Assembly: GCA_035651955.1 (NCBI GenBank)
Contig: DASRES010000091.1
Location: 1 to 52,941 of the forward strand
Direction of reading: 5' to 3'
From: Acidimicrobiia bacterium
GTDB taxonomy: Bacteria > Actinomycetota > Acidimicrobiia > IMCC26256 > JAMXLJ01
Length of the DNA: 52,941 nt
Position 1 is the stretch's first letter; each line of letters opens with the position of its first letter. Under the pieces are notes generated by a model that did not search any database, was not told where the DNA came from, and saw only the letters and a program-made list of their open reading frames with translations. Shown piece after piece: positions 1-52,941 of this stretch. The position numbers and the translations under genes are program-made.

Positions 1-459
1 GTGCGCCTCGCCGAGGGGCTCGCCGCCGCGGTGCAGGACGCGCTCGCGGTGCGGAAGGCGGAGCACGAGCGCGAGGCCGAGGAGCTCGACCGCGACATCG
101 AGCAGCGCGGCTATCCAGATCGGGCCGCGACCCGTTTGCGCCGGAAGCTCGCGGAGCGCCACGCGCGCCACGAGCGCTTCGAGCGCCGTCAGCTGCTCGT
201 CGAGGGGTTCACCGCGCTCGAGTCGGTCTACCGGGACGCGCTCGCCGCGCCCGCGCCGCCGCTCAACGTCGACCGTGAACCGCTCGTCGTCGCACCGGGC
301 GCGGCGGCGGCCGCGCTCGACCGGTGCCGCGAGGCGCGCGAGGCGTTCGAGTTCAACCCGAACGAGGGCCTGCTCCTCGAGTGGCTGCTGCTCCACCTCC
401 CGGCACCGCGAGGCGCCTCCACGCTTTCGGCTCCGCCAGCCTCGCTGTCCGAGGTCTGA
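1..459 (+). CDS. holB: DNA polymerase III delta'-subunit-like protein, C-terminal part (5' truncated by window)
   Basis: The reading frame is open from the first base, so the N-terminus (clamp-loader AAA+ part) lies outside the window. The visible 152 residues are a charged helical segment followed by a sequence like the C-terminal collar domain of actinobacterial delta' subunits: a region reading ALESVYRDAL and, near the end, NPNEGLLLEWLLLHLP, which matches the 'N-x-(n)-L-E-W-L' helix seen in HolB/DnaX-type collars. The gene lies just upstream of tRNA-Thr. Seen: sequence and position. Inferred: clamp-loader role. No ATPase motif is present here, so the assignment rests on the C-terminal pattern only. 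Confidence 0.6.
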   Translation: MRLAEGLAAAVQDALAVRKAEHEREAEELDRDIEQRGYPDRAATRLRRKLAERHARHERFERRQLLVEGFTALESVYRDALAAPAPPLNVDREPLVVAPGAAAAALDRCREAREAFEFNPNEGLLLEWLLLHLPAPRGASTLSAPPASLSEV

Positions 460-472
460 GGAGCACAAAGCG

Positions 473-502
473 TTCAGGGCCCCGCGGGCCCGTCGGTAGA
501 CT
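473..502 (+). promoter_or_regulatory. candidate promoter of tRNA-Thr
   Basis: A -10-like TAGACT (497-502) lies 12 bases before the mature tRNA 5' end. A weak -35-like TTCAGG (473-478) is 18 bp upstream of it. The spacing suits a housekeeping sigma promoter with a short 5' leader. Confidence 0.4.
477..491. terminator. small GC hairpin after the holB-like gene
   Basis: GGGCCC-CGC-GGGCCC forms a 6-bp hairpin 17 bases after the holB-like stop codon. There is no T tract. It also falls in the spacer of the proposed tRNA promoter, so a terminator role is only possible. Confidence 0.3.
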
Positions 503-514
503 GCGGGATCCTTC

Positions 515-590
515 GCCGGGATAGCTCAGTCGGTAGAGCAGCTCACTCGTAATGAGCAGGTCAGGAGTTCGAGTCTCCTTCCCGGCTCCA
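515..590 (+). tRNA. tRNA-Thr (anticodon CGT), CCA encoded
   Basis: A full cloverleaf can be drawn: acceptor GCCGGGA pairs with TCCCGGC (580-586). The D arm contains AGTCGGTAGA, the anticodon stem is GCTCA/TGAGC, and the loop CTCGTAA carries anticodon CGT at 548-550, which reads ACG. The T arm is AGGAG-TTCGAGT-CTCCT. The discriminator base is T587 and CCA is encoded at 588-590. The D arm, T loop and encoded CCA are all intact, so it should be functional. Confidence 0.97.
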
Positions 591-641
591 CCAGCAGGTT
601 CGCAGTGGTGTCGTTCGAGGGACGGCGCGCCGGCGTGTGCT

Positions 642-1262
642 TCACGCGCGTGCGGCCGAGCACGGTTCGGCTGTGGTGAGCGCGGGTCGCAATCGCCTGA
701 TGCCGGCGCGGATGCGGGTCTTCGCGGTCTCGAGCGGAATGCCTTCGCGCGCGGCGATGTCGCGTGCGCTGCAGCCCCACACCCGCGCGAGCAGCACGGC
801 GCGGCGCTGCTCCTCCGGTAGCTCTGACAGCGCGGCGTAGACGCGCGCGACGTCATCGCGTGGAGCGCATCCCTCGACCTGGTCGCGTCCCGATGTCGTT
901 TGTGCCTCGAGGCCGACGTCTGCCGTCGCGACCGCGTCCGGGCGGCTCGCGCAAACCGCATCGATCGCCAGGCTGCGCGTGATGCTGAGGAGCCACGCCG
1001 CGACGCTGCCGCGTCGCGCGTCGAACCCGTCGGCGTGCCGCCACGCCCGGACGAAGGCCTTCTGGGCGACACCCTCGGCCGCGCGCACATCGCCGACGAT
1101 GCTCAGCGCGAGGCCGAACACCCGGCGTTGGAACCGTCGAACGAAGGCGGATGCGGCGTCCGGCTCCGACGCCGCGAGGCCCGCCACGAGGTCCTCGTCG
1201 GGACGTTCCGCCGGCCTCGACCTCTTGACCCGACCCGCCATGCCGTCACCATTTCCGGACAC
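642..1262 (-). CDS. ECF-type RNA polymerase sigma factor
   Basis: 206-residue sigma-70 family protein of ECF size. The region-2 core (about residues 30-110) includes FVRAWRHADGF and the helix AAWLLSITRSLAIDA. Region 4 (about 140-195) has LPEEQRRAVLLARVWG followed by a helix-turn-helix, SARDIAAREGIPLETAKTRI. It is expected to direct RNA polymerase to a small regulon, probably including its own promoter. No anti-sigma gene lies next to it; its divergent neighbour is a TetR regulator. The GTG at 1262 gives the full frame, but ATG 1241 (8th codon) is an alternative because no clear ribosome-binding site precedes either one. Confidence 0.9.
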   Translation of the reverse strand: MSGNGDGMAGRVKRSRPAERPDEDLVAGLAASEPDAASAFVRRFQRRVFGLALSIVGDVRAAEGVAQKAFVRAWRHADGFDARRGSVAAWLLSITRSLAIDAVCASRPDAVATADVGLEAQTTSGRDQVEGCAPRDDVARVYAALSELPEEQRRAVLLARVWGCSARDIAAREGIPLETAKTRIRAGIRRLRPALTTAEPCSAARA

Positions 1263-1278
1263 CGTGTATCGTTACACG
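1263..1278. promoter_or_regulatory. inverted repeat in the sigma factor/TetR spacer
   Basis: CGTGTA-TCGT-TACACG is a perfect 6-bp inverted repeat touching the GTG start of the sigma gene and covering its predicted transcription start. The surrounding spacer is unusually A+T rich. It suits an operator for the divergent TetR protein; that link is inferred. Confidence 0.45.
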
Positions 1279-1281
1279 AAC

Positions 1282-1310
1282 ATCGTAAACCAGCTGATAA
1301 GATTACGCAA
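1282..1310 (-). promoter_or_regulatory. candidate promoter of the ECF sigma gene
   Basis: On the reverse strand, TTGCGT (1305-1310) and TACGAT (1282-1287) are separated by exactly 17 bp. The start of transcription would fall near 1275, inside the inverted repeat, giving a leader of about 13 bases. Forward-strand transcription may use TAAGAT at 1298-1303. Confidence 0.5.
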
Positions 1311-1355
1311 CAGCCCGTAATGGTTTTCAGCAGTTCGCCGTACCGAGGAGCCACC

Positions 1356-2054
1356 GTGTCCGGAAGCGACGCCGCGCCGTCCGAGGCCGCCGACAGCCGT
1401 CGCGGGCCCGGGCGTCCCCGGGACGCCCGTCACGACGAGGCGATCCTGACGGCGGCGCGCGAGCTCCTCCAAGAGCAGGGCTACGGCCCGCTCACGATCG
1501 AGGCCGTCGCCAGCCGCGCCGGCGTGGGTCGCCCGACGATCTACCGGCGTTGGCCGTCCAAGCCGGCACTCGTCGTCACCGCTCTCATCCAATCCGCGCG
1601 CCTCGCGGTGCCCGAACCCGACACGGGGTCTCTGCGTGGGGACCTCGTCGAGGTCCAGCGTCACCAGGTGGAGCTCATGAGCTCGGCGGACAACCGCCGC
1701 GTGACGGCAGGCCTCGTCGCCGACCTCGCGGCCGACTCCGAGCTCGCGGAGATCTACGTGAGCGAGTACCTGTCGCCTCGCCGGGAGACGGTGTGGCAGG
1801 TCCTCCAACGCGGCATCGACCGCGGTGAGCTCGCTCCCGACGCCGACCTCGCGTTCGCCTACGACCTGCTCGTCGGGCCGCTGTTCATGCGTGCCGTCGT
1901 CTGGGGTCAGCCTCTCCCGCCCGACGCCGCCGAGCAGACCACAGACGCGGTCATCGCCGCGTTTCCCGGCGCGCGAGTCGGGCGCGACTCGTCGTCGCCG
2001 AGCACGCGCAAGCGTCGTTCGCCGACCGCGACGCACCGCGCCCGCAAGCGCTGA
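1356..2054 (+). CDS. TetR/AcrR family transcriptional regulator
   Basis: 232 residues from GTG 1356, preceded by GAGGAG (1345-1350); an upstream ATG at 1320 lacks a good ribosome-binding site. The N-terminal DNA-binding domain (about residues 25-75) has ILTAARELLQEQGYGPLTIE, then SRAGVGRPTIYRRWPSK, the usual TetR recognition helix. The C-terminal half is a helical ligand/dimerisation domain of the type with LVGPLFMRAVV. The tail is basic and Ser-rich (KRRSPTATHRARKR). It is divergent from the ECF sigma gene and is the likely binder of the palindrome in the shared spacer. Ligand unknown. Confidence 0.92.
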   Translation: MSGSDAAPSEAADSRRGPGRPRDARHDEAILTAARELLQEQGYGPLTIEAVASRAGVGRPTIYRRWPSKPALVVTALIQSARLAVPEPDTGSLRGDLVEVQRHQVELMSSADNRRVTAGLVADLAADSELAEIYVSEYLSPRRETVWQVLQRGIDRGELAPDADLAFAYDLLVGPLFMRAVVWGQPLPPDAAEQTTDAVIAAFPGARVGRDSSSPSTRKRRSPTATHRARKR

Positions 2055-2240
2055 CGCTCGAACGGTGCGTCGCCACGCGCGCGTCGCGGGCACCACGACG
2101 ACGCGACCGGTTCGACGCGGCGTCTCTCCGACGCGCGACGTTCGACCGTCCCGTTGCTGCTCGGTACTGTCGCACGCCGACGGGCGGCGAGTGACGGGCG
2201 ACACGACGGTTCCGGTTGCGTGTCGTCGACGGGAGGTGCC

Positions 2241-2290
2241 ATGACCGCACTCCTCGAGGTCGACCACCTCGTGATCGGCGCCGGCGCGAG
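2241..2290 (+). pseudogene. 5' stub of an FAD/NAD-binding oxidoreductase gene
   Basis: GGGAGG (2231-2236) is followed after 4 bases by an ATG encoding MTALLEVDHLVIGAGAS. This reads like the first beta strand and G-x-G-x-x-G loop of a Rossmann-fold FAD-dependent oxidoreductase. After about 17 residues the frame loses all resemblance, runs into the 3' end of the opposite-strand gene, and stops at 2345. I read it as the surviving start of a deleted gene. The match is short, so a chance resemblance cannot be excluded. Confidence 0.4.
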
Positions 2291-2293
2291 CCG

Positions 2294-2914
2294 TCAGACG
2301 CGGGCGCGGATGGACGCTTCGTCGAACAGCGTCGGCAGCACGTAGCCGTCGCAGCGGCGGCGCAAGCGATATCGCAACGTTCCCGCGTCGGAGATCACGT
2401 CGCTCACCTCGAAGCCGCTGACCCATCCGCCCTCGGCGAATCGGCATCGCACCTCGACACCTTCGAGGAGGAGCCGGTCGTCGTCACCGTGAACCTCGCT
2501 GTCGCGCGCGGTCGTGCGACGCGATTCCGTCCGTGAGGGCTCGACCGTGCCACCAACGACGCGTCGCTCGGGCGCGCGGTGGCTTCGAACGTCCAGTTCC
2601 AACGCGGCGCCGAAGCGCTCGAGCAAGACGAGGATGCTGTCCGTCTGCTCGCGTTGGCGTGACGCGATGCTCTCTCCCAGCTCGCCGAGCCGTTCGAGCA
2701 CGGTGAGCATCTCACTGCTTCGCTGGTTCAAGGTCCCGGCGAGGTCGGTGACGCAACGGACGAGACTCACGATGAGCTCGTCGCGCAGCGCGTCGTCCGC
2801 ACGGCGACGCGTCTCGACGTCGTCGAGCGCGCCACGGACCGCATCGCGAATCGCCAGGAGCTCGGATCGCAACGCGCTGACGAGCGCATCGCGTCGTCGA
2901 GCGGCGAACATCAT
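2294..2914 (-). CDS. hypothetical coiled-coil protein with conserved C-terminal domain
   Basis: 206 residues, not assigned to a named family. The N-terminal 110 residues are predicted all-helical with heptad-like Leu/Val spacing (for example AGTLNQRSSEMLTVLERLGE), suggesting a coiled coil. A charged, Arg-rich linker (about 110-145) joins a C-terminal beta-rich segment reading GVEVRCRFAEGGWVSGFEV and then YRLRRRCDGYVLPTLFDE. A similar layout is found in uncharacterised actinobacterial proteins. Start could be ATG 2914 or ATG 2911; neither has a strong ribosome-binding site. It is convergent with the TetR gene. Confidence 0.7.
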   Translation of the reverse strand: MMFAARRRDALVSALRSELLAIRDAVRGALDDVETRRRADDALRDELIVSLVRCVTDLAGTLNQRSSEMLTVLERLGELGESIASRQREQTDSILVLLERFGAALELDVRSHRAPERRVVGGTVEPSRTESRRTTARDSEVHGDDDRLLLEGVEVRCRFAEGGWVSGFEVSDVISDAGTLRYRLRRRCDGYVLPTLFDEASIRARV

Positions 2915-3119
2915 CTGCGTGTCGGTGCCCGCGGCGGCGTCGATACAGGATGTCCGGTCACGTCACGGAACCCCCTGCCTCCATGACAGGCCGCCACCGT
3001 ACGCGGAGGCGCCGTCGGTTCCGTGGACCCCGCGTCGGTCGTGGTCGCGTGCGCGGCCACCAGCCCGCCCGTCTCGCGCCGGCGCGGTCGGCTTCTCGAG
3101 GGAGATGGGCTGTTCGACC

Positions 3120-3125
3120 TATATA
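3120..3125 (+). promoter_or_regulatory. candidate -10 element of the LPFTG protein gene
   Basis: CTATATACAC is a conspicuously A+T-rich stretch in a GC-rich 262-base spacer (2915-3176) and offers TATATA at 3120-3125, about 50 bases before the start codon. No convincing -35 is present at 16-18 bp. Nothing else was recognised in this spacer. Confidence 0.35.
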
Positions 3126-3176
3126 CACGGTTCGGGGCGATCGCTACGTTCGCGCAAGAGCAAGAGGAGGTATGTC

Positions 3177-3458
3177 ATGGTTCGACGCTTGCTCGTGTGC
3201 GGCCTCGCCGTGGTCGGCCTCGTCCTGTCGGGTGCGTCGGTCGCCTCGGCCGCGACCTATCCCAACGGCGGTACGCCGCCGACGACCGCCCAGGTCGAGG
3301 CCCGTACCGCGGTGGCACCGGCGACCGTGCCCTCGTCCGCACCGAGCTCCGGTCTCCCCTTCACCGGTGGAGACGTCGCCGGCCTCGCGAGCATCGGTGC
3401 GGGTGCGATCGTCCTCGGCGCGTTCCTGACCCGGCGGGGCCGTCGGCGAGCCCACTGA
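3177..3458 (+). CDS. small secreted LPFTG cell-wall-anchor protein
   Basis: 93 residues from ATG 3177, with AAGAGGAGG at 3162-3170. Residues 1-25 are a signal peptide (MVRR, hydrophobic core, cleavage after ASVASA). Residues 26-59 are a low-complexity Pro/Thr/Ser/Ala linker. Then come LPFTG (60-64), a hydrophobic stretch (66-84) and the basic tail RRGRRRAH. This is the classical three-part sortase sorting signal, so the mature chain should be an anchored peptide of about 38 residues. No globular domain remains and no sortase gene is in the window. It could be a cell-wall spacer or surface peptide; its function is unknown. Confidence 0.85.
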   Translation: MVRRLLVCGLAVVGLVLSGASVASAATYPNGGTPPTTAQVEARTAVAPATVPSSAPSSGLPFTGGDVAGLASIGAGAIVLGAFLTRRGRRRAH

Positions 3459-3506
3459 CACGGACGCGGGAACCGACCGCCGGAGCACGCACGCGACGCC
3501 GCGCGC

Positions 3507-6491
3507 TCACGACGTCGGCCCGGCTGCCGCGAACCCCTGGCGCAGCGTGTTCTCCGTGACGACGCGCGGCTCGACGAACTGGAGGAGGTAGTCGGGTCCG
3601 CCGGCCTTCGAGCCGACACCCGACATGCCGAACCCGCCGAACGGCTGCCGGCCGACGAGCGCACCGGTGGTGACGCGATTGACGTAGACGTTCCCGGCGC
3701 GGAGATGCGACGCGGCGTGACGAATGCGCGCCGGTGACCGGGAGAAGAACCCGGCGGTCAGCGCGTACGCGGTCGTGTTGGCGAGCGCGAGCGCGTGCTC
3801 GAAGTCGTCGGCCGCCATGCAGGCGAGCACGGGACCGAAGATCTCATCCGTGAACACCGTCGCGTCCGTCCGGTTCACCACCACGACGGTCGGGCCCGCG
3901 TACCAGCCGCCGTCCGGGACGTCATGACGCTGGAGCACGACGTCGCCCTCGTCCATCGCGACGCGTTGGTACCGCTGCACACGCTCGAGCGCGTCGGCGT
4001 CGATCAGCGGCCCGACGACCGTTCGCAGATCGTGCGCGCTGCCGACCGGCAGCACGTCGACGGCACCCGTCAGCCGCGTCATCAACTCGTCGAAGATCCG
4101 TCCGACGCCGATGACGCGCGAGACCGCGGAGCACTTCTGACCCGCGTACCCGAACGCGCTCGCGACGATCGCCGGTACCGCGACGTCGAGGTCCGCGTCC
4201 TCGTCGACGACCGCCGGGTTCTTCCCGCCCATCTCCGCGACGACGCGCGTGACGTGGCGCTTGCCCGCCGCGGGTCGCGCGGCGCGTTCGACGATCTCGC
4301 ATCCGACCGCCTTCGACCCCGTGAACGCGACGGTTGCGACGTCGGGGTGCTCGACCAGGTGCCGGCCGATCTGCTCACCGGGGCCGGGCAGGAACGCCAT
4401 CACGCCCGGCGGTACGCCTGCTTCCAGCAGAAGGTGCACGAACCGGGACGCGACCCCGGGCGTCTGCTCGGCCGGCTTGAGCAGCACGGGATTGCCGGTG
4501 ACCAGGGCAGCCACCGTCATGCCGGCGGGGATCGCCAGTGGGAAGTTCCACGGTGTGATCACGGCGGCCGGGCCTCGCGGCTCGTACTCGTAGCGGTTGC
4601 TCTCGCCGGGCGCCTGGGCGACCGGTCCGCCGTGCGCGAGTCGCAGCGCTTCCCTCCCGTAGTACTCGCAGAAGTCGATCGCCTCGGCGACGTCCGCGTC
4701 CGCCTCCGCGATCGGCTTGCCCGCTTCGCCCACCTCGAGCGCGACGAGCTCGTCACGACGTGCGCGCAACAGCACGGCCGCGCGGAAGATCACGTCCGCG
4801 CGCTCGCACCACGGTCGGTCGCGCCATGCTCCCCACGCGTCGAGGGCGACGGCGACCGCGTGGTCGACGTGCTCCGGCTCCGCGGAGCCGCTGGTGCACA
4901 CGAGTCGCTCGGTGCAGCTCGGGTCACGCGACTCGATCATCGCATCGGTCGCGACGGCCTGACCCTCCATGAGGACGGGCGCGACGAACGGGTACTCACC
5001 CGTCGCGCGGTGCATCGCATCACGAATTTGGTCGCGCACCGGCGCGCGACGGAGCTCCGCGTGCGGCTCGTTGACGAACGCACCGCGATCGCGGGCGTCG
5101 GTCGCATCGAGCGCGGCCGGCTCCGTGCTCGGCGGGGAAGCGTCGTCCCGCTCCGTGGGTGGCACGAGCAGGCGGTCGAGCTGCGCACCCTCGGCGAAGC
5201 GCTGGCGGATGAACGACTCGTTCGACGTGTTCTCGAGCAGCCGGCGAACGAGGTACGCCATCCCGGGGATCAGGGCCCCGACCGGTGCGTAGACGCGTGT
5301 GCGCAAGCCGAGCCGGCGCAGGGCATCGTGAACCGGGGCCGCCATGCCGTAGAGGAGCTGCAGCTCGAACGCGGTGTCGTGGAGTCCCGCGGCGCGCGCG
5401 TGGACGACGGCGTAGGCGAGGCTGCGTACGTTGTGGCTCGCGAACGCGGGGCGGATCTCGCCGGCGCGAGCGACCATGAGCCGCACGCACCGCTCGTAGT
5501 TCGCGTCCGTGTCGCGCTTGTCGGCGAACACGGGCGACGGCCAGCCGGCCGCACGCGCCTCGACGGTCTCCGCGTCCCAGTACGCGCCCTTCACGAGACG
5601 AACCTGGAGCGGGACGCGCAACGTCCGCGCCGACCAGTCGATGAGCGCGCGCAGATCGTCGAAGGACTCCCGTAGGTACGCCTGCACGACGCAACCGAGC
5701 TGCGGGCCATCGGGGAACTCGCCGCCGATCGCGCGCACGAGGTCGAACGTCAGGTCCTTGACCGCGTAGCTCTCCGTGTCGAGATGTACGGTCGCGTCCG
5801 ACGCGCGAGCCCGTTCCAGCACCGGTCGGACTCGCGTGAAGGCGTCGGCGACGGCGTGCCCGTTCTCGAGCGGGTCGAACCGGGGCGAGAGCGCCGTCGG
5901 CTTCACCGAGACGTTCGCCCGCGGCACCGGACCCCACGGGTCTCGTTCGAGTGCCGGGTCGTCGGGCCAGGACGCGCTGGTCGCGACGAACGCGGCGAGC
6001 AGCTCGTCGACGCGCGCCGCGTACTCGTCGGCCTCGGTTGCGGTCAGTGTCTTCTCGCCGAGCAGGTCGACGGTCGATGCCTGGCCTGCCCGCCACAGTC
6101 GCGTGAGGCGGGCCATCGCCTGGCGCGCCGTCTCACCCGCGATGAATTGGCGCGCCATGCGCGTGACGGCGCGACGGGCGACGCGCGCCGACAGCCGCGT
6201 CCCGAACGGCAGTCGATCGGCGACCGCGATCCCCGTCCCGACGACCGCGGGAGCCTCGACGCCGCCCAGGTACTCCTCGACGTGGCGCACGACGTCGGCG
6301 TCGTCGGTGCACGCGGGCAGGACGTCGACGAGCCGGAACAGCTGGGTCTTGAACTCGGGTGACGCCAGCGCCCAGTCGAGCAGTCGCTCGGTCCACGCGC
6401 CACCACCCAACCGGACGTGGCCCCGTCCGGCCAGCGTGCCGATGCGCCTCCCGAGCTGCTGGACCTCCGGCTCGAGGTCGTCGGGCGTCAC
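3507..6491 (-). CDS. putA: bifunctional proline dehydrogenase / glutamate-semialdehyde dehydrogenase
   Basis: 994 residues from GTG 6491. It should oxidise proline to pyrroline-5-carboxylate (FAD) and then to glutamate (NAD+). The N-terminal helical region (1-150) is followed by the proline dehydrogenase barrel (about 180-440) with NVSVKPTALSPRF, HLDTESYAVKDLT, RLVKGAYWDAE and SNESFIRQRFAEG. The aldehyde dehydrogenase part (about 510-980) has ITPWNFPLAIP, VAFTGSKAVG, EMGGKNP and the catalytic cysteine Cys787 in GYAGQKCSAVSR. The length suits short type-A PutA proteins without a DNA-binding domain, so it probably does not self-regulate. A TetR gene lies 45 bases upstream on the same strand. 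Confidence 0.97.
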   Translation of the reverse strand: MTPDDLEPEVQQLGRRIGTLAGRGHVRLGGGAWTERLLDWALASPEFKTQLFRLVDVLPACTDDADVVRHVEEYLGGVEAPAVVGTGIAVADRLPFGTRLSARVARRAVTRMARQFIAGETARQAMARLTRLWRAGQASTVDLLGEKTLTATEADEYAARVDELLAAFVATSASWPDDPALERDPWGPVPRANVSVKPTALSPRFDPLENGHAVADAFTRVRPVLERARASDATVHLDTESYAVKDLTFDLVRAIGGEFPDGPQLGCVVQAYLRESFDDLRALIDWSARTLRVPLQVRLVKGAYWDAETVEARAAGWPSPVFADKRDTDANYERCVRLMVARAGEIRPAFASHNVRSLAYAVVHARAAGLHDTAFELQLLYGMAAPVHDALRRLGLRTRVYAPVGALIPGMAYLVRRLLENTSNESFIRQRFAEGAQLDRLLVPPTERDDASPPSTEPAALDATDARDRGAFVNEPHAELRRAPVRDQIRDAMHRATGEYPFVAPVLMEGQAVATDAMIESRDPSCTERLVCTSGSAEPEHVDHAVAVALDAWGAWRDRPWCERADVIFRAAVLLRARRDELVALEVGEAGKPIAEADADVAEAIDFCEYYGREALRLAHGGPVAQAPGESNRYEYEPRGPAAVITPWNFPLAIPAGMTVAALVTGNPVLLKPAEQTPGVASRFVHLLLEAGVPPGVMAFLPGPGEQIGRHLVEHPDVATVAFTGSKAVGCEIVERAARPAAGKRHVTRVVAEMGGKNPAVVDEDADLDVAVPAIVASAFGYAGQKCSAVSRVIGVGRIFDELMTRLTGAVDVLPVGSAHDLRTVVGPLIDADALERVQRYQRVAMDEGDVVLQRHDVPDGGWYAGPTVVVVNRTDATVFTDEIFGPVLACMAADDFEHALALANTTAYALTAGFFSRSPARIRHAASHLRAGNVYVNRVTTGALVGRQPFGGFGMSGVGSKAGGPDYLLQFVEPRVVTENTLRQGFAAAGPTS

Positions 6492-6536
6492 GATCGAAGG
6501 GTAGCGACCGTTGCCGTCGACGCCGCGCCGGCGCGA

Positions 6537-7184
6537 TCACTCCGTCAGCTGCTGTGCGAGGGTTGCCGCGAGCCACTGCTCGTAGCGTTGCGCGGTCCAG
6601 CCGCGCTCGCCGACGAGAAGCCGGTAGACCTCGGGTGACATCAGCGCGTGGATCAGGTCGGCTGCGTCGCGCTCACGCAGTCCGGGCCTGAGCGCGTGTG
6701 CGCGCGCGAGTGAGCGTGCGATCCGGCCCTGACCTTGCTCGCGCTGTCGTCGGATCTCTCCGAGCAGTTCCGCGGCGGCGGGATCGGAACCGGCCGCGCC
6801 CGTGAGCACGAGGTAGACGTCGTTCGCGCGCCGGTTGATCGCCGTCGTCACGCTCGCGAGCCCGGCGAGCACCTTGCGCGGGTCGGGTTCGCTGCTCAAC
6901 GCCGCGACGTCCGGCCGTTCCTCCACCGCCAGAGGCTTGTCGTCACCGGCGATGGACGTGTCGAGCAGCGCCTTCAGGATTCCGAGCTTCGACGAGAACA
7001 GCCGGTACACGGTCGCGGCCGGCACGTCGGAGCGTTCGCTGATCGCCTCGACGGTCGTCGCCGCGTAGCCCCGTTCGAGGAACAGCGTTCGGGCCGCGTC
7101 GACCACCGCGCGGCGGGCGAGGCGCGTGCGGGCTTGACCGCGGTTGTTCTCGACTGCGATGTCGCGCTTGACGGGCTTCGGCAT
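6537..7184 (-). CDS. TetR family transcriptional regulator
   Basis: 215 residues from ATG 7184. Residues 20-70 form the DNA-binding domain: VVDAARTLFLERGYAATTVE, then SERSDVPAATVYRLFSSK. The remaining helices form the ligand/dimer domain; KVLAGLASVTTAINRRANDV is a typical opening helix. It is co-directional with and 45 bases upstream of putA, and divergent from the DUF1059 gene across an imperfect palindrome at 7193-7221. It may therefore autoregulate and control one or both neighbours. A proline-related ligand would be speculation. Confidence 0.93.
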   Translation of the reverse strand: MPKPVKRDIAVENNRGQARTRLARRAVVDAARTLFLERGYAATTVEAISERSDVPAATVYRLFSSKLGILKALLDTSIAGDDKPLAVEERPDVAALSSEPDPRKVLAGLASVTTAINRRANDVYLVLTGAAGSDPAAAELLGEIRRQREQGQGRIARSLARAHALRPGLRERDAADLIHALMSPEVYRLLVGERGWTAQRYEQWLAATLAQQLTE

Positions 7185-7192
7185 GAAACGAT

Positions 7193-7221
7193 AGTATCAC
7201 TCTCAGTTCGAGAGTACCACT
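7193..7221. promoter_or_regulatory. TetR-type operator candidate between TetR and DUF1059 genes
   Basis: An imperfect inverted repeat with 12-base arms (7193-7204 and 7210-7221) matching at 9 of 12 positions, including the inner ACTCTC/GAGAGT, and a 5-base centre. It begins 9 bases upstream of the TetR start codon, the usual place for an autoregulatory operator. Confidence 0.5.
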
Positions 7222-7247
7222 ACCGAAAGCGACGAAGGAGCGGACCG

Positions 7248-7484
7248 ATGAAGACGATGACGTGCAAGCAGTTGGGCGGGCCGTGCGACCACGGGATGCG
7301 GGGCGACACCGCCGACGAGGTGATCAAGGCCCAGGACCGGCACCTCCGAGAGATGGTCGCCAACGGCGACGACACCCACGCCGGTGCGCTCAAGGAGATG
7401 AAGGCCAGGTGGAGGCACCCGATCTCGGGCATGGGCTGGTACCGGGCCGCGAAGCGCAACTTCGCGGATCTCCCCGAGGACTGA
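7248..7484 (+). CDS. DUF1059 family small protein
   Basis: 78 residues from ATG 7248 with AAGGAG at 7235-7240. The start MKTMTCKQLGGPCDHG and the later QDRHLREMVANGDDTHAG fit the small DUF1059 family (Cys pair, D-E-V helix, H...H). Its biochemical role is not known; the conserved Cys/His residues hint at metal binding. The C-terminal 25 residues (WRHPISGMGWYRAAKRNF) extend beyond the family core. It is divergent from a TetR gene and convergent with the DedA gene. A second DUF1059-like segment occurs at the C-terminus of the cupin at 22190-22711. Confidence 0.75.
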   Translation: MKTMTCKQLGGPCDHGMRGDTADEVIKAQDRHLREMVANGDDTHAGALKEMKARWRHPISGMGWYRAAKRNFADLPED

Positions 7485-7499
7485 TCCGGCGCGTCGCGC

Positions 7500-8243
7500 T
7501 CAGCTCCGCGATCGCGACGCTGCGGGCGGTCGCCGACGGTCGATCACACCGAGGCGGCCGCCCGGGTCGCCATGCTCGACGAGGCGTTCACCGATCGAGC
7601 CGAGTGCGAGGCAGGCCGGACACGCCGCTTCGCGCCAGGCCGCCGAGCCGCCACGCCGGCCCTGGCGGACGACCCAGAAGGCTGCCGCGCCGACGAGCAA
7701 CACCACACCGAGGACGAGCGCGAGTCCCTTCGCGCGATCGATGAGATCGCGCGCGACCGGACCCAACGCGTAGCCGAGCACCAAGTGGAGTTGTGCGAAC
7801 ACGGTCGCGCCGAGGAGCAGCGGCGGGAGTGCCCGGCGCGGCGTCAGACCGGAGCCTCCTGCCACGATCCCGGTCATCGTGCGCAACCCCGGCGTCGCAC
7901 GGCCGACCGCGAGCGCGCCACGCCCGCGGCGTTCGACCGCAGCCGTCATCCTCGCCAGCCGTTCCGCAGTCAGCCCGATGTGCCGCGCGATGCGGTTCAC
8001 GAGCGCGCCCGCGCCGCGCGTGCCGACGAAGAGCAATGTCGTCCCGACGATCGCGACGAGCTCGAGCGCGAGCACACCGACCCACCACGGCAGGGCGCCC
8101 GCCGCGACCCGCTCACCCACGAGCAGCATGACCGCGTCGTCGGGAATCGGTATCGGCAGCCCGGCCTCCATGGGAACGAGCAGGATCAGGGCGAGCGGGA
8201 GCCCGATCCCGGCGACGTCGGCCGTGGCGAGCATTCCGTGCAT
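7500..8243 (-). CDS. DedA-family (SNARE-associated) inner-membrane protein
   Basis: 247 residues. An N-terminal membrane segment contains PMEAGLPIPIPDDAVMLLVG, the P-x-P-D re-entrant loop region of DedA proteins. The central motif VGRATPGLRTMTGIVAGG matches the G-R-x-x-P-x-x-R...AG signature. About five hydrophobic segments are visible. Known family members act in lipid-carrier or phospholipid translocation and membrane homeostasis. The last 50 residues are an Arg/Pro-rich tail (RQGRRGGSAAW, then CPACL) not typical of the family and possibly cytoplasmic. Start ATG 8243; ATG 8234 is an in-frame alternative. Confidence 0.85.
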   Translation of the reverse strand: MHGMLATADVAGIGLPLALILLVPMEAGLPIPIPDDAVMLLVGERVAAGALPWWVGVLALELVAIVGTTLLFVGTRGAGALVNRIARHIGLTAERLARMTAAVERRGRGALAVGRATPGLRTMTGIVAGGSGLTPRRALPPLLLGATVFAQLHLVLGYALGPVARDLIDRAKGLALVLGVVLLVGAAAFWVVRQGRRGGSAAWREAACPACLALGSIGERLVEHGDPGGRLGVIDRRRPPAASRSRS

Positions 8244-8717
8244 CGCTCGAAGTACGCAGCGTCGAGGGCACGCGGATCACATCCTGATCCGGATCGAACG
8301 CGGCCCCGACCGGATCGCAAATCGCGCGCATCGTTGTCGGTGCGCCACGGCATGCCAGGATCAGCGGGCGCGCGTCCGGCCCTCACCCTGCCCGGCCGAC
8401 GCGCGCAAGGGACGGCGGGAGCGGCCGTTTCCGCACTGGTTCGCGCCGCTCCCGCCGTCGTCCGCAGGGAGTTCGTCGCCGGGGCGCTCCGCAGATCGCA
8501 GAAGGTTCGCGGCGTGTCGCGTCACGCGGCGAAGTCGTCCTCGAGTCCCTCGAGCCGACTCAGCACGACGGCCACGACGACGTACGCGAACGACTTCGAG
8601 GCCACGGGCACGATGACGACGACGATCGACGGGCGCGCCTACACGCATCCGGCGAACGGCACCTGACGCGTTCACGTTGAGGACCTCGGCGACCTCGGCC
8701 GGTTGCACCGGAGCGGG
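8244..8717. other. 474-base spacer without an intact gene
   Basis: No intact coding frame with a convincing start and family match is seen. On the reverse strand it holds a short helix-turn-helix-like stub (listed separately) and, about 130 bases further on, a short open segment ending in SRLEGLEDDFAA and a stop. These may be fragments of one decayed gene. The rest shows no recognisable structure. Confidence 0.4.
8649..8708 (-). pseudogene. 5' stub of a small helix-turn-helix (excisionase-like) gene
   Basis: From GTG 8708 the reverse strand encodes MQPAEVAEVLNVNAS, which resembles the first turn-helix of HTH_17/excisionase-type proteins (P-x-E-V-A-x-x-L-x-V). After about 15 residues the frame becomes low-complexity Arg-rich sequence, so only the start survives. 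It begins 9 bases after the stop of the co-directional gene at 8718-9194. The match is short and tentative. Confidence 0.28.
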
Positions 8718-9194
8718 TCAGGAGCTCGACGGTCCTTCCCCGCTTGCGACGCCGAACAGCGCGCGCAGCTTGCCGATCGTCGCCTGCTCGTCCGGGTTCA
8801 CTGCCTTCGAAGATCGCGCCACGGCTTCGGCGATGTCGACGAACCAGCTCGCGACCTCACTCGCCTCGTCCGAGGGGAGCTTCTTCAGCGCGGCGGCCGC
8901 GGGCTCGAGCTCGCGCATGACGTTGTCGACCGCGGCCTCCGGTGTGGGACCGCGGTGCTCCTTCAGCTCGGTCCGTGCCTCCTTGGTGTTCGCCTCGGCG
9001 ACGATCTCGCCGATGAGCTCGTTCGCGGCGCCGTGCTCGCCCGGTCTCGAGATGGAGCGCGCGCCCGCGCTCGCTTCCTTGACCATCGAGATCGGACCGT
9101 GCTCGCCGGCGTAGAAGAGCGCCGCGGTCACGAGGAGCGGCGCGTCCGTCAGGGCGTGCCACTCCGCTTCCGTGAAAGCCGACCTGTCCGTCAT
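8718..9194 (-). CDS. hypothetical helical protein
   Basis: 158 residues from ATG 9194, chosen because AGGAGG lies 7 bases upstream; the longer frame to 9254 lacks such a site. Family not recognised. The chain is acidic and predicted almost entirely helical: EAEWHALTDAPLLVTAALFY, then a glycine-containing turn, and a C-terminal part EVASWFVDIAEAVARSSKAV. There is no signal peptide or membrane segment. The helical layout with a conserved WHALTDAP opening recalls small tellurite-resistance-like or TerB-like helical proteins, but no metal-binding residues support that. It is divergent from the membrane protein at 9411. Confidence 0.7.
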   Translation of the reverse strand: MTDRSAFTEAEWHALTDAPLLVTAALFYAGEHGPISMVKEASAGARSISRPGEHGAANELIGEIVAEANTKEARTELKEHRGPTPEAAVDNVMRELEPAAAALKKLPSDEASEVASWFVDIAEAVARSSKAVNPDEQATIGKLRALFGVASGEGPSSS

Positions 9195-9410
9195 CCGAGA
9201 CCTCCTGCTGGTGCTGCCCCTCGGGTTGCTCACGCGCTCGGCGTGCGCGCGCACGCCACAACGTTCCCTCGACGACGCCCTCCGCGCTCATCACCTTCTC
9301 ACGGTCGCTCGCCCGTCGGGACCGGTGACGCCGTCGGCACCTACGGTTTTTCCCCTTTCTTGGCATGACTCCGCGCGGGTTCTCAGGATCGGCGGGCAGG
9401 TTGGGGCGCC

Positions 9411-11003
9411 GTGCACGCGGTGACCGCGCCCCGTCTCGACGCGCCCGGGTGGCGCCGGCCCGGCGCGCTCTGGTCGCCGTCCGTGGCGGGTGGGCTTCTC
9501 GCCGCGGTCCTCGCGACGGTCGCCACGGTGCTGGGCTGGGAGGGCGCCGACTGGCCCGCGCAGGTGTACCGGGTCGCGGTCTTCCGGACGTACGGGTTCA
9601 TCGGGTTCGACACCGGTTGGTACGGCGGGCACTCGCCGGTCGCCTACAGCTCGCTGTTCCCGCCACTTGCGGCGACGATCGGCGTGCACGTGACGGCGAT
9701 CGCGTGCGCGGCTGTCGCGACGTGGACCTTCGACCGTGTCGTGCGGGGCAGGTTCGGCACGACGTCGATCCTCGGCACGCTGTGCTTCGCGGCGGGGACC
9801 GTCGCCCAGATCGTCGTCGGCCAGCTCGCGTTCCTGCTCGGTCTCACGTTCGCGCTCGTCGCGGTGTTGATGATCGTCTCTGGTCGTCGCACGCTCGCCG
9901 TCGCCGCGGCGGTCGCGTGCGCGCTGTCGAGCTTCGTCGCCGCGCTGTTCCTCGTGCTCGGCGCGGTCACGTGGGCGGTCAGCGCACGTGACGGCCGGCG
10001 CGACGCGTTGCTCGTCGGTGCCGGCGCGGTCGTGCCAGTCCTCGTCATCACGGCGACGTACCGGCAGGCGGGACGATTCCCGTTCCCGATCACGAGCCTC
10101 GTCTGCGTGCTCGTCGCGTGCGCGGCGACGCTGTTCGTCCTGCCACCGTCGCAGCGTCTGTTGCGACGCGGCGCGCTGGTGTACGCGATCGCGTCCCTCG
10201 CGCTGTTCGTCGTGCCGACGCCCGTCGGCGGCGTGATGACGCGGCTGGGCACGACGATCGCGGTGCCTCTCGTGTGGTCGGCCGTGTGGCGCGTGCGGCG
10301 CGCGCTCGTCGTCCCGTTCGTCGTGCTGACGGTCGTGTGGCAGTTCGCGCCGGCCTTCGGCGCGATGACGACACCGCCCGCGGATCACGTCACCAGCTCC
10401 TACTTCACACCGCTCGTCGACGCGATGCACCGGGCCGACCCGGCGCCCGCGCGCCTCGAGATCGCGCTCACACGCATGCACTGGGAGGCCGCGTGGGTCG
10501 CGCCGAGCATCCCGCTGGCGCGTGGGTGGGAACGTCAGCTCGACATCGTCGACAACTCGCTCTTCTACCGCGGCCACCTGACCGCGGCGCGCTACCGCGC
10601 GTGGCTGGATGCGAACGGCATCCAGTACGTCGCGCTGTCCGATCTCCCGCTCGACGCGTCCGCGCGCGCCGAGGCGGCGATCATGCGCAGCAACCCGAGC
10701 TATCTCCGGCTGGTCTGGCACGACGTGCACTGGCGCCTGTGGAAGGTCGTCGGCTCGTCGGGCCTCGTCTCCGGTCCGGCCCATCTCACGTCGCTCGACG
10801 CGAGCGGCTTCACCGTCGTCGCGACGGGCAAGGGTGCCGTCGACGTGCGCGTCCGGTGGACGCCGACATGGAGCGTCGGTGACGCCGACGGCCACGCCTG
10901 CCTGACACCCGCGGCGCACGGGTGGACCGGCCTGCACGTCGACCGACCGGGCACCGTCCGCGTCACGTCGCAGCTCCTGCCGACGGGCTCGGATGCCTGC
11001 TGA
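9411..11003 (+). CDS. large polytopic membrane protein with extracytoplasmic C-terminal domain
   Basis: 530 residues from GTG 9411. Roughly residues 25-325 hold about nine hydrophobic segments (for example VAGGLLAAVLATVATVLGW and LAFLLGLTFALVAVLMIV). Residues 335-530 form a soluble domain with RYRAWLDANGIQYVALSDL, a pattern common at the C-terminus of actinobacterial GT-C-like membrane proteins. A glycosyltransferase or envelope-assembly role is possible, but I cannot identify a catalytic Asp-Asp or Asp-Glu motif in the first loop with certainty. The upstream TTGGCA (9360-9365) could be a -35. A protein of similar architecture is encoded at 50980-52788. Confidence 0.8.
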   Translation: MHAVTAPRLDAPGWRRPGALWSPSVAGGLLAAVLATVATVLGWEGADWPAQVYRVAVFRTYGFIGFDTGWYGGHSPVAYSSLFPPLAATIGVHVTAIACAAVATWTFDRVVRGRFGTTSILGTLCFAAGTVAQIVVGQLAFLLGLTFALVAVLMIVSGRRTLAVAAAVACALSSFVAALFLVLGAVTWAVSARDGRRDALLVGAGAVVPVLVITATYRQAGRFPFPITSLVCVLVACAATLFVLPPSQRLLRRGALVYAIASLALFVVPTPVGGVMTRLGTTIAVPLVWSAVWRVRRALVVPFVVLTVVWQFAPAFGAMTTPPADHVTSSYFTPLVDAMHRADPAPARLEIALTRMHWEAAWVAPSIPLARGWERQLDIVDNSLFYRGHLTAARYRAWLDANGIQYVALSDLPLDASARAEAAIMRSNPSYLRLVWHDVHWRLWKVVGSSGLVSGPAHLTSLDASGFTVVATGKGAVDVRVRWTPTWSVGDADGHACLTPAAHGWTGLHVDRPGTVRVTSQLLPTGSDAC

Positions 11004-11051
11004 GCGCGCAGCTCGCCCCATCTGACGAGCGACGGTTCGCCGCTCACTGCC

Positions 11052-11057
11052 TACGAT
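11052..11057 (+). promoter_or_regulatory. -10 element (TACGAT) placing transcription start at ATG 11064
   Basis: CTGCCTACGAT ends 6 bases before ATG 11064, the distance expected when transcription starts on the A of ATG. The same CTGCCTACnnT occurs 8 bases before the TTG start at 50980, supporting a real promoter class. Confidence 0.45.
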
Positions 11058-11063
11058 CAACAC

Positions 11064-11117
11064 ATGAGAGGACACCGCGTGCGCGCGAGGGCCGCCCGCG
11101 CGCAGCAGGGCTCGTGA
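11064..11117 (+). CDS. probable 17-residue leader peptide coupled to the P450 gene
   Basis: A short frame from ATG 11064 encodes MRGHRVRARAARAQQGS. Its TGA overlaps the GTG start of the P450 gene by 4 bases (11114-11117). The placement of a -10 box right before the ATG suggests a leaderless mRNA that begins with this peptide and then hands ribosomes to the P450 start by re-initiation. The peptide is Arg-rich and shows no attenuator codon run other than Arg. Translation of the peptide is inferred, not shown. Confidence 0.4.
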   Translation: MRGHRVRARAARAQQGS

Positions 11118-12343
11118 ACGCGCGCTCCGACGTCCCCGACGTCGGCGATCTCGACCTCCCGGTCCTCGACCCCGACGACCCGTCGTTGCGGGGTGCGCGG
11201 TTTCACGAGGTGCTCGGCGACCTCGCGGCGCGCAGCTGGCTCGCGCGCGCCGAGCTCGGGTACCTCGTCCTCGACCGCGACGCGGGCATGTCGTTCCTCG
11301 GGGATCGCCGCCTCGCGTTCCCGTCGGTGCAGATCCTCGAGCTTCAGGGCGTGCACGAGGGCCCCGTCTACGACCGGACCCGCAACGGCCTCATGGCACG
11401 CACGGGCGACGATCACGCGCGGCTGCGGCGGCTCGTGACGCCGGCGTTCACGCCGCGCGCGACGGACCGACTGCGACCGCGACTGCGCGAGATGCTCGAG
11501 GAGCTGTGGGCGCGCGTCGCGCCGAACGGTCAGACCGAGTTCGTCGACGACTTCGCGCGCCCACTGCCCTCCATGGTGATCGCGGAGCTGCTGGGGCTCC
11601 CCGGCGAGGCCGAGCGGCTCGCGGCGTGGTCCGACGCGCTCCAGGGCGTCTTCAAGCTCACCGCCGCGCGCGAGCGTGCCGCCATCGAGACCGCATACCT
11701 CGACGTGTACGCCTACGTCGAGGATCTCGTCCGCGAGCGACGCCGGCACCCGGGCGACGACCTCGTGTCGACGCTCGCGGCCATCTCGCAGGACGGCGAC
11801 CGGCTGACCGACGACGAGTGCGTGTCGCTGATCTGCTCGGTCATCGCGGGTGGTACCGACACCACCCAGGCGCAGCTCGCACACGGGATGCGACTGCTCG
11901 TCGAGCATCCCGACCAGTGGCAGCGACTGCGCGCCGACCCGACGCTCGCCGCCCGCGCGGCGAACGAGATCCTGCGCTACGAGCCGATCACACCGTTCAC
12001 GGCCCGTCTCGTCACGGCACGCGTCGAGCACCGCGGCGTCGGCTTTCCGCAGCACACGGTCGTGTTCGTCTGCTCTGCCACGGCGAACCGCGATCCGGCG
12101 CTGTTCGACGCGCCCGATCGCTTCGACATCACGGTGGACCGGGGCTCCGCGCCGATTCTCACCTTCGGCTACGGCGCGCACTACTGCCTCGGTGCGAACC
12201 TCGCGCGCGCCGAGCTCGCGGAGACGTTCGCGTTCCTCGCGTCCCGCATGGGTCACGTCGAGTTCGCGGCCTCGCCGGTGTTCGGGCCGACGACGGGGAT
12301 CTACACGATGGAATCCGTCCCCGTTCGGTTCGGCCCACCGTGA
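11114..12343 (+). CDS. cytochrome P450
   Basis: 409 residues from GTG 11114. Soluble bacterial class P450: I-helix oxygen-binding AGGTDTTQ, K-helix ExxR in EILRYEP, and the haem loop FGYGAHYCLGANLARAEL with its Cys thiolate. It probably uses ferredoxin partners encoded elsewhere. Substrate unknown. Its stop overlaps the start of the LigD polymerase gene by 4 bases (GTGA), so the two are translationally coupled, an unusual partner for a monooxygenase. A putative leader peptide overlaps its own start in the same way. Confidence 0.95.
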   Translation: MNARSDVPDVGDLDLPVLDPDDPSLRGARFHEVLGDLAARSWLARAELGYLVLDRDAGMSFLGDRRLAFPSVQILELQGVHEGPVYDRTRNGLMARTGDDHARLRRLVTPAFTPRATDRLRPRLREMLEELWARVAPNGQTEFVDDFARPLPSMVIAELLGLPGEAERLAAWSDALQGVFKLTAARERAAIETAYLDVYAYVEDLVRERRRHPGDDLVSTLAAISQDGDRLTDDECVSLICSVIAGGTDTTQAQLAHGMRLLVEHPDQWQRLRADPTLAARAANEILRYEPITPFTARLVTARVEHRGVGFPQHTVVFVCSATANRDPALFDAPDRFDITVDRGSAPILTFGYGAHYCLGANLARAELAETFAFLASRMGHVEFAASPVFGPTTGIYTMESVPVRFGPP

Positions 12344-13293
12344 GCGACGGTGAGTCGCGCGAGGGCGTGGCGCTCACGAACCTCGACCAGCCCCTCTTCG
12401 ACGGGGCCGGCGCGACGAAGCGCGACCTCGTCGACTACCTCGACGGCGTCCGTGATCGCATCCTCCCGGCCCTCGCGGACCGCCCGCTGTCCGTCGTGCG
12501 CGTGCACCGCGGCCAGGACGCGTTCATGCAGAAGAACGTGCCGAAGTACACGCCGGAGTGGATCCCGACCGTACGGCTCTGGGCCGAGACGTCGAAGCGC
12601 GACGTGTCGTACGCGCTCTGCGACGACCGGCGCACGCTGCTGTGGTTCGCGAACCAGCGTGCGGTCGAGTACCACCCGACGCTCGTGCGATTGCCGCACC
12701 TCGACCGGGTGACCCACCTCGTGCTCGACCTCGACCCGCCCGACGCCGGCGCGTTCCGCATGGCGGTCGACGCGGCTCGTCTCGTGCACGAGGTCCTCAC
12801 CGCGGCCGGGATGTCGGGCGCGGTCAAGACGAGCGGCGCGAAGGGCCTCCACGTGTTCGTGCCGATCGACACGGACACACCGCCCGAGGACGCCGCGGCC
12901 GCGATGCGGGCGATCGCGGCGCGCGCCGAGCAACTCGATCCCGCGATCGCGACGACCGCGTTCATCAAGGCGGATCGCGGCGGCAAGGTGTTTCTCGACT
13001 CGACGCGTGCCTTCGGCGCGACGGTCGTCGCGGCGTACAGCCCGCGTGTGCGTCCGGGCACGCCGGTGTCGTTCCCGCTCCGCTGGGACGACCTCGACGA
13101 CGCCGCTCCCGGCGACTTCACGATCCACACGGCGCTCCGCTCGCTCGGGGACACGGACCCGTGGTCGAGCGAGATGCCCGCGCCGCATGCCGTCGATGCG
13201 GGCCTCGTCGAGGAGGGCCGCGCGATCCCGGTCGCGCGGGTGCAGGCCATGCACGAGGGCAAGCGCCGGGCCCGGGCCCGCCGGTCGCGCTGA
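12340..13293 (+). CDS. stand-alone LigD-type polymerase (primase-polymerase) domain protein
   Basis: 317 residues, a single archaeo-eukaryotic-primase-like Pol domain as in the polymerase module of bacterial NHEJ ligase LigD. Visible features: QKNVPKYTPEW near the N-terminus, catalytic Asp pair in HLVLDLDPPDAGAF, nucleotide/5'-phosphate binding VKTSGAKGLHVFVPI, and SFPLRWDDLDD. There is no phosphoesterase or ligase domain, so it would act with a separate ligase and Ku. GTG 12340 overlaps the P450 stop. A second LigD-like gene lacking a ligase lies at 20559-22160. Family members do gap filling and templated or untemplated ribonucleotide addition at breaks. Confidence 0.93.
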   Translation: MSDGESREGVALTNLDQPLFDGAGATKRDLVDYLDGVRDRILPALADRPLSVVRVHRGQDAFMQKNVPKYTPEWIPTVRLWAETSKRDVSYALCDDRRTLLWFANQRAVEYHPTLVRLPHLDRVTHLVLDLDPPDAGAFRMAVDAARLVHEVLTAAGMSGAVKTSGAKGLHVFVPIDTDTPPEDAAAAMRAIAARAEQLDPAIATTAFIKADRGGKVFLDSTRAFGATVVAAYSPRVRPGTPVSFPLRWDDLDDAAPGDFTIHTALRSLGDTDPWSSEMPAPHAVDAGLVEEGRAIPVARVQAMHEGKRRARARRSR

Positions 13294-13298
13294 TCGGC

Positions 13299-14105
13299 TC
13301 AGGTCCGGTGCGCGACGACGAGCAGACGCCCGGGGCGTGTCCCGGGCGCGAAGCTCGCGACCTCGTCGACCGTGATCTCCGGCCAGCCCGCCTCGCGCAG
13401 CCAGGCGAGCGCGGTCTGCCGGTCCGGCACGGTGAGCACGGCTTCCCCGATCGCCGCGAGTTGGCGCTCGCGCGCCAGACGCTCGGCGGACTCGGGCACC
13501 CCGCGTTCCCGCGTCGAGATGCTCGCCGCGAGCTCGCTTCGCCCCGCGGCGCGGTTGGCCGCGGTCGCGAGGAGACCGCGGAACGCAGGCTCGGGCAAGT
13601 AGCGCAGGACGCCCTCGCACGTGAACAGTGACGGTGCGTCCGCGTCGTGACCCGCGCGCGCGAGCGCGTCGCCGAGTCCGGGCTCGGTGAAGTCCGCGGC
13701 CACGAACGTGATGTCGGAGCTGTCGATGAGCAGCTGGTCGAGGCGGGCGCGCTTGTCGCGCTGCGTGGCTGGGTGGTCGACCTCGAAGAACCGGACCCCT
13801 GGTGTGCGGAACCGGAGCGCGCGGCCGTCGTAGCCGGCACCGAGGAGGACGACCTGGGCGATCCCGGTATCGATCGCGCGCAGCACCGCGTCGTCGAAGA
13901 ACTTCGTGCGCGTCGCGATGTAGGAGAGGAACTCGCGGGTGTCGCGGCGTCGTCTCTCCCGTCGGGCGTCGGTGCGCCTGCTCGCGACCGACGCCGCCAA
14001 CCGGTCGTCAGCCTCCCTGTCGCCGGTCGGCGTCGACGGGCGCTCGAGCACGGCGCGGGCCGCGGCGACGCCGGCGGCGGTGAGGGACGGACCGTCCGGG
14101 CGCAT
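13299..14105 (-). CDS. class I SAM-dependent methyltransferase, LCM/PPM1-like family
   Basis: 268 residues from ATG 14105. Pattern of the actinobacterial leucine-carboxyl-methyltransferase-like family: SAM motif I in VVLLGAGYDGRALRF, the acidic residue in FFEVDHPATQRDKR, FVAADFTE, and the motif PSLFTCEGVLRYLPEP. These enzymes are usually of unknown small-molecule or protein carboxyl substrate and often occur in secondary metabolism. It ends 5 bases from the convergent LigD polymerase stop. Confidence 0.92.
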   Translation of the reverse strand: MRPDGPSLTAAGVAAARAVLERPSTPTGDREADDRLAASVASRRTDARRERRRRDTREFLSYIATRTKFFDDAVLRAIDTGIAQVVLLGAGYDGRALRFRTPGVRFFEVDHPATQRDKRARLDQLLIDSSDITFVAADFTEPGLGDALARAGHDADAPSLFTCEGVLRYLPEPAFRGLLATAANRAAGRSELAASISTRERGVPESAERLARERQLAAIGEAVLTVPDRQTALAWLREAGWPEITVDEVASFAPGTRPGRLLVVAHRT

Positions 14106-14184
14106 GGAGCCATGTCACCACGTTCCCGCGGCTCGGCGCACCGCGTGCCGGTGCCGGTTGGAGACGGTCGGCGCGCGGGACGCG

Positions 14185-14952
14185 TCAGAGCCCGGGGCTG
14201 CTGTGCATGAGGCCGCCGTCCGCGAACACCGTCGTCGCGGTCATGTAGCTCGCGCCGTCGCTCGCGAGGAACGCGACGACGCTCGCGATGTCACCTGGCT
14301 GGGCCATGCGACCGAGCGGGATCGCGGCGTCGAGCGTCTGGAGCTTCGTGGGATCGGCCATGGTCGACTGGTTGATGGGTGTCGCGACCGCGCCCGGGCC
14401 GACCCCGACGACGAGGATCCCGTGCGGCGCGAGCTCGACGCCGGCCGTGCGCGTGAGCATCCGCATCCCGCCCTTCGAGAGGCAGTACGGCGTGTTGCCC
14501 GGCATGGGCCAGTCCTCGTGCACCGACGTGATGTTGATGATCCGGCCGCCACCGCCCTGGGCGATCATCTGCTTCGCGGCGACCTGCGTCCCGAAGAACG
14601 CGCTCTTCAGGTTGACGTCGAGGACCTTCGCGTACTGGTCCTCGGTCGTGTCGAGCACCGAGGTCCGGGTCTCGATCCCCGCGTTGTTGACCATCACGTC
14701 GACCCGGCCGAACGCCTTCACCGCCGTGTCGACGAGACGCTGCAGGTCGGCGACCTTGCTCACATCGGCGTCGACACCGATCGCGCTGTCACCGAGCGCA
14801 GCGATCTGCTGTTCGAGCGCGTCGGTCGCCGCGGGGTCCGCGACGTAGTCGATGACGATCCGCGCCCGTTGCTGCGCGAGCGCGAGGGCGATCGCCTTGC
14901 CGATGCCGCTGTTGCCACCGGTGACGATCGCGACCTTGCCGTCGAGCGTCAT
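14185..14952 (-). CDS. short-chain dehydrogenase/reductase (SDR), glucose-1-dehydrogenase-like
   Basis: 255 residues. Classical SDR: cofactor loop VTGGNSGIGKAI, NNAG, catalytic Ser in ITSVHEDWP, and Tyr/Lys in YCLSKGG. C-terminal VFADGGLMHS is typical of the glucose 1-dehydrogenase-like/FabG-like group. ATG 14952 overlaps the stop of the upstream ferritin-like gene by 4 bases, so the two form an operon. The substrate cannot be told from sequence. The much longer upstream frame to 15180 is read-through of the neighbour in another frame. Confidence 0.95.
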   Translation of the reverse strand: MTLDGKVAIVTGGNSGIGKAIALALAQQRARIVIDYVADPAATDALEQQIAALGDSAIGVDADVSKVADLQRLVDTAVKAFGRVDVMVNNAGIETRTSVLDTTEDQYAKVLDVNLKSAFFGTQVAAKQMIAQGGGGRIINITSVHEDWPMPGNTPYCLSKGGMRMLTRTAGVELAPHGILVVGVGPGAVATPINQSTMADPTKLQTLDAAIPLGRMAQPGDIASVVAFLASDGASYMTATTVFADGGLMHSSPGL

Positions 14953-15434
14953 GCCGAGCTCGCCTGACGGGACGCGCCCAGATGGGCGCGCAACACCGCC
15001 AGCGACTCCTCGGCGCGCCCGTCGAGCTCGAGCTCGGCGAAGCGGTCGACCGCGCGCTCGTGCGCCACGAGGTTCGCGAGCACCGCGTCCTCGCGATCCG
15101 GCGCGAGCTCGCGCAGGCGCTCGTACTTCGCGAGGTACGACGGGAGCGCGGCGCGCAGCCCGAGCAGCAACGCGTCCCACGGCTGGTCCCGGGTGCTCGC
15201 CGCGAGCGCGACGCCGTCGGCCCGGGCCTTCGCGGCGACCGTGTCGATCCCTGCGGCCTCGGCGAGCGGTCGCAACGTGGACGCCGTGTCCCGCTCGACC
15301 GCCTGCAACGTGCGCAGACGCTCGAGGCGCGCGGGATTCTGCTCGCCTGTCGCGTCGGCGAGCGCGCCGAAGAACGCCTCGCCCAACACCTCACCCTCGT
15401 AGGACTCGCGCAACAGCTCGTCGTGCTCGCTCAT
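14949..15434 (-). CDS. ferritin-like helical protein
   Basis: 161 residues from ATG 15434. Four-helix pattern with an early Glu in EGEVLGEAFFGAL, a second helix LERLRTLQAVERDTAS and a later LVAHERAVDRFAELELDG. The spaced Glu and E-R motifs fit rubrerythrin/ferritin-like di-metal proteins, though a full set of E-x-x-H ligands is not obvious; AHERA is the nearest. It is translationally coupled to the SDR gene. It could be an oxidative-stress or oxygenase-like partner, but its function is uncertain. Confidence 0.65.
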   Translation of the reverse strand: MSEHDELLRESYEGEVLGEAFFGALADATGEQNPARLERLRTLQAVERDTASTLRPLAEAAGIDTVAAKARADGVALAASTRDQPWDALLLGLRAALPSYLAKYERLRELAPDREDAVLANLVAHERAVDRFAELELDGRAEESLAVLRAHLGASRQASSA

Positions 15435-15630
15435 GGCTCCGCTCCTGCGGCTCGCTGCCCGGTCGCCGGACGCCGGGCCCGACCCTCACCGCGATCATGG
15501 TCCGGTCCACACCCGCCTGCAGGACCGATCACCGCCGCGACGGGGTGAAACTACCCGTACCCCCCGTTCGCCATCGGTCATATCGTTTCCGGACAAACAG
15601 GGTCGCTTCTGCTCAAGGGTGAGGGAGCGT

Positions 15631-17271
15631 ATGAAGCGGGTCGGGGTCCTCGGTGTCCTCGTTCTCGTCGCGTTCGGCCTGTCCACGGTCGCCCGCGTCT
15701 CCACGACCGGCGCCGTGAGACCGGTCGCTCGCGCTGCCGCGGCGAGCGATCCGGTCATCGCCGCGGCCGGTGACATCGCGTGCTCGCCGAGCGATCCGAA
15801 CTTCAACCATCTCCAGGGGAGCGGGAACCGTTGCCAGATGATGGCGACGTCCGACCTGCTGGTGAACCACGGGTTGTCCGCGGTGCTCGCGCTCGGCGAC
15901 GACCAGTACAACGGTGGCTCCTACTCGGACTACCTCGCGTCCTACGACCCGACATGGGGACGCGTGAAGTCGATCACGCGCTCCGCCGCAGGGAACCACG
16001 ACTACGGCTCGGCCGGCGCGGGCGGGTACTTCAAGTACTTCGGACTCGCCGCCGGACCGGCCGGTCAGGGTTGGTACAGCTTCGACGTCGGTGCCTGGCA
16101 CCTCATCGCGCTCAACTCGAACTGCTCGGAGGTCGGCGGCTGCCAGACCGGGTCCGCGCAGGAGCAGTGGCTGCGCGCCGATCTCGCCGCTGACGCCAGC
16201 CCGTGCACGCTCGCGTTCTTCCACGCCGGTCGCTACTCGAGCGGCTACGGCGGCGACAACACCTACATGGCGCCGCTGTTCCAGGACCTCTACGACGCGG
16301 GCGTCGACGTCGCGCTCAGTGGGCACTCGCACGACTACGAGCGATTTGCGCCGCAGGACAACAGCGGGAACCTCGACAACGCGCGCGGCGTGCGCCAGTT
16401 CATCGTCGGCACCGGCGGCGCGTTCTTCACCGGCTGGCACGGCATCCGCGACCCCAACAGCCAGGTCAGCGAGAACACGACGTACGGCGTCCTCGACCTC
16501 ACGCTCCACCCCGGGTCGTACGACTGGAGCTTCGTCCCCGTCGCAGGGAGCAGCTACACGGACACCGGCACGACGGCGTGCCATCACGCGGGAAGCGTCG
16601 CGTCGCCGTCTCCGCCGCCGTCCGGCACCCCGCCGTACTGGAACGGCCAGGACGTCGCGCGTGGTGTCGCGCTCAGCCACAACGCCGCCGGCGGATACGT
16701 CCTCGACCGGGACGGGTTCCTCCACGCCTACGGCGGCGCGCCCACACTGCTCGCCGGTCATGCCGCGCCGGGCAGCGATTTCGCGCAGAACCTCGCACTG
16801 ACGGGCACGGACGCGGGCGGCGCGGTCGTCGACCGCGCCGCGGGCGTGTACGGGTTCGGTTCGCCACCACCGGTCCGCACGTGTGACGACAGCATCCGGT
16901 GGGGTGTGCCGACGCGCGCGATCGCGATCGACCCGGGCTGGACGAGCGGCACGCTGCGCGGTGCGACGATCGACGGGTGGGGCGGCATCCATCTCTTCTG
17001 CACGTCGCCGCCGATCACCACGACCGGGATCCCGTACTGGCCCGGGTGGGACGTCGTGCGCGGGTTCGCGATCACGCAGGGTGGCAAGGGCGGGTTCGTC
17101 CTCGACGCCTGGGGTGGCGTGCACGCGTTCGGGAACGCGCACCTGACGTCCGCGACGCCGTACTGGCCGGGCTGGGACATCGCGCGCGGCTTGGCGATCG
17201 ACGGGAGTGGGCACGGTGTCATCGTCGACGGGTGGGGCGGTCTGCACGCGTTCACGTATCGCACGGGCTGA
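15631..17271 (+). CDS. secreted metallophosphoesterase with C-terminal WGG-repeat domain
   Basis: 546 residues from ATG 15631 (in-frame GTG 15619 is possible). Signal sequence KRVGVLGVLVLVAFGLSTVA. Calcineurin-like domain (about 40-310) with AAAGDIACS (metal Asp), ALGDDQYNG, AAGNHDYG, FFHAGRYSSG and the GHSHDYER metal/His loop, resembling secreted purple-acid-phosphatase-like enzymes. After a Ser/Pro linker (SPSPPPSGTPP) come about five 45-55-residue repeats with the core D-x-W-G-G-x-H-A-F-G, for example VLDAWGGVHAFGNA and VDGWGGLHAFTY, and a P-Y-W-x-G-x-D lead-in. The repeats look like a propeller or wall-binding module. It is the first gene of a 4-gene forward run. Confidence 0.9.
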   Translation: MKRVGVLGVLVLVAFGLSTVARVSTTGAVRPVARAAAASDPVIAAAGDIACSPSDPNFNHLQGSGNRCQMMATSDLLVNHGLSAVLALGDDQYNGGSYSDYLASYDPTWGRVKSITRSAAGNHDYGSAGAGGYFKYFGLAAGPAGQGWYSFDVGAWHLIALNSNCSEVGGCQTGSAQEQWLRADLAADASPCTLAFFHAGRYSSGYGGDNTYMAPLFQDLYDAGVDVALSGHSHDYERFAPQDNSGNLDNARGVRQFIVGTGGAFFTGWHGIRDPNSQVSENTTYGVLDLTLHPGSYDWSFVPVAGSSYTDTGTTACHHAGSVASPSPPPSGTPPYWNGQDVARGVALSHNAAGGYVLDRDGFLHAYGGAPTLLAGHAAPGSDFAQNLALTGTDAGGAVVDRAAGVYGFGSPPPVRTCDDSIRWGVPTRAIAIDPGWTSGTLRGATIDGWGGIHLFCTSPPITTTGIPYWPGWDVVRGFAITQGGKGGFVLDAWGGVHAFGNAHLTSATPYWPGWDIARGLAIDGSGHGVIVDGWGGLHAFTYRTG

Positions 17272-17279
17272 GGTGACGG

Positions 17280-17741
17280 ATGGTCAGAGGCGAGGGAACC
17301 GCCGTGGCGCAGGGCGCGACCGCGCAGGACGCGTTCGACTTCGTCCTCGACCCCGCGCAGTACACCAAGGCCGACACGAAGATGGTGTGGGTGACGAAGC
17401 TCGCCGACACGCCGGACGGCATGCTGGCCCGCGAGGACGGCCGGTTCCTCGGCCGGCTTCCCGGGTCGGTCGTCACGCGCTACCGGTGGTCGCGGCCGAA
17501 CCGCATCGACGTCACGCTCGAGCACGGCGTCCCGCGGTCGCTCCACGCGTGGTTCGAGCTCGACGACGTCGACGGCGGCGTGCGCATCCACCACGTCGAG
17601 GAGCTCGACCTCGGCCACGGTCTGCTCGGCGCGCTCCACGACGCGGTCGCACGCCGCTGGTTCGCCGAGTCGGTCCGCCGAGAGGTCGACGAGATCGCGC
17701 GGCTGCTCGAACAGGGGGAGCGCGGCCGCGGCCCGCGGTGA
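17280..17741 (+). CDS. SRPBCC-superfamily (polyketide cyclase/START-like) protein
   Basis: 153 residues from ATG 17280, 8 bases after the previous stop. Helix-grip pattern: AQGATAQDAFDFVLDPAQY at the N-terminus, strands including VVTRYRWSRPNRIDVTLEHG, and a long C-terminal helix RWFAESVRREVDEIARLLE. Such proteins bind hydrophobic ligands in a deep cavity. It has no catalytic signature, so a binding or chaperone role is as likely as an enzyme. Confidence 0.82.
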   Translation: MVRGEGTAVAQGATAQDAFDFVLDPAQYTKADTKMVWVTKLADTPDGMLAREDGRFLGRLPGSVVTRYRWSRPNRIDVTLEHGVPRSLHAWFELDDVDGGVRIHHVEELDLGHGLLGALHDAVARRWFAESVRREVDEIARLLEQGERGRGPR

Positions 17742-17753
17742 GAAGCTGATCGC

Positions 17754-19229
17754 GTGAGCTCCACCGCGCCGAACATCCTCGTCGTCATGTCGGATCAGCA
17801 CCGGGCCGACATGATGGGCTGCGCGGGGGATCCCGGTGTGCTGACGCCGAACCTCGATCGCCTCGCGTCGGAAGGCGTCCGCTTCTCGCGCGTGAGCTGC
17901 CAGGGGCCGCTGTGCATGCCGGCGCGCGCGTCGTTCCTCACAGAGCGGTACGTGCGCGATCACGGCGTCTACACGAACTGGGGCGAGGTCGCGCCGGACT
18001 GCCCGACATACCTCCACGCGTTGCGTGAGGCCGGGTACCACACCGTGCTGATCGGGAAGGCGCACCTCTACCGCGACGAGGCGCACGACGCGCGCCATGT
18101 CGACGAGCTCGCGCCCCGTCTGCACGCGCTCGGGTTCGCGGAGGTCCACGAGACGGGCGACAAGTTCGCGACGTCGATACCGAACGCGTACACGGACCAC
18201 CTGCGCGACCGCGGGCTCCTCGACGTCTACCGCCGCCACATCGCGGATCGCAGCTACCAGGGTGAGAACGAGACCGGTCGCGGCGCGACCAAGCGCGTGC
18301 CGATGTGGGACTCGACCCCGTTGCCGGTCGCGCTCGACGACTACGTCGACGCGTGGCACGGCGCGATCGCGGCCCGGTGGATCGAGTCGTACGAGCGGGA
18401 CGAGCCGTTCTTCGCGTTCGTCGGGTTCCCGGGCCCGCACGATCCCTGGGACGCGCCCGCGGAGGCGGTGGCGCGCTACGCCGGCGTCGACGTCTCGATG
18501 CCCGCGTCGACGACCCGACCCGAGCTCGACGGGACCGGCCGGTACGGCGCGCTGCTGCGCGCGTTCCTGCACCTCTCCGACACGGACACGATGACGACCG
18601 ACGCGATCCGCGGGATGCGACGCGCGTACAGCGCGGACGTCTCGGTCATCGACGACGGCGTCGGGCGGATACTCGGCGCCCTGGACGAGCGCGGGATGCT
18701 CGACGACACGTGGGTGATCTACACGAGCGATCACGGCGAGATGGGCGGCAACCACGGCCTCATGTCGAAGTGCGTGCTCTACGAACCCGCGGTGCGCGTG
18801 CCGCTCGTCATCCGGCCGCCGTCGGGGGTGCGGACGAAGCCGGCGGTCGTCGACGCGCTCGTCGAGCACCTCGACGTTCCCGCAACCGTGCGCGCGATCG
18901 CGGGCGCGCCCGACGTCCTCGGCAGCGAAGGCCGGTCCCTGCTCCCGCACGTGTCCGGCGACGGAGCACCGCTCGAGCGGCGCGACGTGTCGGTCAGCGA
19001 GAACTGGGGCTTCGCCGCGTTCGAGACCGCGCGCCACAAGCTCGTCGTCGACGAGGACGCGCTCGAGCCGTGCCAGCTGTTCGACCTGGCCGCCGACCCG
19101 CACGAGGACCGCAACCGCCTGCACGACCCCGAGTGCAAGAGCGTCGTCGAGGAGCTCATGGAGACCTACGCGCGGCCGTTCTTCGCGACGGCGCCGGCCC
19201 GCCCGCACTCGAGCCCCTTCACCGGCTGA
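17754..19229 (+). CDS. type I sulfatase / arylsulfatase-like hydrolase
   Basis: 491 residues from GTG 17754. N-terminal VVMSDQHRADMMG carries the metal-binding Asp14/Gln15. The modification site is Cys54 in PLCMPARASF: it fits the C-x-P-x-R core read by formylglycine-generating enzyme but has Ala in place of the usual Ser. The second metal-site region is IYTSDHGEMGGNHG. Likely substrates are organic sulfate or phosphonate esters; no signal peptide is seen, so it acts in the cytoplasm. It is followed 2 bases later by the PPOX gene. Confidence 0.93.
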   Translation: MSSTAPNILVVMSDQHRADMMGCAGDPGVLTPNLDRLASEGVRFSRVSCQGPLCMPARASFLTERYVRDHGVYTNWGEVAPDCPTYLHALREAGYHTVLIGKAHLYRDEAHDARHVDELAPRLHALGFAEVHETGDKFATSIPNAYTDHLRDRGLLDVYRRHIADRSYQGENETGRGATKRVPMWDSTPLPVALDDYVDAWHGAIAARWIESYERDEPFFAFVGFPGPHDPWDAPAEAVARYAGVDVSMPASTTRPELDGTGRYGALLRAFLHLSDTDTMTTDAIRGMRRAYSADVSVIDDGVGRILGALDERGMLDDTWVIYTSDHGEMGGNHGLMSKCVLYEPAVRVPLVIRPPSGVRTKPAVVDALVEHLDVPATVRAIAGAPDVLGSEGRSLLPHVSGDGAPLERRDVSVSENWGFAAFETARHKLVVDEDALEPCQLFDLAADPHEDRNRLHDPECKSVVEELMETYARPFFATAPARPHSSPFTG

Positions 19230-19231
19230 CG

Positions 19232-19675
19232 ATGGCAGGCCTGGACGACGTGCGCCGCCTCGCAGGCGACGACAACGGGTTGGCCGTCGTCGCGACGTCC
19301 CGGCGCGACGGCACGGTCCAGTCGTCCGTCGTCAACGCGGGCGTCCTCGCCGATCCCGTCGACGGCCATGACGTCGTCGGGTTCGTCGCGCGCGGCGGCA
19401 CGGTGAAGCTCGCGAACCTGCGACGCGATCCGCGCCTCACGATCGTCTTCCGCGCGGGATGGCGCTGGACGGCGGTCGAGGGGACGGCCGTGCTCGTCGG
19501 TCCCGACGACGCGCGCGCCGGGTTCGACGCGTCGCGCGTCCCGCAGCTGCTGCGCGAGGTCTTCACCGCCGCGGGCGGCACGCACGACGACTGGGACGAG
19601 TACGACCGCGTCATGGCCGCAGAGCGGCGCACCGCGGTCCTCGTCACGCCGCGGCGGGTCTACGGCACCGGCTGA
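19232..19675 (+). CDS. PPOX-class flavin/F420-dependent protein
   Basis: 147 residues from ATG 19232. Split-barrel fold pattern of pyridoxamine-5'-phosphate-oxidase-like proteins: GLAVVATSRRDGTVQSSVVN, VGFVARGGTVKLANLRRDPR, then WRWTAVEGTAVLVGPDD. The spacing matches the actinobacterial group often annotated as F420-dependent (TIGR03618-like). It presumably reduces or oxidises a small substrate of the same pathway as the sulfatase. Its last 16 bases overlap the 3' end of the convergent cyclase gene. Confidence 0.88.
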   Translation: MAGLDDVRRLAGDDNGLAVVATSRRDGTVQSSVVNAGVLADPVDGHDVVGFVARGGTVKLANLRRDPRLTIVFRAGWRWTAVEGTAVLVGPDDARAGFDASRVPQLLREVFTAAGGTHDDWDEYDRVMAAERRTAVLVTPRRVYGTG

Positions 19676-20460
19676 CGGGCGCAGTCGACCACGAACGCGT
19701 CGACGGGCTCGTGGCGTCCCGCGATCTCGCACCGGCGGGGCGACGCCGCGGGGAACCGGTCGCGCACGGCGTCGAACGCGGGCGCGCCGACGACGACCTC
19801 GTTCGCGCCCGCGTGGTGCTGGAGCCGGGACGCGACGTTCACCGCGTCGCCGAGCGCGGTGAAGTCGACGACGCCCTCGCCGCCGACGTTCCCGACGTAC
19901 GCCGTGCCCGCGTGCACACCCGCTCCGAGCGCGAGCCCGCGCAGGTCGCGATCCGACCGCACCGTGGAGACGAGCTCGACACCGGCGTCGACCGCCTTCG
20001 CTCGATACGACGGACCGGCGATGCCGGGGATGAACAGCGCCATGACCTCGTCGCCGATGAGCTTGTCGATGATGGCGTCGTGCGCGACGAGGATCTGGGT
20101 CGCGACCGCGTAGAAGCGGTTGAGCACGCGGGCGAACGACTCGGCGCGTTGGTGCTCGCCGAACGTCGTCGAGCCGCGCACGTCCGCGAAGAGCACGCCG
20201 ACGTCGACCTCGGCGCCGCCGACGGGGAGCGTGTCGCAGCACCGCGTGCACAGGGTCGGGTTCTTGCGCGACGGGCGGAACCCCGCGAGCGCGACCAGCT
20301 TCCCGCCGACGCCGCCGAACGGGTTGTGGCAGACCTTGCAGCGGGGCGCGGACGGCAGGTGCCGGAACACGACGTGGGCGAGACGCAACGGCCGGTGTCC
20401 CTCGACCAGCACCTTGTGCCACGTGTCGCTCGCCCGGTCGGCGTCGTCGCCGGCGGCCAT
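19660..20460 (-). CDS. class III adenylate/guanylate cyclase with N-terminal zinc ribbon
   Basis: 266 residues from ATG 20460. The N-terminal part has C41-x-x-C44 and C71-x-x-C74 (RCKVCHNPF and LCTRCC), suggesting a zinc ribbon. The catalytic domain has metal Asp in LFADVRGSTTF, DKLIGDEVMALF with a Lys and the second metal Asp, and VDFTALGDAVNVASRL with the Asn/Arg transition-state residues. Lys plus the Thr/Ala-Leu-Gly-Asp context favours cAMP. No membrane segment is seen, so it should be cytosolic. Zinc or redox control of cAMP synthesis is a possible role (inference). Divergent from the second LigD gene. Confidence 0.92.
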   Translation of the reverse strand: MAAGDDADRASDTWHKVLVEGHRPLRLAHVVFRHLPSAPRCKVCHNPFGGVGGKLVALAGFRPSRKNPTLCTRCCDTLPVGGAEVDVGVLFADVRGSTTFGEHQRAESFARVLNRFYAVATQILVAHDAIIDKLIGDEVMALFIPGIAGPSYRAKAVDAGVELVSTVRSDRDLRGLALGAGVHAGTAYVGNVGGEGVVDFTALGDAVNVASRLQHHAGANEVVVGAPAFDAVRDRFPAASPRRCEIAGRHEPVDAFVVDCARQPVP

Positions 20461-20558
20461 CGCGCACTTGTACCACCCGGTCGCGGGGCGTGCCCGCGTG
20501 AGGCGCGCGGGCCGTCCCGGTGGGACGCGGGACCGCCCCGGTGGGGTACGACTGGACC

Positions 20559-22160
20559 ATGGCTCCCCACCGCACGGAGCGTCTCGGCGAGTACGCGGCC
20601 AAGCGCGACTTCGCGCGCACGCCCGAGCCGTCGGGTGGGACGCCCGCCCCGCCGACGGACCAGCCCCGCTTCGTCGTGCAGCGACACCGCGCCCGGCGCC
20701 TTCACTACGACTTCCGCCTCGAGATGGACGGTGTGCTCGTCAGCTGGGCGATCCCGAAGGGTCCGTCGCTCGACCCGTCGGTGAAGCGCCTCGCGGTGCA
20801 CGTGGAGGACCACCCGATCGAGTACTTCGACTTCGAGGGCGTGATCCCGCGCGGCGAGTACGGCGGTGGTGACGTCATCGTGTGGGACTGGGGAACGTAC
20901 GAAGCGGTCCACGCGCCCGATCCGGTGCGCGCCGTGGAGCAGGGCGAGCTGCACGTCGAGCTCCACGGTCAGAAGCTGCACGGCCGCTTCGTGATGATCC
21001 GTCGCGGCGAGGACGCGTCCGGCAAGGAGCAGTGGCTCGTGTTCCACAAGCGCGACGAGCACGCCGTCGCGGGTTGGGATGCCGAGGATCACCCGCGCTC
21101 GGTCCGCAGCGGTCGCACGAACGACGAGGTCGCCGCGAACCCGGATGCGTCGTGGCGCAGCGACGCGCCCGCCGCCGTCGCTCGCGTCGACTTCTCGTCG
21201 TCGCGTCCGGACATCGCCGCGCTCGACGCGCTCGGCGCGCGTGGTGATTGGGAGTTCGACGGCGTCACCTTGAAGCTGACGAACCTCGACAAGGTGCTGT
21301 TCCCGCCGCGCGAGAAGGGCGGCGAGCCGCTGACGAAGCGCGACCTGGTCCGTTGGTACGCGACGATCGCACCGGTGATGCTGCCGTACCTCGAAGGACG
21401 GCCGCTGAACATGCACCGCTATCCGGACGGCGTGGACAAGCCCGGCTTCTGGCACAAGGAGATCCCGTCGCACTCGCCCGAGTGGATCACGCGGTGGCAC
21501 AACGACGAGGCCGACGAGGGCGAGAGCGAGTGGTACGTCGTCGCGGACCGGCCGGCGACGCTCGCGTGGCTCGCCAACTTCGGCGCGATCGAGCTGCACG
21601 CCTGGACGTCGTGCATCCCGCACGTCCACGAACCGACGTACGCGCTCATCGACATCGATCCCGGCGGAGACACGTCGTGGGACGACGTCCTCACACTCAC
21701 GCGCCTGTACCGCACGGCGCTCGGGCACCTGCACGTCTTCGGCGCCCCGAAGGTGACGGGCCAACGGGGCATCCAGATCTGGGTGCCGATCGAGCCGGGT
21801 CCGAGCTTCGACGACACGCGCGCCTGGGTCGAGGCGGTGTCCCGCGCGATCGGGAACACGGTGCCCGAGCTCGTGAGCTGGAAGTGGGAGAAGCACGCGC
21901 GCGGCGGGCTCGCGCGCCTCGACTACACCCAGAACGCGATCAACAAGACGCTCGTCGCGCCGTACTCGGTGCGTCCCGCGCCCGGTGCGCCGGTGTCGAT
22001 GCCGATCCGTTGGGACGAGCTCGACGCCCCCGAGCTCCGCAGCGACCGGTGGACGATCCGCGACGCCGGTGCGCGCGTCATGGAGGTCGGCGACCTGTTC
22101 CACGACGTGCTCACGCGGAAGCAGCGCCTCCCGTCGCTCGGAGACGCCGCCTCCACGTAA
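20559..22160 (+). CDS. LigD-like phosphoesterase-polymerase fusion without ligase domain
   Basis: 533 residues from ATG 20559. The N-terminal 3'-phosphoesterase domain (about 30-180) has FVVQRHRARRLHYDFRLEMD, VSWAIPKGPS, HVEDHPIEYFDFEG and IPRGEYGGGDVIVWDWG. After a charged linker (about 190-235) the polymerase domain (about 245-525) has NLDKVLFPP, the Asp pair in YALIDIDPGGDTSW, KVTGQRGIQIWVPI and SMPIRWDELD. The usual LigD ligase domain (K-x-D-G) is absent. It would process 3' ends and fill gaps in NHEJ with a separate ligase. It diverges by about 42 kDa of extra domain from the Pol-only protein at 12340. Confidence 0.94.
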   Translation: MAPHRTERLGEYAAKRDFARTPEPSGGTPAPPTDQPRFVVQRHRARRLHYDFRLEMDGVLVSWAIPKGPSLDPSVKRLAVHVEDHPIEYFDFEGVIPRGEYGGGDVIVWDWGTYEAVHAPDPVRAVEQGELHVELHGQKLHGRFVMIRRGEDASGKEQWLVFHKRDEHAVAGWDAEDHPRSVRSGRTNDEVAANPDASWRSDAPAAVARVDFSSSRPDIAALDALGARGDWEFDGVTLKLTNLDKVLFPPREKGGEPLTKRDLVRWYATIAPVMLPYLEGRPLNMHRYPDGVDKPGFWHKEIPSHSPEWITRWHNDEADEGESEWYVVADRPATLAWLANFGAIELHAWTSCIPHVHEPTYALIDIDPGGDTSWDDVLTLTRLYRTALGHLHVFGAPKVTGQRGIQIWVPIEPGPSFDDTRAWVEAVSRAIGNTVPELVSWKWEKHARGGLARLDYTQNAINKTLVAPYSVRPAPGAPVSMPIRWDELDAPELRSDRWTIRDAGARVMEVGDLFHDVLTRKQRLPSLGDAAST

Positions 22161-22172
22161 GCCCTGCCCTGC

Positions 22173-22189
22173 CCCGCGCCGCGCGCGGG
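22173..22189. terminator. GC-rich hairpin between convergent LigD and cupin genes
   Basis: CCCGCGC-CGC-GCGCGGG, a perfect 7-bp stem with a 3-base loop, lies directly between the LigD stop (22160) and the cupin stop (22190). There is no T tract; a bidirectional terminator or mRNA end is likely from position. Confidence 0.4.
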
Positions 22190-22711
22190 TCACGTCGTCG
22201 TGATCTCCTCGAGGACGTGCGCCCGCGTCACGTCGTGGTCGTGCGAGCCCTTCGCGTGCTGCTGCACCGCGGCCACGAGGTGCTCGACCTCGCCGCCCGG
22301 GTCGAGGCGGAACTCGACGCCGCACGGGCAGCGCGCGATGCGCACGCCCGGGCCGTCGAGGCCGTGCACGAGCTCCTCGGTGCCGGTGAAGTCGATCGCG
22401 ACGCACGGCTCGTCGCCGACGACCCAGGCGTCGTGACCGGGTGCGACGACGTGCGCGTCGCCCGGGCCGAGCTCGCGCTCCTCGCCGTCGTCCATGCGGA
22501 CGCGAAGACGCCCCGAGATCACGTACCCCGTGTGCGCGATCTTGCAGCTGTCCGTCCCCGCGAGCGGCTTCACGTCCTTCGACCACCGCCAGCCCGGCTC
22601 GAACACCGCGCGGCCGATCGTGACGTTTCCGAGATCGACGAGGCTGACCTCGCCGTGCTCGAAGGTCGGCTTCTCGTCCGGCGTGTCGAGGTTCTTGACG
22701 TCGATGCCCAT
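22190..22711 (-). CDS. cupin domain fused to a DUF1059-like C-terminal segment
   Basis: 173 residues from ATG 22711, with GGAGGGAG just upstream. Residues 30-115 form a cupin barrel: IGRAVFEPGWRWSKDV, HTGYVISGRLRVRMDDG, LGPGDAHVVAPGHDAWVVG. The classical H-x-H metal ligands are not complete, so it may be a non-metal cupin. From about 130 on, RCPCGVEFRLDPG and VEHLVAAVQQHAKGSHDHDV look like the DUF1059 pattern (C-G, E-L-V, H-A, H...D-V). The fusion suggests DUF1059 is a binding or regulatory module. The divergent partner is a two-TM protein. Confidence 0.8.
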   Translation of the reverse strand: MGIDVKNLDTPDEKPTFEHGEVSLVDLGNVTIGRAVFEPGWRWSKDVKPLAGTDSCKIAHTGYVISGRLRVRMDDGEERELGPGDAHVVAPGHDAWVVGDEPCVAIDFTGTEELVHGLDGPGVRIARCPCGVEFRLDPGGEVEHLVAAVQQHAKGSHDHDVTRAHVLEEITTT

Positions 22712-22851
22712 GCTCCCTCCGTTCGTCGAGCGGCACGGGCATCGTGCGCCGGATGCCGAGGGCTCACATCGGTGAGACCACGTAACGGGATCGCCGCGGG
22801 CCTACGTAGTCGCCGTCGCGGGGTGATCCCAGCGTGACCGCGCGCCCGCTG

Positions 22852-22880
22852 TTGTCGCCGTCACGCGGACCCCGTACGCT
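22852..22880 (+). promoter_or_regulatory. candidate promoter of the two-TM protein gene
   Basis: TTGTCG (22852-22857) and TACGCT (22875-22880) are spaced by 17 bp, 28 bases before the start codon. Confidence 0.45.
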
Positions 22881-22908
22881 GCCGCACCGGTTCAGGGGGT
22901 GATGCCCG

Positions 22909-23181
22909 ATGGGTGATCTGTTGGCGGTCGTCACGAGCGTTACGACCAAGACCAGCGCCAGGCACGTCGCCGAGATCGCAGGGATCATCGGCGTGATCGG
23001 TGCGATCCTGGTCTTCGTCGGTGGCTGCTTCGGCCTCGGGCTGCTGCCCGGCGGCAACTCGACGGCCCGGCTCGAACGCATCGGCTATCTCGCGGGCGCC
23101 GTCCTGATCGGGGTCGCGTTCCTCCTCATCCTGCTCGCGATCCACAGCGGGTTCGGCTCGGTCACCGTCGTCCAGCACTAG
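22909..23181 (+). CDS. small two-transmembrane-segment protein
   Basis: 90 residues from ATG 22909, with AGGGGGT at 22894-22900; ATG 22902 is out of frame. Two hydrophobic segments are clear: about 23-47 (IAGIIGVIGAILVFVGGCFG) and about 60-81 (LAGAVLIGVAFLLILLAI), joined by a short polar loop. The N-terminal 20 residues are polar and probably cytoplasmic. No family recognised. It stands alone between divergent cupin and convergent ParA genes, with its own promoter. Confidence 0.72.
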   Translation: MGDLLAVVTSVTTKTSARHVAEIAGIIGVIGAILVFVGGCFGLGLLPGGNSTARLERIGYLAGAVLIGVAFLLILLAIHSGFGSVTVVQH

Positions 23182-23230
23182 ACCGGCACGGGACGCAACT
23201 CGCGCACGCCTCGAGACCCGACGCGTCAGG

Positions 23231-23830
23231 TCATGAACCGCGGAACGCGCGCGACGCGCGGCGCCACACCGAGCGGTACGCGTCGAGCCCTTCCGTCGAG
23301 AGCCACGCGCTCGGACCGGACGCGATCGCGACACGTTCGGGGACGGTGCCCCACACCGGCACGCCCGCCTCGGTCCAGTCGGTGACCGCGTCCTGGTAGT
23401 CGCGCGTGAACGTCCGTGCCGAGCAGACGACGAGCCCGAACGGCGTTCGCTTGGGGACCATGTCGAGGACGGCCTCCACGCGCGCCGTCTCGACGCCGCC
23501 CACGCGTGTCGGCACGACGACCACGTCGGCACGGTCGAGCGCCTTGCCGAGGAGCCGCTCGTTCCCCGGCGGCGTGTCGACGACCGTGACCTCCTCGCCG
23601 TCGACCCGGTCGAGCGCCTTCGTGAGGAGCCGGTCGGTCGGCGCCTCCACGACCGCGATGCCGTCGAACTCGCCGTCGTCGGCCGCCTCGACCCAGTCGG
23701 CCGCGCTGGCCTGCGGGTCGGCGTCGACGAGCGTGACGTCGGACCGGCCGTTGGCCGAGACGGCCGCGAGGTACACGGACGTCGTGGTCTTCCCGACGCC
23801 GCCCTTCAGTGCTGCCACGACGATGATCAC
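23231..23830 (-). CDS. ParA/MinD-like ATPase (orphan)
   Basis: 199 residues from ATG 23830. Deviant Walker A ALKGGVGKTTT (residues 7-17, signature Lys9 and Lys14), switch I LVDADPQASAADW and Walker B VTVVDTPPG. It is short compared with chromosomal ParA (about 250-300) and lacks the N-terminal DNA-binding extension. No ParB, parS-like repeats or partner cargo gene are adjacent. Such small orphan ParA proteins can position protein or plasmid cargo; its cargo here is unknown. Divergent from the Nfu gene. Confidence 0.9.
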   Translation of the reverse strand: MIIVVAALKGGVGKTTTSVYLAAVSANGRSDVTLVDADPQASAADWVEAADDGEFDGIAVVEAPTDRLLTKALDRVDGEEVTVVDTPPGNERLLGKALDRADVVVVPTRVGGVETARVEAVLDMVPKRTPFGLVVCSARTFTRDYQDAVTDWTEAGVPVWGTVPERVAIASGPSAWLSTEGLDAYRSVWRRASRAFRGS

Positions 23831-23870
23831 GGCCTTACCGTAGGTGGCGAGCGCCGGCCGGTGCCCGGGT

Positions 23871-23885
23871 CCGGGATTATCCCGG
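23871..23885. promoter_or_regulatory. perfect palindrome in the ParA/Nfu spacer
   Basis: CCGGGAT-T-ATCCCGG, 7-bp arms around one central base, in the 148-base divergent spacer. Its position suggests an operator or a promoter-overlapping site; the binding protein is unknown. Confidence 0.4.
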
Positions 23886-23978
23886 TGGCGGAGGCGTTGT
23901 CACCTGGAGCCGGCGAGCAGACGCGGCGAGCAGGCGCGAGGGGCCGACGCCGACGACCAGATGCGAGAGGAGCGGAGC

Positions 23979-24305
23979 GTGGCCGATGGGCTGACCGTCG
24001 AGGAGCGCGAGCAGCGCGAAGCGGCGTTGCGCGACCTGATCGACATGATGCGGCCGGCCGTGCAGCAGGACGGCGGCGACCTCGTGCTGCTGGACGCGAA
24101 CTACGAGACCGGCGTCGTCGACGTGATGCTCCAGGGTGCGTGCAGCAGCTGCGCGATCAGCGCGTCGACGCTGCAGCTCGGCGTCGAGCGGATCCTGACG
24201 AGCCGGCTCGACTGGGTCACCGAGGTCCGTGGCGGCGTCGACACGAGCATCGACGACGACGAGAGCGCCGCGCTGGGTCGTGGCGCGTACGTCCCGAAGC
24301 TCTGA
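23979..24305 (+). CDS. NifU C-terminal-domain (Nfu-type) Fe-S carrier
   Basis: 108 residues from GTG 23979 with AGAGGAG upstream. The core RPAVQQDGGDLVLLD and the C-x-x-C motif Cys55/Cys58 in GACSSCAIS are those of Nfu scaffold domains, which bind a [4Fe-4S] cluster at a dimer interface and deliver it to apoproteins. An acidic tail follows. It is the first gene of a compact operon with the GNAT (7-base gap) and zf-UBP genes. Confidence 0.92.
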   Translation: MADGLTVEEREQREAALRDLIDMMRPAVQQDGGDLVLLDANYETGVVDVMLQGACSSCAISASTLQLGVERILTSRLDWVTEVRGGVDTSIDDDESAALGRGAYVPKL

Positions 24306-24312
24306 TCGCACC

Positions 24313-24630
24313 GTGGCCCACGGAACCGCACCGGACATCGTCGACGACGAGCGCCACCACCGCTTCGTCGCCCGTGTCGACGGCCACGAGGCCGAGCTGG
24401 TCTACCGCCGCGATGCCGGCGTCGTCGTCCTCGTCCACACCGGCGTTCCCGACGAGCTCGGGGGCCGCGGCCTCGGCGGCCGGTTGGTCGCGGCCGCCGT
24501 CGACGACGCGCGCCGCCGAGGGTTGACCGTCGCCGTCGAGTGCCCGTTCGCGCGCTCCTGGATCGAACGGCATCCCGGCGAAGTCGACGGCGTCGCCGTC
24601 CTCGGCGCCGACCGCGGCGGGTCCGACTGA
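24313..24630 (+). CDS. short GNAT-family protein (COG2388/YidJ-like acetyltransferase)
   Basis: 105 residues from GTG 24313. The acetyl-CoA loop is in VPDELGGRGLGGRLVAAAVD, followed by CPFARSWIERHPGE, the hallmark end of this minimal GNAT subgroup. It is shorter than typical GNATs (about 140 or more), as is normal for this subfamily. Its substrate is unknown. It sits between the Nfu and zf-UBP genes and overlaps the next start by 1 base. Confidence 0.85.
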   Translation: MAHGTAPDIVDDERHHRFVARVDGHEAELVYRRDAGVVVLVHTGVPDELGGRGLGGRLVAAAVDDARRRGLTVAVECPFARSWIERHPGEVDGVAVLGADRGGSD

Positions 24631-24926
24631 TGGTCGCTTCCACGTGCACGCACCTCGATACCGTCGCCGACGTCGCGCCCAGCGACGACGGGTGCCACGA
24701 GTGCCTGCAGACCGGCGACCGGTGGGTGCACCTGCGGATGTGCCAGGAGTGCGGGCACGTCGGCTGCTGCGACAGCTCGCCGAACCGGCACGCCACCGCG
24801 CACTACCACGCGACCGGTCACCCGCTGGTCCGCTCGTTCGAGCCGGGCGAGGACTGGTGGTGGTGCTACGCCGACGGCCTGCTCTTCGAGGTCGACGGCG
24901 CACCGCCTTCGCCGTCGCACGCCTGA
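24630..24926 (+). CDS. UBP-type zinc-finger domain protein
   Basis: 98 residues from ATG 24630 (TGATG overlap with the GNAT gene). Zinc ligands are plain to see: Cys6/His8, Cys22-x-x-Cys25, Cys38-x-x-Cys41, Cys46/47, His54/58/64, with W-V-H-L and GEDWWWCYAD. In bacteria this eukaryotic-like zf-UBP fold is found as a small stand-alone protein without deubiquitinase activity; its binding target is unknown. It is convergent with the alpha/beta hydrolase. Confidence 0.9.
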   Translation: MVASTCTHLDTVADVAPSDDGCHECLQTGDRWVHLRMCQECGHVGCCDSSPNRHATAHYHATGHPLVRSFEPGEDWWWCYADGLLFEVDGAPPSPSHA

Positions 24927-24936
24927 CCACCGCTGG

Positions 24937-25821
24937 TCAGCCGTTCGTCGACACGGCCGGCTCGGACGCGGACGCCCAGTGACGGCGCAGGTGCCGCGCG
25001 AGCTCGTCGGCCCGTTCCAGCGGGAAGAGCAGCCGCGCGCCGTCGAGCTCGACGACGTCCGTCACCCCGGGGATCGTGTCGCGGAGCCAGTACGCCCACG
25101 AGACGTCGAACATGACGTCGCCCGTTCCCCACACGACCAGCGTCGGGACGCGCAGGCGCCGGAGCTCCGGTTCCACGGCGAGCAGGTCCTCGGGTCGCAG
25201 CGCGACGAGCAGCTGCTCGAAGCGCCGCGCGCGCTCCTCCGTGCCGATCACCGGTTCGAGGAACGACGCCACGACGTCGAGCGGCACGGCGCGTGCGTCC
25301 TCGAGCGACGAGCCGAGGAGCGCGGTGCGCGCGGCGTCGAGGTCCGCGAGCAGGGCGGGCGCGGTCGGTGCGAGCGCACCCTGGCGCGCGAGCTCGGCCG
25401 TCGGCGCGAACGCCTCGGGCGGGATGTTGTCGTGCGTTTCGCAGTTCGTCAGCGTGAGCGTGCGCAACCGCGCGGGCGAGAGCGTCGCCAGGATCTGCGC
25501 GACCGCGCCGCCGGTGTCGTTCGCGACGAGATCGACGCGGTCGAGACCCATCGCGTCGCGGAAGTCGCCGACGAACCGTGCGAGCGCGGTGAGCGAGACG
25601 TCCCCCTCGCGTGCCGGCGTGCGCCCGTGCATCGGCAGGTCGAGCGCGATGCAACGGCGCTCGTCCGCGACGCGCTCGATGACGTGTGCCCACAGGTACG
25701 CGTTCACACCGATCCCGTGCACGAAGAGCGCGACGGGTCCGTCGCCGATGTCGACGTAGCCGACGTCACCTGCCGGCGTGGTCAGGACGCCGCGGCGCGC
25801 GTCGAAGTCGTGCAGTTCCAT
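24937..25821 (-). CDS. alpha/beta hydrolase, haloalkane-dehalogenase/epoxide-hydrolase-like
   Basis: 294 residues from ATG 25821, with GAGGAGG 6 bases upstream. Oxyanion-hole HGIGVNAYLW and nucleophile elbow LVANDTGGAVA, where the nucleophile is Asp, as in dehalogenases and epoxide hydrolases. The usual catalytic His near the C-terminus is not obvious: the equivalent stretch reads LDGARLLFPLERADELARH. It may be inactive or use another residue. A doubled operator lies just upstream, so the gene is probably repressed by a TetR-type protein encoded outside the window. Confidence 0.85.
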   Translation of the reverse strand: MELHDFDARRGVLTTPAGDVGYVDIGDGPVALFVHGIGVNAYLWAHVIERVADERRCIALDLPMHGRTPAREGDVSLTALARFVGDFRDAMGLDRVDLVANDTGGAVAQILATLSPARLRTLTLTNCETHDNIPPEAFAPTAELARQGALAPTAPALLADLDAARTALLGSSLEDARAVPLDVVASFLEPVIGTEERARRFEQLLVALRPEDLLAVEPELRRLRVPTLVVWGTGDVMFDVSWAYWLRDTIPGVTDVVELDGARLLFPLERADELARHLRRHWASASEPAVSTNG

Positions 25822-25853
25822 TCGGGGGCCTCCTCGCTGCGGGGAATCAACAA

Positions 25854-25892
25854 ACCGACCGTCGGTACGATACAGACCGACCATCGGTCTGT
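25854..25892. promoter_or_regulatory. two TetR-type operators 22 bp apart
   Basis: Two inverted repeats share the core ACCGA-NNN-TCGGT. Site 1 is 25854-25866. Site 2 is 25872-25892, with the full 9-bp arms ACAGACCGA-CCA-TCGGTCTGT. Their centres are 22 bp apart, about two helical turns, so two dimers could bind on one DNA face. They lie between the hydrolase and ferritin-like genes. No TetR gene is adjacent. Confidence 0.65.
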
Positions 25893-25961
25893 CAACGGGA
25901 CGGTTGCCGGCGAGTCGGCGCGGCGCGAGGGTGGCGGACGCCCCCGACGAGGAGACGGCCC

Positions 25962-26537
25962 ATGCCGGACAAGCCCAGCTACCTCGGACTGCTGAACGCG
26001 ATCGCGATCGCGGAGTCGCACGCACACGCCTACCTGCGCGAGTGGGCGCAACGGACCCCGAGCGACGACGTGCGTCGCGTGCTGCTGCGCGTCGCGGCGC
26101 GCGAGGGCGAGCACGGGATGAGCTTCGCCAAGCGCATCAACGAGCTCGGCTTCGAGGTGCGCGAGAAGGACGACGGCACGTTCGACGACGCCATGGCCGT
26201 CGTCCGCTCCGACCGCTCCGACCTCGAGAAGATGAAGGCGCTGAAGCTGCACAAGCTCGACACCGGGTCGGAGCCCGACATCTTCGACGGCTTCTTCCGC
26301 GACCACACGATCGACATCCGGACGGGCGAGCTGCTCGGTCGTTACATCGCCGAGGAGCGCGACAGCGCCCGTCTCCTGCGGTCGTGCTACGAGCAGCTCA
26401 AGGCCGCGCGCGACGTCCGCGACGCTCCGGCGGACGCGCTCGCGTCCCTCGACGGGAAGGTCGACGCGCTCTGCCGTGCGGTCGAGGAGCTCCGGCAGAT
26501 CGTCTGCGCGCAGGCGATGCCGGCGAGCACCGCGTAA
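25962..26537 (+). CDS. ferritin-like/rubrerythrin-like protein
   Basis: 191 residues from ATG 25962 with GAGGAG at 25949-25954. Helices carry Glu/His pairs typical of di-iron ferritin-like folds: AIAESHAHAYLREWA, VAAREGEHGMSFAKRI, then GRYIAEERDSARLL. It may store or detoxify iron/peroxide or act as a non-haem oxygenase. It shares a promoter region with the divergent hydrolase and so perhaps the same repressor. A palindromic repeat begins 9 bases after its stop codon. Confidence 0.8.
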   Translation: MPDKPSYLGLLNAIAIAESHAHAYLREWAQRTPSDDVRRVLLRVAAREGEHGMSFAKRINELGFEVREKDDGTFDDAMAVVRSDRSDLEKMKALKLHKLDTGSEPDIFDGFFRDHTIDIRTGELLGRYIAEERDSARLLRSCYEQLKAARDVRDAPADALASLDGKVDALCRAVEELRQIVCAQAMPASTA

Positions 26538-26546
26538 CGCCCACGC

Positions 26547-26625
26547 CGCGGTCCCGCGGGACCGCGCGACGGTCGTTCTGATTCCCGGGAGTCCCGCCTG
26601 GCGAGACCCACGGGCATCTGAATCG
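26547..26625. repeat. palindromic interspersed repeat, copy 1
   Basis: Begins with the perfect 20-bp palindrome CGCGGTCCCGCGGGACCGCG (26547-26566), then a GATTC...GAATC outer arm pair around an inner GTCCCGCC-T-GGCGAGAC hairpin. The distance from the GGTCCC start (26550) to the end of GAATCG is 76 bp. This matches the copies at 39911 and 40025 (77 and 76 bp). It lies just downstream of a stop codon. Confidence 0.75.
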
Positions 26626-26736
26626 TCGCGTTCGCCACCTCCGCATTGCCCACACCCCGATGGGGCAGTGCCGCCCCTGGTTCCGTTCGGTGCGCGATGT
26701 CACCGTGCCGGAGGGAACCGAGCAAGGGGGCAGGGC

Positions 26737-27993
26737 ATGAGACGGCTCATCGTTCTCGTCGCGCTGTGCGCGCTGGCGCTGTCGGCGTGCAGCATCGACG
26801 ACTGGACCGCGTTCGGGTTCAACAACCGGAACACCTTCAACAACATCGGTGGGGTGTCACAGGACGCGATCAACACGTCGAACGCGTCGCAGCTGCAGCG
26901 CGCGTGGACGTCGAACGTCGTGCAGGGTGGCTACGGCTCCAGCGGTGTGGTCACGTGGACCGACACCAATCAGTACAAGAACCAGCACGCGTACTTCGAC
27001 AACAGCGGGATCCTCTGGTCCGTCAACACCGTCACGCACAAGGTCGACTGCGCGGCGAACGACGGCAGCGAGACGTCCGGCTCGAGCGCGAACGACCCGG
27101 TCGTGTCGGACGGCGGGCTCGGTTGGTACAACTCGCAGGCCGGCAACGAGTTCGAGCTCTACGACCTGCAGACGTGTGCCGAGCGTGGCGGAACCGACGT
27201 CGCGCAGTCCGACTCGGTCCATCCCACGCTGACGATGAACAACGACGGCTACATCTACGTCGGCACCGGTTACGACGAGGTGGACGGGACGGGCACGAGG
27301 CAGCTCTTCGGGTCCGTCACGAAGCAGCCGACCACCGCGGCGGCTCCCGGTTGGCAGACGTGGATGGCGACCCCCGTGTGGTCGCCGCCGGCGATCATGA
27401 ACGGGGTCGTGTACGCGACGACCTACGACACGCTGTACGCGATCCGCAACAGCGACGGCACGGTGCTGTGGCAGACGACGCTCGCGCCGGGTCACACGTC
27501 GCCGTTGCGTGCACCGATCGCGGTGCCGACCGTCAACGGCGCGGCGAACACGCCGACGATCTTCGTCACCAGCGAGTCGACGGTGTGGTCGGTGAACGCA
27601 TCGACCGGCGCGGTCCGCTGGGCGCACAGCAACAACGTGCTCCGCAACGCCGGCGCGACGATCGCCAACAACCAGCTGCTCGTCGCGGCGACGGGCGGCA
27701 CCGGCGCGCCGGTCCTCGTCTCGCTCGACGCGACGACCGGCGCGGCCGGCTACTCGAAGACGCTCGCGACGCCGTCAGGTGCGTCCCTCGACACGCTGTA
27801 CGAGCCCGCGACGACGAACGGTGTGCTGGTGATGGCGGACGGGACGGCGGCATGGGCGCTGCGGATCACGGACGGCGCCGTGCTGAAGAGCATGGTCGTC
27901 GCCGGCAACACGTCAGCCCACCCGACGATCTCCGAAGGCGACGTGTTCTTCCCGGTCGCGAACGGCATCGACGTGTGGGGCCTGCCCTCGTAG
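26737..27993 (+). CDS. PQQ-like beta-propeller lipoprotein
   Basis: 418 residues from ATG 26737, preceded by AAGGGGG. The N-terminus MRRLIVLVALCALALSAC has a lipobox (L-S-A-C, Cys18), so the protein is lipid-anchored outside the membrane. Repeats with the pattern of PQQ-binding-like propellers follow: VVYATTYDTLYAIRNSDGTV, TVWSVNASTGAVRWAHS, LVSLDATTGAAGY. The Trp docking motif suggests a non-catalytic propeller. Likely a binding or assembly protein; the partner is unknown. Confidence 0.85.
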   Translation: MRRLIVLVALCALALSACSIDDWTAFGFNNRNTFNNIGGVSQDAINTSNASQLQRAWTSNVVQGGYGSSGVVTWTDTNQYKNQHAYFDNSGILWSVNTVTHKVDCAANDGSETSGSSANDPVVSDGGLGWYNSQAGNEFELYDLQTCAERGGTDVAQSDSVHPTLTMNNDGYIYVGTGYDEVDGTGTRQLFGSVTKQPTTAAAPGWQTWMATPVWSPPAIMNGVVYATTYDTLYAIRNSDGTVLWQTTLAPGHTSPLRAPIAVPTVNGAANTPTIFVTSESTVWSVNASTGAVRWAHSNNVLRNAGATIANNQLLVAATGGTGAPVLVSLDATTGAAGYSKTLATPSGASLDTLYEPATTNGVLVMADGTAAWALRITDGAVLKSMVVAGNTSAHPTISEGDVFFPVANGIDVWGLPS

Positions 27994-28015
27994 CGGGCGG
28001 CTACGTCTCGGGCAG
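27982..28015. terminator. hairpin spanning two convergent stop codons
   Basis: CGTAGC (27989-27994) pairs with GCTACG (28000-28005) and CTGCCC (27982-27987) with GGGCAG (28010-28015), giving a two-part stem with a 5-base loop. It includes the stop codon of the propeller gene and the end of the acyl-CoA synthetase gene, so it could end both transcripts. Confidence 0.45.
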
Positions 28016-29608
28016 CGGCGGCATCGTCTCGGCAAGGTCGCGGAGCTGGTTCTTCGCGACCTTGTCGAGCGTCGCGCGCGGGAAGTCGTCGACGAAGTAG
28101 ACGGCGCGCGGAACCTTGAAGTCCGCGAGGTTCGTGCGGCACACGTCGACGATCTTCCGCGCGAGCGCCTCGTCGTCGTCGCCACCACCACCCTTGATGA
28201 CGAACGCGACCGCGACGACGTCGAGCATCGGGTGCGACCGGCCGACGACGGCGACGTCACCGACGCCGGGAACCTGCCGGCACACGTCCTCGACCTCCTT
28301 CGCCGAGACGTTCTCGCCCCCGACCTTCAACATGTCCTTGTCGCGCTCGCTGTAGAACACGGCGCCGTCCTCGCCGACGCGCACGCGGTCGCCGGTCTTG
28401 AACCAACCGTCGTCGGTGAAGCTCGTCGCGTTCGCCTCGGGGTTGCCGTAGTACTCGAGGAAGAGCTGGATGCCTCGCGTCCCGCGCACCCACAGCTCGC
28501 CGATCTCGCCGTCGGTGCACACCGCGCCCGTCTCCGGGTCGACGACGAGGATCTCGTAGCCCGGCGTCGGGTGGCCCATCGACCGGACGGGAACCCGGTC
28601 GCCCGGGCCGCCGTGGATCGCGTGGATCACGGTCTCCGTCATCCCGTACGCGGGCAGCACGCGCGCGCCGAGCATCGCCTCGAGCTCGGGAACGACGAGC
28701 CCGAACACGCCGACCTCGAGCGCGCAGTCGGGACGGGGCTGTCCTGCGATCGCCTTGAACACGAACGGGATCAGCGAGATGTGGGTGATCCCGTGCTTGC
28801 ACACCACCTCCCAGAAGCGGCTCGACGAGAACTTCGGTTGCAGCACGACGGTCCCGCCCGCGCCGAGGATCGTCCACATCGACCAGCTCTGCGCGTTCAC
28901 GTGGAAGAACGGCAGGTAGACGAGGTAGACGCTGTCGCCCGTCACGCCGATGTTCGACGGGCCGACGCGTCCCGCCCACAGCGCGTTCGCGTGCGTGTGC
29001 ACGACCGCCTTCGGCCGCGACGTCGTGCCCGACGTGAACATGATCCCCGCGGGGAGCATCGGCTCCGGCGCGCGTGTGGGTGCGGCGTCCGGATCGTCGA
29101 ACAGGTCGTCGAACGCGACGAACCGCCCGCCGTGTGCTTCGGTCGACGCGGGCTCGCCGCCGTCGTCCGCGGTGACCGCGATCCACTGCAGGCGCGGCCC
29201 GGCGGAGGCGACGAGCGGCGCGTACCGAGGCTGGGTCACCGCCGCGACGCAGTCCGCCTGCTCCACGAAGTACGTGATCTCGGCTTCGACGCTGCGCGTG
29301 TTCGTCGTCACGCCGACCGCTCCGATGGTCGCGCACGCGTACCAGGCGAGGACCATCTCCGGGCAGTTGTCCGCGTGGACGAGGACCTTGTCGTGCTTGC
29401 GGACACCGCGCGCGGCGAGTCCGGACGCCAGCGCACGGACGTCACGGCGGAACTCCGCGTACGTCCAGGCGCGCGTCGACCCGTCACGCGGCTCCCACAC
29501 GAGCACGCGGTGGTCGGGTCGCTCGGACGCCCAGTGGTCCAGCAGCCAGGGGATGTCCTGACCGGCGAACTGGAACGCAGCAACGGTCTGCGGGTCGATG
29601 TCCGGCAT
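28001..29608 (-). CDS. acyl-CoA synthetase (fatty-acid/aromatic-acid AMP ligase, FadD-like)
   Basis: 535 residues from ATG 29608 (the longer frame to 29647 lacks a better site). ANL-superfamily motifs: P-loop IMFTSGTTSRPKAVVHTH, YGMTETV, the hinge DDGWFKTGDRVRV and the C-terminal KVAKNQLR with its catalytic Lys. It should activate a carboxylic acid to its CoA thioester. It fits with the window's P450s and SDRs as part of lipid or steroid side-chain catabolism. Divergent from the esterase lipoprotein; convergent with the propeller gene. Confidence 0.95.
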   Translation of the reverse strand: MPDIDPQTVAAFQFAGQDIPWLLDHWASERPDHRVLVWEPRDGSTRAWTYAEFRRDVRALASGLAARGVRKHDKVLVHADNCPEMVLAWYACATIGAVGVTTNTRSVEAEITYFVEQADCVAAVTQPRYAPLVASAGPRLQWIAVTADDGGEPASTEAHGGRFVAFDDLFDDPDAAPTRAPEPMLPAGIMFTSGTTSRPKAVVHTHANALWAGRVGPSNIGVTGDSVYLVYLPFFHVNAQSWSMWTILGAGGTVVLQPKFSSSRFWEVVCKHGITHISLIPFVFKAIAGQPRPDCALEVGVFGLVVPELEAMLGARVLPAYGMTETVIHAIHGGPGDRVPVRSMGHPTPGYEILVVDPETGAVCTDGEIGELWVRGTRGIQLFLEYYGNPEANATSFTDDGWFKTGDRVRVGEDGAVFYSERDKDMLKVGGENVSAKEVEDVCRQVPGVGDVAVVGRSHPMLDVVAVAFVIKGGGGDDDEALARKIVDVCRTNLADFKVPRAVYFVDDFPRATLDKVAKNQLRDLAETMPPLPET

Positions 29609-29722
29609 GGCAGGTCTTCCGTGATCCGGGAGCGGGTGAGCGGCCAAATGTATGCAGGCGGGTTACGCTCACGCCCCCCGGCGGCCGGCCGACGAGAACC
29701 GGGCGCCGATCGGAGGACGAAG

Positions 29723-30607
29723 ATGCGGAGGCAGATCGGATCGTTCGCAGCGCTCGTCAGTGCCGTCGCGCTGCTCGCCGCGGCGTGCTCGTACGTCCCA
29801 CCGCCCGCGGGCACGGCGCCGCTGCGCTACCGCGACGCGGTCTTCGCCACCGTGTCGAAGACCGCGGACCTGCCGTACGGCTCGGCGGTCGACCAGAACG
29901 GGCAGACCGTCACGCTGCTGCTCGACCTCTACCAGCCGGTCGGCGACACCGTGACGGCACGGCCCGCGATCGTGTGGGTGCACGGCGGGTCGTTCTCGGC
30001 CGGCGACAAGACGTCACCGGAGCTCGTCGACGAGGCGAACGTGTTCGCGGCGAAGGGCTACGTGAACGTCTCGATCGACTACCGCCTGTCACCGACGGGA
30101 TGCTCCTTCGGCGGGGCGACCGCCGCGTGCGTCCAGGGGATCATCGACGCGCAACATGACGCGCAGGCCGCGGTCCGCTGGCTGCGCGCGAACGCGACGA
30201 CCTACCACGTCGACGCGAACCGGATCGCGATCGGCGGGTCGTCGGCCGGCGCGATCACGGCGCTCCAGGTCGCGTACAAGCCGTACGACCCGGGCGTCAG
30301 TGGCAACGCGGGGTATCCGTCGGACGTCGAGGCCGCGCAGTCGCTCTCGGGGACCGCGATCCCGACGAGCCTCCCGCGCGCGGGCGGGCCCCAGGTCGTC
30401 TTGTTCCACGGGACGAGCGACCCGGTCGTGCCCTACACGTTCGCGCAGCAGACCGCCGCGAACGCGCAGGCCGTCGGCGACGTCGCCGTGCTCGAGCCGC
30501 TCGACGGCGCCGGGCACGTGCCCTACCTGCAGTACCGCAGCCAGATCCTCGACCAGACGACGAACCTCTTCTACCGCGCACTGGATCTCGCCCACGCGCA
30601 GCAGTGA
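29723..30607 (+). CDS. lipoprotein alpha/beta hydrolase (carboxylesterase-like)
   Basis: 294 residues from ATG 29723 with GGAGGA at 29712-29717. Lipobox around Cys22 (LLAAAC). Oxyanion loop IVWVHGGSFSAGDK, nucleophile elbow AIGGSSAGAITA (Ser), Asp in FHGTSDPVVPY and His in DGAGHVPY complete a Ser-Asp-His triad. It belongs to the esterase/lipase-like group with a DLYQP entry strand. Being lipid-anchored, it should hydrolyse esters outside the membrane. A TACGCT (29664-29669) upstream may be its -10. Confidence 0.9.
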   Translation: MRRQIGSFAALVSAVALLAAACSYVPPPAGTAPLRYRDAVFATVSKTADLPYGSAVDQNGQTVTLLLDLYQPVGDTVTARPAIVWVHGGSFSAGDKTSPELVDEANVFAAKGYVNVSIDYRLSPTGCSFGGATAACVQGIIDAQHDAQAAVRWLRANATTYHVDANRIAIGGSSAGAITALQVAYKPYDPGVSGNAGYPSDVEAAQSLSGTAIPTSLPRAGGPQVVLFHGTSDPVVPYTFAQQTAANAQAVGDVAVLEPLDGAGHVPYLQYRSQILDQTTNLFYRALDLAHAQQ

Positions 30608-30617
30608 CCCCGCGCCC

Positions 30618-30667
30618 CGCGTTGGTACACAAGTCGCGCCCATGACCGCGAGTTGTGTACCAACGCG
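30618..30667. terminator. 50-nt hairpin between convergent esterase and chemoreceptor genes
   Basis: The arms CGCGTTGGTACACAA (30618-30632) and its exact complement (30653-30667) form 15 bp. After a single G33-G52 mismatch, 5 more pairs TCGCG/CGCGA continue to an 8-base loop. It starts 11 bases after the esterase stop. Without a T tract it still fits a bidirectional terminator or 3' stabiliser. Confidence 0.6.
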
Positions 30668-30684
30668 CCGGGCGGCGGCGCGGC

Positions 30685-32292
30685 TCAGTACCTGAACTGA
30701 CCGATCAGCGTCTCGAGCTCGGACGCGAGGTGCGCGAGCTCGCCCGCCGACTGGCTGCTCTGCGACGCGCCCGACCGCGTCTCGCTCGCGGCCTGGGCCA
30801 CGCCGCCGATGCTCTCGGCGATCTCGCTCGTGCCCTGGGCCGCCTCGTTCACCGTCCGGCCGATCTCGTTCGTCGTCGCGGTCTGCTGGTCGACGGCCGT
30901 CGCGATCGCGGTCTGCGTCTCGTTGATGCGGTTGATGATCTCGCCGATGCGGCCGATCGCCGCGACTGCCGCCTCGGTGTCGCTCTGGATCGCGCCGATC
31001 CGGCCCGACACCTCGGCAGTCGCTCGCGCGGTCTCCTGCGCGAGCTCCTTCACCTCGTTCGCGACGACGGCGAAGCCCTTGCCCGCGTCGCCGGCCCGGG
31101 CGGCCTCGATCGTCGCGTTGAGCGCGAGGAGGTTCGTCTGCTCGGCGATCGCCGTGATGACCTTCACGACGTTGCCGATCTCGGTCGAGCTCTCGCCCAG
31201 CCGCCCGACGACCGCGTTCGTGTCCTGCGCGATCTCCACCGCCGACAGCGCGGTGCTCGCGGCGTCCGTCGCGCTCGCCGAGATCTCGCGGATCGACGCC
31301 GTCATCTCCTCGGTGCTCGCCGCGACCGAGTTGACGTTCGCGGAGACCTCCTCGGCCGAGCTCGACACGCTCCCCGCTTGCGCGGCCGCCTGGTCCGCCG
31401 CGGAGCCCATCTGGTTGCTCACCGCGGAGAGCTCCTCGGACGATCCTGCGAGCGTCGACGCCGTCGACGCGATCTTCGCCATGGCCGCCTGGATCTTCTC
31501 GACGAACCGGTTGAACGACCGTGCGACCGCGCCGAGCTCGTCGTTGCTGCTCGCGTCGAGCCGCGCCGTGAGGTCGCCGTCGCCGTCGGCGATGTCGGTC
31601 AGCGTCTCGTCCAGACGGCGGAGCGGACGCACGATCGACCGCGTGATGAGCAGCGTCGCGCCGATCGTGACCAGCAGACCGATGACGCACAGGATGACGA
31701 GCAGCGTCGTCCCGGACGACGCCTCGCTCTTCAACTGGCTCTGCAGGCTCGACGACCGCTGCTCCTCGAGCTTGCGGAGCGCCTCGAACGCGACCGGCAG
31801 GTCGTTCGACGGCTTCAGGTTGTCGACCGTCATCACGTGGATCGCGCGCTGGACGTCACCGGCGAGCGCGAAGTTCCGCACCTGCTGGGTGAAGCCGTTG
31901 TAGTCGGAGAGGTCGCTCGAGATCCGGTCGAGCAGCTTGTTCTCGGCGCTCGACGTCGTGTTGGCCTTCGCCTGCGCCAGCCTCTTCGTCGCGCTGCCGT
32001 AGGCGTCCTCGACCTGCTTCCACGTCGTCTCGGCGAGGTCGTTCTGGCTCGGGTCGCGCAGCGCGACGACCGCGGCGTACATGTTCGACTGGTCGTCGTC
32101 GAACAGCCACCCCTGATAGGCCTGTGCGACGGCGGCCTCGACCACGTGGGCCTTCTGCACCTGGTTGGCCCGCGACTTCATCTGCCCGAACCGGATCGAC
32201 GCGATGATGCTGCACGCGAGGAACACGACTGCACCGACCGCGCCCAGCGCGATGAGCCGCGTCCTCACCGAGACGTTCGAGATCTTCTGCAC
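30685..32292 (-). CDS. methyl-accepting chemotaxis protein
   Basis: 535 residues from GTG 32292; the frame extends to 32376 but through a hairpin. First [22 protein letters not shown], a four-helix-bundle-like periplasmic sensor (about 40-200), second [26 protein letters not shown] ([19 protein letters not shown]), then the signalling coiled coil with the hairpin tip [20 protein letters not shown] and [13 protein letters not shown]. No cheA, cheW or other che gene is in the window, so it is an orphan receptor here. The four-helix sensor ligand is unknown. Confidence 0.95.
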
Positions 32293-32363
32293 GGAGACCG
32301 CCCTGTTCGCCCTGCCACGTCGTGTCCGGGGGTCTCTCGGCTCCGCACGGGGGCGACCTGAGC

Positions 32364-32393
32364 CATATCGCGACACGACCTGTCGCTGATATG
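32364..32393. promoter_or_regulatory. inverted repeat upstream of the chemoreceptor gene
   Basis: CATATC-GCGACA (32364-32375) pairs with TGTCGC-t-GATATG (32381-32393), 12 bp with one bulged T and a 5-base loop. It lies about 70 bases before the start codon, probably in the 5' leader or promoter of the reverse-strand gene. Nothing else was recognised in the 190-base spacer. Confidence 0.45.
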
Positions 32394-32482
32394 ACGCGTT
32401 GTCGACCGCTCGCGGCTTTCGCGCGGGTCGTGCCAGGTGTCACACGGGACGTCGCGTGGCCTGGCGCCGCCGGCGGGCGAGC

Positions 32483-32950
32483 TCAGCTCCCGCCCATCGC
32501 GGCCGCGGCGCGGCGTTGCATCTCGTCCGGCGAGACGTCCTCGACGTGAGTCTGGACGCTCCACACGTGGCCGAACGGGTCCTCGATCTGCCCCGAACGG
32601 TCGCCGTAGAACTGATCCTGCACGTCGCGGCGGACCTTCGCGCCCCCCTTGACCGCACGCGCGACGACGTCGTCGACGTGTTCGACGTAGATCGACAGCG
32701 TCACCGCCGTGCCGCCGATCGACTTCGGCCCGCGGATCTCCATCTCGGGGTACTCGTCGGAGAGCATCAGCACCGAGTCGCCGATCGTCAGCTCCGCGTG
32801 GCCGATGCGCCCGTCGGGCGCGGGCATCCGCATCCGCTCCTTCGCTCCGAACACGCGCGTGTAGAAGTCGATCGCGGCCGTCGCGTCGTCGACGCACAGG
32901 TACGGCGTGACGGTGCGGTAGTCGTCGGGGATGGGCTTGACCTCGGCCAT
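32483..32950 (-). CDS. VOC-superfamily (glyoxalase/PhnB-like) protein
   Basis: 155 residues from ATG 32950 with AGGAGG 9 bases upstream. PhnB-type pattern: TVTPYLCVDDATAAIDFYTR, FGAKERMRMPAPDG, GHAELTIGDSVLMLSDE, and the second half IYVEHVDDVVARAV with QIEDPFGHVWSVQTH. The His/Glu metal positions are partly present. Substrate unknown. The last gene of the reverse run from the histidine kinase, although a 46-base gap separates it from the next. Confidence 0.88.
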   Translation of the reverse strand: MAEVKPIPDDYRTVTPYLCVDDATAAIDFYTRVFGAKERMRMPAPDGRIGHAELTIGDSVLMLSDEYPEMEIRGPKSIGGTAVTLSIYVEHVDDVVARAVKGGAKVRRDVQDQFYGDRSGQIEDPFGHVWSVQTHVEDVSPDEMQRRAAAAMGGS

Positions 32951-32996
32951 CGGCACAACCTCCTGCTCGCTCGCGGACGAGTGTGCCCCGCGGGGC

Positions 32997-33626
32997 TCAG
33001 CGCGGATCGGGCCGGTCGAGGTTCCAGTGGCGCGCCACGGTGCACAGCCAGCCGCCGTCGCCCGTCGGGACCAGCCCGAAGCGGCTGATCGTCCGCTGGC
33101 CGCCTTCGTGATCGCTGTACAGGAGCTCCACCTGGATGCGCTCCCGTCCGGAGATCGCGCTGCGCAGCGGTTCCGCGACGGGATCGTCGCGGTCCCGGAT
33201 CGCGCCCTGCCAGAACCCGACGTCACCGGGCGGCACGTAGAGGTCGCGGGTCTGCGCGCGGAACTCCTCGGGCTCGGCGTGCGGCCGGCTGCCGTCCCAC
33301 GCGGGGAGGACGTGCCAGGAGTGCAGGACCGCGATGCCGGAACCGACGTTGCGCAGCGGCATCGACAAGTAGATGACCTCTTCCGTCATCTCGACGCTGC
33401 CCCGACCGCCCCCGACCTTCGACATGTGCTCGTCGCCCCAGGTGATCTTCTCGACCGGGTCCTGCAACCGGGAGTTGACGAGCACCGGGCGCAGGCGCGT
33501 CTCGAGCGCGCGCTCCGCGGTTCGCGCGGCCGCGTTCGCGGATCGCACCGAGGCGAACGTCGCGACGGCGAGGACGAGCGTCCCGCCCGCGGTCGCGAAC
33601 GACGACACGGTCGCCCAGTCGGTCAC
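32997..33626 (-). CDS. hypothetical protein with N-terminal membrane anchor
   Basis: 209 residues from GTG 33626, 1 base after the response regulator stop. One hydrophobic segment at residues 8-28 (SFATAGGTLVLAVATFASV) suggests a membrane anchor. The rest is a soluble domain with SMPLRNVGSGIAVLHSWHV, RDLYVPPGDVGFWQGA and QVELLYSDHEGGQ, a strand-rich pattern found in uncharacterised actinobacterial proteins. Being directly downstream of the kinase-regulator pair, it may serve that pathway. Confidence 0.75.
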   Translation of the reverse strand: MTDWATVSSFATAGGTLVLAVATFASVRSANAAARTAERALETRLRPVLVNSRLQDPVEKITWGDEHMSKVGGGRGSVEMTEEVIYLSMPLRNVGSGIAVLHSWHVLPAWDGSRPHAEPEEFRAQTRDLYVPPGDVGFWQGAIRDRDDPVAEPLRSAISGRERIQVELLYSDHEGGQRTISRFGLVPTGDGGWLCTVARHWNLDRPDPR

Positions 33627-33627
33627 G

Positions 33628-34278
33628 TCACACCAGCCGCCGGTCGATCGCCCACCGGGTCAGCTCGTGGCGGTTCGACAGCTGCAGCTTGCGCAGCACC
33701 GCGGAGACGTGCGTCTCGACCGTCTTCGCCGCGATGTTCAGCTCGCGCGCGATCTCCTTGTAGGAGTAGCCGCGCGCGATCAGACGGAGGACCTCGCGCT
33801 CGCGCGCGGTGAGCTGGTCGAGCTCGGGATCGACCGTGCCGACCGGGATTGATGCGAACGCGTCGAGCACGATGCCCGCGAGCATCGGTGAGAACACCGC
33901 GTCACCGTCGGCGACGCGCGTGATCGCGTCGACGAGCTCGTCGCCCGAGATCGTCTTGGTGACGTAGCCGCGCGCGCCGGCACGGATGACGTCGATGACG
34001 TCACTCGGCGCGTCGGACACCGAGACCGCGAGGAAGCGGATGTCGGGATGGTCGCGCAGCACCCGACGGATGACGTCCGCGCCGCCTCCGCCCGGCATGT
34101 GCACGTCGACGAGCACGACGTCGGGGTGGCGCTCACCGACGAGCTCCACCGCGGCGTCGACCTCCGAGGCGTCGCCGACGAGATCGACCGCGTCGCCGAT
34201 CTCCGCGCGGACACCCGAGCGGAACAGGTGGTGGTCGTCGACGACGAACACACGCGGCCTCTCGGCACGCTCGTTCAC
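33628..34278 (-). CDS. NarL/FixJ-family response regulator
   Basis: 216 residues from GTG 34278, overlapping the kinase stop by 4 bases (translational coupling). Receiver domain with the acidic pair D14/D15, phospho-acceptor Asp58 in VLVDVHMPGG, Thr/Ser and Lys in AVSVSDAPSD and TKTISG. C-terminal LuxR-type helix-turn-helix (about 150-212): LTAREREVLRLIARGYSYKE and TVETHVSAVLRKLQ. It is the cognate partner of the PspC-domain kinase. Confidence 0.96.
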   Translation of the reverse strand: MNERAERPRVFVVDDHHLFRSGVRAEIGDAVDLVGDASEVDAAVELVGERHPDVVLVDVHMPGGGGADVIRRVLRDHPDIRFLAVSVSDAPSDVIDVIRAGARGYVTKTISGDELVDAITRVADGDAVFSPMLAGIVLDAFASIPVGTVDPELDQLTAREREVLRLIARGYSYKEIARELNIAAKTVETHVSAVLRKLQLSNRHELTRWAIDRRLV

Positions 34279-35522
34279 GACGTCTCCCGTGGCATCGTCA
34301 GCTGGACCTCGGTGCCCTCGCCGGGCGCGCTGCGGACGACCGCTCGCCCGTGGTGGCGCTCCATGCGACCGGCGACGGACTGCGCGAGGCCGTGACGGTC
34401 GGCCGGCACGTCGCCCGGGCAGAACCCGATGCCGCGATCCCGCACGTACACCGACGCCTGCACCGGGTCGACCTCGACGTACACCGCGACCGACGACGCG
34501 CGTGAGTGCTTGGACGCGTTCACCATCGCCTCGCGTGCCGCACGGGTGAGCGCGCCGAGCCGGTCGTCCAACGGACAGTCGCCCACCTTCACGACGTCGA
34601 TCGGTACGCCGTGGTCGGCCTCGACGTCGTTCGCCACCTCGTCGATCGCAGCCGCGAGCGAGGACGCGGCGTCGATCGGTCGCCCCGCGATCCACGTACG
34701 CAGCTCGCGTTCCTGCCGGCGCGCGAGACGGACGACCGCGCGCGGATCGTCGGCGTTGCGGCGCAGCAAGGCCAGCGTGTGCAGCACCGAGTCGTGGAGG
34801 TGCGCGGCGAGCTCGGCGCGCTCCTGCGACCGGATCCGCTCGCCGCGCTCCTCGGACAGATCGGTCGCGAGGCGATAGAGCCACGGACCGAACACGAGCC
34901 CGAGACCGGCGAGCATCACCCCGATGGTCAGGTACACCTGGCGGACGGGAGCCGAGTGGTTCGCGGCGAGGAACGCGGCGGCGGACGCGAGCACGAGCAC
35001 CGCGCCGACGACGACGCGCGCCACGGCCGCGGGCCGGTTCCCCGACCCGACGATCGGCCCGATCGCCGCGCTCCACGGACCGCGCCGCGCGTCGTCGACG
35101 GCGTCGGTCCCGCGGTCGCCGGTGCCGTCGCGTCGTTGACGCCACAACAGCGCGACACCGACCCCCGCGACGGCCGCGGGCCACACGATGCTGTCGACGA
35201 ACCCCAGGCGCAGCTGGCGCAGCAGGAGCAACGTCCCGAGGACGATCGCGCCGACGGCCAGCGCCTGCGCAGCGTCCCAGGCGCGCGCGGGCCTCGACGC
35301 GCGCACCCGGGTCGTCGCCGAGCTCTCGCTCGGGAGGACGATCCACCCGAGCACGTACAGCGCCACGCCGACCCCCGCGACCGCGCTGAGCACGACGAAC
35401 GCCACGCGCAGCAGGTTCGGGTCGACGCCGAACGCGTTCCCCATCGCGGCCGCCACGCCCGCGACCCGGCGGTCCGCGCTCGGGCGGACGAGACGCTGGC
35501 GCAGCGACGCGGGCGACTGCAT
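34275..35522 (-). CDS. sensor histidine kinase with N-terminal PspC domain
   Basis: 415 residues from ATG 35522. N-terminal PspC domain (about 18-65, RRVAGVAAAMGNAFGVD then LYVLGWIVLPSE) and further hydrophobic segments to about 225 make a multi-pass membrane sensor. The DHp helix ELAAHLHDSVLHTLALLRR holds the phospho-acceptor His. The ATPase domain has N-box REAMVNASKHSRAS and G boxes RDRGIGFCPGD and HGLAQSVAGRM. This is the LiaS/DesK-like family plan. It lies divergent from a second PspC-domain gene. Confidence 0.96.
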   Translation of the reverse strand: MQSPASLRQRLVRPSADRRVAGVAAAMGNAFGVDPNLLRVAFVVLSAVAGVGVALYVLGWIVLPSESSATTRVRASRPARAWDAAQALAVGAIVLGTLLLLRQLRLGFVDSIVWPAAVAGVGVALLWRQRRDGTGDRGTDAVDDARRGPWSAAIGPIVGSGNRPAAVARVVVGAVLVLASAAAFLAANHSAPVRQVYLTIGVMLAGLGLVFGPWLYRLATDLSEERGERIRSQERAELAAHLHDSVLHTLALLRRNADDPRAVVRLARRQERELRTWIAGRPIDAASSLAAAIDEVANDVEADHGVPIDVVKVGDCPLDDRLGALTRAAREAMVNASKHSRASSVAVYVEVDPVQASVYVRDRGIGFCPGDVPADRHGLAQSVAGRMERHHGRAVVRSAPGEGTEVQLTMPRETS

Positions 35523-35651
35523 GCGCCGATGATCGCACGGCACCCCGGGCGCGACGACCGGTGGTGACCCGGACGCGACCGGACGGTTCTCGGGGTTCGT
35601 CGGGGGAGTTCCCCGATCGACCACCGGCACCCGGACGGCGACCATGGCGAC

Positions 35652-36944
35652 GTGACCACCGAGAGCCCCCCGACCCGCGTGTACCGCACACGGCGCCGCG
35701 TCATCGCCGGCGTCGCGGGCGGGTTCGGTCGCTACTTCGCGATCGACCCGAACGTGGTGCGCATCGTCCTCGTGCTCCTCGCGTTCGCCGGTGGGATCGG
35801 GATCCTGCTGTACCTCGCGGCGTGGCTCATCGTTCCCGAGGAGCCGGTCGGCAACGTCGATCCGTCAGCGGCAGGGCACCCGCCCGCGCGCACGAACCTG
35901 CTCGCGATCGTGCTCGTCGGCCTGCTCGCGCTCGTCGTCGTCGCGACGATCGGCCGGCGCACGTTCGACGTCGCTCCCGCGACGGTATGGGCACTCGCGC
36001 TCATCGGCGGTGGTGCGGCGGTCCTGTGGCTGCGCTCGCCCGATGCCCGCACCGCGACCGGCGCACCGGGCGAGACGACCGCTCCCACACCCCCCGGCGC
36101 GACGCCGCCGGCGCCGGCGTACCCCCCGCCGCCGGCGCCGGCGGTCGCCGGCACGCCGTCCGAACCGTGGACGGTCGCGCCCGTCGCGCCCTCGCCGTTG
36201 CAGCGCATCGCACCGGTGCTGGGCCGGATCGCGGTCGTGCTCGTCGCAACCGTGGCCGCGGCGGTGATCGCCGCGATCGGCGTGCTGCTCGTCGAGGGAC
36301 CCGGTTCGGTCGACGTCACACCGCTCGAGGCCGTCGTCGTCGGGATCGTCGTCGTCGCCGCGGCCGTCGTGTTCGGGATGGGGCGGCGTCGCCTGCCGGA
36401 CGCCGCGCCGGTCGCGCTCGCGCTCGTCGCCGTCGTCGCGTTCGCGGGGTGGATCGGGCCGCCGTTCCAGGGCGGCTGGGGCGTCCGCCGGGTCACGCCG
36501 GACGTGCTCGTCTCGCGCGAGAGCGTGTACCGCCTCGCGGGCGGCCGGTTGACGATCGACCTGCGCGACACCCGGCTCGGTGAGCGCGCACGGATCCTCA
36601 GCACATCGGTCGCGACGGGCAGCGTCGACGTCATCGTCCCGCGCGACGTGAACGTCGAGCTGCAGGCGCACGTCGACGCAGGAGGTATCAAGTCGTTCGG
36701 CGTCGACGAGGGCGGGCTCGGTGTCGAGCGGCACGCCGTCGACCGCGTCACGGGCGCGACGCGCACCCTCCTCGTCCGCGCCCGCGTCGGTTGCGGCGAG
36801 ATCGTCGTCCGGCGCGACTCGGGGAGGACGCAGCCCGTCGCCGTACCGCCCATACCGAAGGTGCCGTCGCCCCCACCGGTCCCGGCACCGGCGCTCGCAC
36901 CAGCGGTGTGGTCGACACCCGCGTCCAAGGAGGCAGTCGCGTGA
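35652..36944 (+). CDS. PspC-domain membrane protein with LiaF-like C-terminus
   Basis: 430 residues from GTG 35652. PspC domain at residues 8-62 (RRRVIAGVAGGFGRYFAID, LYLAAWLIVPEE), then several TM segments split by a Pro/Ala-rich linker (APAYPPPPAPAVAG). The C-terminal part (about 300-390) has TSVATGSVDVIVPRDVNVE and GGIKSFGVDEGG, the strand pattern of LiaF/DUF2154-like cell-wall-stress sensors. It is likely the membrane signal-input or inhibitor of the divergent kinase. Its stop overlaps the start of the ABC ATPase gene by 4 bases. Confidence 0.9.
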   Translation: MTTESPPTRVYRTRRRVIAGVAGGFGRYFAIDPNVVRIVLVLLAFAGGIGILLYLAAWLIVPEEPVGNVDPSAAGHPPARTNLLAIVLVGLLALVVVATIGRRTFDVAPATVWALALIGGGAAVLWLRSPDARTATGAPGETTAPTPPGATPPAPAYPPPPAPAVAGTPSEPWTVAPVAPSPLQRIAPVLGRIAVVLVATVAAAVIAAIGVLLVEGPGSVDVTPLEAVVVGIVVVAAAVVFGMGRRRLPDAAPVALALVAVVAFAGWIGPPFQGGWGVRRVTPDVLVSRESVYRLAGGRLTIDLRDTRLGERARILSTSVATGSVDVIVPRDVNVELQAHVDAGGIKSFGVDEGGLGVERHAVDRVTGATRTLLVRARVGCGEIVVRRDSGRTQPVAVPPIPKVPSPPPVPAPALAPAVWSTPASKEAVA

Positions 36945-37861
36945 TCGAGGTCATCGGGCTCACGAAGCGGTACGGGGCAACCGTCGCGGTCGACGACCTG
37001 TCGTTCAGCGTCCGTCCCGGCCACGTCACGGGCTTCCTCGGGCCGAACGGTGCAGGCAAGACGACGACGATGAGCGTGATCCTCGGTCTCGACGCGCCGA
37101 CGGCCGGCCGCGCGACCGTCAACGGCCGCCCGTTCGACGCGATGCGCGCACCGTTGCGCGAGGTCGGCGCATTGCTCGATGCACGCGCCGTCCACGGCGG
37201 TCGACGCGCGCGTGACCACCTGCTGTGGCTGGCGCGCAGCAACGGCATCCCGCGCCGCCGCGTGGACGAGGTCCTCGCCATCACCGGTCTCACCGACGTC
37301 GCGGGAAGGCGGGCCGGGAAGTTCTCGCTGGGCATGTCGCAACGGCTCGGCATCGCGGCCGCGCTGCTCGGCGACCCCGGCATCCTGATGTTCGACGAGC
37401 CCGTCAACGGGCTCGATCCCGAGGGGATCCGTTGGATCCGTGGCCTGCTGCGCAACCTCGCGAGCGAGGGCCGCACGGTGTTCGTGTCGAGCCACCTGAT
37501 GAGCGAGATGGCGCTCACCGCCGACCATCTCGTCGTCATCGGGCGCGGGCGGCTCATCGCCGACGCGAGCGTCCGCGACGTCGTCGAGCGCAGCGCGACG
37601 CGCGGCGTCCGCGTCCGTACGCCCGACGGTGCGCGCCTCGTACGGCTGCTCACGCAGCGCGGGTGGAAGGTCGAGTCGGACGACGACGGTGCACTGCGGG
37701 TCGCCGGTGTCGAGTCGCGCGACGTCGGCGAGCTCGCCGCCGCGCACGACGTCGTCCTGCACGAGCTCGTGCCCGAGCGTGCGTCGCTCGAGGAGGCCTT
37801 CATCGAGCTCACCGACGCGAGCGTCGAGTTCACGGGGACGACCGGAGGAGCAGCAGCATGA
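36941..37861 (+). CDS. ABC transporter ATP-binding protein (drug/lipid-export type)
   Basis: 306 residues from GTG 36941 with AAGGAGG at 36927-36933. Walker A FLGPNGAGKTTT, signature KFSLGMSQRLGIAAALL, Walker B GILMFDEPVNGLDPEG, H-loop VFVSSHLMSEM, and a C-terminal extension (about 220-306) usual for ABC-2/DrrA-type exporters. It overlaps the start of its permease by 4 bases and the PspC gene by 4 bases, so the three form one coupled operon. Confidence 0.96.
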   Translation: MIEVIGLTKRYGATVAVDDLSFSVRPGHVTGFLGPNGAGKTTTMSVILGLDAPTAGRATVNGRPFDAMRAPLREVGALLDARAVHGGRRARDHLLWLARSNGIPRRRVDEVLAITGLTDVAGRRAGKFSLGMSQRLGIAAALLGDPGILMFDEPVNGLDPEGIRWIRGLLRNLASEGRTVFVSSHLMSEMALTADHLVVIGRGRLIADASVRDVVERSATRGVRVRTPDGARLVRLLTQRGWKVESDDDGALRVAGVESRDVGELAAAHDVVLHELVPERASLEEAFIELTDASVEFTGTTGGAAA

Positions 37862-38697
37862 CCGTCACCGACGTCGACACGATGACGACGGCCCGTCGGC
37901 CCGTCCCGACCGCGCGACGTGAGAGCCATCTCCGCCGGGTCCTCGGCGCGGAGTGGATCAAGACGCGCTCGATCCGCTCGACGCAGTGGTCCCTCGTCGC
38001 GCTGGCGGTCGCGACGATCGGCATCTCGATCCTCGCGTGCGCGCGCACGTCCGCTCGCTGGAGCGGGATGCCGCTCGACCAGCAGCAGAGCACCGACGTC
38101 ACGAACCTCAGCCTGAACGGGTGGTACCTCGGTCAGCTGATCGTCGGAGTGCTCGGGGTGCTCGCGATCACGTCCGAGTACGGCAACGGCATGATCCGTA
38201 CGACGCTCGCGGCGGTGCCCCAACGCCGGCTCCTGCTCGCCGCGAAGGCTGTCGTGCTCGGCGCGGTGGTGCTCGGCGTCGCGCTGGTGCTCTCGTTCGC
38301 GTCGTTCCTCATCGGTCAGGCGTTCCTCGCGAGTACCGGGCACGGCGCCTCGCTCGGGAACGGCGACGTGCTGCGAGCCGTCGTCGGTGCGGCGCTATAC
38401 GCGACGACGATCGCGCTGCTCGGCTTCGGGCTCGGCGGCCTGTTCCGGAGCACGGCCGGTGCCGTGAGCGGCCTGTTCGGCATCCTGTTCCTGCCCCCCG
38501 TGCTCGCGGAGGCGTTCAGCGGCTCGTGGCACCGGACGATCCAGCGGTACGCGCCGATGAACGCCGGCAGCCGCGTCCTCGCGGTGCTGCCGTCGCAGAA
38601 CGCGTTGGGCCCCTGGGCGGGGATGGCGGTGCTCGCGGGGTACACGGCGGTCGTGCTCGTCGCGGCGTTCTGGATCGTGCGCCACCGCGACGCGTGA
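37858..38697 (+). CDS. ABC-2-type transporter permease
   Basis: 279 residues from ATG 37858. A basic N-terminal part (ARRPVPTARRESHLRRVLG) then six hydrophobic segments: WSLVALAVATIGISILAC, YLGQLIVGVLGVLAITSEYG, GAVVLGVALVLSFASFLIG, and others up to LAGYTAVVLVAAFWIV. EYGNGMIRTTL is the amphipathic motif of ABC-2 permeases. The tail ends at RHRDA. It pairs with the upstream ATPase; the exported molecule may be an envelope-active peptide or lipid (inference). Confidence 0.94.
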   Translation: MTVTDVDTMTTARRPVPTARRESHLRRVLGAEWIKTRSIRSTQWSLVALAVATIGISILACARTSARWSGMPLDQQQSTDVTNLSLNGWYLGQLIVGVLGVLAITSEYGNGMIRTTLAAVPQRRLLLAAKAVVLGAVVLGVALVLSFASFLIGQAFLASTGHGASLGNGDVLRAVVGAALYATTIALLGFGLGGLFRSTAGAVSGLFGILFLPPVLAEAFSGSWHRTIQRYAPMNAGSRVLAVLPSQNALGPWAGMAVLAGYTAVVLVAAFWIVRHRDA

Positions 38698-38721
38698 CCG
38701 TCGCGCGCGAGGATCGTCGTC

Positions 38722-39909
38722 GTGGCGGAACGAGTGATCGACCTCCTCGACGGCGACTTCTACGTGAACGACCCGTATCCGACGTACGCGTGGATGCGCG
38801 ACCACGCGCCTGCGTACTGGGACCCGGTCAACGAGCTGTGGGGGATCTCCCGCTACGACGACGTCGTGGAGATCGAGAAGCGCAAGGACGTCTTCATCAG
38901 CTCGGACCAGCGCAAGGGCGGGTACCGGCCGAACCTCCCGGCCGATCCGGCGCTGATCGGGCTCGACGATCCCCTGCACCAGCAGCGGCGCAGCCTCGTG
39001 TCGCGCCGGTTCACGCCGCGCGCGGTGACACGTTGGGAGCCGCACGTCCGCGACGTCGTGACCCGGCTGCTGGACGCCGTCGAGGCGAACGGGGGCCGCA
39101 CCGAGGTCGTGAGCGAGCTCGCCGCGCCACTGCCCGCGATGATGATCGGCGCGCTGCTCGGCTTCGACGACGACCTGTGGCCGAGCCTGCAGTCGTGGTC
39201 CGAGCGCTCCATCGCGCTCGGCGGTGGTCCCCGCTACCGCAACGAGGACGGCGCGGCGGCGGTGATGGAGTTCGCGGTCGCGGCCGCGGACCTGTACGAG
39301 CGCAAGAAGCAGTGCCCGGTCGACGACGTGATGTCGGTTTGGACCACGTCCTCGCTCGACGGCGAGCCGCTCGGGCTCGACGTCGTCATCCCGGACTGCC
39401 TGCTCCTCTTGGATGGGGGCGCGGAGACGACGCGCACGGTCATCGCGCGCACGCTCGTGAACCTCACTCGGTGTCCGGATCAGTGGGCCCGGTTGCGGGC
39501 CGGCGCCGACCTGACGGTCGCGACGGAGGAGTTCATCCGCTACATCACGCCGATCCACAACATGTGCCGGGTGGCCAACCGCGACGTGGAGATCGCGGGG
39601 GAGACGATCCGGGAAGGGCAGCAGGTCGTGCTCATGTACTCCTCCGCGAACCGCGACCCCGCGCACTTCGACGATCCCGAACGTCTCGACGTCACCCGCG
39701 ACCCGAACAACCACCTCGCGTTCGGCTTCGGCACGCACTTCTGCCTGGGCGCCGCGCTCGCGCGCCTCGAGATCCGCGTGTTCTTCGAGGAGCTGGTGCG
39801 CCGGGTCCGTGCGCTGCGGGTCGTCGAGGGCACCGAGCCCGTCGAGATGCCGAACGCCTTCGTCTACGGCCTGCGCGAAGCGCAGATGGAGTTCGACTTC
39901 GCCCGTTGA
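38722..39909 (+). CDS. cytochrome P450
   Basis: 395 residues from GTG 38722, with GAGGA 8 bases upstream and 24 bases after the permease. I-helix LLDGGAETTRTVIA, K-helix EEFIRYITP and haem loop FGFGTHFCLGAALARLE. The opening LLDGDFYVNDPYPTYAWMRD resembles CYP142/CYP124-like actinobacterial enzymes acting on steroid or fatty side chains, but that is only a resemblance. Its stop at 39907-39909 is followed by a palindromic repeat two bases later. Confidence 0.95.
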   Translation: MAERVIDLLDGDFYVNDPYPTYAWMRDHAPAYWDPVNELWGISRYDDVVEIEKRKDVFISSDQRKGGYRPNLPADPALIGLDDPLHQQRRSLVSRRFTPRAVTRWEPHVRDVVTRLLDAVEANGGRTEVVSELAAPLPAMMIGALLGFDDDLWPSLQSWSERSIALGGGPRYRNEDGAAAVMEFAVAAADLYERKKQCPVDDVMSVWTTSSLDGEPLGLDVVIPDCLLLLDGGAETTRTVIARTLVNLTRCPDQWARLRAGADLTVATEEFIRYITPIHNMCRVANRDVEIAGETIREGQQVVLMYSSANRDPAHFDDPERLDVTRDPNNHLAFGFGTHFCLGAALARLEIRVFFEELVRRVRALRVVEGTEPVEMPNAFVYGLREAQMEFDFAR

Positions 39910-39910
39910 C

Positions 39911-39988
39911 CGGTCCCGCGGGACCGCCTGAACCGCGATTCAGATGACCGTCGATGCCCCGAGGCGGGATTCACCGTCATCTGAATGC
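39911..39988. repeat. palindromic interspersed repeat, copy 2
   Basis: The 16-bp palindrome CGGTCCCGCGGGACCG (39911-39926), then the arms ATTCAGATGAC and GTCATCTGAAT as a perfect 11-bp inverted repeat about 27 bases apart, with an inner CCCCG-a-GGCGGG. The GGTCCC-to-GAATGC distance is 77 bp. Confidence 0.8.
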
Positions 39989-40024
39989 GGCGCCGGCTCG
40001 TTCTCGCGACGACCAGATACGCCC

Positions 40025-40102
40025 GCGGTCCCGCGGGACCGCCGCGCCACGATTCATGTGCCATTCGGTCTCGCCTGGCGAGACCTCCGGGCACCTGAAT
40101 GC
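40025..40102. repeat. palindromic interspersed repeat, copy 3
   Basis: The 18-bp palindrome GCGGTCCCGCGGGACCGC (40025-40042), then GATTCATGTGCC pairing with GGGCACCTGAAT around the inner perfect hairpin GGTCTCGCC-T-GGCGAGACC. The GGTCCC-to-GAATGC distance is 76 bp. Confidence 0.8.
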
Positions 40103-40146
40103 GGTCGAGCGCGTCCGTGTCGTCGTGCTCGAACCCCGACGGCACG

Positions 40147-40248
40147 TCATTCGCGGTCGGTGAGCCCGCTGAGGCGCGACCGCGTACGTTCGTAGACGTA
40201 TCGCGACAGCAGGCGGACGTCTTCCACCGCGCCCGTCTGTTCGTTCAC
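40147..40248 (-). pseudogene. truncated DinB/DUF664-like gene start (33 residues)
   Basis: GTG 40248 overlaps the SDR stop by 4 bases, a normal operon junction. The 33-residue product MNEQTGAVEDVRLLSRYVYE continues to RTRSRLSGLTDRE, then a TGA (40147-40149). This is very like the first helix and turn of DinB-family proteins (Y-V-x-E-R-x-R-x-x-L-x-G-L-T-D-x-E), which normally run 150-200 residues. The rest of the gene is missing and the neighbouring DNA is repeat sequence. It may be a decayed gene or a short functional peptide. Confidence 0.5.
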
Positions 40249-41129
40249 GCGGGGAACGTCACGCCGGTCAGCTCCTCCGACATCGCCCACAGACGGCGCG
40301 CGGAGTCCGGGTCACGCGCCCACGGCATGACGTCGTCGCTGATCGCGCGGTCGGCGAGGTACGCGCCGCCGTGGTCGTCGAGCTCGGGTGCCGTCACGGC
40401 CCACACGGTCGTCGCCGCGCCGACCTCCACCGGGACGGGCTTCGGCATCCCACCGCCGGGCGTCCGACGGGCACGCTTTCCGAGCTCGGTCAGGTCGTCG
40501 CGCGTCATGTGACGTGCGAGCTCGGTCGCGACGACGCCGGGATGCACGGCGTACGCGTGCACGCCGCGCCGGCCGTATCGGCGTTCGAGCTCGAGCGTGA
40601 ACAGGATGTTCGCGGTCTTCGACTGCCCGTACGCGGCGAACTTGTCGTACTCGTGGCGCTCGAAGTTCGGGTCGTCCCACACGATGTTCGACGCTCGGTG
40701 CCCTGCTGACGACAGGTTCACGACGCGCGCCGGCACGCCGGCGAGCAGCAGGGGCATCAGCAGCCCGGTCAGCGCGAAGTGGCCGAGGTGGTTCGTCCCG
40801 AACTGCAGCTCGAACCCGTCCGCCGTGCGCTCGAACGGGGTGAACATCACGCCCGCGTTGTTCACGAGGACGTGCAGCGTGTCGTGTCGCGCGGCGAAGG
40901 CGTCCGCGAAGGCCCGCACGCTCGCGAGCGACGCGAGATCGAGCGTCATGTGCTCGACCGTCGCCCCCGTAACCCGGTCGCGCACGGCGGCGACCGCGGC
41001 CGAGCCCTTCTCGGGGGTTCGCGCCGTCAGGACGACGCGCGCGCCCTGGTCGGCCAGCGCCCGCGCCGTCTCCAGTCCGAGGCCCGTGGTCGCGCCGGTG
41101 ACGACGACGACGCGGTGGCGTTCAGGCAT
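40245..41129 (-). CDS. short-chain dehydrogenase, retinol-dehydrogenase-like
   Basis: 294 residues from ATG 41129. VTGATTGLGLETARAL (NADP loop), NNAGVMFTPF, then LSSAGHR and catalytic AAYGQSKTANIL; HPGVVATELARH follows. This is the RDH/WWOX-like SDR group, acting on lipid or steroid alcohols. It overlaps the end of the CYP125-like gene by 8 bases, so the P450 and SDR are one operon and may act in sequence on one substrate. Confidence 0.95.
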   Translation of the reverse strand: MPERHRVVVVTGATTGLGLETARALADQGARVVLTARTPEKGSAAVAAVRDRVTGATVEHMTLDLASLASVRAFADAFAARHDTLHVLVNNAGVMFTPFERTADGFELQFGTNHLGHFALTGLLMPLLLAGVPARVVNLSSAGHRASNIVWDDPNFERHEYDKFAAYGQSKTANILFTLELERRYGRRGVHAYAVHPGVVATELARHMTRDDLTELGKRARRTPGGGMPKPVPVEVGAATTVWAVTAPELDDHGGAYLADRAISDDVMPWARDPDSARRLWAMSEELTGVTFPA

Positions 41130-42420
41130 GCAGCGCCACCGGGAGATGCTTGATCCCGTTGATGAAGTTCGACCGCAGTCGCTCGGTCGCACCCGCGCGC
41201 TCGATGCGCGGCGCGCGCTGCACGAGCTCCTCGAACAGCACGCGGATCTCGAGCCGAGCGAGGGACGCACCCAGGCAGAAGTGCGGGCCGCCGCCTCCGA
41301 ACGCGATGTGCGGGTTGGGTGTCCGGGTGACGTCGAACGTGAAAGGCTCGTCGAACACCGACTCGTCGCGATTCGCGGAGATGTACCAGAGACTCACCTT
41401 GTCACCGGCCGCGATCTCGGCGTCGCCCAGCACGTGGTCGCGCGTCGTGTTGCGCCGGAAGTACATGACGGGGCTCGCCCACCGCAGGATCTCCTCCGTC
41501 GCGACGGCGACACGCGACGGGTCGTCGACGAGCAGCGCGTATTGATCGGGATACGTGAGCAGCGCGTCGAGACCGTGCGAGATCGCGTTGCGCGTCGTCT
41601 CGTTCCCCGCCACCGCGAGCAGCAGGAAGAACAGGTTGAAGTCGAGCTCCGAGAGCCGGTCGCCGTCGACCTCGGCGTCCAGCAACGTCGTGACGATGTC
41701 GGGACGATCGCCCATGGTCGCCATCGCTCCGGCGTCCCGGCCTCCGGTCACGCCTCCGCTCTGTCTCCGACTCGGATCGCGGCGGCGGTCGTCGGCGAGC
41801 TGCTGCGCGTAGAGGAACATCTCGACCTGCGCGGCGGTCGTCGCCTCGGAGCTGACGATGTACTCGGGGTCCTCGCTCCCGATCATGCGGTTGCTCCACT
41901 CGAAGATCTTGTGGCGATCCTCGAGCGGCACCCCGATCAGCTCGGCGATGGCCTCCAATGGGAGCTCGGCGGCGACGTCGACGACGAAGTCGCACGTCCC
42001 CTTCGCGATCGCGCCGTCGACGATCTCCACTGCGAGCTCCCGGATGTGCGGCTCGAGCGCGTTGATCATGCGCGGCGTGAACCCCTTGTTCACGAGCTTG
42101 CGGTAGCGCGTGTGCTCGGGCGGGTCCATCGTGAGCATCAGCTTCCCGCCCTGCTCGAACTCGCCCGGCTCGATCAGCTCCTCGAGCCCGACCACGCCGC
42201 CGCGGTCCTGGTCCGACGAGCTCGTCTCCCAGTCGCGGTTCGTCGCGACGATGTCGTCGTAGCGCGTGATCACCCAGAAGCCCGGCCCGTCGGGCTCGGG
42301 ATGGCGGTAGACGGGCGCGTGCTCGCGCAAGTAGGCGAACCACTCGTGCGGGACGCGCTCGGTGAACACGTCCCGGTCGAGCAGGTCGATGTCGCACAGG
42401 GAGGTCTCACGCAGCTGCAT
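41122..42420 (-). CDS. cytochrome P450, CYP125-like
   Basis: 432 residues from ATG 42420. I-helix LAVAGNETTRNAISHG, K-helix EEILRWASP, haem loop FGGGGPHFCLGASLARLE and the C-terminal ERLRSNFINGIKHLPV. These are close to the mycobacterial CYP125 steroid C26-hydroxylase (A-V-A-G-N-E-T-T-R-N, E-R-L-R-S...N-G-I-K-H), so it may oxidise a sterol or hopanoid side chain. That function is inference. The internal stretch RQSGGVTGGRDAGA (about 220) is a longer loop than usual. Confidence 0.95.
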   Translation of the reverse strand: MQLRETSLCDIDLLDRDVFTERVPHEWFAYLREHAPVYRHPEPDGPGFWVITRYDDIVATNRDWETSSSDQDRGGVVGLEELIEPGEFEQGGKLMLTMDPPEHTRYRKLVNKGFTPRMINALEPHIRELAVEIVDGAIAKGTCDFVVDVAAELPLEAIAELIGVPLEDRHKIFEWSNRMIGSEDPEYIVSSEATTAAQVEMFLYAQQLADDRRRDPSRRQSGGVTGGRDAGAMATMGDRPDIVTTLLDAEVDGDRLSELDFNLFFLLLAVAGNETTRNAISHGLDALLTYPDQYALLVDDPSRVAVATEEILRWASPVMYFRRNTTRDHVLGDAEIAAGDKVSLWYISANRDESVFDEPFTFDVTRTPNPHIAFGGGGPHFCLGASLARLEIRVLFEELVQRAPRIERAGATERLRSNFINGIKHLPVALHA

Positions 42421-42460
42421 CGCGCCAGCATGGCGCCCGTGGCGCCGCGGCGCTACCGCG

Positions 42461-45400
42461 TCACGCGAGGCGCAGCGCGAGCGTCACGATCTCGAACGGC
42501 GCGACGTCCAGCCGGACCCGTGAGCCGTCGACGGGGACGTCCTCGACCTCGCGCTCGAGGAGGTCGGTGGTCGTCGCCCGCGCCAGGGGTCGTGCGGCGT
42601 CGACGACGACCGGTCCCCGCCTTCCCCACGCGTCGTACAGCCGGACGACGAGCGCGTCGGGGTCGTCGTCGGCACGCTTGACCGCCTCCACCACGACGTT
42701 CGGCGCGTCGACCGTCACCAACGATCCCGTCGCCGGACGCCCGCCGTCGTGGACGCCCGTCCGCACCGCGCGCAGCGCCACGTTGAGGTCGTAGCCGGCG
42801 TCGATCACGCCCACGTCGCGGAGGTCGCCCGCGTGCGGGAGCAACCGGTACGTGAACGTGTGGTGACCCCGGTCGGCGACGGGGTCGGGCCATGTCGGCG
42901 CGCGCAGCAGCGACAAACGGATCACGTCGCCGTGCACGTCGTACCCGTACTTGCAGTCGTTGAGCAGCGCGACGCCGTACCCGGCCTCGGACAGGTCCGC
43001 CCACTTGTGCGCGCAGACCTCGAAGCGGGCGAGATCCCAGCTCGTGTTCTCGTGGGTCGGCCGCTCGACGTGCCCGTACTGGATCTCGTAGGTCGCCCGT
43101 GGGCTGCGCACGGCCACCGGGAACGCGACCTTGAGGAGACGGTTCGTCTCGTGCCAGTCGACCTCCGTCGCGAACTCGACGAAGGCCGACGACGCGGTGA
43201 GCGACACACGCTGCTCGATGCGCGAGCCACCGAAGGCGCGCACGATCCGGAGCGACGCGCGCACAGGCCCCTTCTCGACCACGTCGACGGACTCGACGTC
43301 GGTGAGGTCCTCCACGGTGTCGAACGCGAACCGGTCGACGTCCCACGCGTCGTAGAAGTTCGGGTAGTCCGGAAGGAGCTGGAACACGTTGGCCGGCCGG
43401 CCGGGAACCAGCACCTCGCGTCCAGCCGCCTTGTCGAACACCGACGTGAGGAGGCCACGCTCGTCGAGCTCGACGCGCAAGCGCGCGTTCTCCAGGCAGC
43501 CCGGCTCGGCGACGAGATCGACCGTGTCCGTCGTCCCGTCCCGTGCGACCAGGTCGTGGACCGCCCACCCGCACGGCGGCACGACCGCCTCGAACAGGAC
43601 GCGTCCGTCGCCGTCCCGCTGCACGGGCCGGAGCGCGCCCGACGCGTCGCGCACCGCGCCGATCTCGCCGGCGACGTCGTCGACCTCGACGACCTCGCGT
43701 CGCGCGTGTGACAGCGAGTTGCACACGACGACCGGCGCGGTCGTCGCCGACGTGTCGACGTCCGCGGCGAGCGCGTCGAGAGCGTCACCCGCGATCGCGT
43801 CCGCCGTCGCGCGCACCTCCTCGTGGGCAGCGTGCGTGTCCTCGTACACCCAGTGGATCCCGGAGCCCGGGATGATGTCGTGGAACTGGTGGAGCAGGAG
43901 CGTCTTCCACGCGGCGTCCAGCTCGCGCGCCGCGTACGCGCGTGCAGGCTGCACGAGCGCCGACCAGAGCTCGGCGTCACGCAGCGCGTACTCGCCTCGC
44001 CGGTTGCCGAGCTTCGTCCTCGCCTGGCTCGTGTACGTGCCCCGGTGCAGCTCCAGGTACAGCTCGCCGACCCAGACCGCGGGGTCGCGGACGTCCTCCT
44101 CGGCCGCGGTGAAGAACGCGCGCGGCCCCTCCATGGTGAGGTGCGGGAGGCCGTCGAGGTCGGCGAGGCGACGTGCGGACTCCAGCATCGTCGTGGTCGG
44201 ACCACCGCCGCCGTCGCCCCACCCGAAGAGGTACATCGAGCGCGTCGCGCGCGCATGGTCCTTGAAGTTCTGGACGCCGTAGCGCAGCTCGCGCACGCTC
44301 ACCTGCCCGCCGTACGTGTCCGACGGTGGGAAGTGCGTGAAGACGCGTGACCCGTCGATCCCCTCCCACAGGAACGTGTGGTGTGGGATGCGGTCGTACT
44401 GGTTCCACGACAGCTTCTGGGTCAGGAACCAGCGGACGCCCGCGCGCCGCATGATCTGCGGCATCGCGGCGGAGTAGCCGAACACGTCCGGCAGCCAGAC
44501 GTCCTCCGTCTCGATGCCCAGCTCGTCGCGGTAGAAGCGCTTGCCGTGGACGAGCTGGCGGACGAGCGACTCGCCCGACGGGATGTTGCAGTCCGCCTCG
44601 ACCCACATGCTGCCCGTCGGCTCGACCCGGTCGTCCGCGATCGCGTCCTTCAGACGCGACCACAGGTCCGGGTAGTGGTCGCGCATCCATGCGAGGTGCT
44701 GCGCCTGTGACACGACGAAGCGGTACTCCGGGTACTCGTCCATCAGCGCGAGCGCCGTGCTGAACGTGCGCGCGCACTTCCGGACCGTCTCGCGCAGCGG
44801 CCACAGCCATGCCGTGTCGAGATGCGCGTGACCGCAGATGCTGACCCGGTGCACGTCGGGCGCGGCCCGCATCGCGAGCAGCTCTCGCAGGATCGGTTGT
44901 GCGCGCTGGTACGTCCCGCGGACGTCGGGCAGCGCGATCGCGTCGCACGCGCGCGCGAGCCCCGCGCGTACGCGCTGCGCGCGCGGGTCGTCGCCCGGAA
45001 GCTCGCCGAGGAGCTCGAACAAGACGCGGAAGTCGTGCCAGAACGCGCTGAACGCCGCGTCGCGGACGTGGAGGTCGGCACGCTCGAGCGTGTACAGCGG
45101 CGCGCCGCCCGGGTCGGGCATGAGCAGGGGCCACGGGTTGAGGCCGAACGGGGACCGCGGGTTCGCGGCGGCCTCGACGTAGCGCTCGACCTGCTCACCA
45201 CCGCGTGCGGTGCGCGTGATCAGGTGCTCGCGGTGGTTCGGCGACAATCCCTGCACGGGGGCGCCGCCGTCCCACACGAGGGCCTCGGCGCCGAACCCGG
45301 TGTCGCCCGCGTTGCCGATCGCGAAGCCGAGCGCGACCTCGCGCCCCGCCCATTCGTCGGGGATCGTGCCGCGCAATCGGAACCACGTCGTGTCCCACGC

Positions 45401-45592
45401 CGCGCCCCACGCGCCGCCGACCGGGAACGGCTCGTAGTCCGCGCGGAGCGCGGCGTCGATGCCGATCGGCTCGCCGTGGACGTGGTGGGCGGCGACGTCG
45501 AGAGCGACCGACTCGTTGCGCAGGGCGGGCCGCACGAACTCGAAGAGCACACGTGCGATCCGCCCGTCGGTGACCGCGTCCTCCTCGCGCAC
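42461..45592 (-). CDS. alpha-mannosidase-like glycoside hydrolase (GH38)
   Basis: 1043 residues from GTG 45592, the only candidate start downstream of the palindrome; the frame further upstream is antisense to the next gene. GH38 pattern: GHAHLDTAWLWPLRET (zinc ligands His-x-Asp), WVEADCNIPSGE (nucleophile Asp), LPDVFGYSAAMPQIMRRAG, SWNQYDRIPHHTFLWEG and HQFHDIIPGSGIHW. The C-terminal half is the beta-sandwich of the family. No signal peptide is seen, so it likely trims mannose-containing glycans in the cytosol. Confidence 0.95.
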   Translation of the reverse strand: MREEDAVTDGRIARVLFEFVRPALRNESVALDVAAHHVHGEPIGIDAALRADYEPFPVGGAWGAAWDTTWFRLRGTIPDEWAGREVALGFAIGNAGDTGFGAEALVWDGGAPVQGLSPNHREHLITRTARGGEQVERYVEAAANPRSPFGLNPWPLLMPDPGGAPLYTLERADLHVRDAAFSAFWHDFRVLFELLGELPGDDPRAQRVRAGLARACDAIALPDVRGTYQRAQPILRELLAMRAAPDVHRVSICGHAHLDTAWLWPLRETVRKCARTFSTALALMDEYPEYRFVVSQAQHLAWMRDHYPDLWSRLKDAIADDRVEPTGSMWVEADCNIPSGESLVRQLVHGKRFYRDELGIETEDVWLPDVFGYSAAMPQIMRRAGVRWFLTQKLSWNQYDRIPHHTFLWEGIDGSRVFTHFPPSDTYGGQVSVRELRYGVQNFKDHARATRSMYLFGWGDGGGGPTTTMLESARRLADLDGLPHLTMEGPRAFFTAAEEDVRDPAVWVGELYLELHRGTYTSQARTKLGNRRGEYALRDAELWSALVQPARAYAARELDAAWKTLLLHQFHDIIPGSGIHWVYEDTHAAHEEVRATADAIAGDALDALAADVDTSATTAPVVVCNSLSHARREVVEVDDVAGEIGAVRDASGALRPVQRDGDGRVLFEAVVPPCGWAVHDLVARDGTTDTVDLVAEPGCLENARLRVELDERGLLTSVFDKAAGREVLVPGRPANVFQLLPDYPNFYDAWDVDRFAFDTVEDLTDVESVDVVEKGPVRASLRIVRAFGGSRIEQRVSLTASSAFVEFATEVDWHETNRLLKVAFPVAVRSPRATYEIQYGHVERPTHENTSWDLARFEVCAHKWADLSEAGYGVALLNDCKYGYDVHGDVIRLSLLRAPTWPDPVADRGHHTFTYRLLPHAGDLRDVGVIDAGYDLNVALRAVRTGVHDGGRPATGSLVTVDAPNVVVEAVKRADDDPDALVVRLYDAWGRRGPVVVDAARPLARATTTDLLEREVEDVPVDGSRVRLDVAPFEIVTLALRLA

Positions 45593-45613
45593 GGCGCGGG
45601 AGGCTACGCCACA

Positions 45614-45666
45614 CCGAAGATGCGGCACTGACGTACGGATTCCGTACGTGAGTGCCGCATCTTCGG
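45614..45666. promoter_or_regulatory. 53-nt near-perfect palindrome in a divergent spacer
   Basis: Arms 45614-45639 and 45641-45666 pair over 26 positions (CCGAAGATGCGGCACT, then a G-G mismatch, then ACGTACGGA) around a single central T. It lies 21 bases upstream of the mannosidase start and 46 bases upstream of the binding-protein ATG. It could be an operator or a cruciform/hairpin element. Confidence 0.75.
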
Positions 45667-45712
45667 CTCGTGGGTCAGACTGGGCGCCGCCGACGGACGG
45701 GGGGAGAAACCG

Positions 45713-47065
45713 ATGGCGTTGCGACGCTGGTGCGTGCCGTTCGTGGTCGTCGCGTTGACGGCGGTCGGGTGCAGCCGCTCCAGCAGCACGACGTCGTCGT
45801 CGACGTCGACGACCAGCGCGGGCACCTCGGCCGGCGGTACGGGCGCGGGCGACTTCGGCACGTTGAAGGCGGTGTGCGGACCGGGGAACGCGACCGGAGC
45901 GACCGACCAGGGCGTCACGGATCACGACATCACGGTCGGCACGATGGCCGACCCCGGCGCGGCGGCGCAGCCCGGGCTCGACCAGGAGATCTTCGACGCG
46001 GCCGAGGCGTTCGTCGACTGGTGCAACGCGGCGGGCGGGATCCTCGGCCGCAAGCTCGTCGTGCACAAGTGGGACTCGAAGCTGACCGAGGTCGCGCCCC
46101 GGATGATCCAGGCCTGCCAGGCCGACTTCATGCTCGTCGGCAACGGCGAGGCGCTCGACGCGACGGGCGTCGAGCAGCGCACCAAGTGCAAGCTTCCCGA
46201 GATCCCCACGTACGACGTGTCGGTGCAGGCGAGCACCGCGGCGCTGTCGGTCGAGCCGCTGCCGAACACCGACTACGCGAGCGGTCTGTACGCGGCGTAC
46301 CGGCACATCGCACAGGCTGACCCGGCGGCCGCGAAGCACTACGCGATGCTCGCCAACCAGCTGCAGTCCATCAAGGACGCCGCGGTGAAGGACCGGGCCG
46401 GCGCCGAGGCCGCCGGGTTCACGACCGTGTACTACGACGAGCTGCCGCTGCTCGTCGACAACTGGCGCCCGTACGCGGAGAACATCAAGGACAAGGGCGT
46501 CCAGGTGTTCACGATGGAGAACAGCGTGCAGGGCACGGCCGCGCTGTTCAAGGCGTTGACGGAGCTCGCCTACAAGCCCAAGTACGCGCTCTTCAACCCG
46601 AACCTCTACGACCCGACGTTCCTCCAGAACGCGGGCGACGCGCTCAACGGTACGACGGTGCTCATCAACACGGGCTTCGTGCCGTTCGAGCTCGCGAGCA
46701 CGCATCCGGCGACGAAGCAGTACATGGACCTCGTCGCCCAGTACGCGCACGCGAAGCCCAAGGCGCTCGGCGCGCAGGCGTGGTCGGCCTGGCTGCTGTT
46801 CGCGGAGTCGGCCAAGGCGTGCGGCTCGAACCTCACGCGGGCCTGCGTGCTCGACCACGCGAAGTCCGTGCCCGAGTGGACGGGCGGCGGGTTGCACGCG
46901 CCGTCGCACCCCGGCGACGCGACCGGCCGGCCGAGTGAGTGCTTCCTGCTCGTGCAGGCGACGCCGAGCGGGTTCACGGTCGACACGAAGCTGACGCAGC
47001 CGAACAACGGGCCGTTCAACTGCTCGCCCGACAACGTCAAGCGTCTACCGGGCTTCCCGAAGTGA
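45713..47065 (+). CDS. branched-chain-type substrate-binding lipoprotein (orphan)
   Basis: 450 residues from ATG 45713 with GGGGGGAG upstream. The N-terminus MALRRWCVPFVVVALTAVGC has a lipobox-like Cys20, then a Ser/Thr linker (SSSTTSSSTSTTSAG). The rest resembles periplasmic binding protein type 6: VGTMADPGAAAQPGLDQE, CNAAGGILGRKLVVHKWD, ADFMLVGNGEALDATGV. No ABC permease or ATPase of the branched-chain type is nearby. It may be a stand-alone receptor or use remote transport genes. Its stop overlaps the P450 GTG by 4 bases. Confidence 0.9.
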   Translation: MALRRWCVPFVVVALTAVGCSRSSSTTSSSTSTTSAGTSAGGTGAGDFGTLKAVCGPGNATGATDQGVTDHDITVGTMADPGAAAQPGLDQEIFDAAEAFVDWCNAAGGILGRKLVVHKWDSKLTEVAPRMIQACQADFMLVGNGEALDATGVEQRTKCKLPEIPTYDVSVQASTAALSVEPLPNTDYASGLYAAYRHIAQADPAAAKHYAMLANQLQSIKDAAVKDRAGAEAAGFTTVYYDELPLLVDNWRPYAENIKDKGVQVFTMENSVQGTAALFKALTELAYKPKYALFNPNLYDPTFLQNAGDALNGTTVLINTGFVPFELASTHPATKQYMDLVAQYAHAKPKALGAQAWSAWLLFAESAKACGSNLTRACVLDHAKSVPEWTGGGLHAPSHPGDATGRPSECFLLVQATPSGFTVDTKLTQPNNGPFNCSPDNVKRLPGFPK

Positions 47066-48216
47066 GCGACGGGGTGAGCGAACCGTTCGTCTACGACCCG
47101 TCGACCGCACGGTTCCAGGACGAGCTGTGGGAGGTGTACCGCGTCCTGCGCGACCGGTACCCCGTGTACCACGACGCCGCGCGCGAGCAGTACGTGCTCA
47201 CCCGCTTCGAGGACGTGTGGAACGCGGCGCACGACAGCGCGACGTTCTCGAGCGTCGTCGCCGAGGCGCAGACGTTGCTCCCACAGATGATCTACATGGA
47301 CCCGCCCCGGCACACCGCGATGCGCGCGCTCGTGTCGCGCGCGTTCACGCCCCGGCGCGTCGCCGCGATCGAGCGGCTCGTGCGCGACACGACGCGCGCG
47401 CTGATCGACGGCATCGCGCAACGGGGCGGGTGCGATCTGCAACACGAGTACGCCGCCGTCGTGCCGAGCGTCGCGATCGCGCGGATGATCGGCGTCGACG
47501 ACGAGCACGTCGGCTCGTTCCGGCAGTGGACGGAGTCGTTCCTGGAGATCCAGGGCTCGGCCGACTACGCCGACGCAGCCGCGAAGATCTACGGCCTGTT
47601 CGCGGAGCTGCTCGTCGAGCGCCGCGCCCACCCTCGCGACGACCTCATGAGCGCGCTCGTCGAGACACGCGTGGACGGCGAGGGATTGAGCGACGACGAG
47701 CTGCTCGGGTTCTGCCTGCTCCTCATCCTCGCCGGCAACGACACCACGTCGAGCCTGATCGGGACGGGCCTCGTGCTGCTCGCGCGCCATCCCGACCAGC
47801 GCGCGCTGCTGCGCGACGACCCGTCGCGGCTGCCGAACGCGATCGAGGAGATGATCCGGGTCGAGTCGCCCGTGCAGGCGCTCCCGCGCACGACGACCCG
47901 TGACGTCACCTTGCACGGCGTCGACATCCCGGCCGGCTCGCGGGTGATGCTCGTGTGGGGCGCCGCGAACCACGACGAGCGCGAGTTCGCCGATCCCGAG
48001 CGCTTCGACGTGACCCGGCCGGTCACCCGGCACCTCGCGTTCAGTCACGGCGCGCACTACTGCCTCGGCGCCAACCTCGCCCGTCTCGAGGCTCGCGTCG
48101 CGTTGGAGGAGTGGCTCGCCCGCTGTCCCGACTACGTGCTCGACGACGAGCCGTCGCGCGTCGTGTCGATCTGGGCGCGGGCGTACCGCCGCATCCCCGT
48201 GCGCGTGAAGCCGTGA
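47062..48216 (+). CDS. cytochrome P450
   Basis: 384 residues from GTG 47062, translationally coupled to the binding protein (GTGA overlap). I-helix LILAGNDTTSSLIG, K-helix EEMIRVESP and haem loop FSHGAHYCLGANLARLE. It is on the short side for the family. The coupling hints that the bound solute of the upstream lipoprotein could be the substrate; that is inference. Confidence 0.94.
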   Translation: MSDGVSEPFVYDPSTARFQDELWEVYRVLRDRYPVYHDAAREQYVLTRFEDVWNAAHDSATFSSVVAEAQTLLPQMIYMDPPRHTAMRALVSRAFTPRRVAAIERLVRDTTRALIDGIAQRGGCDLQHEYAAVVPSVAIARMIGVDDEHVGSFRQWTESFLEIQGSADYADAAAKIYGLFAELLVERRAHPRDDLMSALVETRVDGEGLSDDELLGFCLLLILAGNDTTSSLIGTGLVLLARHPDQRALLRDDPSRLPNAIEEMIRVESPVQALPRTTTRDVTLHGVDIPAGSRVMLVWGAANHDEREFADPERFDVTRPVTRHLAFSHGAHYCLGANLARLEARVALEEWLARCPDYVLDDEPSRVVSIWARAYRRIPVRVKP

Positions 48217-48234
48217 CGGGAGACGCCCGACGCG

Positions 48235-48810
48235 CTACGCGGGCTGGTCGCCGTGGTGGCGGAACAGCACGAGCTCGAGCAGCACGAACTGGATGACCCA
48301 CAGCGAGCCGAAGGCCGCCAGGTTGGCGCACTCGACCGCGATCGTGTGCCCGAGCCGGCTCCAGTGGTTCGTCCACTCGCCGACGAAGTGCACGGACGCC
48401 GTCGACAGGACGAGTCCGGCGACCGTGAGCGCGACGTAGGGGACGATCTCGGCGGCCACCGATCGGCGTCCCTGCTTGCGCCACACCCAACGCCGGTTCA
48501 GCTCGAACGACGGGATCGTCGCGATGAGCGTCGCGATCACGTTCGACCAGGCGGGCGGTGCGTCGAAGACCCCGACGAGCACCCCGAGGATCGTGAGGCT
48601 GACGCTCGTCGCGATGATGGAGACCGCGCCGTAGCGCCAGATCTTCGCCGCGTACGTGCGCCACGCCCACGCGCACAGGGACCACGGCCGGCGCACCGAC
48701 GCCGCGCGCCGCGCCGACTCGCGACGCACTCCGGGCGGCGGCGCCGTGCGCGGCTGCCTCCCGCTGCGCGCCGTGGACCGACCACGGGCCACCGTCTCCT
48801 CACGCTGCAT
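48235..48810 (-). CDS. GtrA-like membrane protein
   Basis: 191 residues from ATG 48810, with GAGGGGT upstream; the frame extends to 48954 but without a better site. After a basic, Pro/Arg-rich N-terminus (about 1-55) come four hydrophobic segments: YGAVSIIATSVSLTILGVLV, WSNVIATLIATIPSFELNRR (family core F-x-x-N-R-x-W), YVALTVAGLVLSTASVHFVG and ANLAAFGSLWVIQFVLLELV. GtrA proteins assist flipping or modification of lipid-linked sugars. Convergent with the P450 gene. Confidence 0.88.
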   Translation of the reverse strand: MQREETVARGRSTARSGRQPRTAPPPGVRRESARRAASVRRPWSLCAWAWRTYAAKIWRYGAVSIIATSVSLTILGVLVGVFDAPPAWSNVIATLIATIPSFELNRRWVWRKQGRRSVAAEIVPYVALTVAGLVLSTASVHFVGEWTNHWSRLGHTIAVECANLAAFGSLWVIQFVLLELVLFRHHGDQPA

Positions 48811-49142
48811 CCGTGGACCCCTCGTCGCCCGCTGCCCGTCCATCCCCGGCCCTGCCCATGGTGTTGGTCCATGGTGGCCCGGCCGGCGCCACGCTCGGAC
48901 GCGGCCGGATCGCGGCCGGACAGGGTGCCACATGACGCCACGCTCCGCCCGCACCGGTCCGCATTCCGCGTTCGGCGTCCGACCGGCCAGCGTGCCCGCC
49001 GCCCCGCCTGTTCGAACCGGGAAATTCTCCCGACGGCCGGCCGGTCAGACGATGCTACTTTACGTCAACGTCAACTTCTAGGCGCCGTGCCCGCCGTGCC
49101 CGCCGGGCATCGGGGTACGGCCGAGCCCCCGGGAGGAGGAGC
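48811..49142. other. 332-base divergent spacer upstream of the MFS gene
   Basis: No gene is seen. The right part holds a -10-like TACTTT (49056-49061) and a TTTACGT/ACGTCAA repeat, listed separately. The left part has ordinary GC-rich sequence in which the longer GtrA frame could begin. Confidence 0.5.
49059..49074. promoter_or_regulatory. operator-like TTTACGTCAACGTCAA upstream of the MFS gene
   Basis: TTTACGT-CA-ACGTCAA is an inverted repeat with 6 of 7 arm matches, and also contains ACGTCA twice in tandem. It overlaps the end of a -10-like TACTTT (49056-49061). Similar TTTACGT-type sites are known for MerR/LiuR-type regulators (family knowledge); here the regulator is unknown. Confidence 0.45.
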
Positions 49143-50936
49143 GTGGTCACGCTCGCCGAGCAGCCGACGACGGAACGGCCGCAGGGCTACAAGTGGACGG
49201 CGCTGTCGAACACCACGCTCGGCGTGTTCATGGCGTCGCTCGACTCGTCGATCGTCCTGATCTCCCTGCCGGCGATCTTCCGCGGCATCCACCTCGACCC
49301 GCTGCAGTCCTCGAACATCGGCTACCTGCTCTGGATGCTCATGGGCTACCTGGTCGTCACGGCCGTCCTCGTCGTGACGTTCGGGCGCCTGGGCGACATC
49401 TTCGGCCGGGTGCGCATGTACAACGCGGGGTTCGCCGTGTTCAGCCTCGCGTCGCTCGCGCTGTCGCTGTGCCCGTGGACGGGTGGGCAGGGCGCGATGT
49501 GGCTCATCATCTGGCGGGTCGTCCAGGGCATCGGCGGCGCGCTGCTGACGGCGAACTCGGCCGCGATCCTCACCGACGCCTTCGACGCGAACGAGCGCGG
49601 GTTCGCGATCGGCGTCAGTGTGATCGCAGGCATGGCGGGCTCGTTCATCGGTCTCGTCGCGGGCGGACTCCTCGCCGACGTCGACTGGCGCGCGGTGTTC
49701 TGGATCAACGTGCCGATCGGCGCGTTCGGCACGGTGTGGGCGTACCTCAAGCTGCGCGAGGTCGGCATCCGCACGCGCGCGCGGATCGACTGGTGGGGCA
49801 ACCTCACGTTCGGCGTCGGGCTCGTGATGATCCTCATCGGGCTCACGTACGGATTGATGCCGCACGGTGGCCGGTCGATGGGCTGGCTGGGACCGTGGGT
49901 GCTGTTCGAGCTGATCGGCGGCGCCGCGATCCTCGTCGTCTTCTGCGTCATCGAGACGCGCGTCCCGGACCCGATGTTCAACCTCGGGCTTTTCCGCATC
50001 CGCGCGTTCGCGGCCGGCAACATCGCCGGGCTGCTCGCCGCGATCGGCCGCGGCGGCCTGCAGTTCATGCTGATCATCTGGCTGCAGGGCATCTGGCTGC
50101 CGCTGCACGGCTACAGCTTCGAGCGGACGCCGTTGTGGGCCGGCATCTACATGCTCCCGCTGACGGGCGGGTTCCTGCTCGCCGGTCCGGTGTCGGGCTG
50201 GCTCTCGGACCGGTACGGCGCGCGCCCGTTCGCGACCGGCGGCATGATCCTCGCCGGCGCGACGTTCGGCGCGCTCATGCTGCTCCCCGCGAACTTCACG
50301 TTCCCCGTGTTCGCCGCGCTGCTGTTGCTGAACGGCATCGGCACGGGCATGTTCTCCGCGCCCAACATGACCGGGATCATGAACAGCGCGCCGGCCGACC
50401 AGCGCGGCGCCGCGTCGGGCATGCGTTCCACGTTCCAGAACACGGGCATGGTGCTGTCGATCGGCGTGTTCTTCTCGCTGATGATCGTCGGCATGTCCGC
50501 GACGCTGCCGACGACGATGTCGCAGGGTCTCCAGGCGAACGCGGTGCCGGCCGCGACGGCGGAGCGCATCGCGCACCTCCCGCCCGTCGGGAGCCTGTTC
50601 GCCGCGTTCCTCGGCTACAACCCGATGGAGAAGCTCCTCGGCGCGCCGGGACCACACGGCGAGCCGAGCGTCCTGTCGCAGCTGCCGCCCGACAAGGCCG
50701 CGCACCTCACCGGGAAGACGTTCTTCCCGCACCTCATCTCGCAGCCGTTCAAGGACGGGTTGGTCATCGCGTTCACGGCGTCGATGATCATGTCGTTCAT
50801 CGCGGCGTGGGCGTCGTGGCTCCGAGGGTCCCGCTTCGTGCACGAGTCGAGCGGGGTCGGGACGTTCGGCGCGCCCGTGGACGACGACGCGCCGCCGGGC
50901 GACGCCCCCGAGCCCGACGAGTGGGTGCCCGCCTGA
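49143..50936 (+). CDS. MFS transporter, DHA2/EmrB-QacA-type exporter
   Basis: 597 residues from GTG 49143 with an AGGAGG-rich leader. Typical 14-TM drug:H+ antiporter: TTLGVFMASLDSSIVLISLP (motif D1), FGRLGDIFGRVRMYNAG (motif A), IIWRVVQGIGGALLTANSAA (motif B), GVSVIAGMAGSFIGLVAGG (motif C). A large loop (about 455-530) and an acidic tail (DDDAPPGDAPEPDEW) are distinctive. Likely exports a hydrophobic compound; a candidate operator lies upstream. Confidence 0.95.
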   Translation: MVTLAEQPTTERPQGYKWTALSNTTLGVFMASLDSSIVLISLPAIFRGIHLDPLQSSNIGYLLWMLMGYLVVTAVLVVTFGRLGDIFGRVRMYNAGFAVFSLASLALSLCPWTGGQGAMWLIIWRVVQGIGGALLTANSAAILTDAFDANERGFAIGVSVIAGMAGSFIGLVAGGLLADVDWRAVFWINVPIGAFGTVWAYLKLREVGIRTRARIDWWGNLTFGVGLVMILIGLTYGLMPHGGRSMGWLGPWVLFELIGGAAILVVFCVIETRVPDPMFNLGLFRIRAFAAGNIAGLLAAIGRGGLQFMLIIWLQGIWLPLHGYSFERTPLWAGIYMLPLTGGFLLAGPVSGWLSDRYGARPFATGGMILAGATFGALMLLPANFTFPVFAALLLLNGIGTGMFSAPNMTGIMNSAPADQRGAASGMRSTFQNTGMVLSIGVFFSLMIVGMSATLPTTMSQGLQANAVPAATAERIAHLPPVGSLFAAFLGYNPMEKLLGAPGPHGEPSVLSQLPPDKAAHLTGKTFFPHLISQPFKDGLVIAFTASMIMSFIAAWASWLRGSRFVHESSGVGTFGAPVDDDAPPGDAPEPDEWVPA

Positions 50937-50965
50937 CGCACCCCCCGCGCGAGCCACCCCCTGCC

Positions 50966-50971
50966 TACACT
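50966..50971 (+). promoter_or_regulatory. -10 element (TACACT) for a near-leaderless TTG start
   Basis: CTGCCTACACT ends 8 bases before TTG 50980. No ribosome-binding site precedes the start. The same CTGCCTACnnT stands before ATG 11064. Confidence 0.4.
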
Positions 50972-50979
50972 GACGGGCC

Positions 50980-52788
50980 TTGCTGGGGGACGTTGGGGCA
51001 CGAACCGCGCGCGTCGGCTCGGCCGAGACGTCGCCGGACGACCGGCCGCTCGCCGGCACGGCGGCGCTCCGCCGTCACCTGCTCCTGATCGTCGCCGCGC
51101 TGCTGGTCGCCCCGTTCGTGATCGGCGCGATCCGGATGGTCTTCGCGATCGGCGGGAGCTACGAACCGTGGGCCGACCACGCCGCGATCGAGCTCAACAT
51201 CCGCGACATCGGCCACCACGCGGTGCTCGTCGGACTGTTCTCGCGCTACGTCTGGTTCCACCCCGGGCCGCTGCTCTTCTACGTGCTGCTGATCCCGTAC
51301 CGGCTGCTCGGCTCCATGTCGGTCGGCATGCAGGTCGGCGCGCTCGCCATCAACGCGGCATCCGTCGCGGGCTGCCTCGTCGTCGCGCGTCGGCGAGGTG
51401 GCACCCCGGCCATGCTGTGCACCGCGGTCGCGCTCGGTCTCTTCATGCGTTCGACGGGCGCCGACACGTTGCGCGACCCGTGGCCGCCGTACGTCGCGGT
51501 GCTGCCGCTCGCGCTCGTGCTCCTGCTCTCGTGGAGCGTCGCGGACGGACGCGCGTGGGCGCTGCCGTGGGCGGTCGGCGTCGCGAGCTTCGTCGTGCAG
51601 ACCCACATCGGGTTCGCGCCGGTCGCGCTCTCGCTCGTCGTGTGGGGGCTGGTGGTGTCGTGCGTGCGGACGTTCCGCTCGCGCCGTCGCCCGGAGGTGT
51701 CGGCACCGCTGCTGCGCCCGTTGCTCGCGAGCCTCGCGACGGGCTTCGTGCTGTGGATCCCGCCGCTGTACGCCCAGCTCTTCACGTCGGACCACAACCT
51801 CAGCAAGATCTACCACTACTTCACCACGGCGCACGGCGCGGCGGGCTGGTCACGCGGTTGGCGCGTCGTCGAGTACCAGCTGAGCCGTCGCCCTGAATGG
51901 CTGTTCGGTGTGCGCAACTCGTTCCTGAGCGGCTTCGCACCGTCCGCGCAGGGGGCCGCGGTCCCGTGGCTGCTCGTGCTGGGCGCGGGCGCGCTCGCGG
52001 TGGCGATCGTCCTCCGACACCGCACCCTCGGCATGCTGCTCGCGACGCTCGTCGTCGCCACCGCGACCGCGGTCTACGCGGTGAGCTCGATCACCGGCGG
52101 CGTGTTCGCGTATCTCGTCCGCTGGACGTGGGTCATCGGCGCGTGCTGGGGCATCGCGATCCTGTGGGCGGCATGGCTCGCGGTCTCCGAGCTCCTGCTC
52201 CCACGCCTCGCGGGGCGCGTCCCGCGCCCCCGGCTCGCGCCCGCGACGTCGGCGGGCGTCGCGCTGCTCGCCGTGCTCGCGCTCGCGACGACGGCGTCGG
52301 TCTCCGCGGTCGTGTCCGCCGGTCCGCAGGCGTCCCACCAGCACATCATCCGGAGCGCCTCCGCACAGGTGCGCGCGCATCTCCCACCGGGGAGTGGACC
52401 CGTCGCGTTCGTCGGCTCGTTCGGCGGGCTCGAGGAGAGCGCGATCGCGCTGCAGCTCGAGCGGCACGGCGTGAAGATCTTCTTCAGCGACTTCAACGGC
52501 GACAACCTGCGGACGCGTCGTCCGCACGGCGTCGTGCGCGTCCTCGTCAGCGTCGTGAGCGGACCGGCGTCTGTCGATGCAGCCACGCCGCCCGGCGCGA
52601 CGCGCATCGCTCGCGCCGTCGTTCCCTACTCCCGCGCGGAGCTCGCTCGCGCACGCGCGGTCGTCCGCAGCGCCGAGGCGCGATTCGGACCGCAGTCGAG
52701 ATTCGCAGCCGCCGCGCGCAACCAGCTCCGTACCATCGAGACGCACCCGAAGGACGCACTCGTCGTCTTCGCGCAGCGCGTCCGCTGA
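50980..52788 (+). CDS. large GT-C-like polytopic membrane protein
   Basis: 602 residues from TTG 50980, apparently leaderless. About ten hydrophobic segments (residues 30-450, e.g. HLLLIVAALLVAPFVIGAI, LFYVLLIPYRLLGSMSVG). The first extracytoplasmic loop has YEPWADHAAIELNIRDIG, with the Asp/Glu cluster of GT-C glycosyltransferases. The C-terminal 145 residues are soluble (VRAHLPPGSGPVAFVGSFGG). An envelope glycosyltransferase role is likely; donor and acceptor are unknown. Compare the protein at 9411. Confidence 0.82.
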   Translation: MLGDVGARTARVGSAETSPDDRPLAGTAALRRHLLLIVAALLVAPFVIGAIRMVFAIGGSYEPWADHAAIELNIRDIGHHAVLVGLFSRYVWFHPGPLLFYVLLIPYRLLGSMSVGMQVGALAINAASVAGCLVVARRRGGTPAMLCTAVALGLFMRSTGADTLRDPWPPYVAVLPLALVLLLSWSVADGRAWALPWAVGVASFVVQTHIGFAPVALSLVVWGLVVSCVRTFRSRRRPEVSAPLLRPLLASLATGFVLWIPPLYAQLFTSDHNLSKIYHYFTTAHGAAGWSRGWRVVEYQLSRRPEWLFGVRNSFLSGFAPSAQGAAVPWLLVLGAGALAVAIVLRHRTLGMLLATLVVATATAVYAVSSITGGVFAYLVRWTWVIGACWGIAILWAAWLAVSELLLPRLAGRVPRPRLAPATSAGVALLAVLALATTASVSAVVSAGPQASHQHIIRSASAQVRAHLPPGSGPVAFVGSFGGLEESAIALQLERHGVKIFFSDFNGDNLRTRRPHGVVRVLVSVVSGPASVDAATPPGATRIARAVVPYSRAELARARAVVRSAEARFGPQSRFAAAARNQLRTIETHPKDALVVFAQRVR

Positions 52789-52804
52789 CGCGGCGCCGAG
52801 CCCG

Positions 52805-52941
52805 TCAAGCGCGCGCGCCGTCCGTCGAGGGACGCGGACGGAGTCGACGGGCCTCCTCGAACACCGCGACGGCCCGCTCGTGGAGCGCGACGGCCCGTTC
52901 GTTGACCTCGCGTGCGAGCTCGTGGACGGCGCGGTCGTCCG
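52805..52941 (-). CDS. 3' end of a reverse-strand gene (helical, repeated motif)
   Basis: The C-terminal 44 residues of a gene that continues beyond the window, ending with TGA at 52805-52807. The chain reads DDRAVHELAREVNERAVALH, then ERAVAVFEEARRLRP and an Arg/Pro-rich tail. It is a charged amphipathic helix with internal repetition of NERAVALHERAVAVFEE. Family cannot be assigned. It is convergent with the GT-C-like gene, 16 bases away. Confidence 0.6.
   Translation of the reverse strand, partial: DDRAVHELAREVNERAVALHERAVAVFEEARRLRPRPSTDGARA

Follow-up and report, generated by a model that had tools for sequence, protein, structure and literature searches.

The window, as we call the whole stretch of 52,941 nucleotides that was analysed (contig DASRES010000091.1 of an Acidimicrobiia bacterium), carries two divergently transcribed genes, one for a GH38 alpha-mannosidase (42461-45592, minus strand) and one for a periplasmic binding protein (Peripla_BP_6; 45713-47065, plus strand). 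Between them lies a palindrome at 45614-45666, recovered by an inverted-repeat search, in which two arms of 26 nt (45614-45639 and 45641-45666) are 96% complementary around a single central T. The one exception to pairing is a G-G mismatch at arm position 17 (position 11 of the core described below); the other 25 of 26 positions pair. As RNA, the 53-mer folds at -46.9 kcal/mol, which 0 of 200 shuffled sequences equal (z = -12.27), and other, longer inverted repeats with short loops in the window pair at just 70-79%. A preliminary description of this DNA had reported a near-perfect 53-nt palindrome in a divergent spacer with the potential to form a strong hairpin or cruciform, and on all of these points our analysis agrees: the arms are exceptional. 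The called start of the mannosidase gene is 21 nt from the palindrome and 27 nt from its core and that of the binding-protein gene 46 nt and 52 nt, distances that are approximate because gene calls come from a custom codon-usage script; by eye, the mannosidase GTG start is also in frame in the corresponding sequence of a sister species (G001). A promoter scan around the palindrome and a terminator scan at it each found none, and an Rfam search with the hairpin returned no match above the gathering score. An identity as an Rfam miRNA or sRNA was rejected, as the matches to the hairpin shape were all below threshold.

We next consider other copies of the palindrome, a check that the preliminary description had proposed. 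Using the window spacer as a query against the bacterium's own genome (4,105,615 bases in 92 contigs, a draft that is 96% complete), we find dozens of matches. The shared plan, ATGCGGCACT-N21-AGTGCCGCAT, occurs at 44 genomic sites with up to three arm mismatches, compared with 1 site for a reversed-pattern control. Perfect arms are found at 40 of these sites and one change at four, with none carrying two or three changes; a 45th copy (L034) has four arm changes, arranged as two pairs that still match. Four of 49 arm matches with fewer than five of ten inner pairs were removed before every count, so a badly decayed copy may be missed. All 45 copies are exactly 41 bp long with zero length variation, and the core that they have in common occupies 45620-45660 in the window. 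The half-sites are offset by 31 in 41 cases and never by 25-30 or 32-39. Exact half-sites number 90 genome-wide (reversed control, 8), and 84 of them are inside element copies; half-sites alone, in a single-word over-representation test of the kind used for uptake sequences, are not enriched in the genome. Apart from a tandem pair spaced by 56 bp (L032) and a pair spaced by 1 kb (L015), the copies are single, and the 45 do not form clustered or paired units in the style of BIMEs or REPINs. The palindrome is thus not a one-off, and the suggestion that it is a local multi-site operator is not supported, as the same plan occurs 45 times, mostly right after stop codons, well beyond these two genes.

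Alignment of the 45 copies, with pair counts and position-wise changes, divides the core into invariant outer arms (45620-45629 and 45651-45660 in the window) and a variable, paired inner stem that contains an invariant CG (45636-45637 and 45643-45644). Relative to the consensus, 8 of 900 cells are changed in the outer 20 positions, 1 of 90 at A12/T30 and 0 of 180 in the CG pairs, compared with 115 of 360 at inner positions 13-16/26-29. Both sides of the alignment pairs 17-37, 19-35, 20-34, 21-33 and 22-32 are changed in 11, 6, 9, 13 and 9 sequences, respectively. The covariation score is 0.184. Shuffles score 0.103 +/- 0.010, with none of 500 reaching the observed value, and sliding the pairing gives 0.071 at best. 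This covariation does not amount to proof of an RNA role, as kinship of the copies may inflate the score and template switching may keep palindromes perfect. Identical inner arms are found in 14 of the 45 copies, and some copies, for example L033, join half-stems otherwise found in separate copies. The median fold is -39.6 kcal/mol versus -20.2 for 300 other 53-mers from spacers, a background biased by its origin in loci chosen for holding copies and still including spacers with copies. The stem has the G+C-rich hairpin of a canonical intrinsic terminator, but its U-tract is missing: five T in eight bases follow the stem in 1 of 90 flanks, and T is common just at the second and third base past the arm (84 and 57 of 90). 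Flank conservation is weak and symmetric, and the alignment contains no conserved flank with an unpaired GTAG or CGTC end tag. The combination of frozen outer arms with a free, covarying inner stem at fixed length suggests a specific reader, though recent spread from several master copies could also explain it.

The position of the copies relative to genes is highly skewed. As in REPs, which are short palindromes in many, mostly extragenic copies, 44 of 45 copies fall outside called ORFs. The neighbouring genes are convergent around 18 copies, tandem around 22 and divergent around four, with one copy inside an ORF; 40 of 45 are therefore between convergent or same-direction genes, beside gene 3' ends, which is again where REPs are found. 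A stop codon is within 15 nt of 36 of the 45 copies, and six of these hold the stop inside the element, as ATG CGG CAC TGA. When 44 copies were placed at random, the mean number this close to a stop was 7.8 (maximum 17) with spacers weighted by length and 19.8 (maximum 31) with spacers weighted equally. The corresponding values for convergent spacers are 7.5 (maximum 16) and 7.9 (maximum 19), and for divergent spacers 17.0 (minimum 6) and 13.0 (minimum 4). Taken alone, the convergent excess departs less from random placement than the closeness to stops does. The window copy, together with those in L008, L025 and L060, belongs to the divergent class, the rarest intergenic one. L008, L025, L060 and L013 contain no tRNA gene and the window just one (515-590), so no RNA gene accounts for the divergent copies. 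The preliminary description had argued that a palindrome in a divergent spacer should not be a terminator; this stands for the window copy but not for its family, which is found where terminators sit. The single copy inside a gene (L013:4041-4081) follows the reading frame of a radical-SAM/DUF512 gene and falls in a linker whose length varies. A clean in-frame insertion at this site was considered and rejected, as linker length varies among the eight aligned sequences (G018, with split matches only, was excluded), which indicates tolerance and not precise insertion.

Several copies carry marks of their spread. An unusual unpaired centre, GGAAGGC, is common to three unlinked copies, which argues for copying. 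A gene with MTES_1575/DUF559 matches lies between two copies that both carry GGATTGC (L015:3980-5021), and this segment of about 1 kb is missing in the sister species, which has about 10 bp between two stops. In another case a gene ends (..PAKMRH*) within the element and the sister gene has a different end. A search for the Y1 transposase (RAYT, PF01797) found none in any of four genomes (own, as a 96% complete draft, G001, G018 and G041) at E <= 1, while controls matched. No target-site duplication of 4-9 nt, as expected for MITEs, was found above shuffled pairs at offsets of 0-12.

The sister species G001 has the same mannosidase/binding-protein gene pair (77% DNA identity) without the palindrome sequence of the window. 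At the sister site of L028 the sequence is 47 bp shorter and the element is missing, and it is missing as well from the sister sequences at L016, L061, L022, L021 and L025. G001 has a palindrome family of its own, GTTGGGACGATTTT...AAATCGTCCCAAC, with 15 matches in 1.39 Mb, of which we consider 11 plausible; the other four, which fell within called ORFs or lay at an edge distant from any gene end, were set aside by eye. Ten of the 11 plausible members are 8-25 nt from a stop and the eleventh is in the mannosidase/binding-protein spacer (L120:1581-1622), where it is the sole divergent member. Lack of arm pairing in relatives with the same genes, along with no effect on transcript ends, had been named as refuting the preliminary reading. 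The outcome is mixed: G001 does lack the window sequence, yet its spacer has a palindrome of another family. Between matched flanks the two spacers are 150 and 155 bases long; with lengths this similar, the palindrome was not simply inserted into a spacer that is alike in other respects. By a rough estimate (about 11 members per 1.39 Mb) a chance palindrome at one given G001 spacer is unlikely, at about 1%, though this is a single case. At the L043 oxidase gene, our genome has its element 11 nt after the stop and the sister a decayed GTTGGAACGATTCTTCCCG... palindrome, also 11 nt after. A strong hairpin (score of at least 12) was found at 1 of 15 orthologous 3' ends in G001 versus 1 of 50 control ends, in the 1.39 Mb covered out of 4.4 Mb; this scoring missed the decayed L043 palindrome. 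Conservation of hairpins at orthologous 3' ends is therefore rejected, and a hairpin is not needed at these ends in the sister. Slots are usually not common to the two species, but the mannosidase spacer and perhaps a second slot, L043, hold a palindrome of either family.

A few other Acidimicrobiia have the same plan with different arms. The strict 41-bp unit is absent from 60 relatives, including one of the same genus, and a covariance model matches six of 296 genomes of the class, our own among them. G018 has the unit ATGCGTCCCTGA-x-CGCATAGCG-x-TCAGGGACGCAT and G041 the unit TGGCGTCACTTACCCACG-N5-CGTGGGTAAGTGACGCCA, both 41 bp by eye, and the sites that we read in G018 (6 of 6) and G041 (5 of 5) overlap a stop codon or come within about 23 nt after one. 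A degenerate pattern run against a genome collection that may omit our own genome gave 13 stretches: six from Acidimicrobiia MAG FR_2, five from Acidimicrobiia MAG Chersky_806, one from Micromonospora parastrephiae and one from an uncultured bacterium. The viral contigs searched for the 41-bp pattern gave 0 matches.

We also observed further palindromes of other types. A second family of our own genome, GTTGGTACACAAGTCGCG...CGCGACTTGTGTACCAAC, is present in the window at 30618-30667, between convergent genes and 11 nt after a stop, with four further copies in L009, L024, L037 and L041. One convergent spacer of the window contains two imperfect palindromes with ATTCA..TGAAT ends (39938-39986 and 40052-40100), beside which an 18-bp palindromic word, CGGTCCCGCGGGACCGCC, occurs in two exact copies (39911 and 40026); a palindrome similar to the ATTCA..TGAAT type is near 26522-26751. 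A further hairpin family with arms like TTCTGTGAAGCGT...GCTTCACAGAA occupies tandem spacers (L027:6335-6450, L025:4810-4972 and L062:2112-2207). In G001, TGGCGTCACTT palindromes at L172:2683-2735 resemble the ones in G041, a genome from a different taxonomic family, and are likewise at gene ends.

Based on these data, we propose that the window palindrome is probably a copy of a REP-like, dispersed element of fixed length (41 bp) whose hairpin serves the 3' ends of mRNAs from either strand, in termination or end protection. In this model the copies would spread by duplication, through a sequence-specific process that reads the outer arms, and would stay at gene 3' ends because a symmetric hairpin is harmless or useful in either direction of transcription. 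The hairpin may end or pause transcription of either of two convergent genes, or cap the mRNA 3' end against exonucleases, a role that we infer from placement and covariation in the sequence. The window copy is an exception in its own family. Our best guess is that here, between two divergent starts, the hairpin, if active, would insulate the two genes from read-through or antisense transcripts; an operator role specific to a regulator is not needed. Several observations count against this proposal, namely the missing U-tract, the sister 3' ends that are mostly free of hairpins, the missing target-site duplication, the failure to find a RAYT gene and the membership of the window copy in the rarest class.

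The most serious competitor, to which we give a minority chance, is a purely selfish palindromic element whose spreading copies are tolerated just at places where they do little harm, behind stops, with no host role in the window or elsewhere. It fits the lineage-specific distribution, the orthologous gene ends that mostly have neither element nor substitute, the in-frame copy in a variable protein linker and the genes that end within the element. However, copies are nearer to stops than harmlessness in spacers predicts under both weightings, and the outer arms are undecayed while inner positions vary, with no copy at two or three arm changes. We think it rather unlikely, though conceivable, that an undescribed system of Acidimicrobiia, not of the RAYT type, both acts on the 41-bp palindromes and gives rise to them by copying or recombination. 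It would read the outer arms and CG pairs, mix inner half-stems and repeatedly put unrelated families into the same slots, sometimes leaving a gene between two copies; one such slot would be the spacer between the mannosidase and binding-protein genes in the two sister species. Improbable to a further degree is a binding site for a sequence-specific DNA protein of the nucleoid, partition or recombination type, with the duplex read and the hairpin incidental. Invariant half-sites 31 bp apart, or about three helical turns, with arms frozen at this spacing, would suit such a site, as would the retention of the 41-bp plan with different arms in other genomes and the joining of half-stems from different copies; yet the inner stem covaries, which a duplex site does not need, almost all copies are at gene 3' ends, and a candidate reader, sought as Y1 only, was not found. 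Finally, we consider it very improbable that a locus-specific operator or cruciform controlling the two genes is kept by selection in the spacer, as the G001 spacer does have the sole divergent palindrome of the 11 plausible members, but the window sequence is a genome-wide repeat and the G001 palindrome is unrelated to it, leaving no common operator sequence.

What seemed a one-off operator is a genome-wide element, and, should its hairpins end transcripts, Acidimicrobiia would have a recognisable marker of gene ends. Since species differ in their arms yet keep the 41-bp plan and its position at gene 3' ends, turnover of REP-like families can be traced between sister genomes.

Within the papers searched, we found no report of palindromic intergenic repeats in Acidimicrobiia, and for REP elements in Actinobacteria the search led just to a Bradyrhizobium study. 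Among known systems, the inverted uptake sequences that serve as terminators (Neisseria DUS and Haemophilus USS) are repeated words paired as 3'-end hairpins. Such words are far more numerous than 45 and also occur singly, whereas the half-sites of our element are almost always paired. MITEs are short, non-autonomous inverted-repeat elements; unlike them, our element has neither target-site duplication nor internal region, and no parent transposon was seen. Hairpins without a U-tract close after stops are described in M. tuberculosis, Streptomyces and other high-GC bacteria (PMC8355165). Like them, our element is a strong hairpin less than 20 nt from stops without a T run; the hairpins described there have no conserved sequence, whereas our arms are nearly invariant over 45 sites. 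Group 3 of the REPtron/TnpA-REP (RAYT) system has perfect palindromes as non-autonomous repeats, as here (PMC8266576), but no Y1 gene was found in our genome (or in G001, G018 and G041) and the element has no GTAG guide motif. REPs (PMC3733652) are dispersed palindromes mostly between convergent and same-direction genes, less than 20 bp from 3' ends, with some inside ORFs; they can supply stop codons to adjoining genes, and CGTC REPs have no known transposase. Our element differs from GTAG/CGTC REPs in lacking a terminal unpaired tetranucleotide tag, in its 45 almost entirely single copies with no RAYT found, and in being longer and fully symmetric (41-53 bp versus 20-40 bp), and resembles them in its dispersed palindromes, 3'-end placement, supply of stops and lineage-specific spread (PMC3733652). 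With no GTAG/CGTC tag, no RAYT gene found and no U-tract, the element does not qualify as a classical REP or as a canonical terminator; since its placement and lineage-specific spread fit REPs and its tag, length and symmetry do not, we describe it as REP-like.
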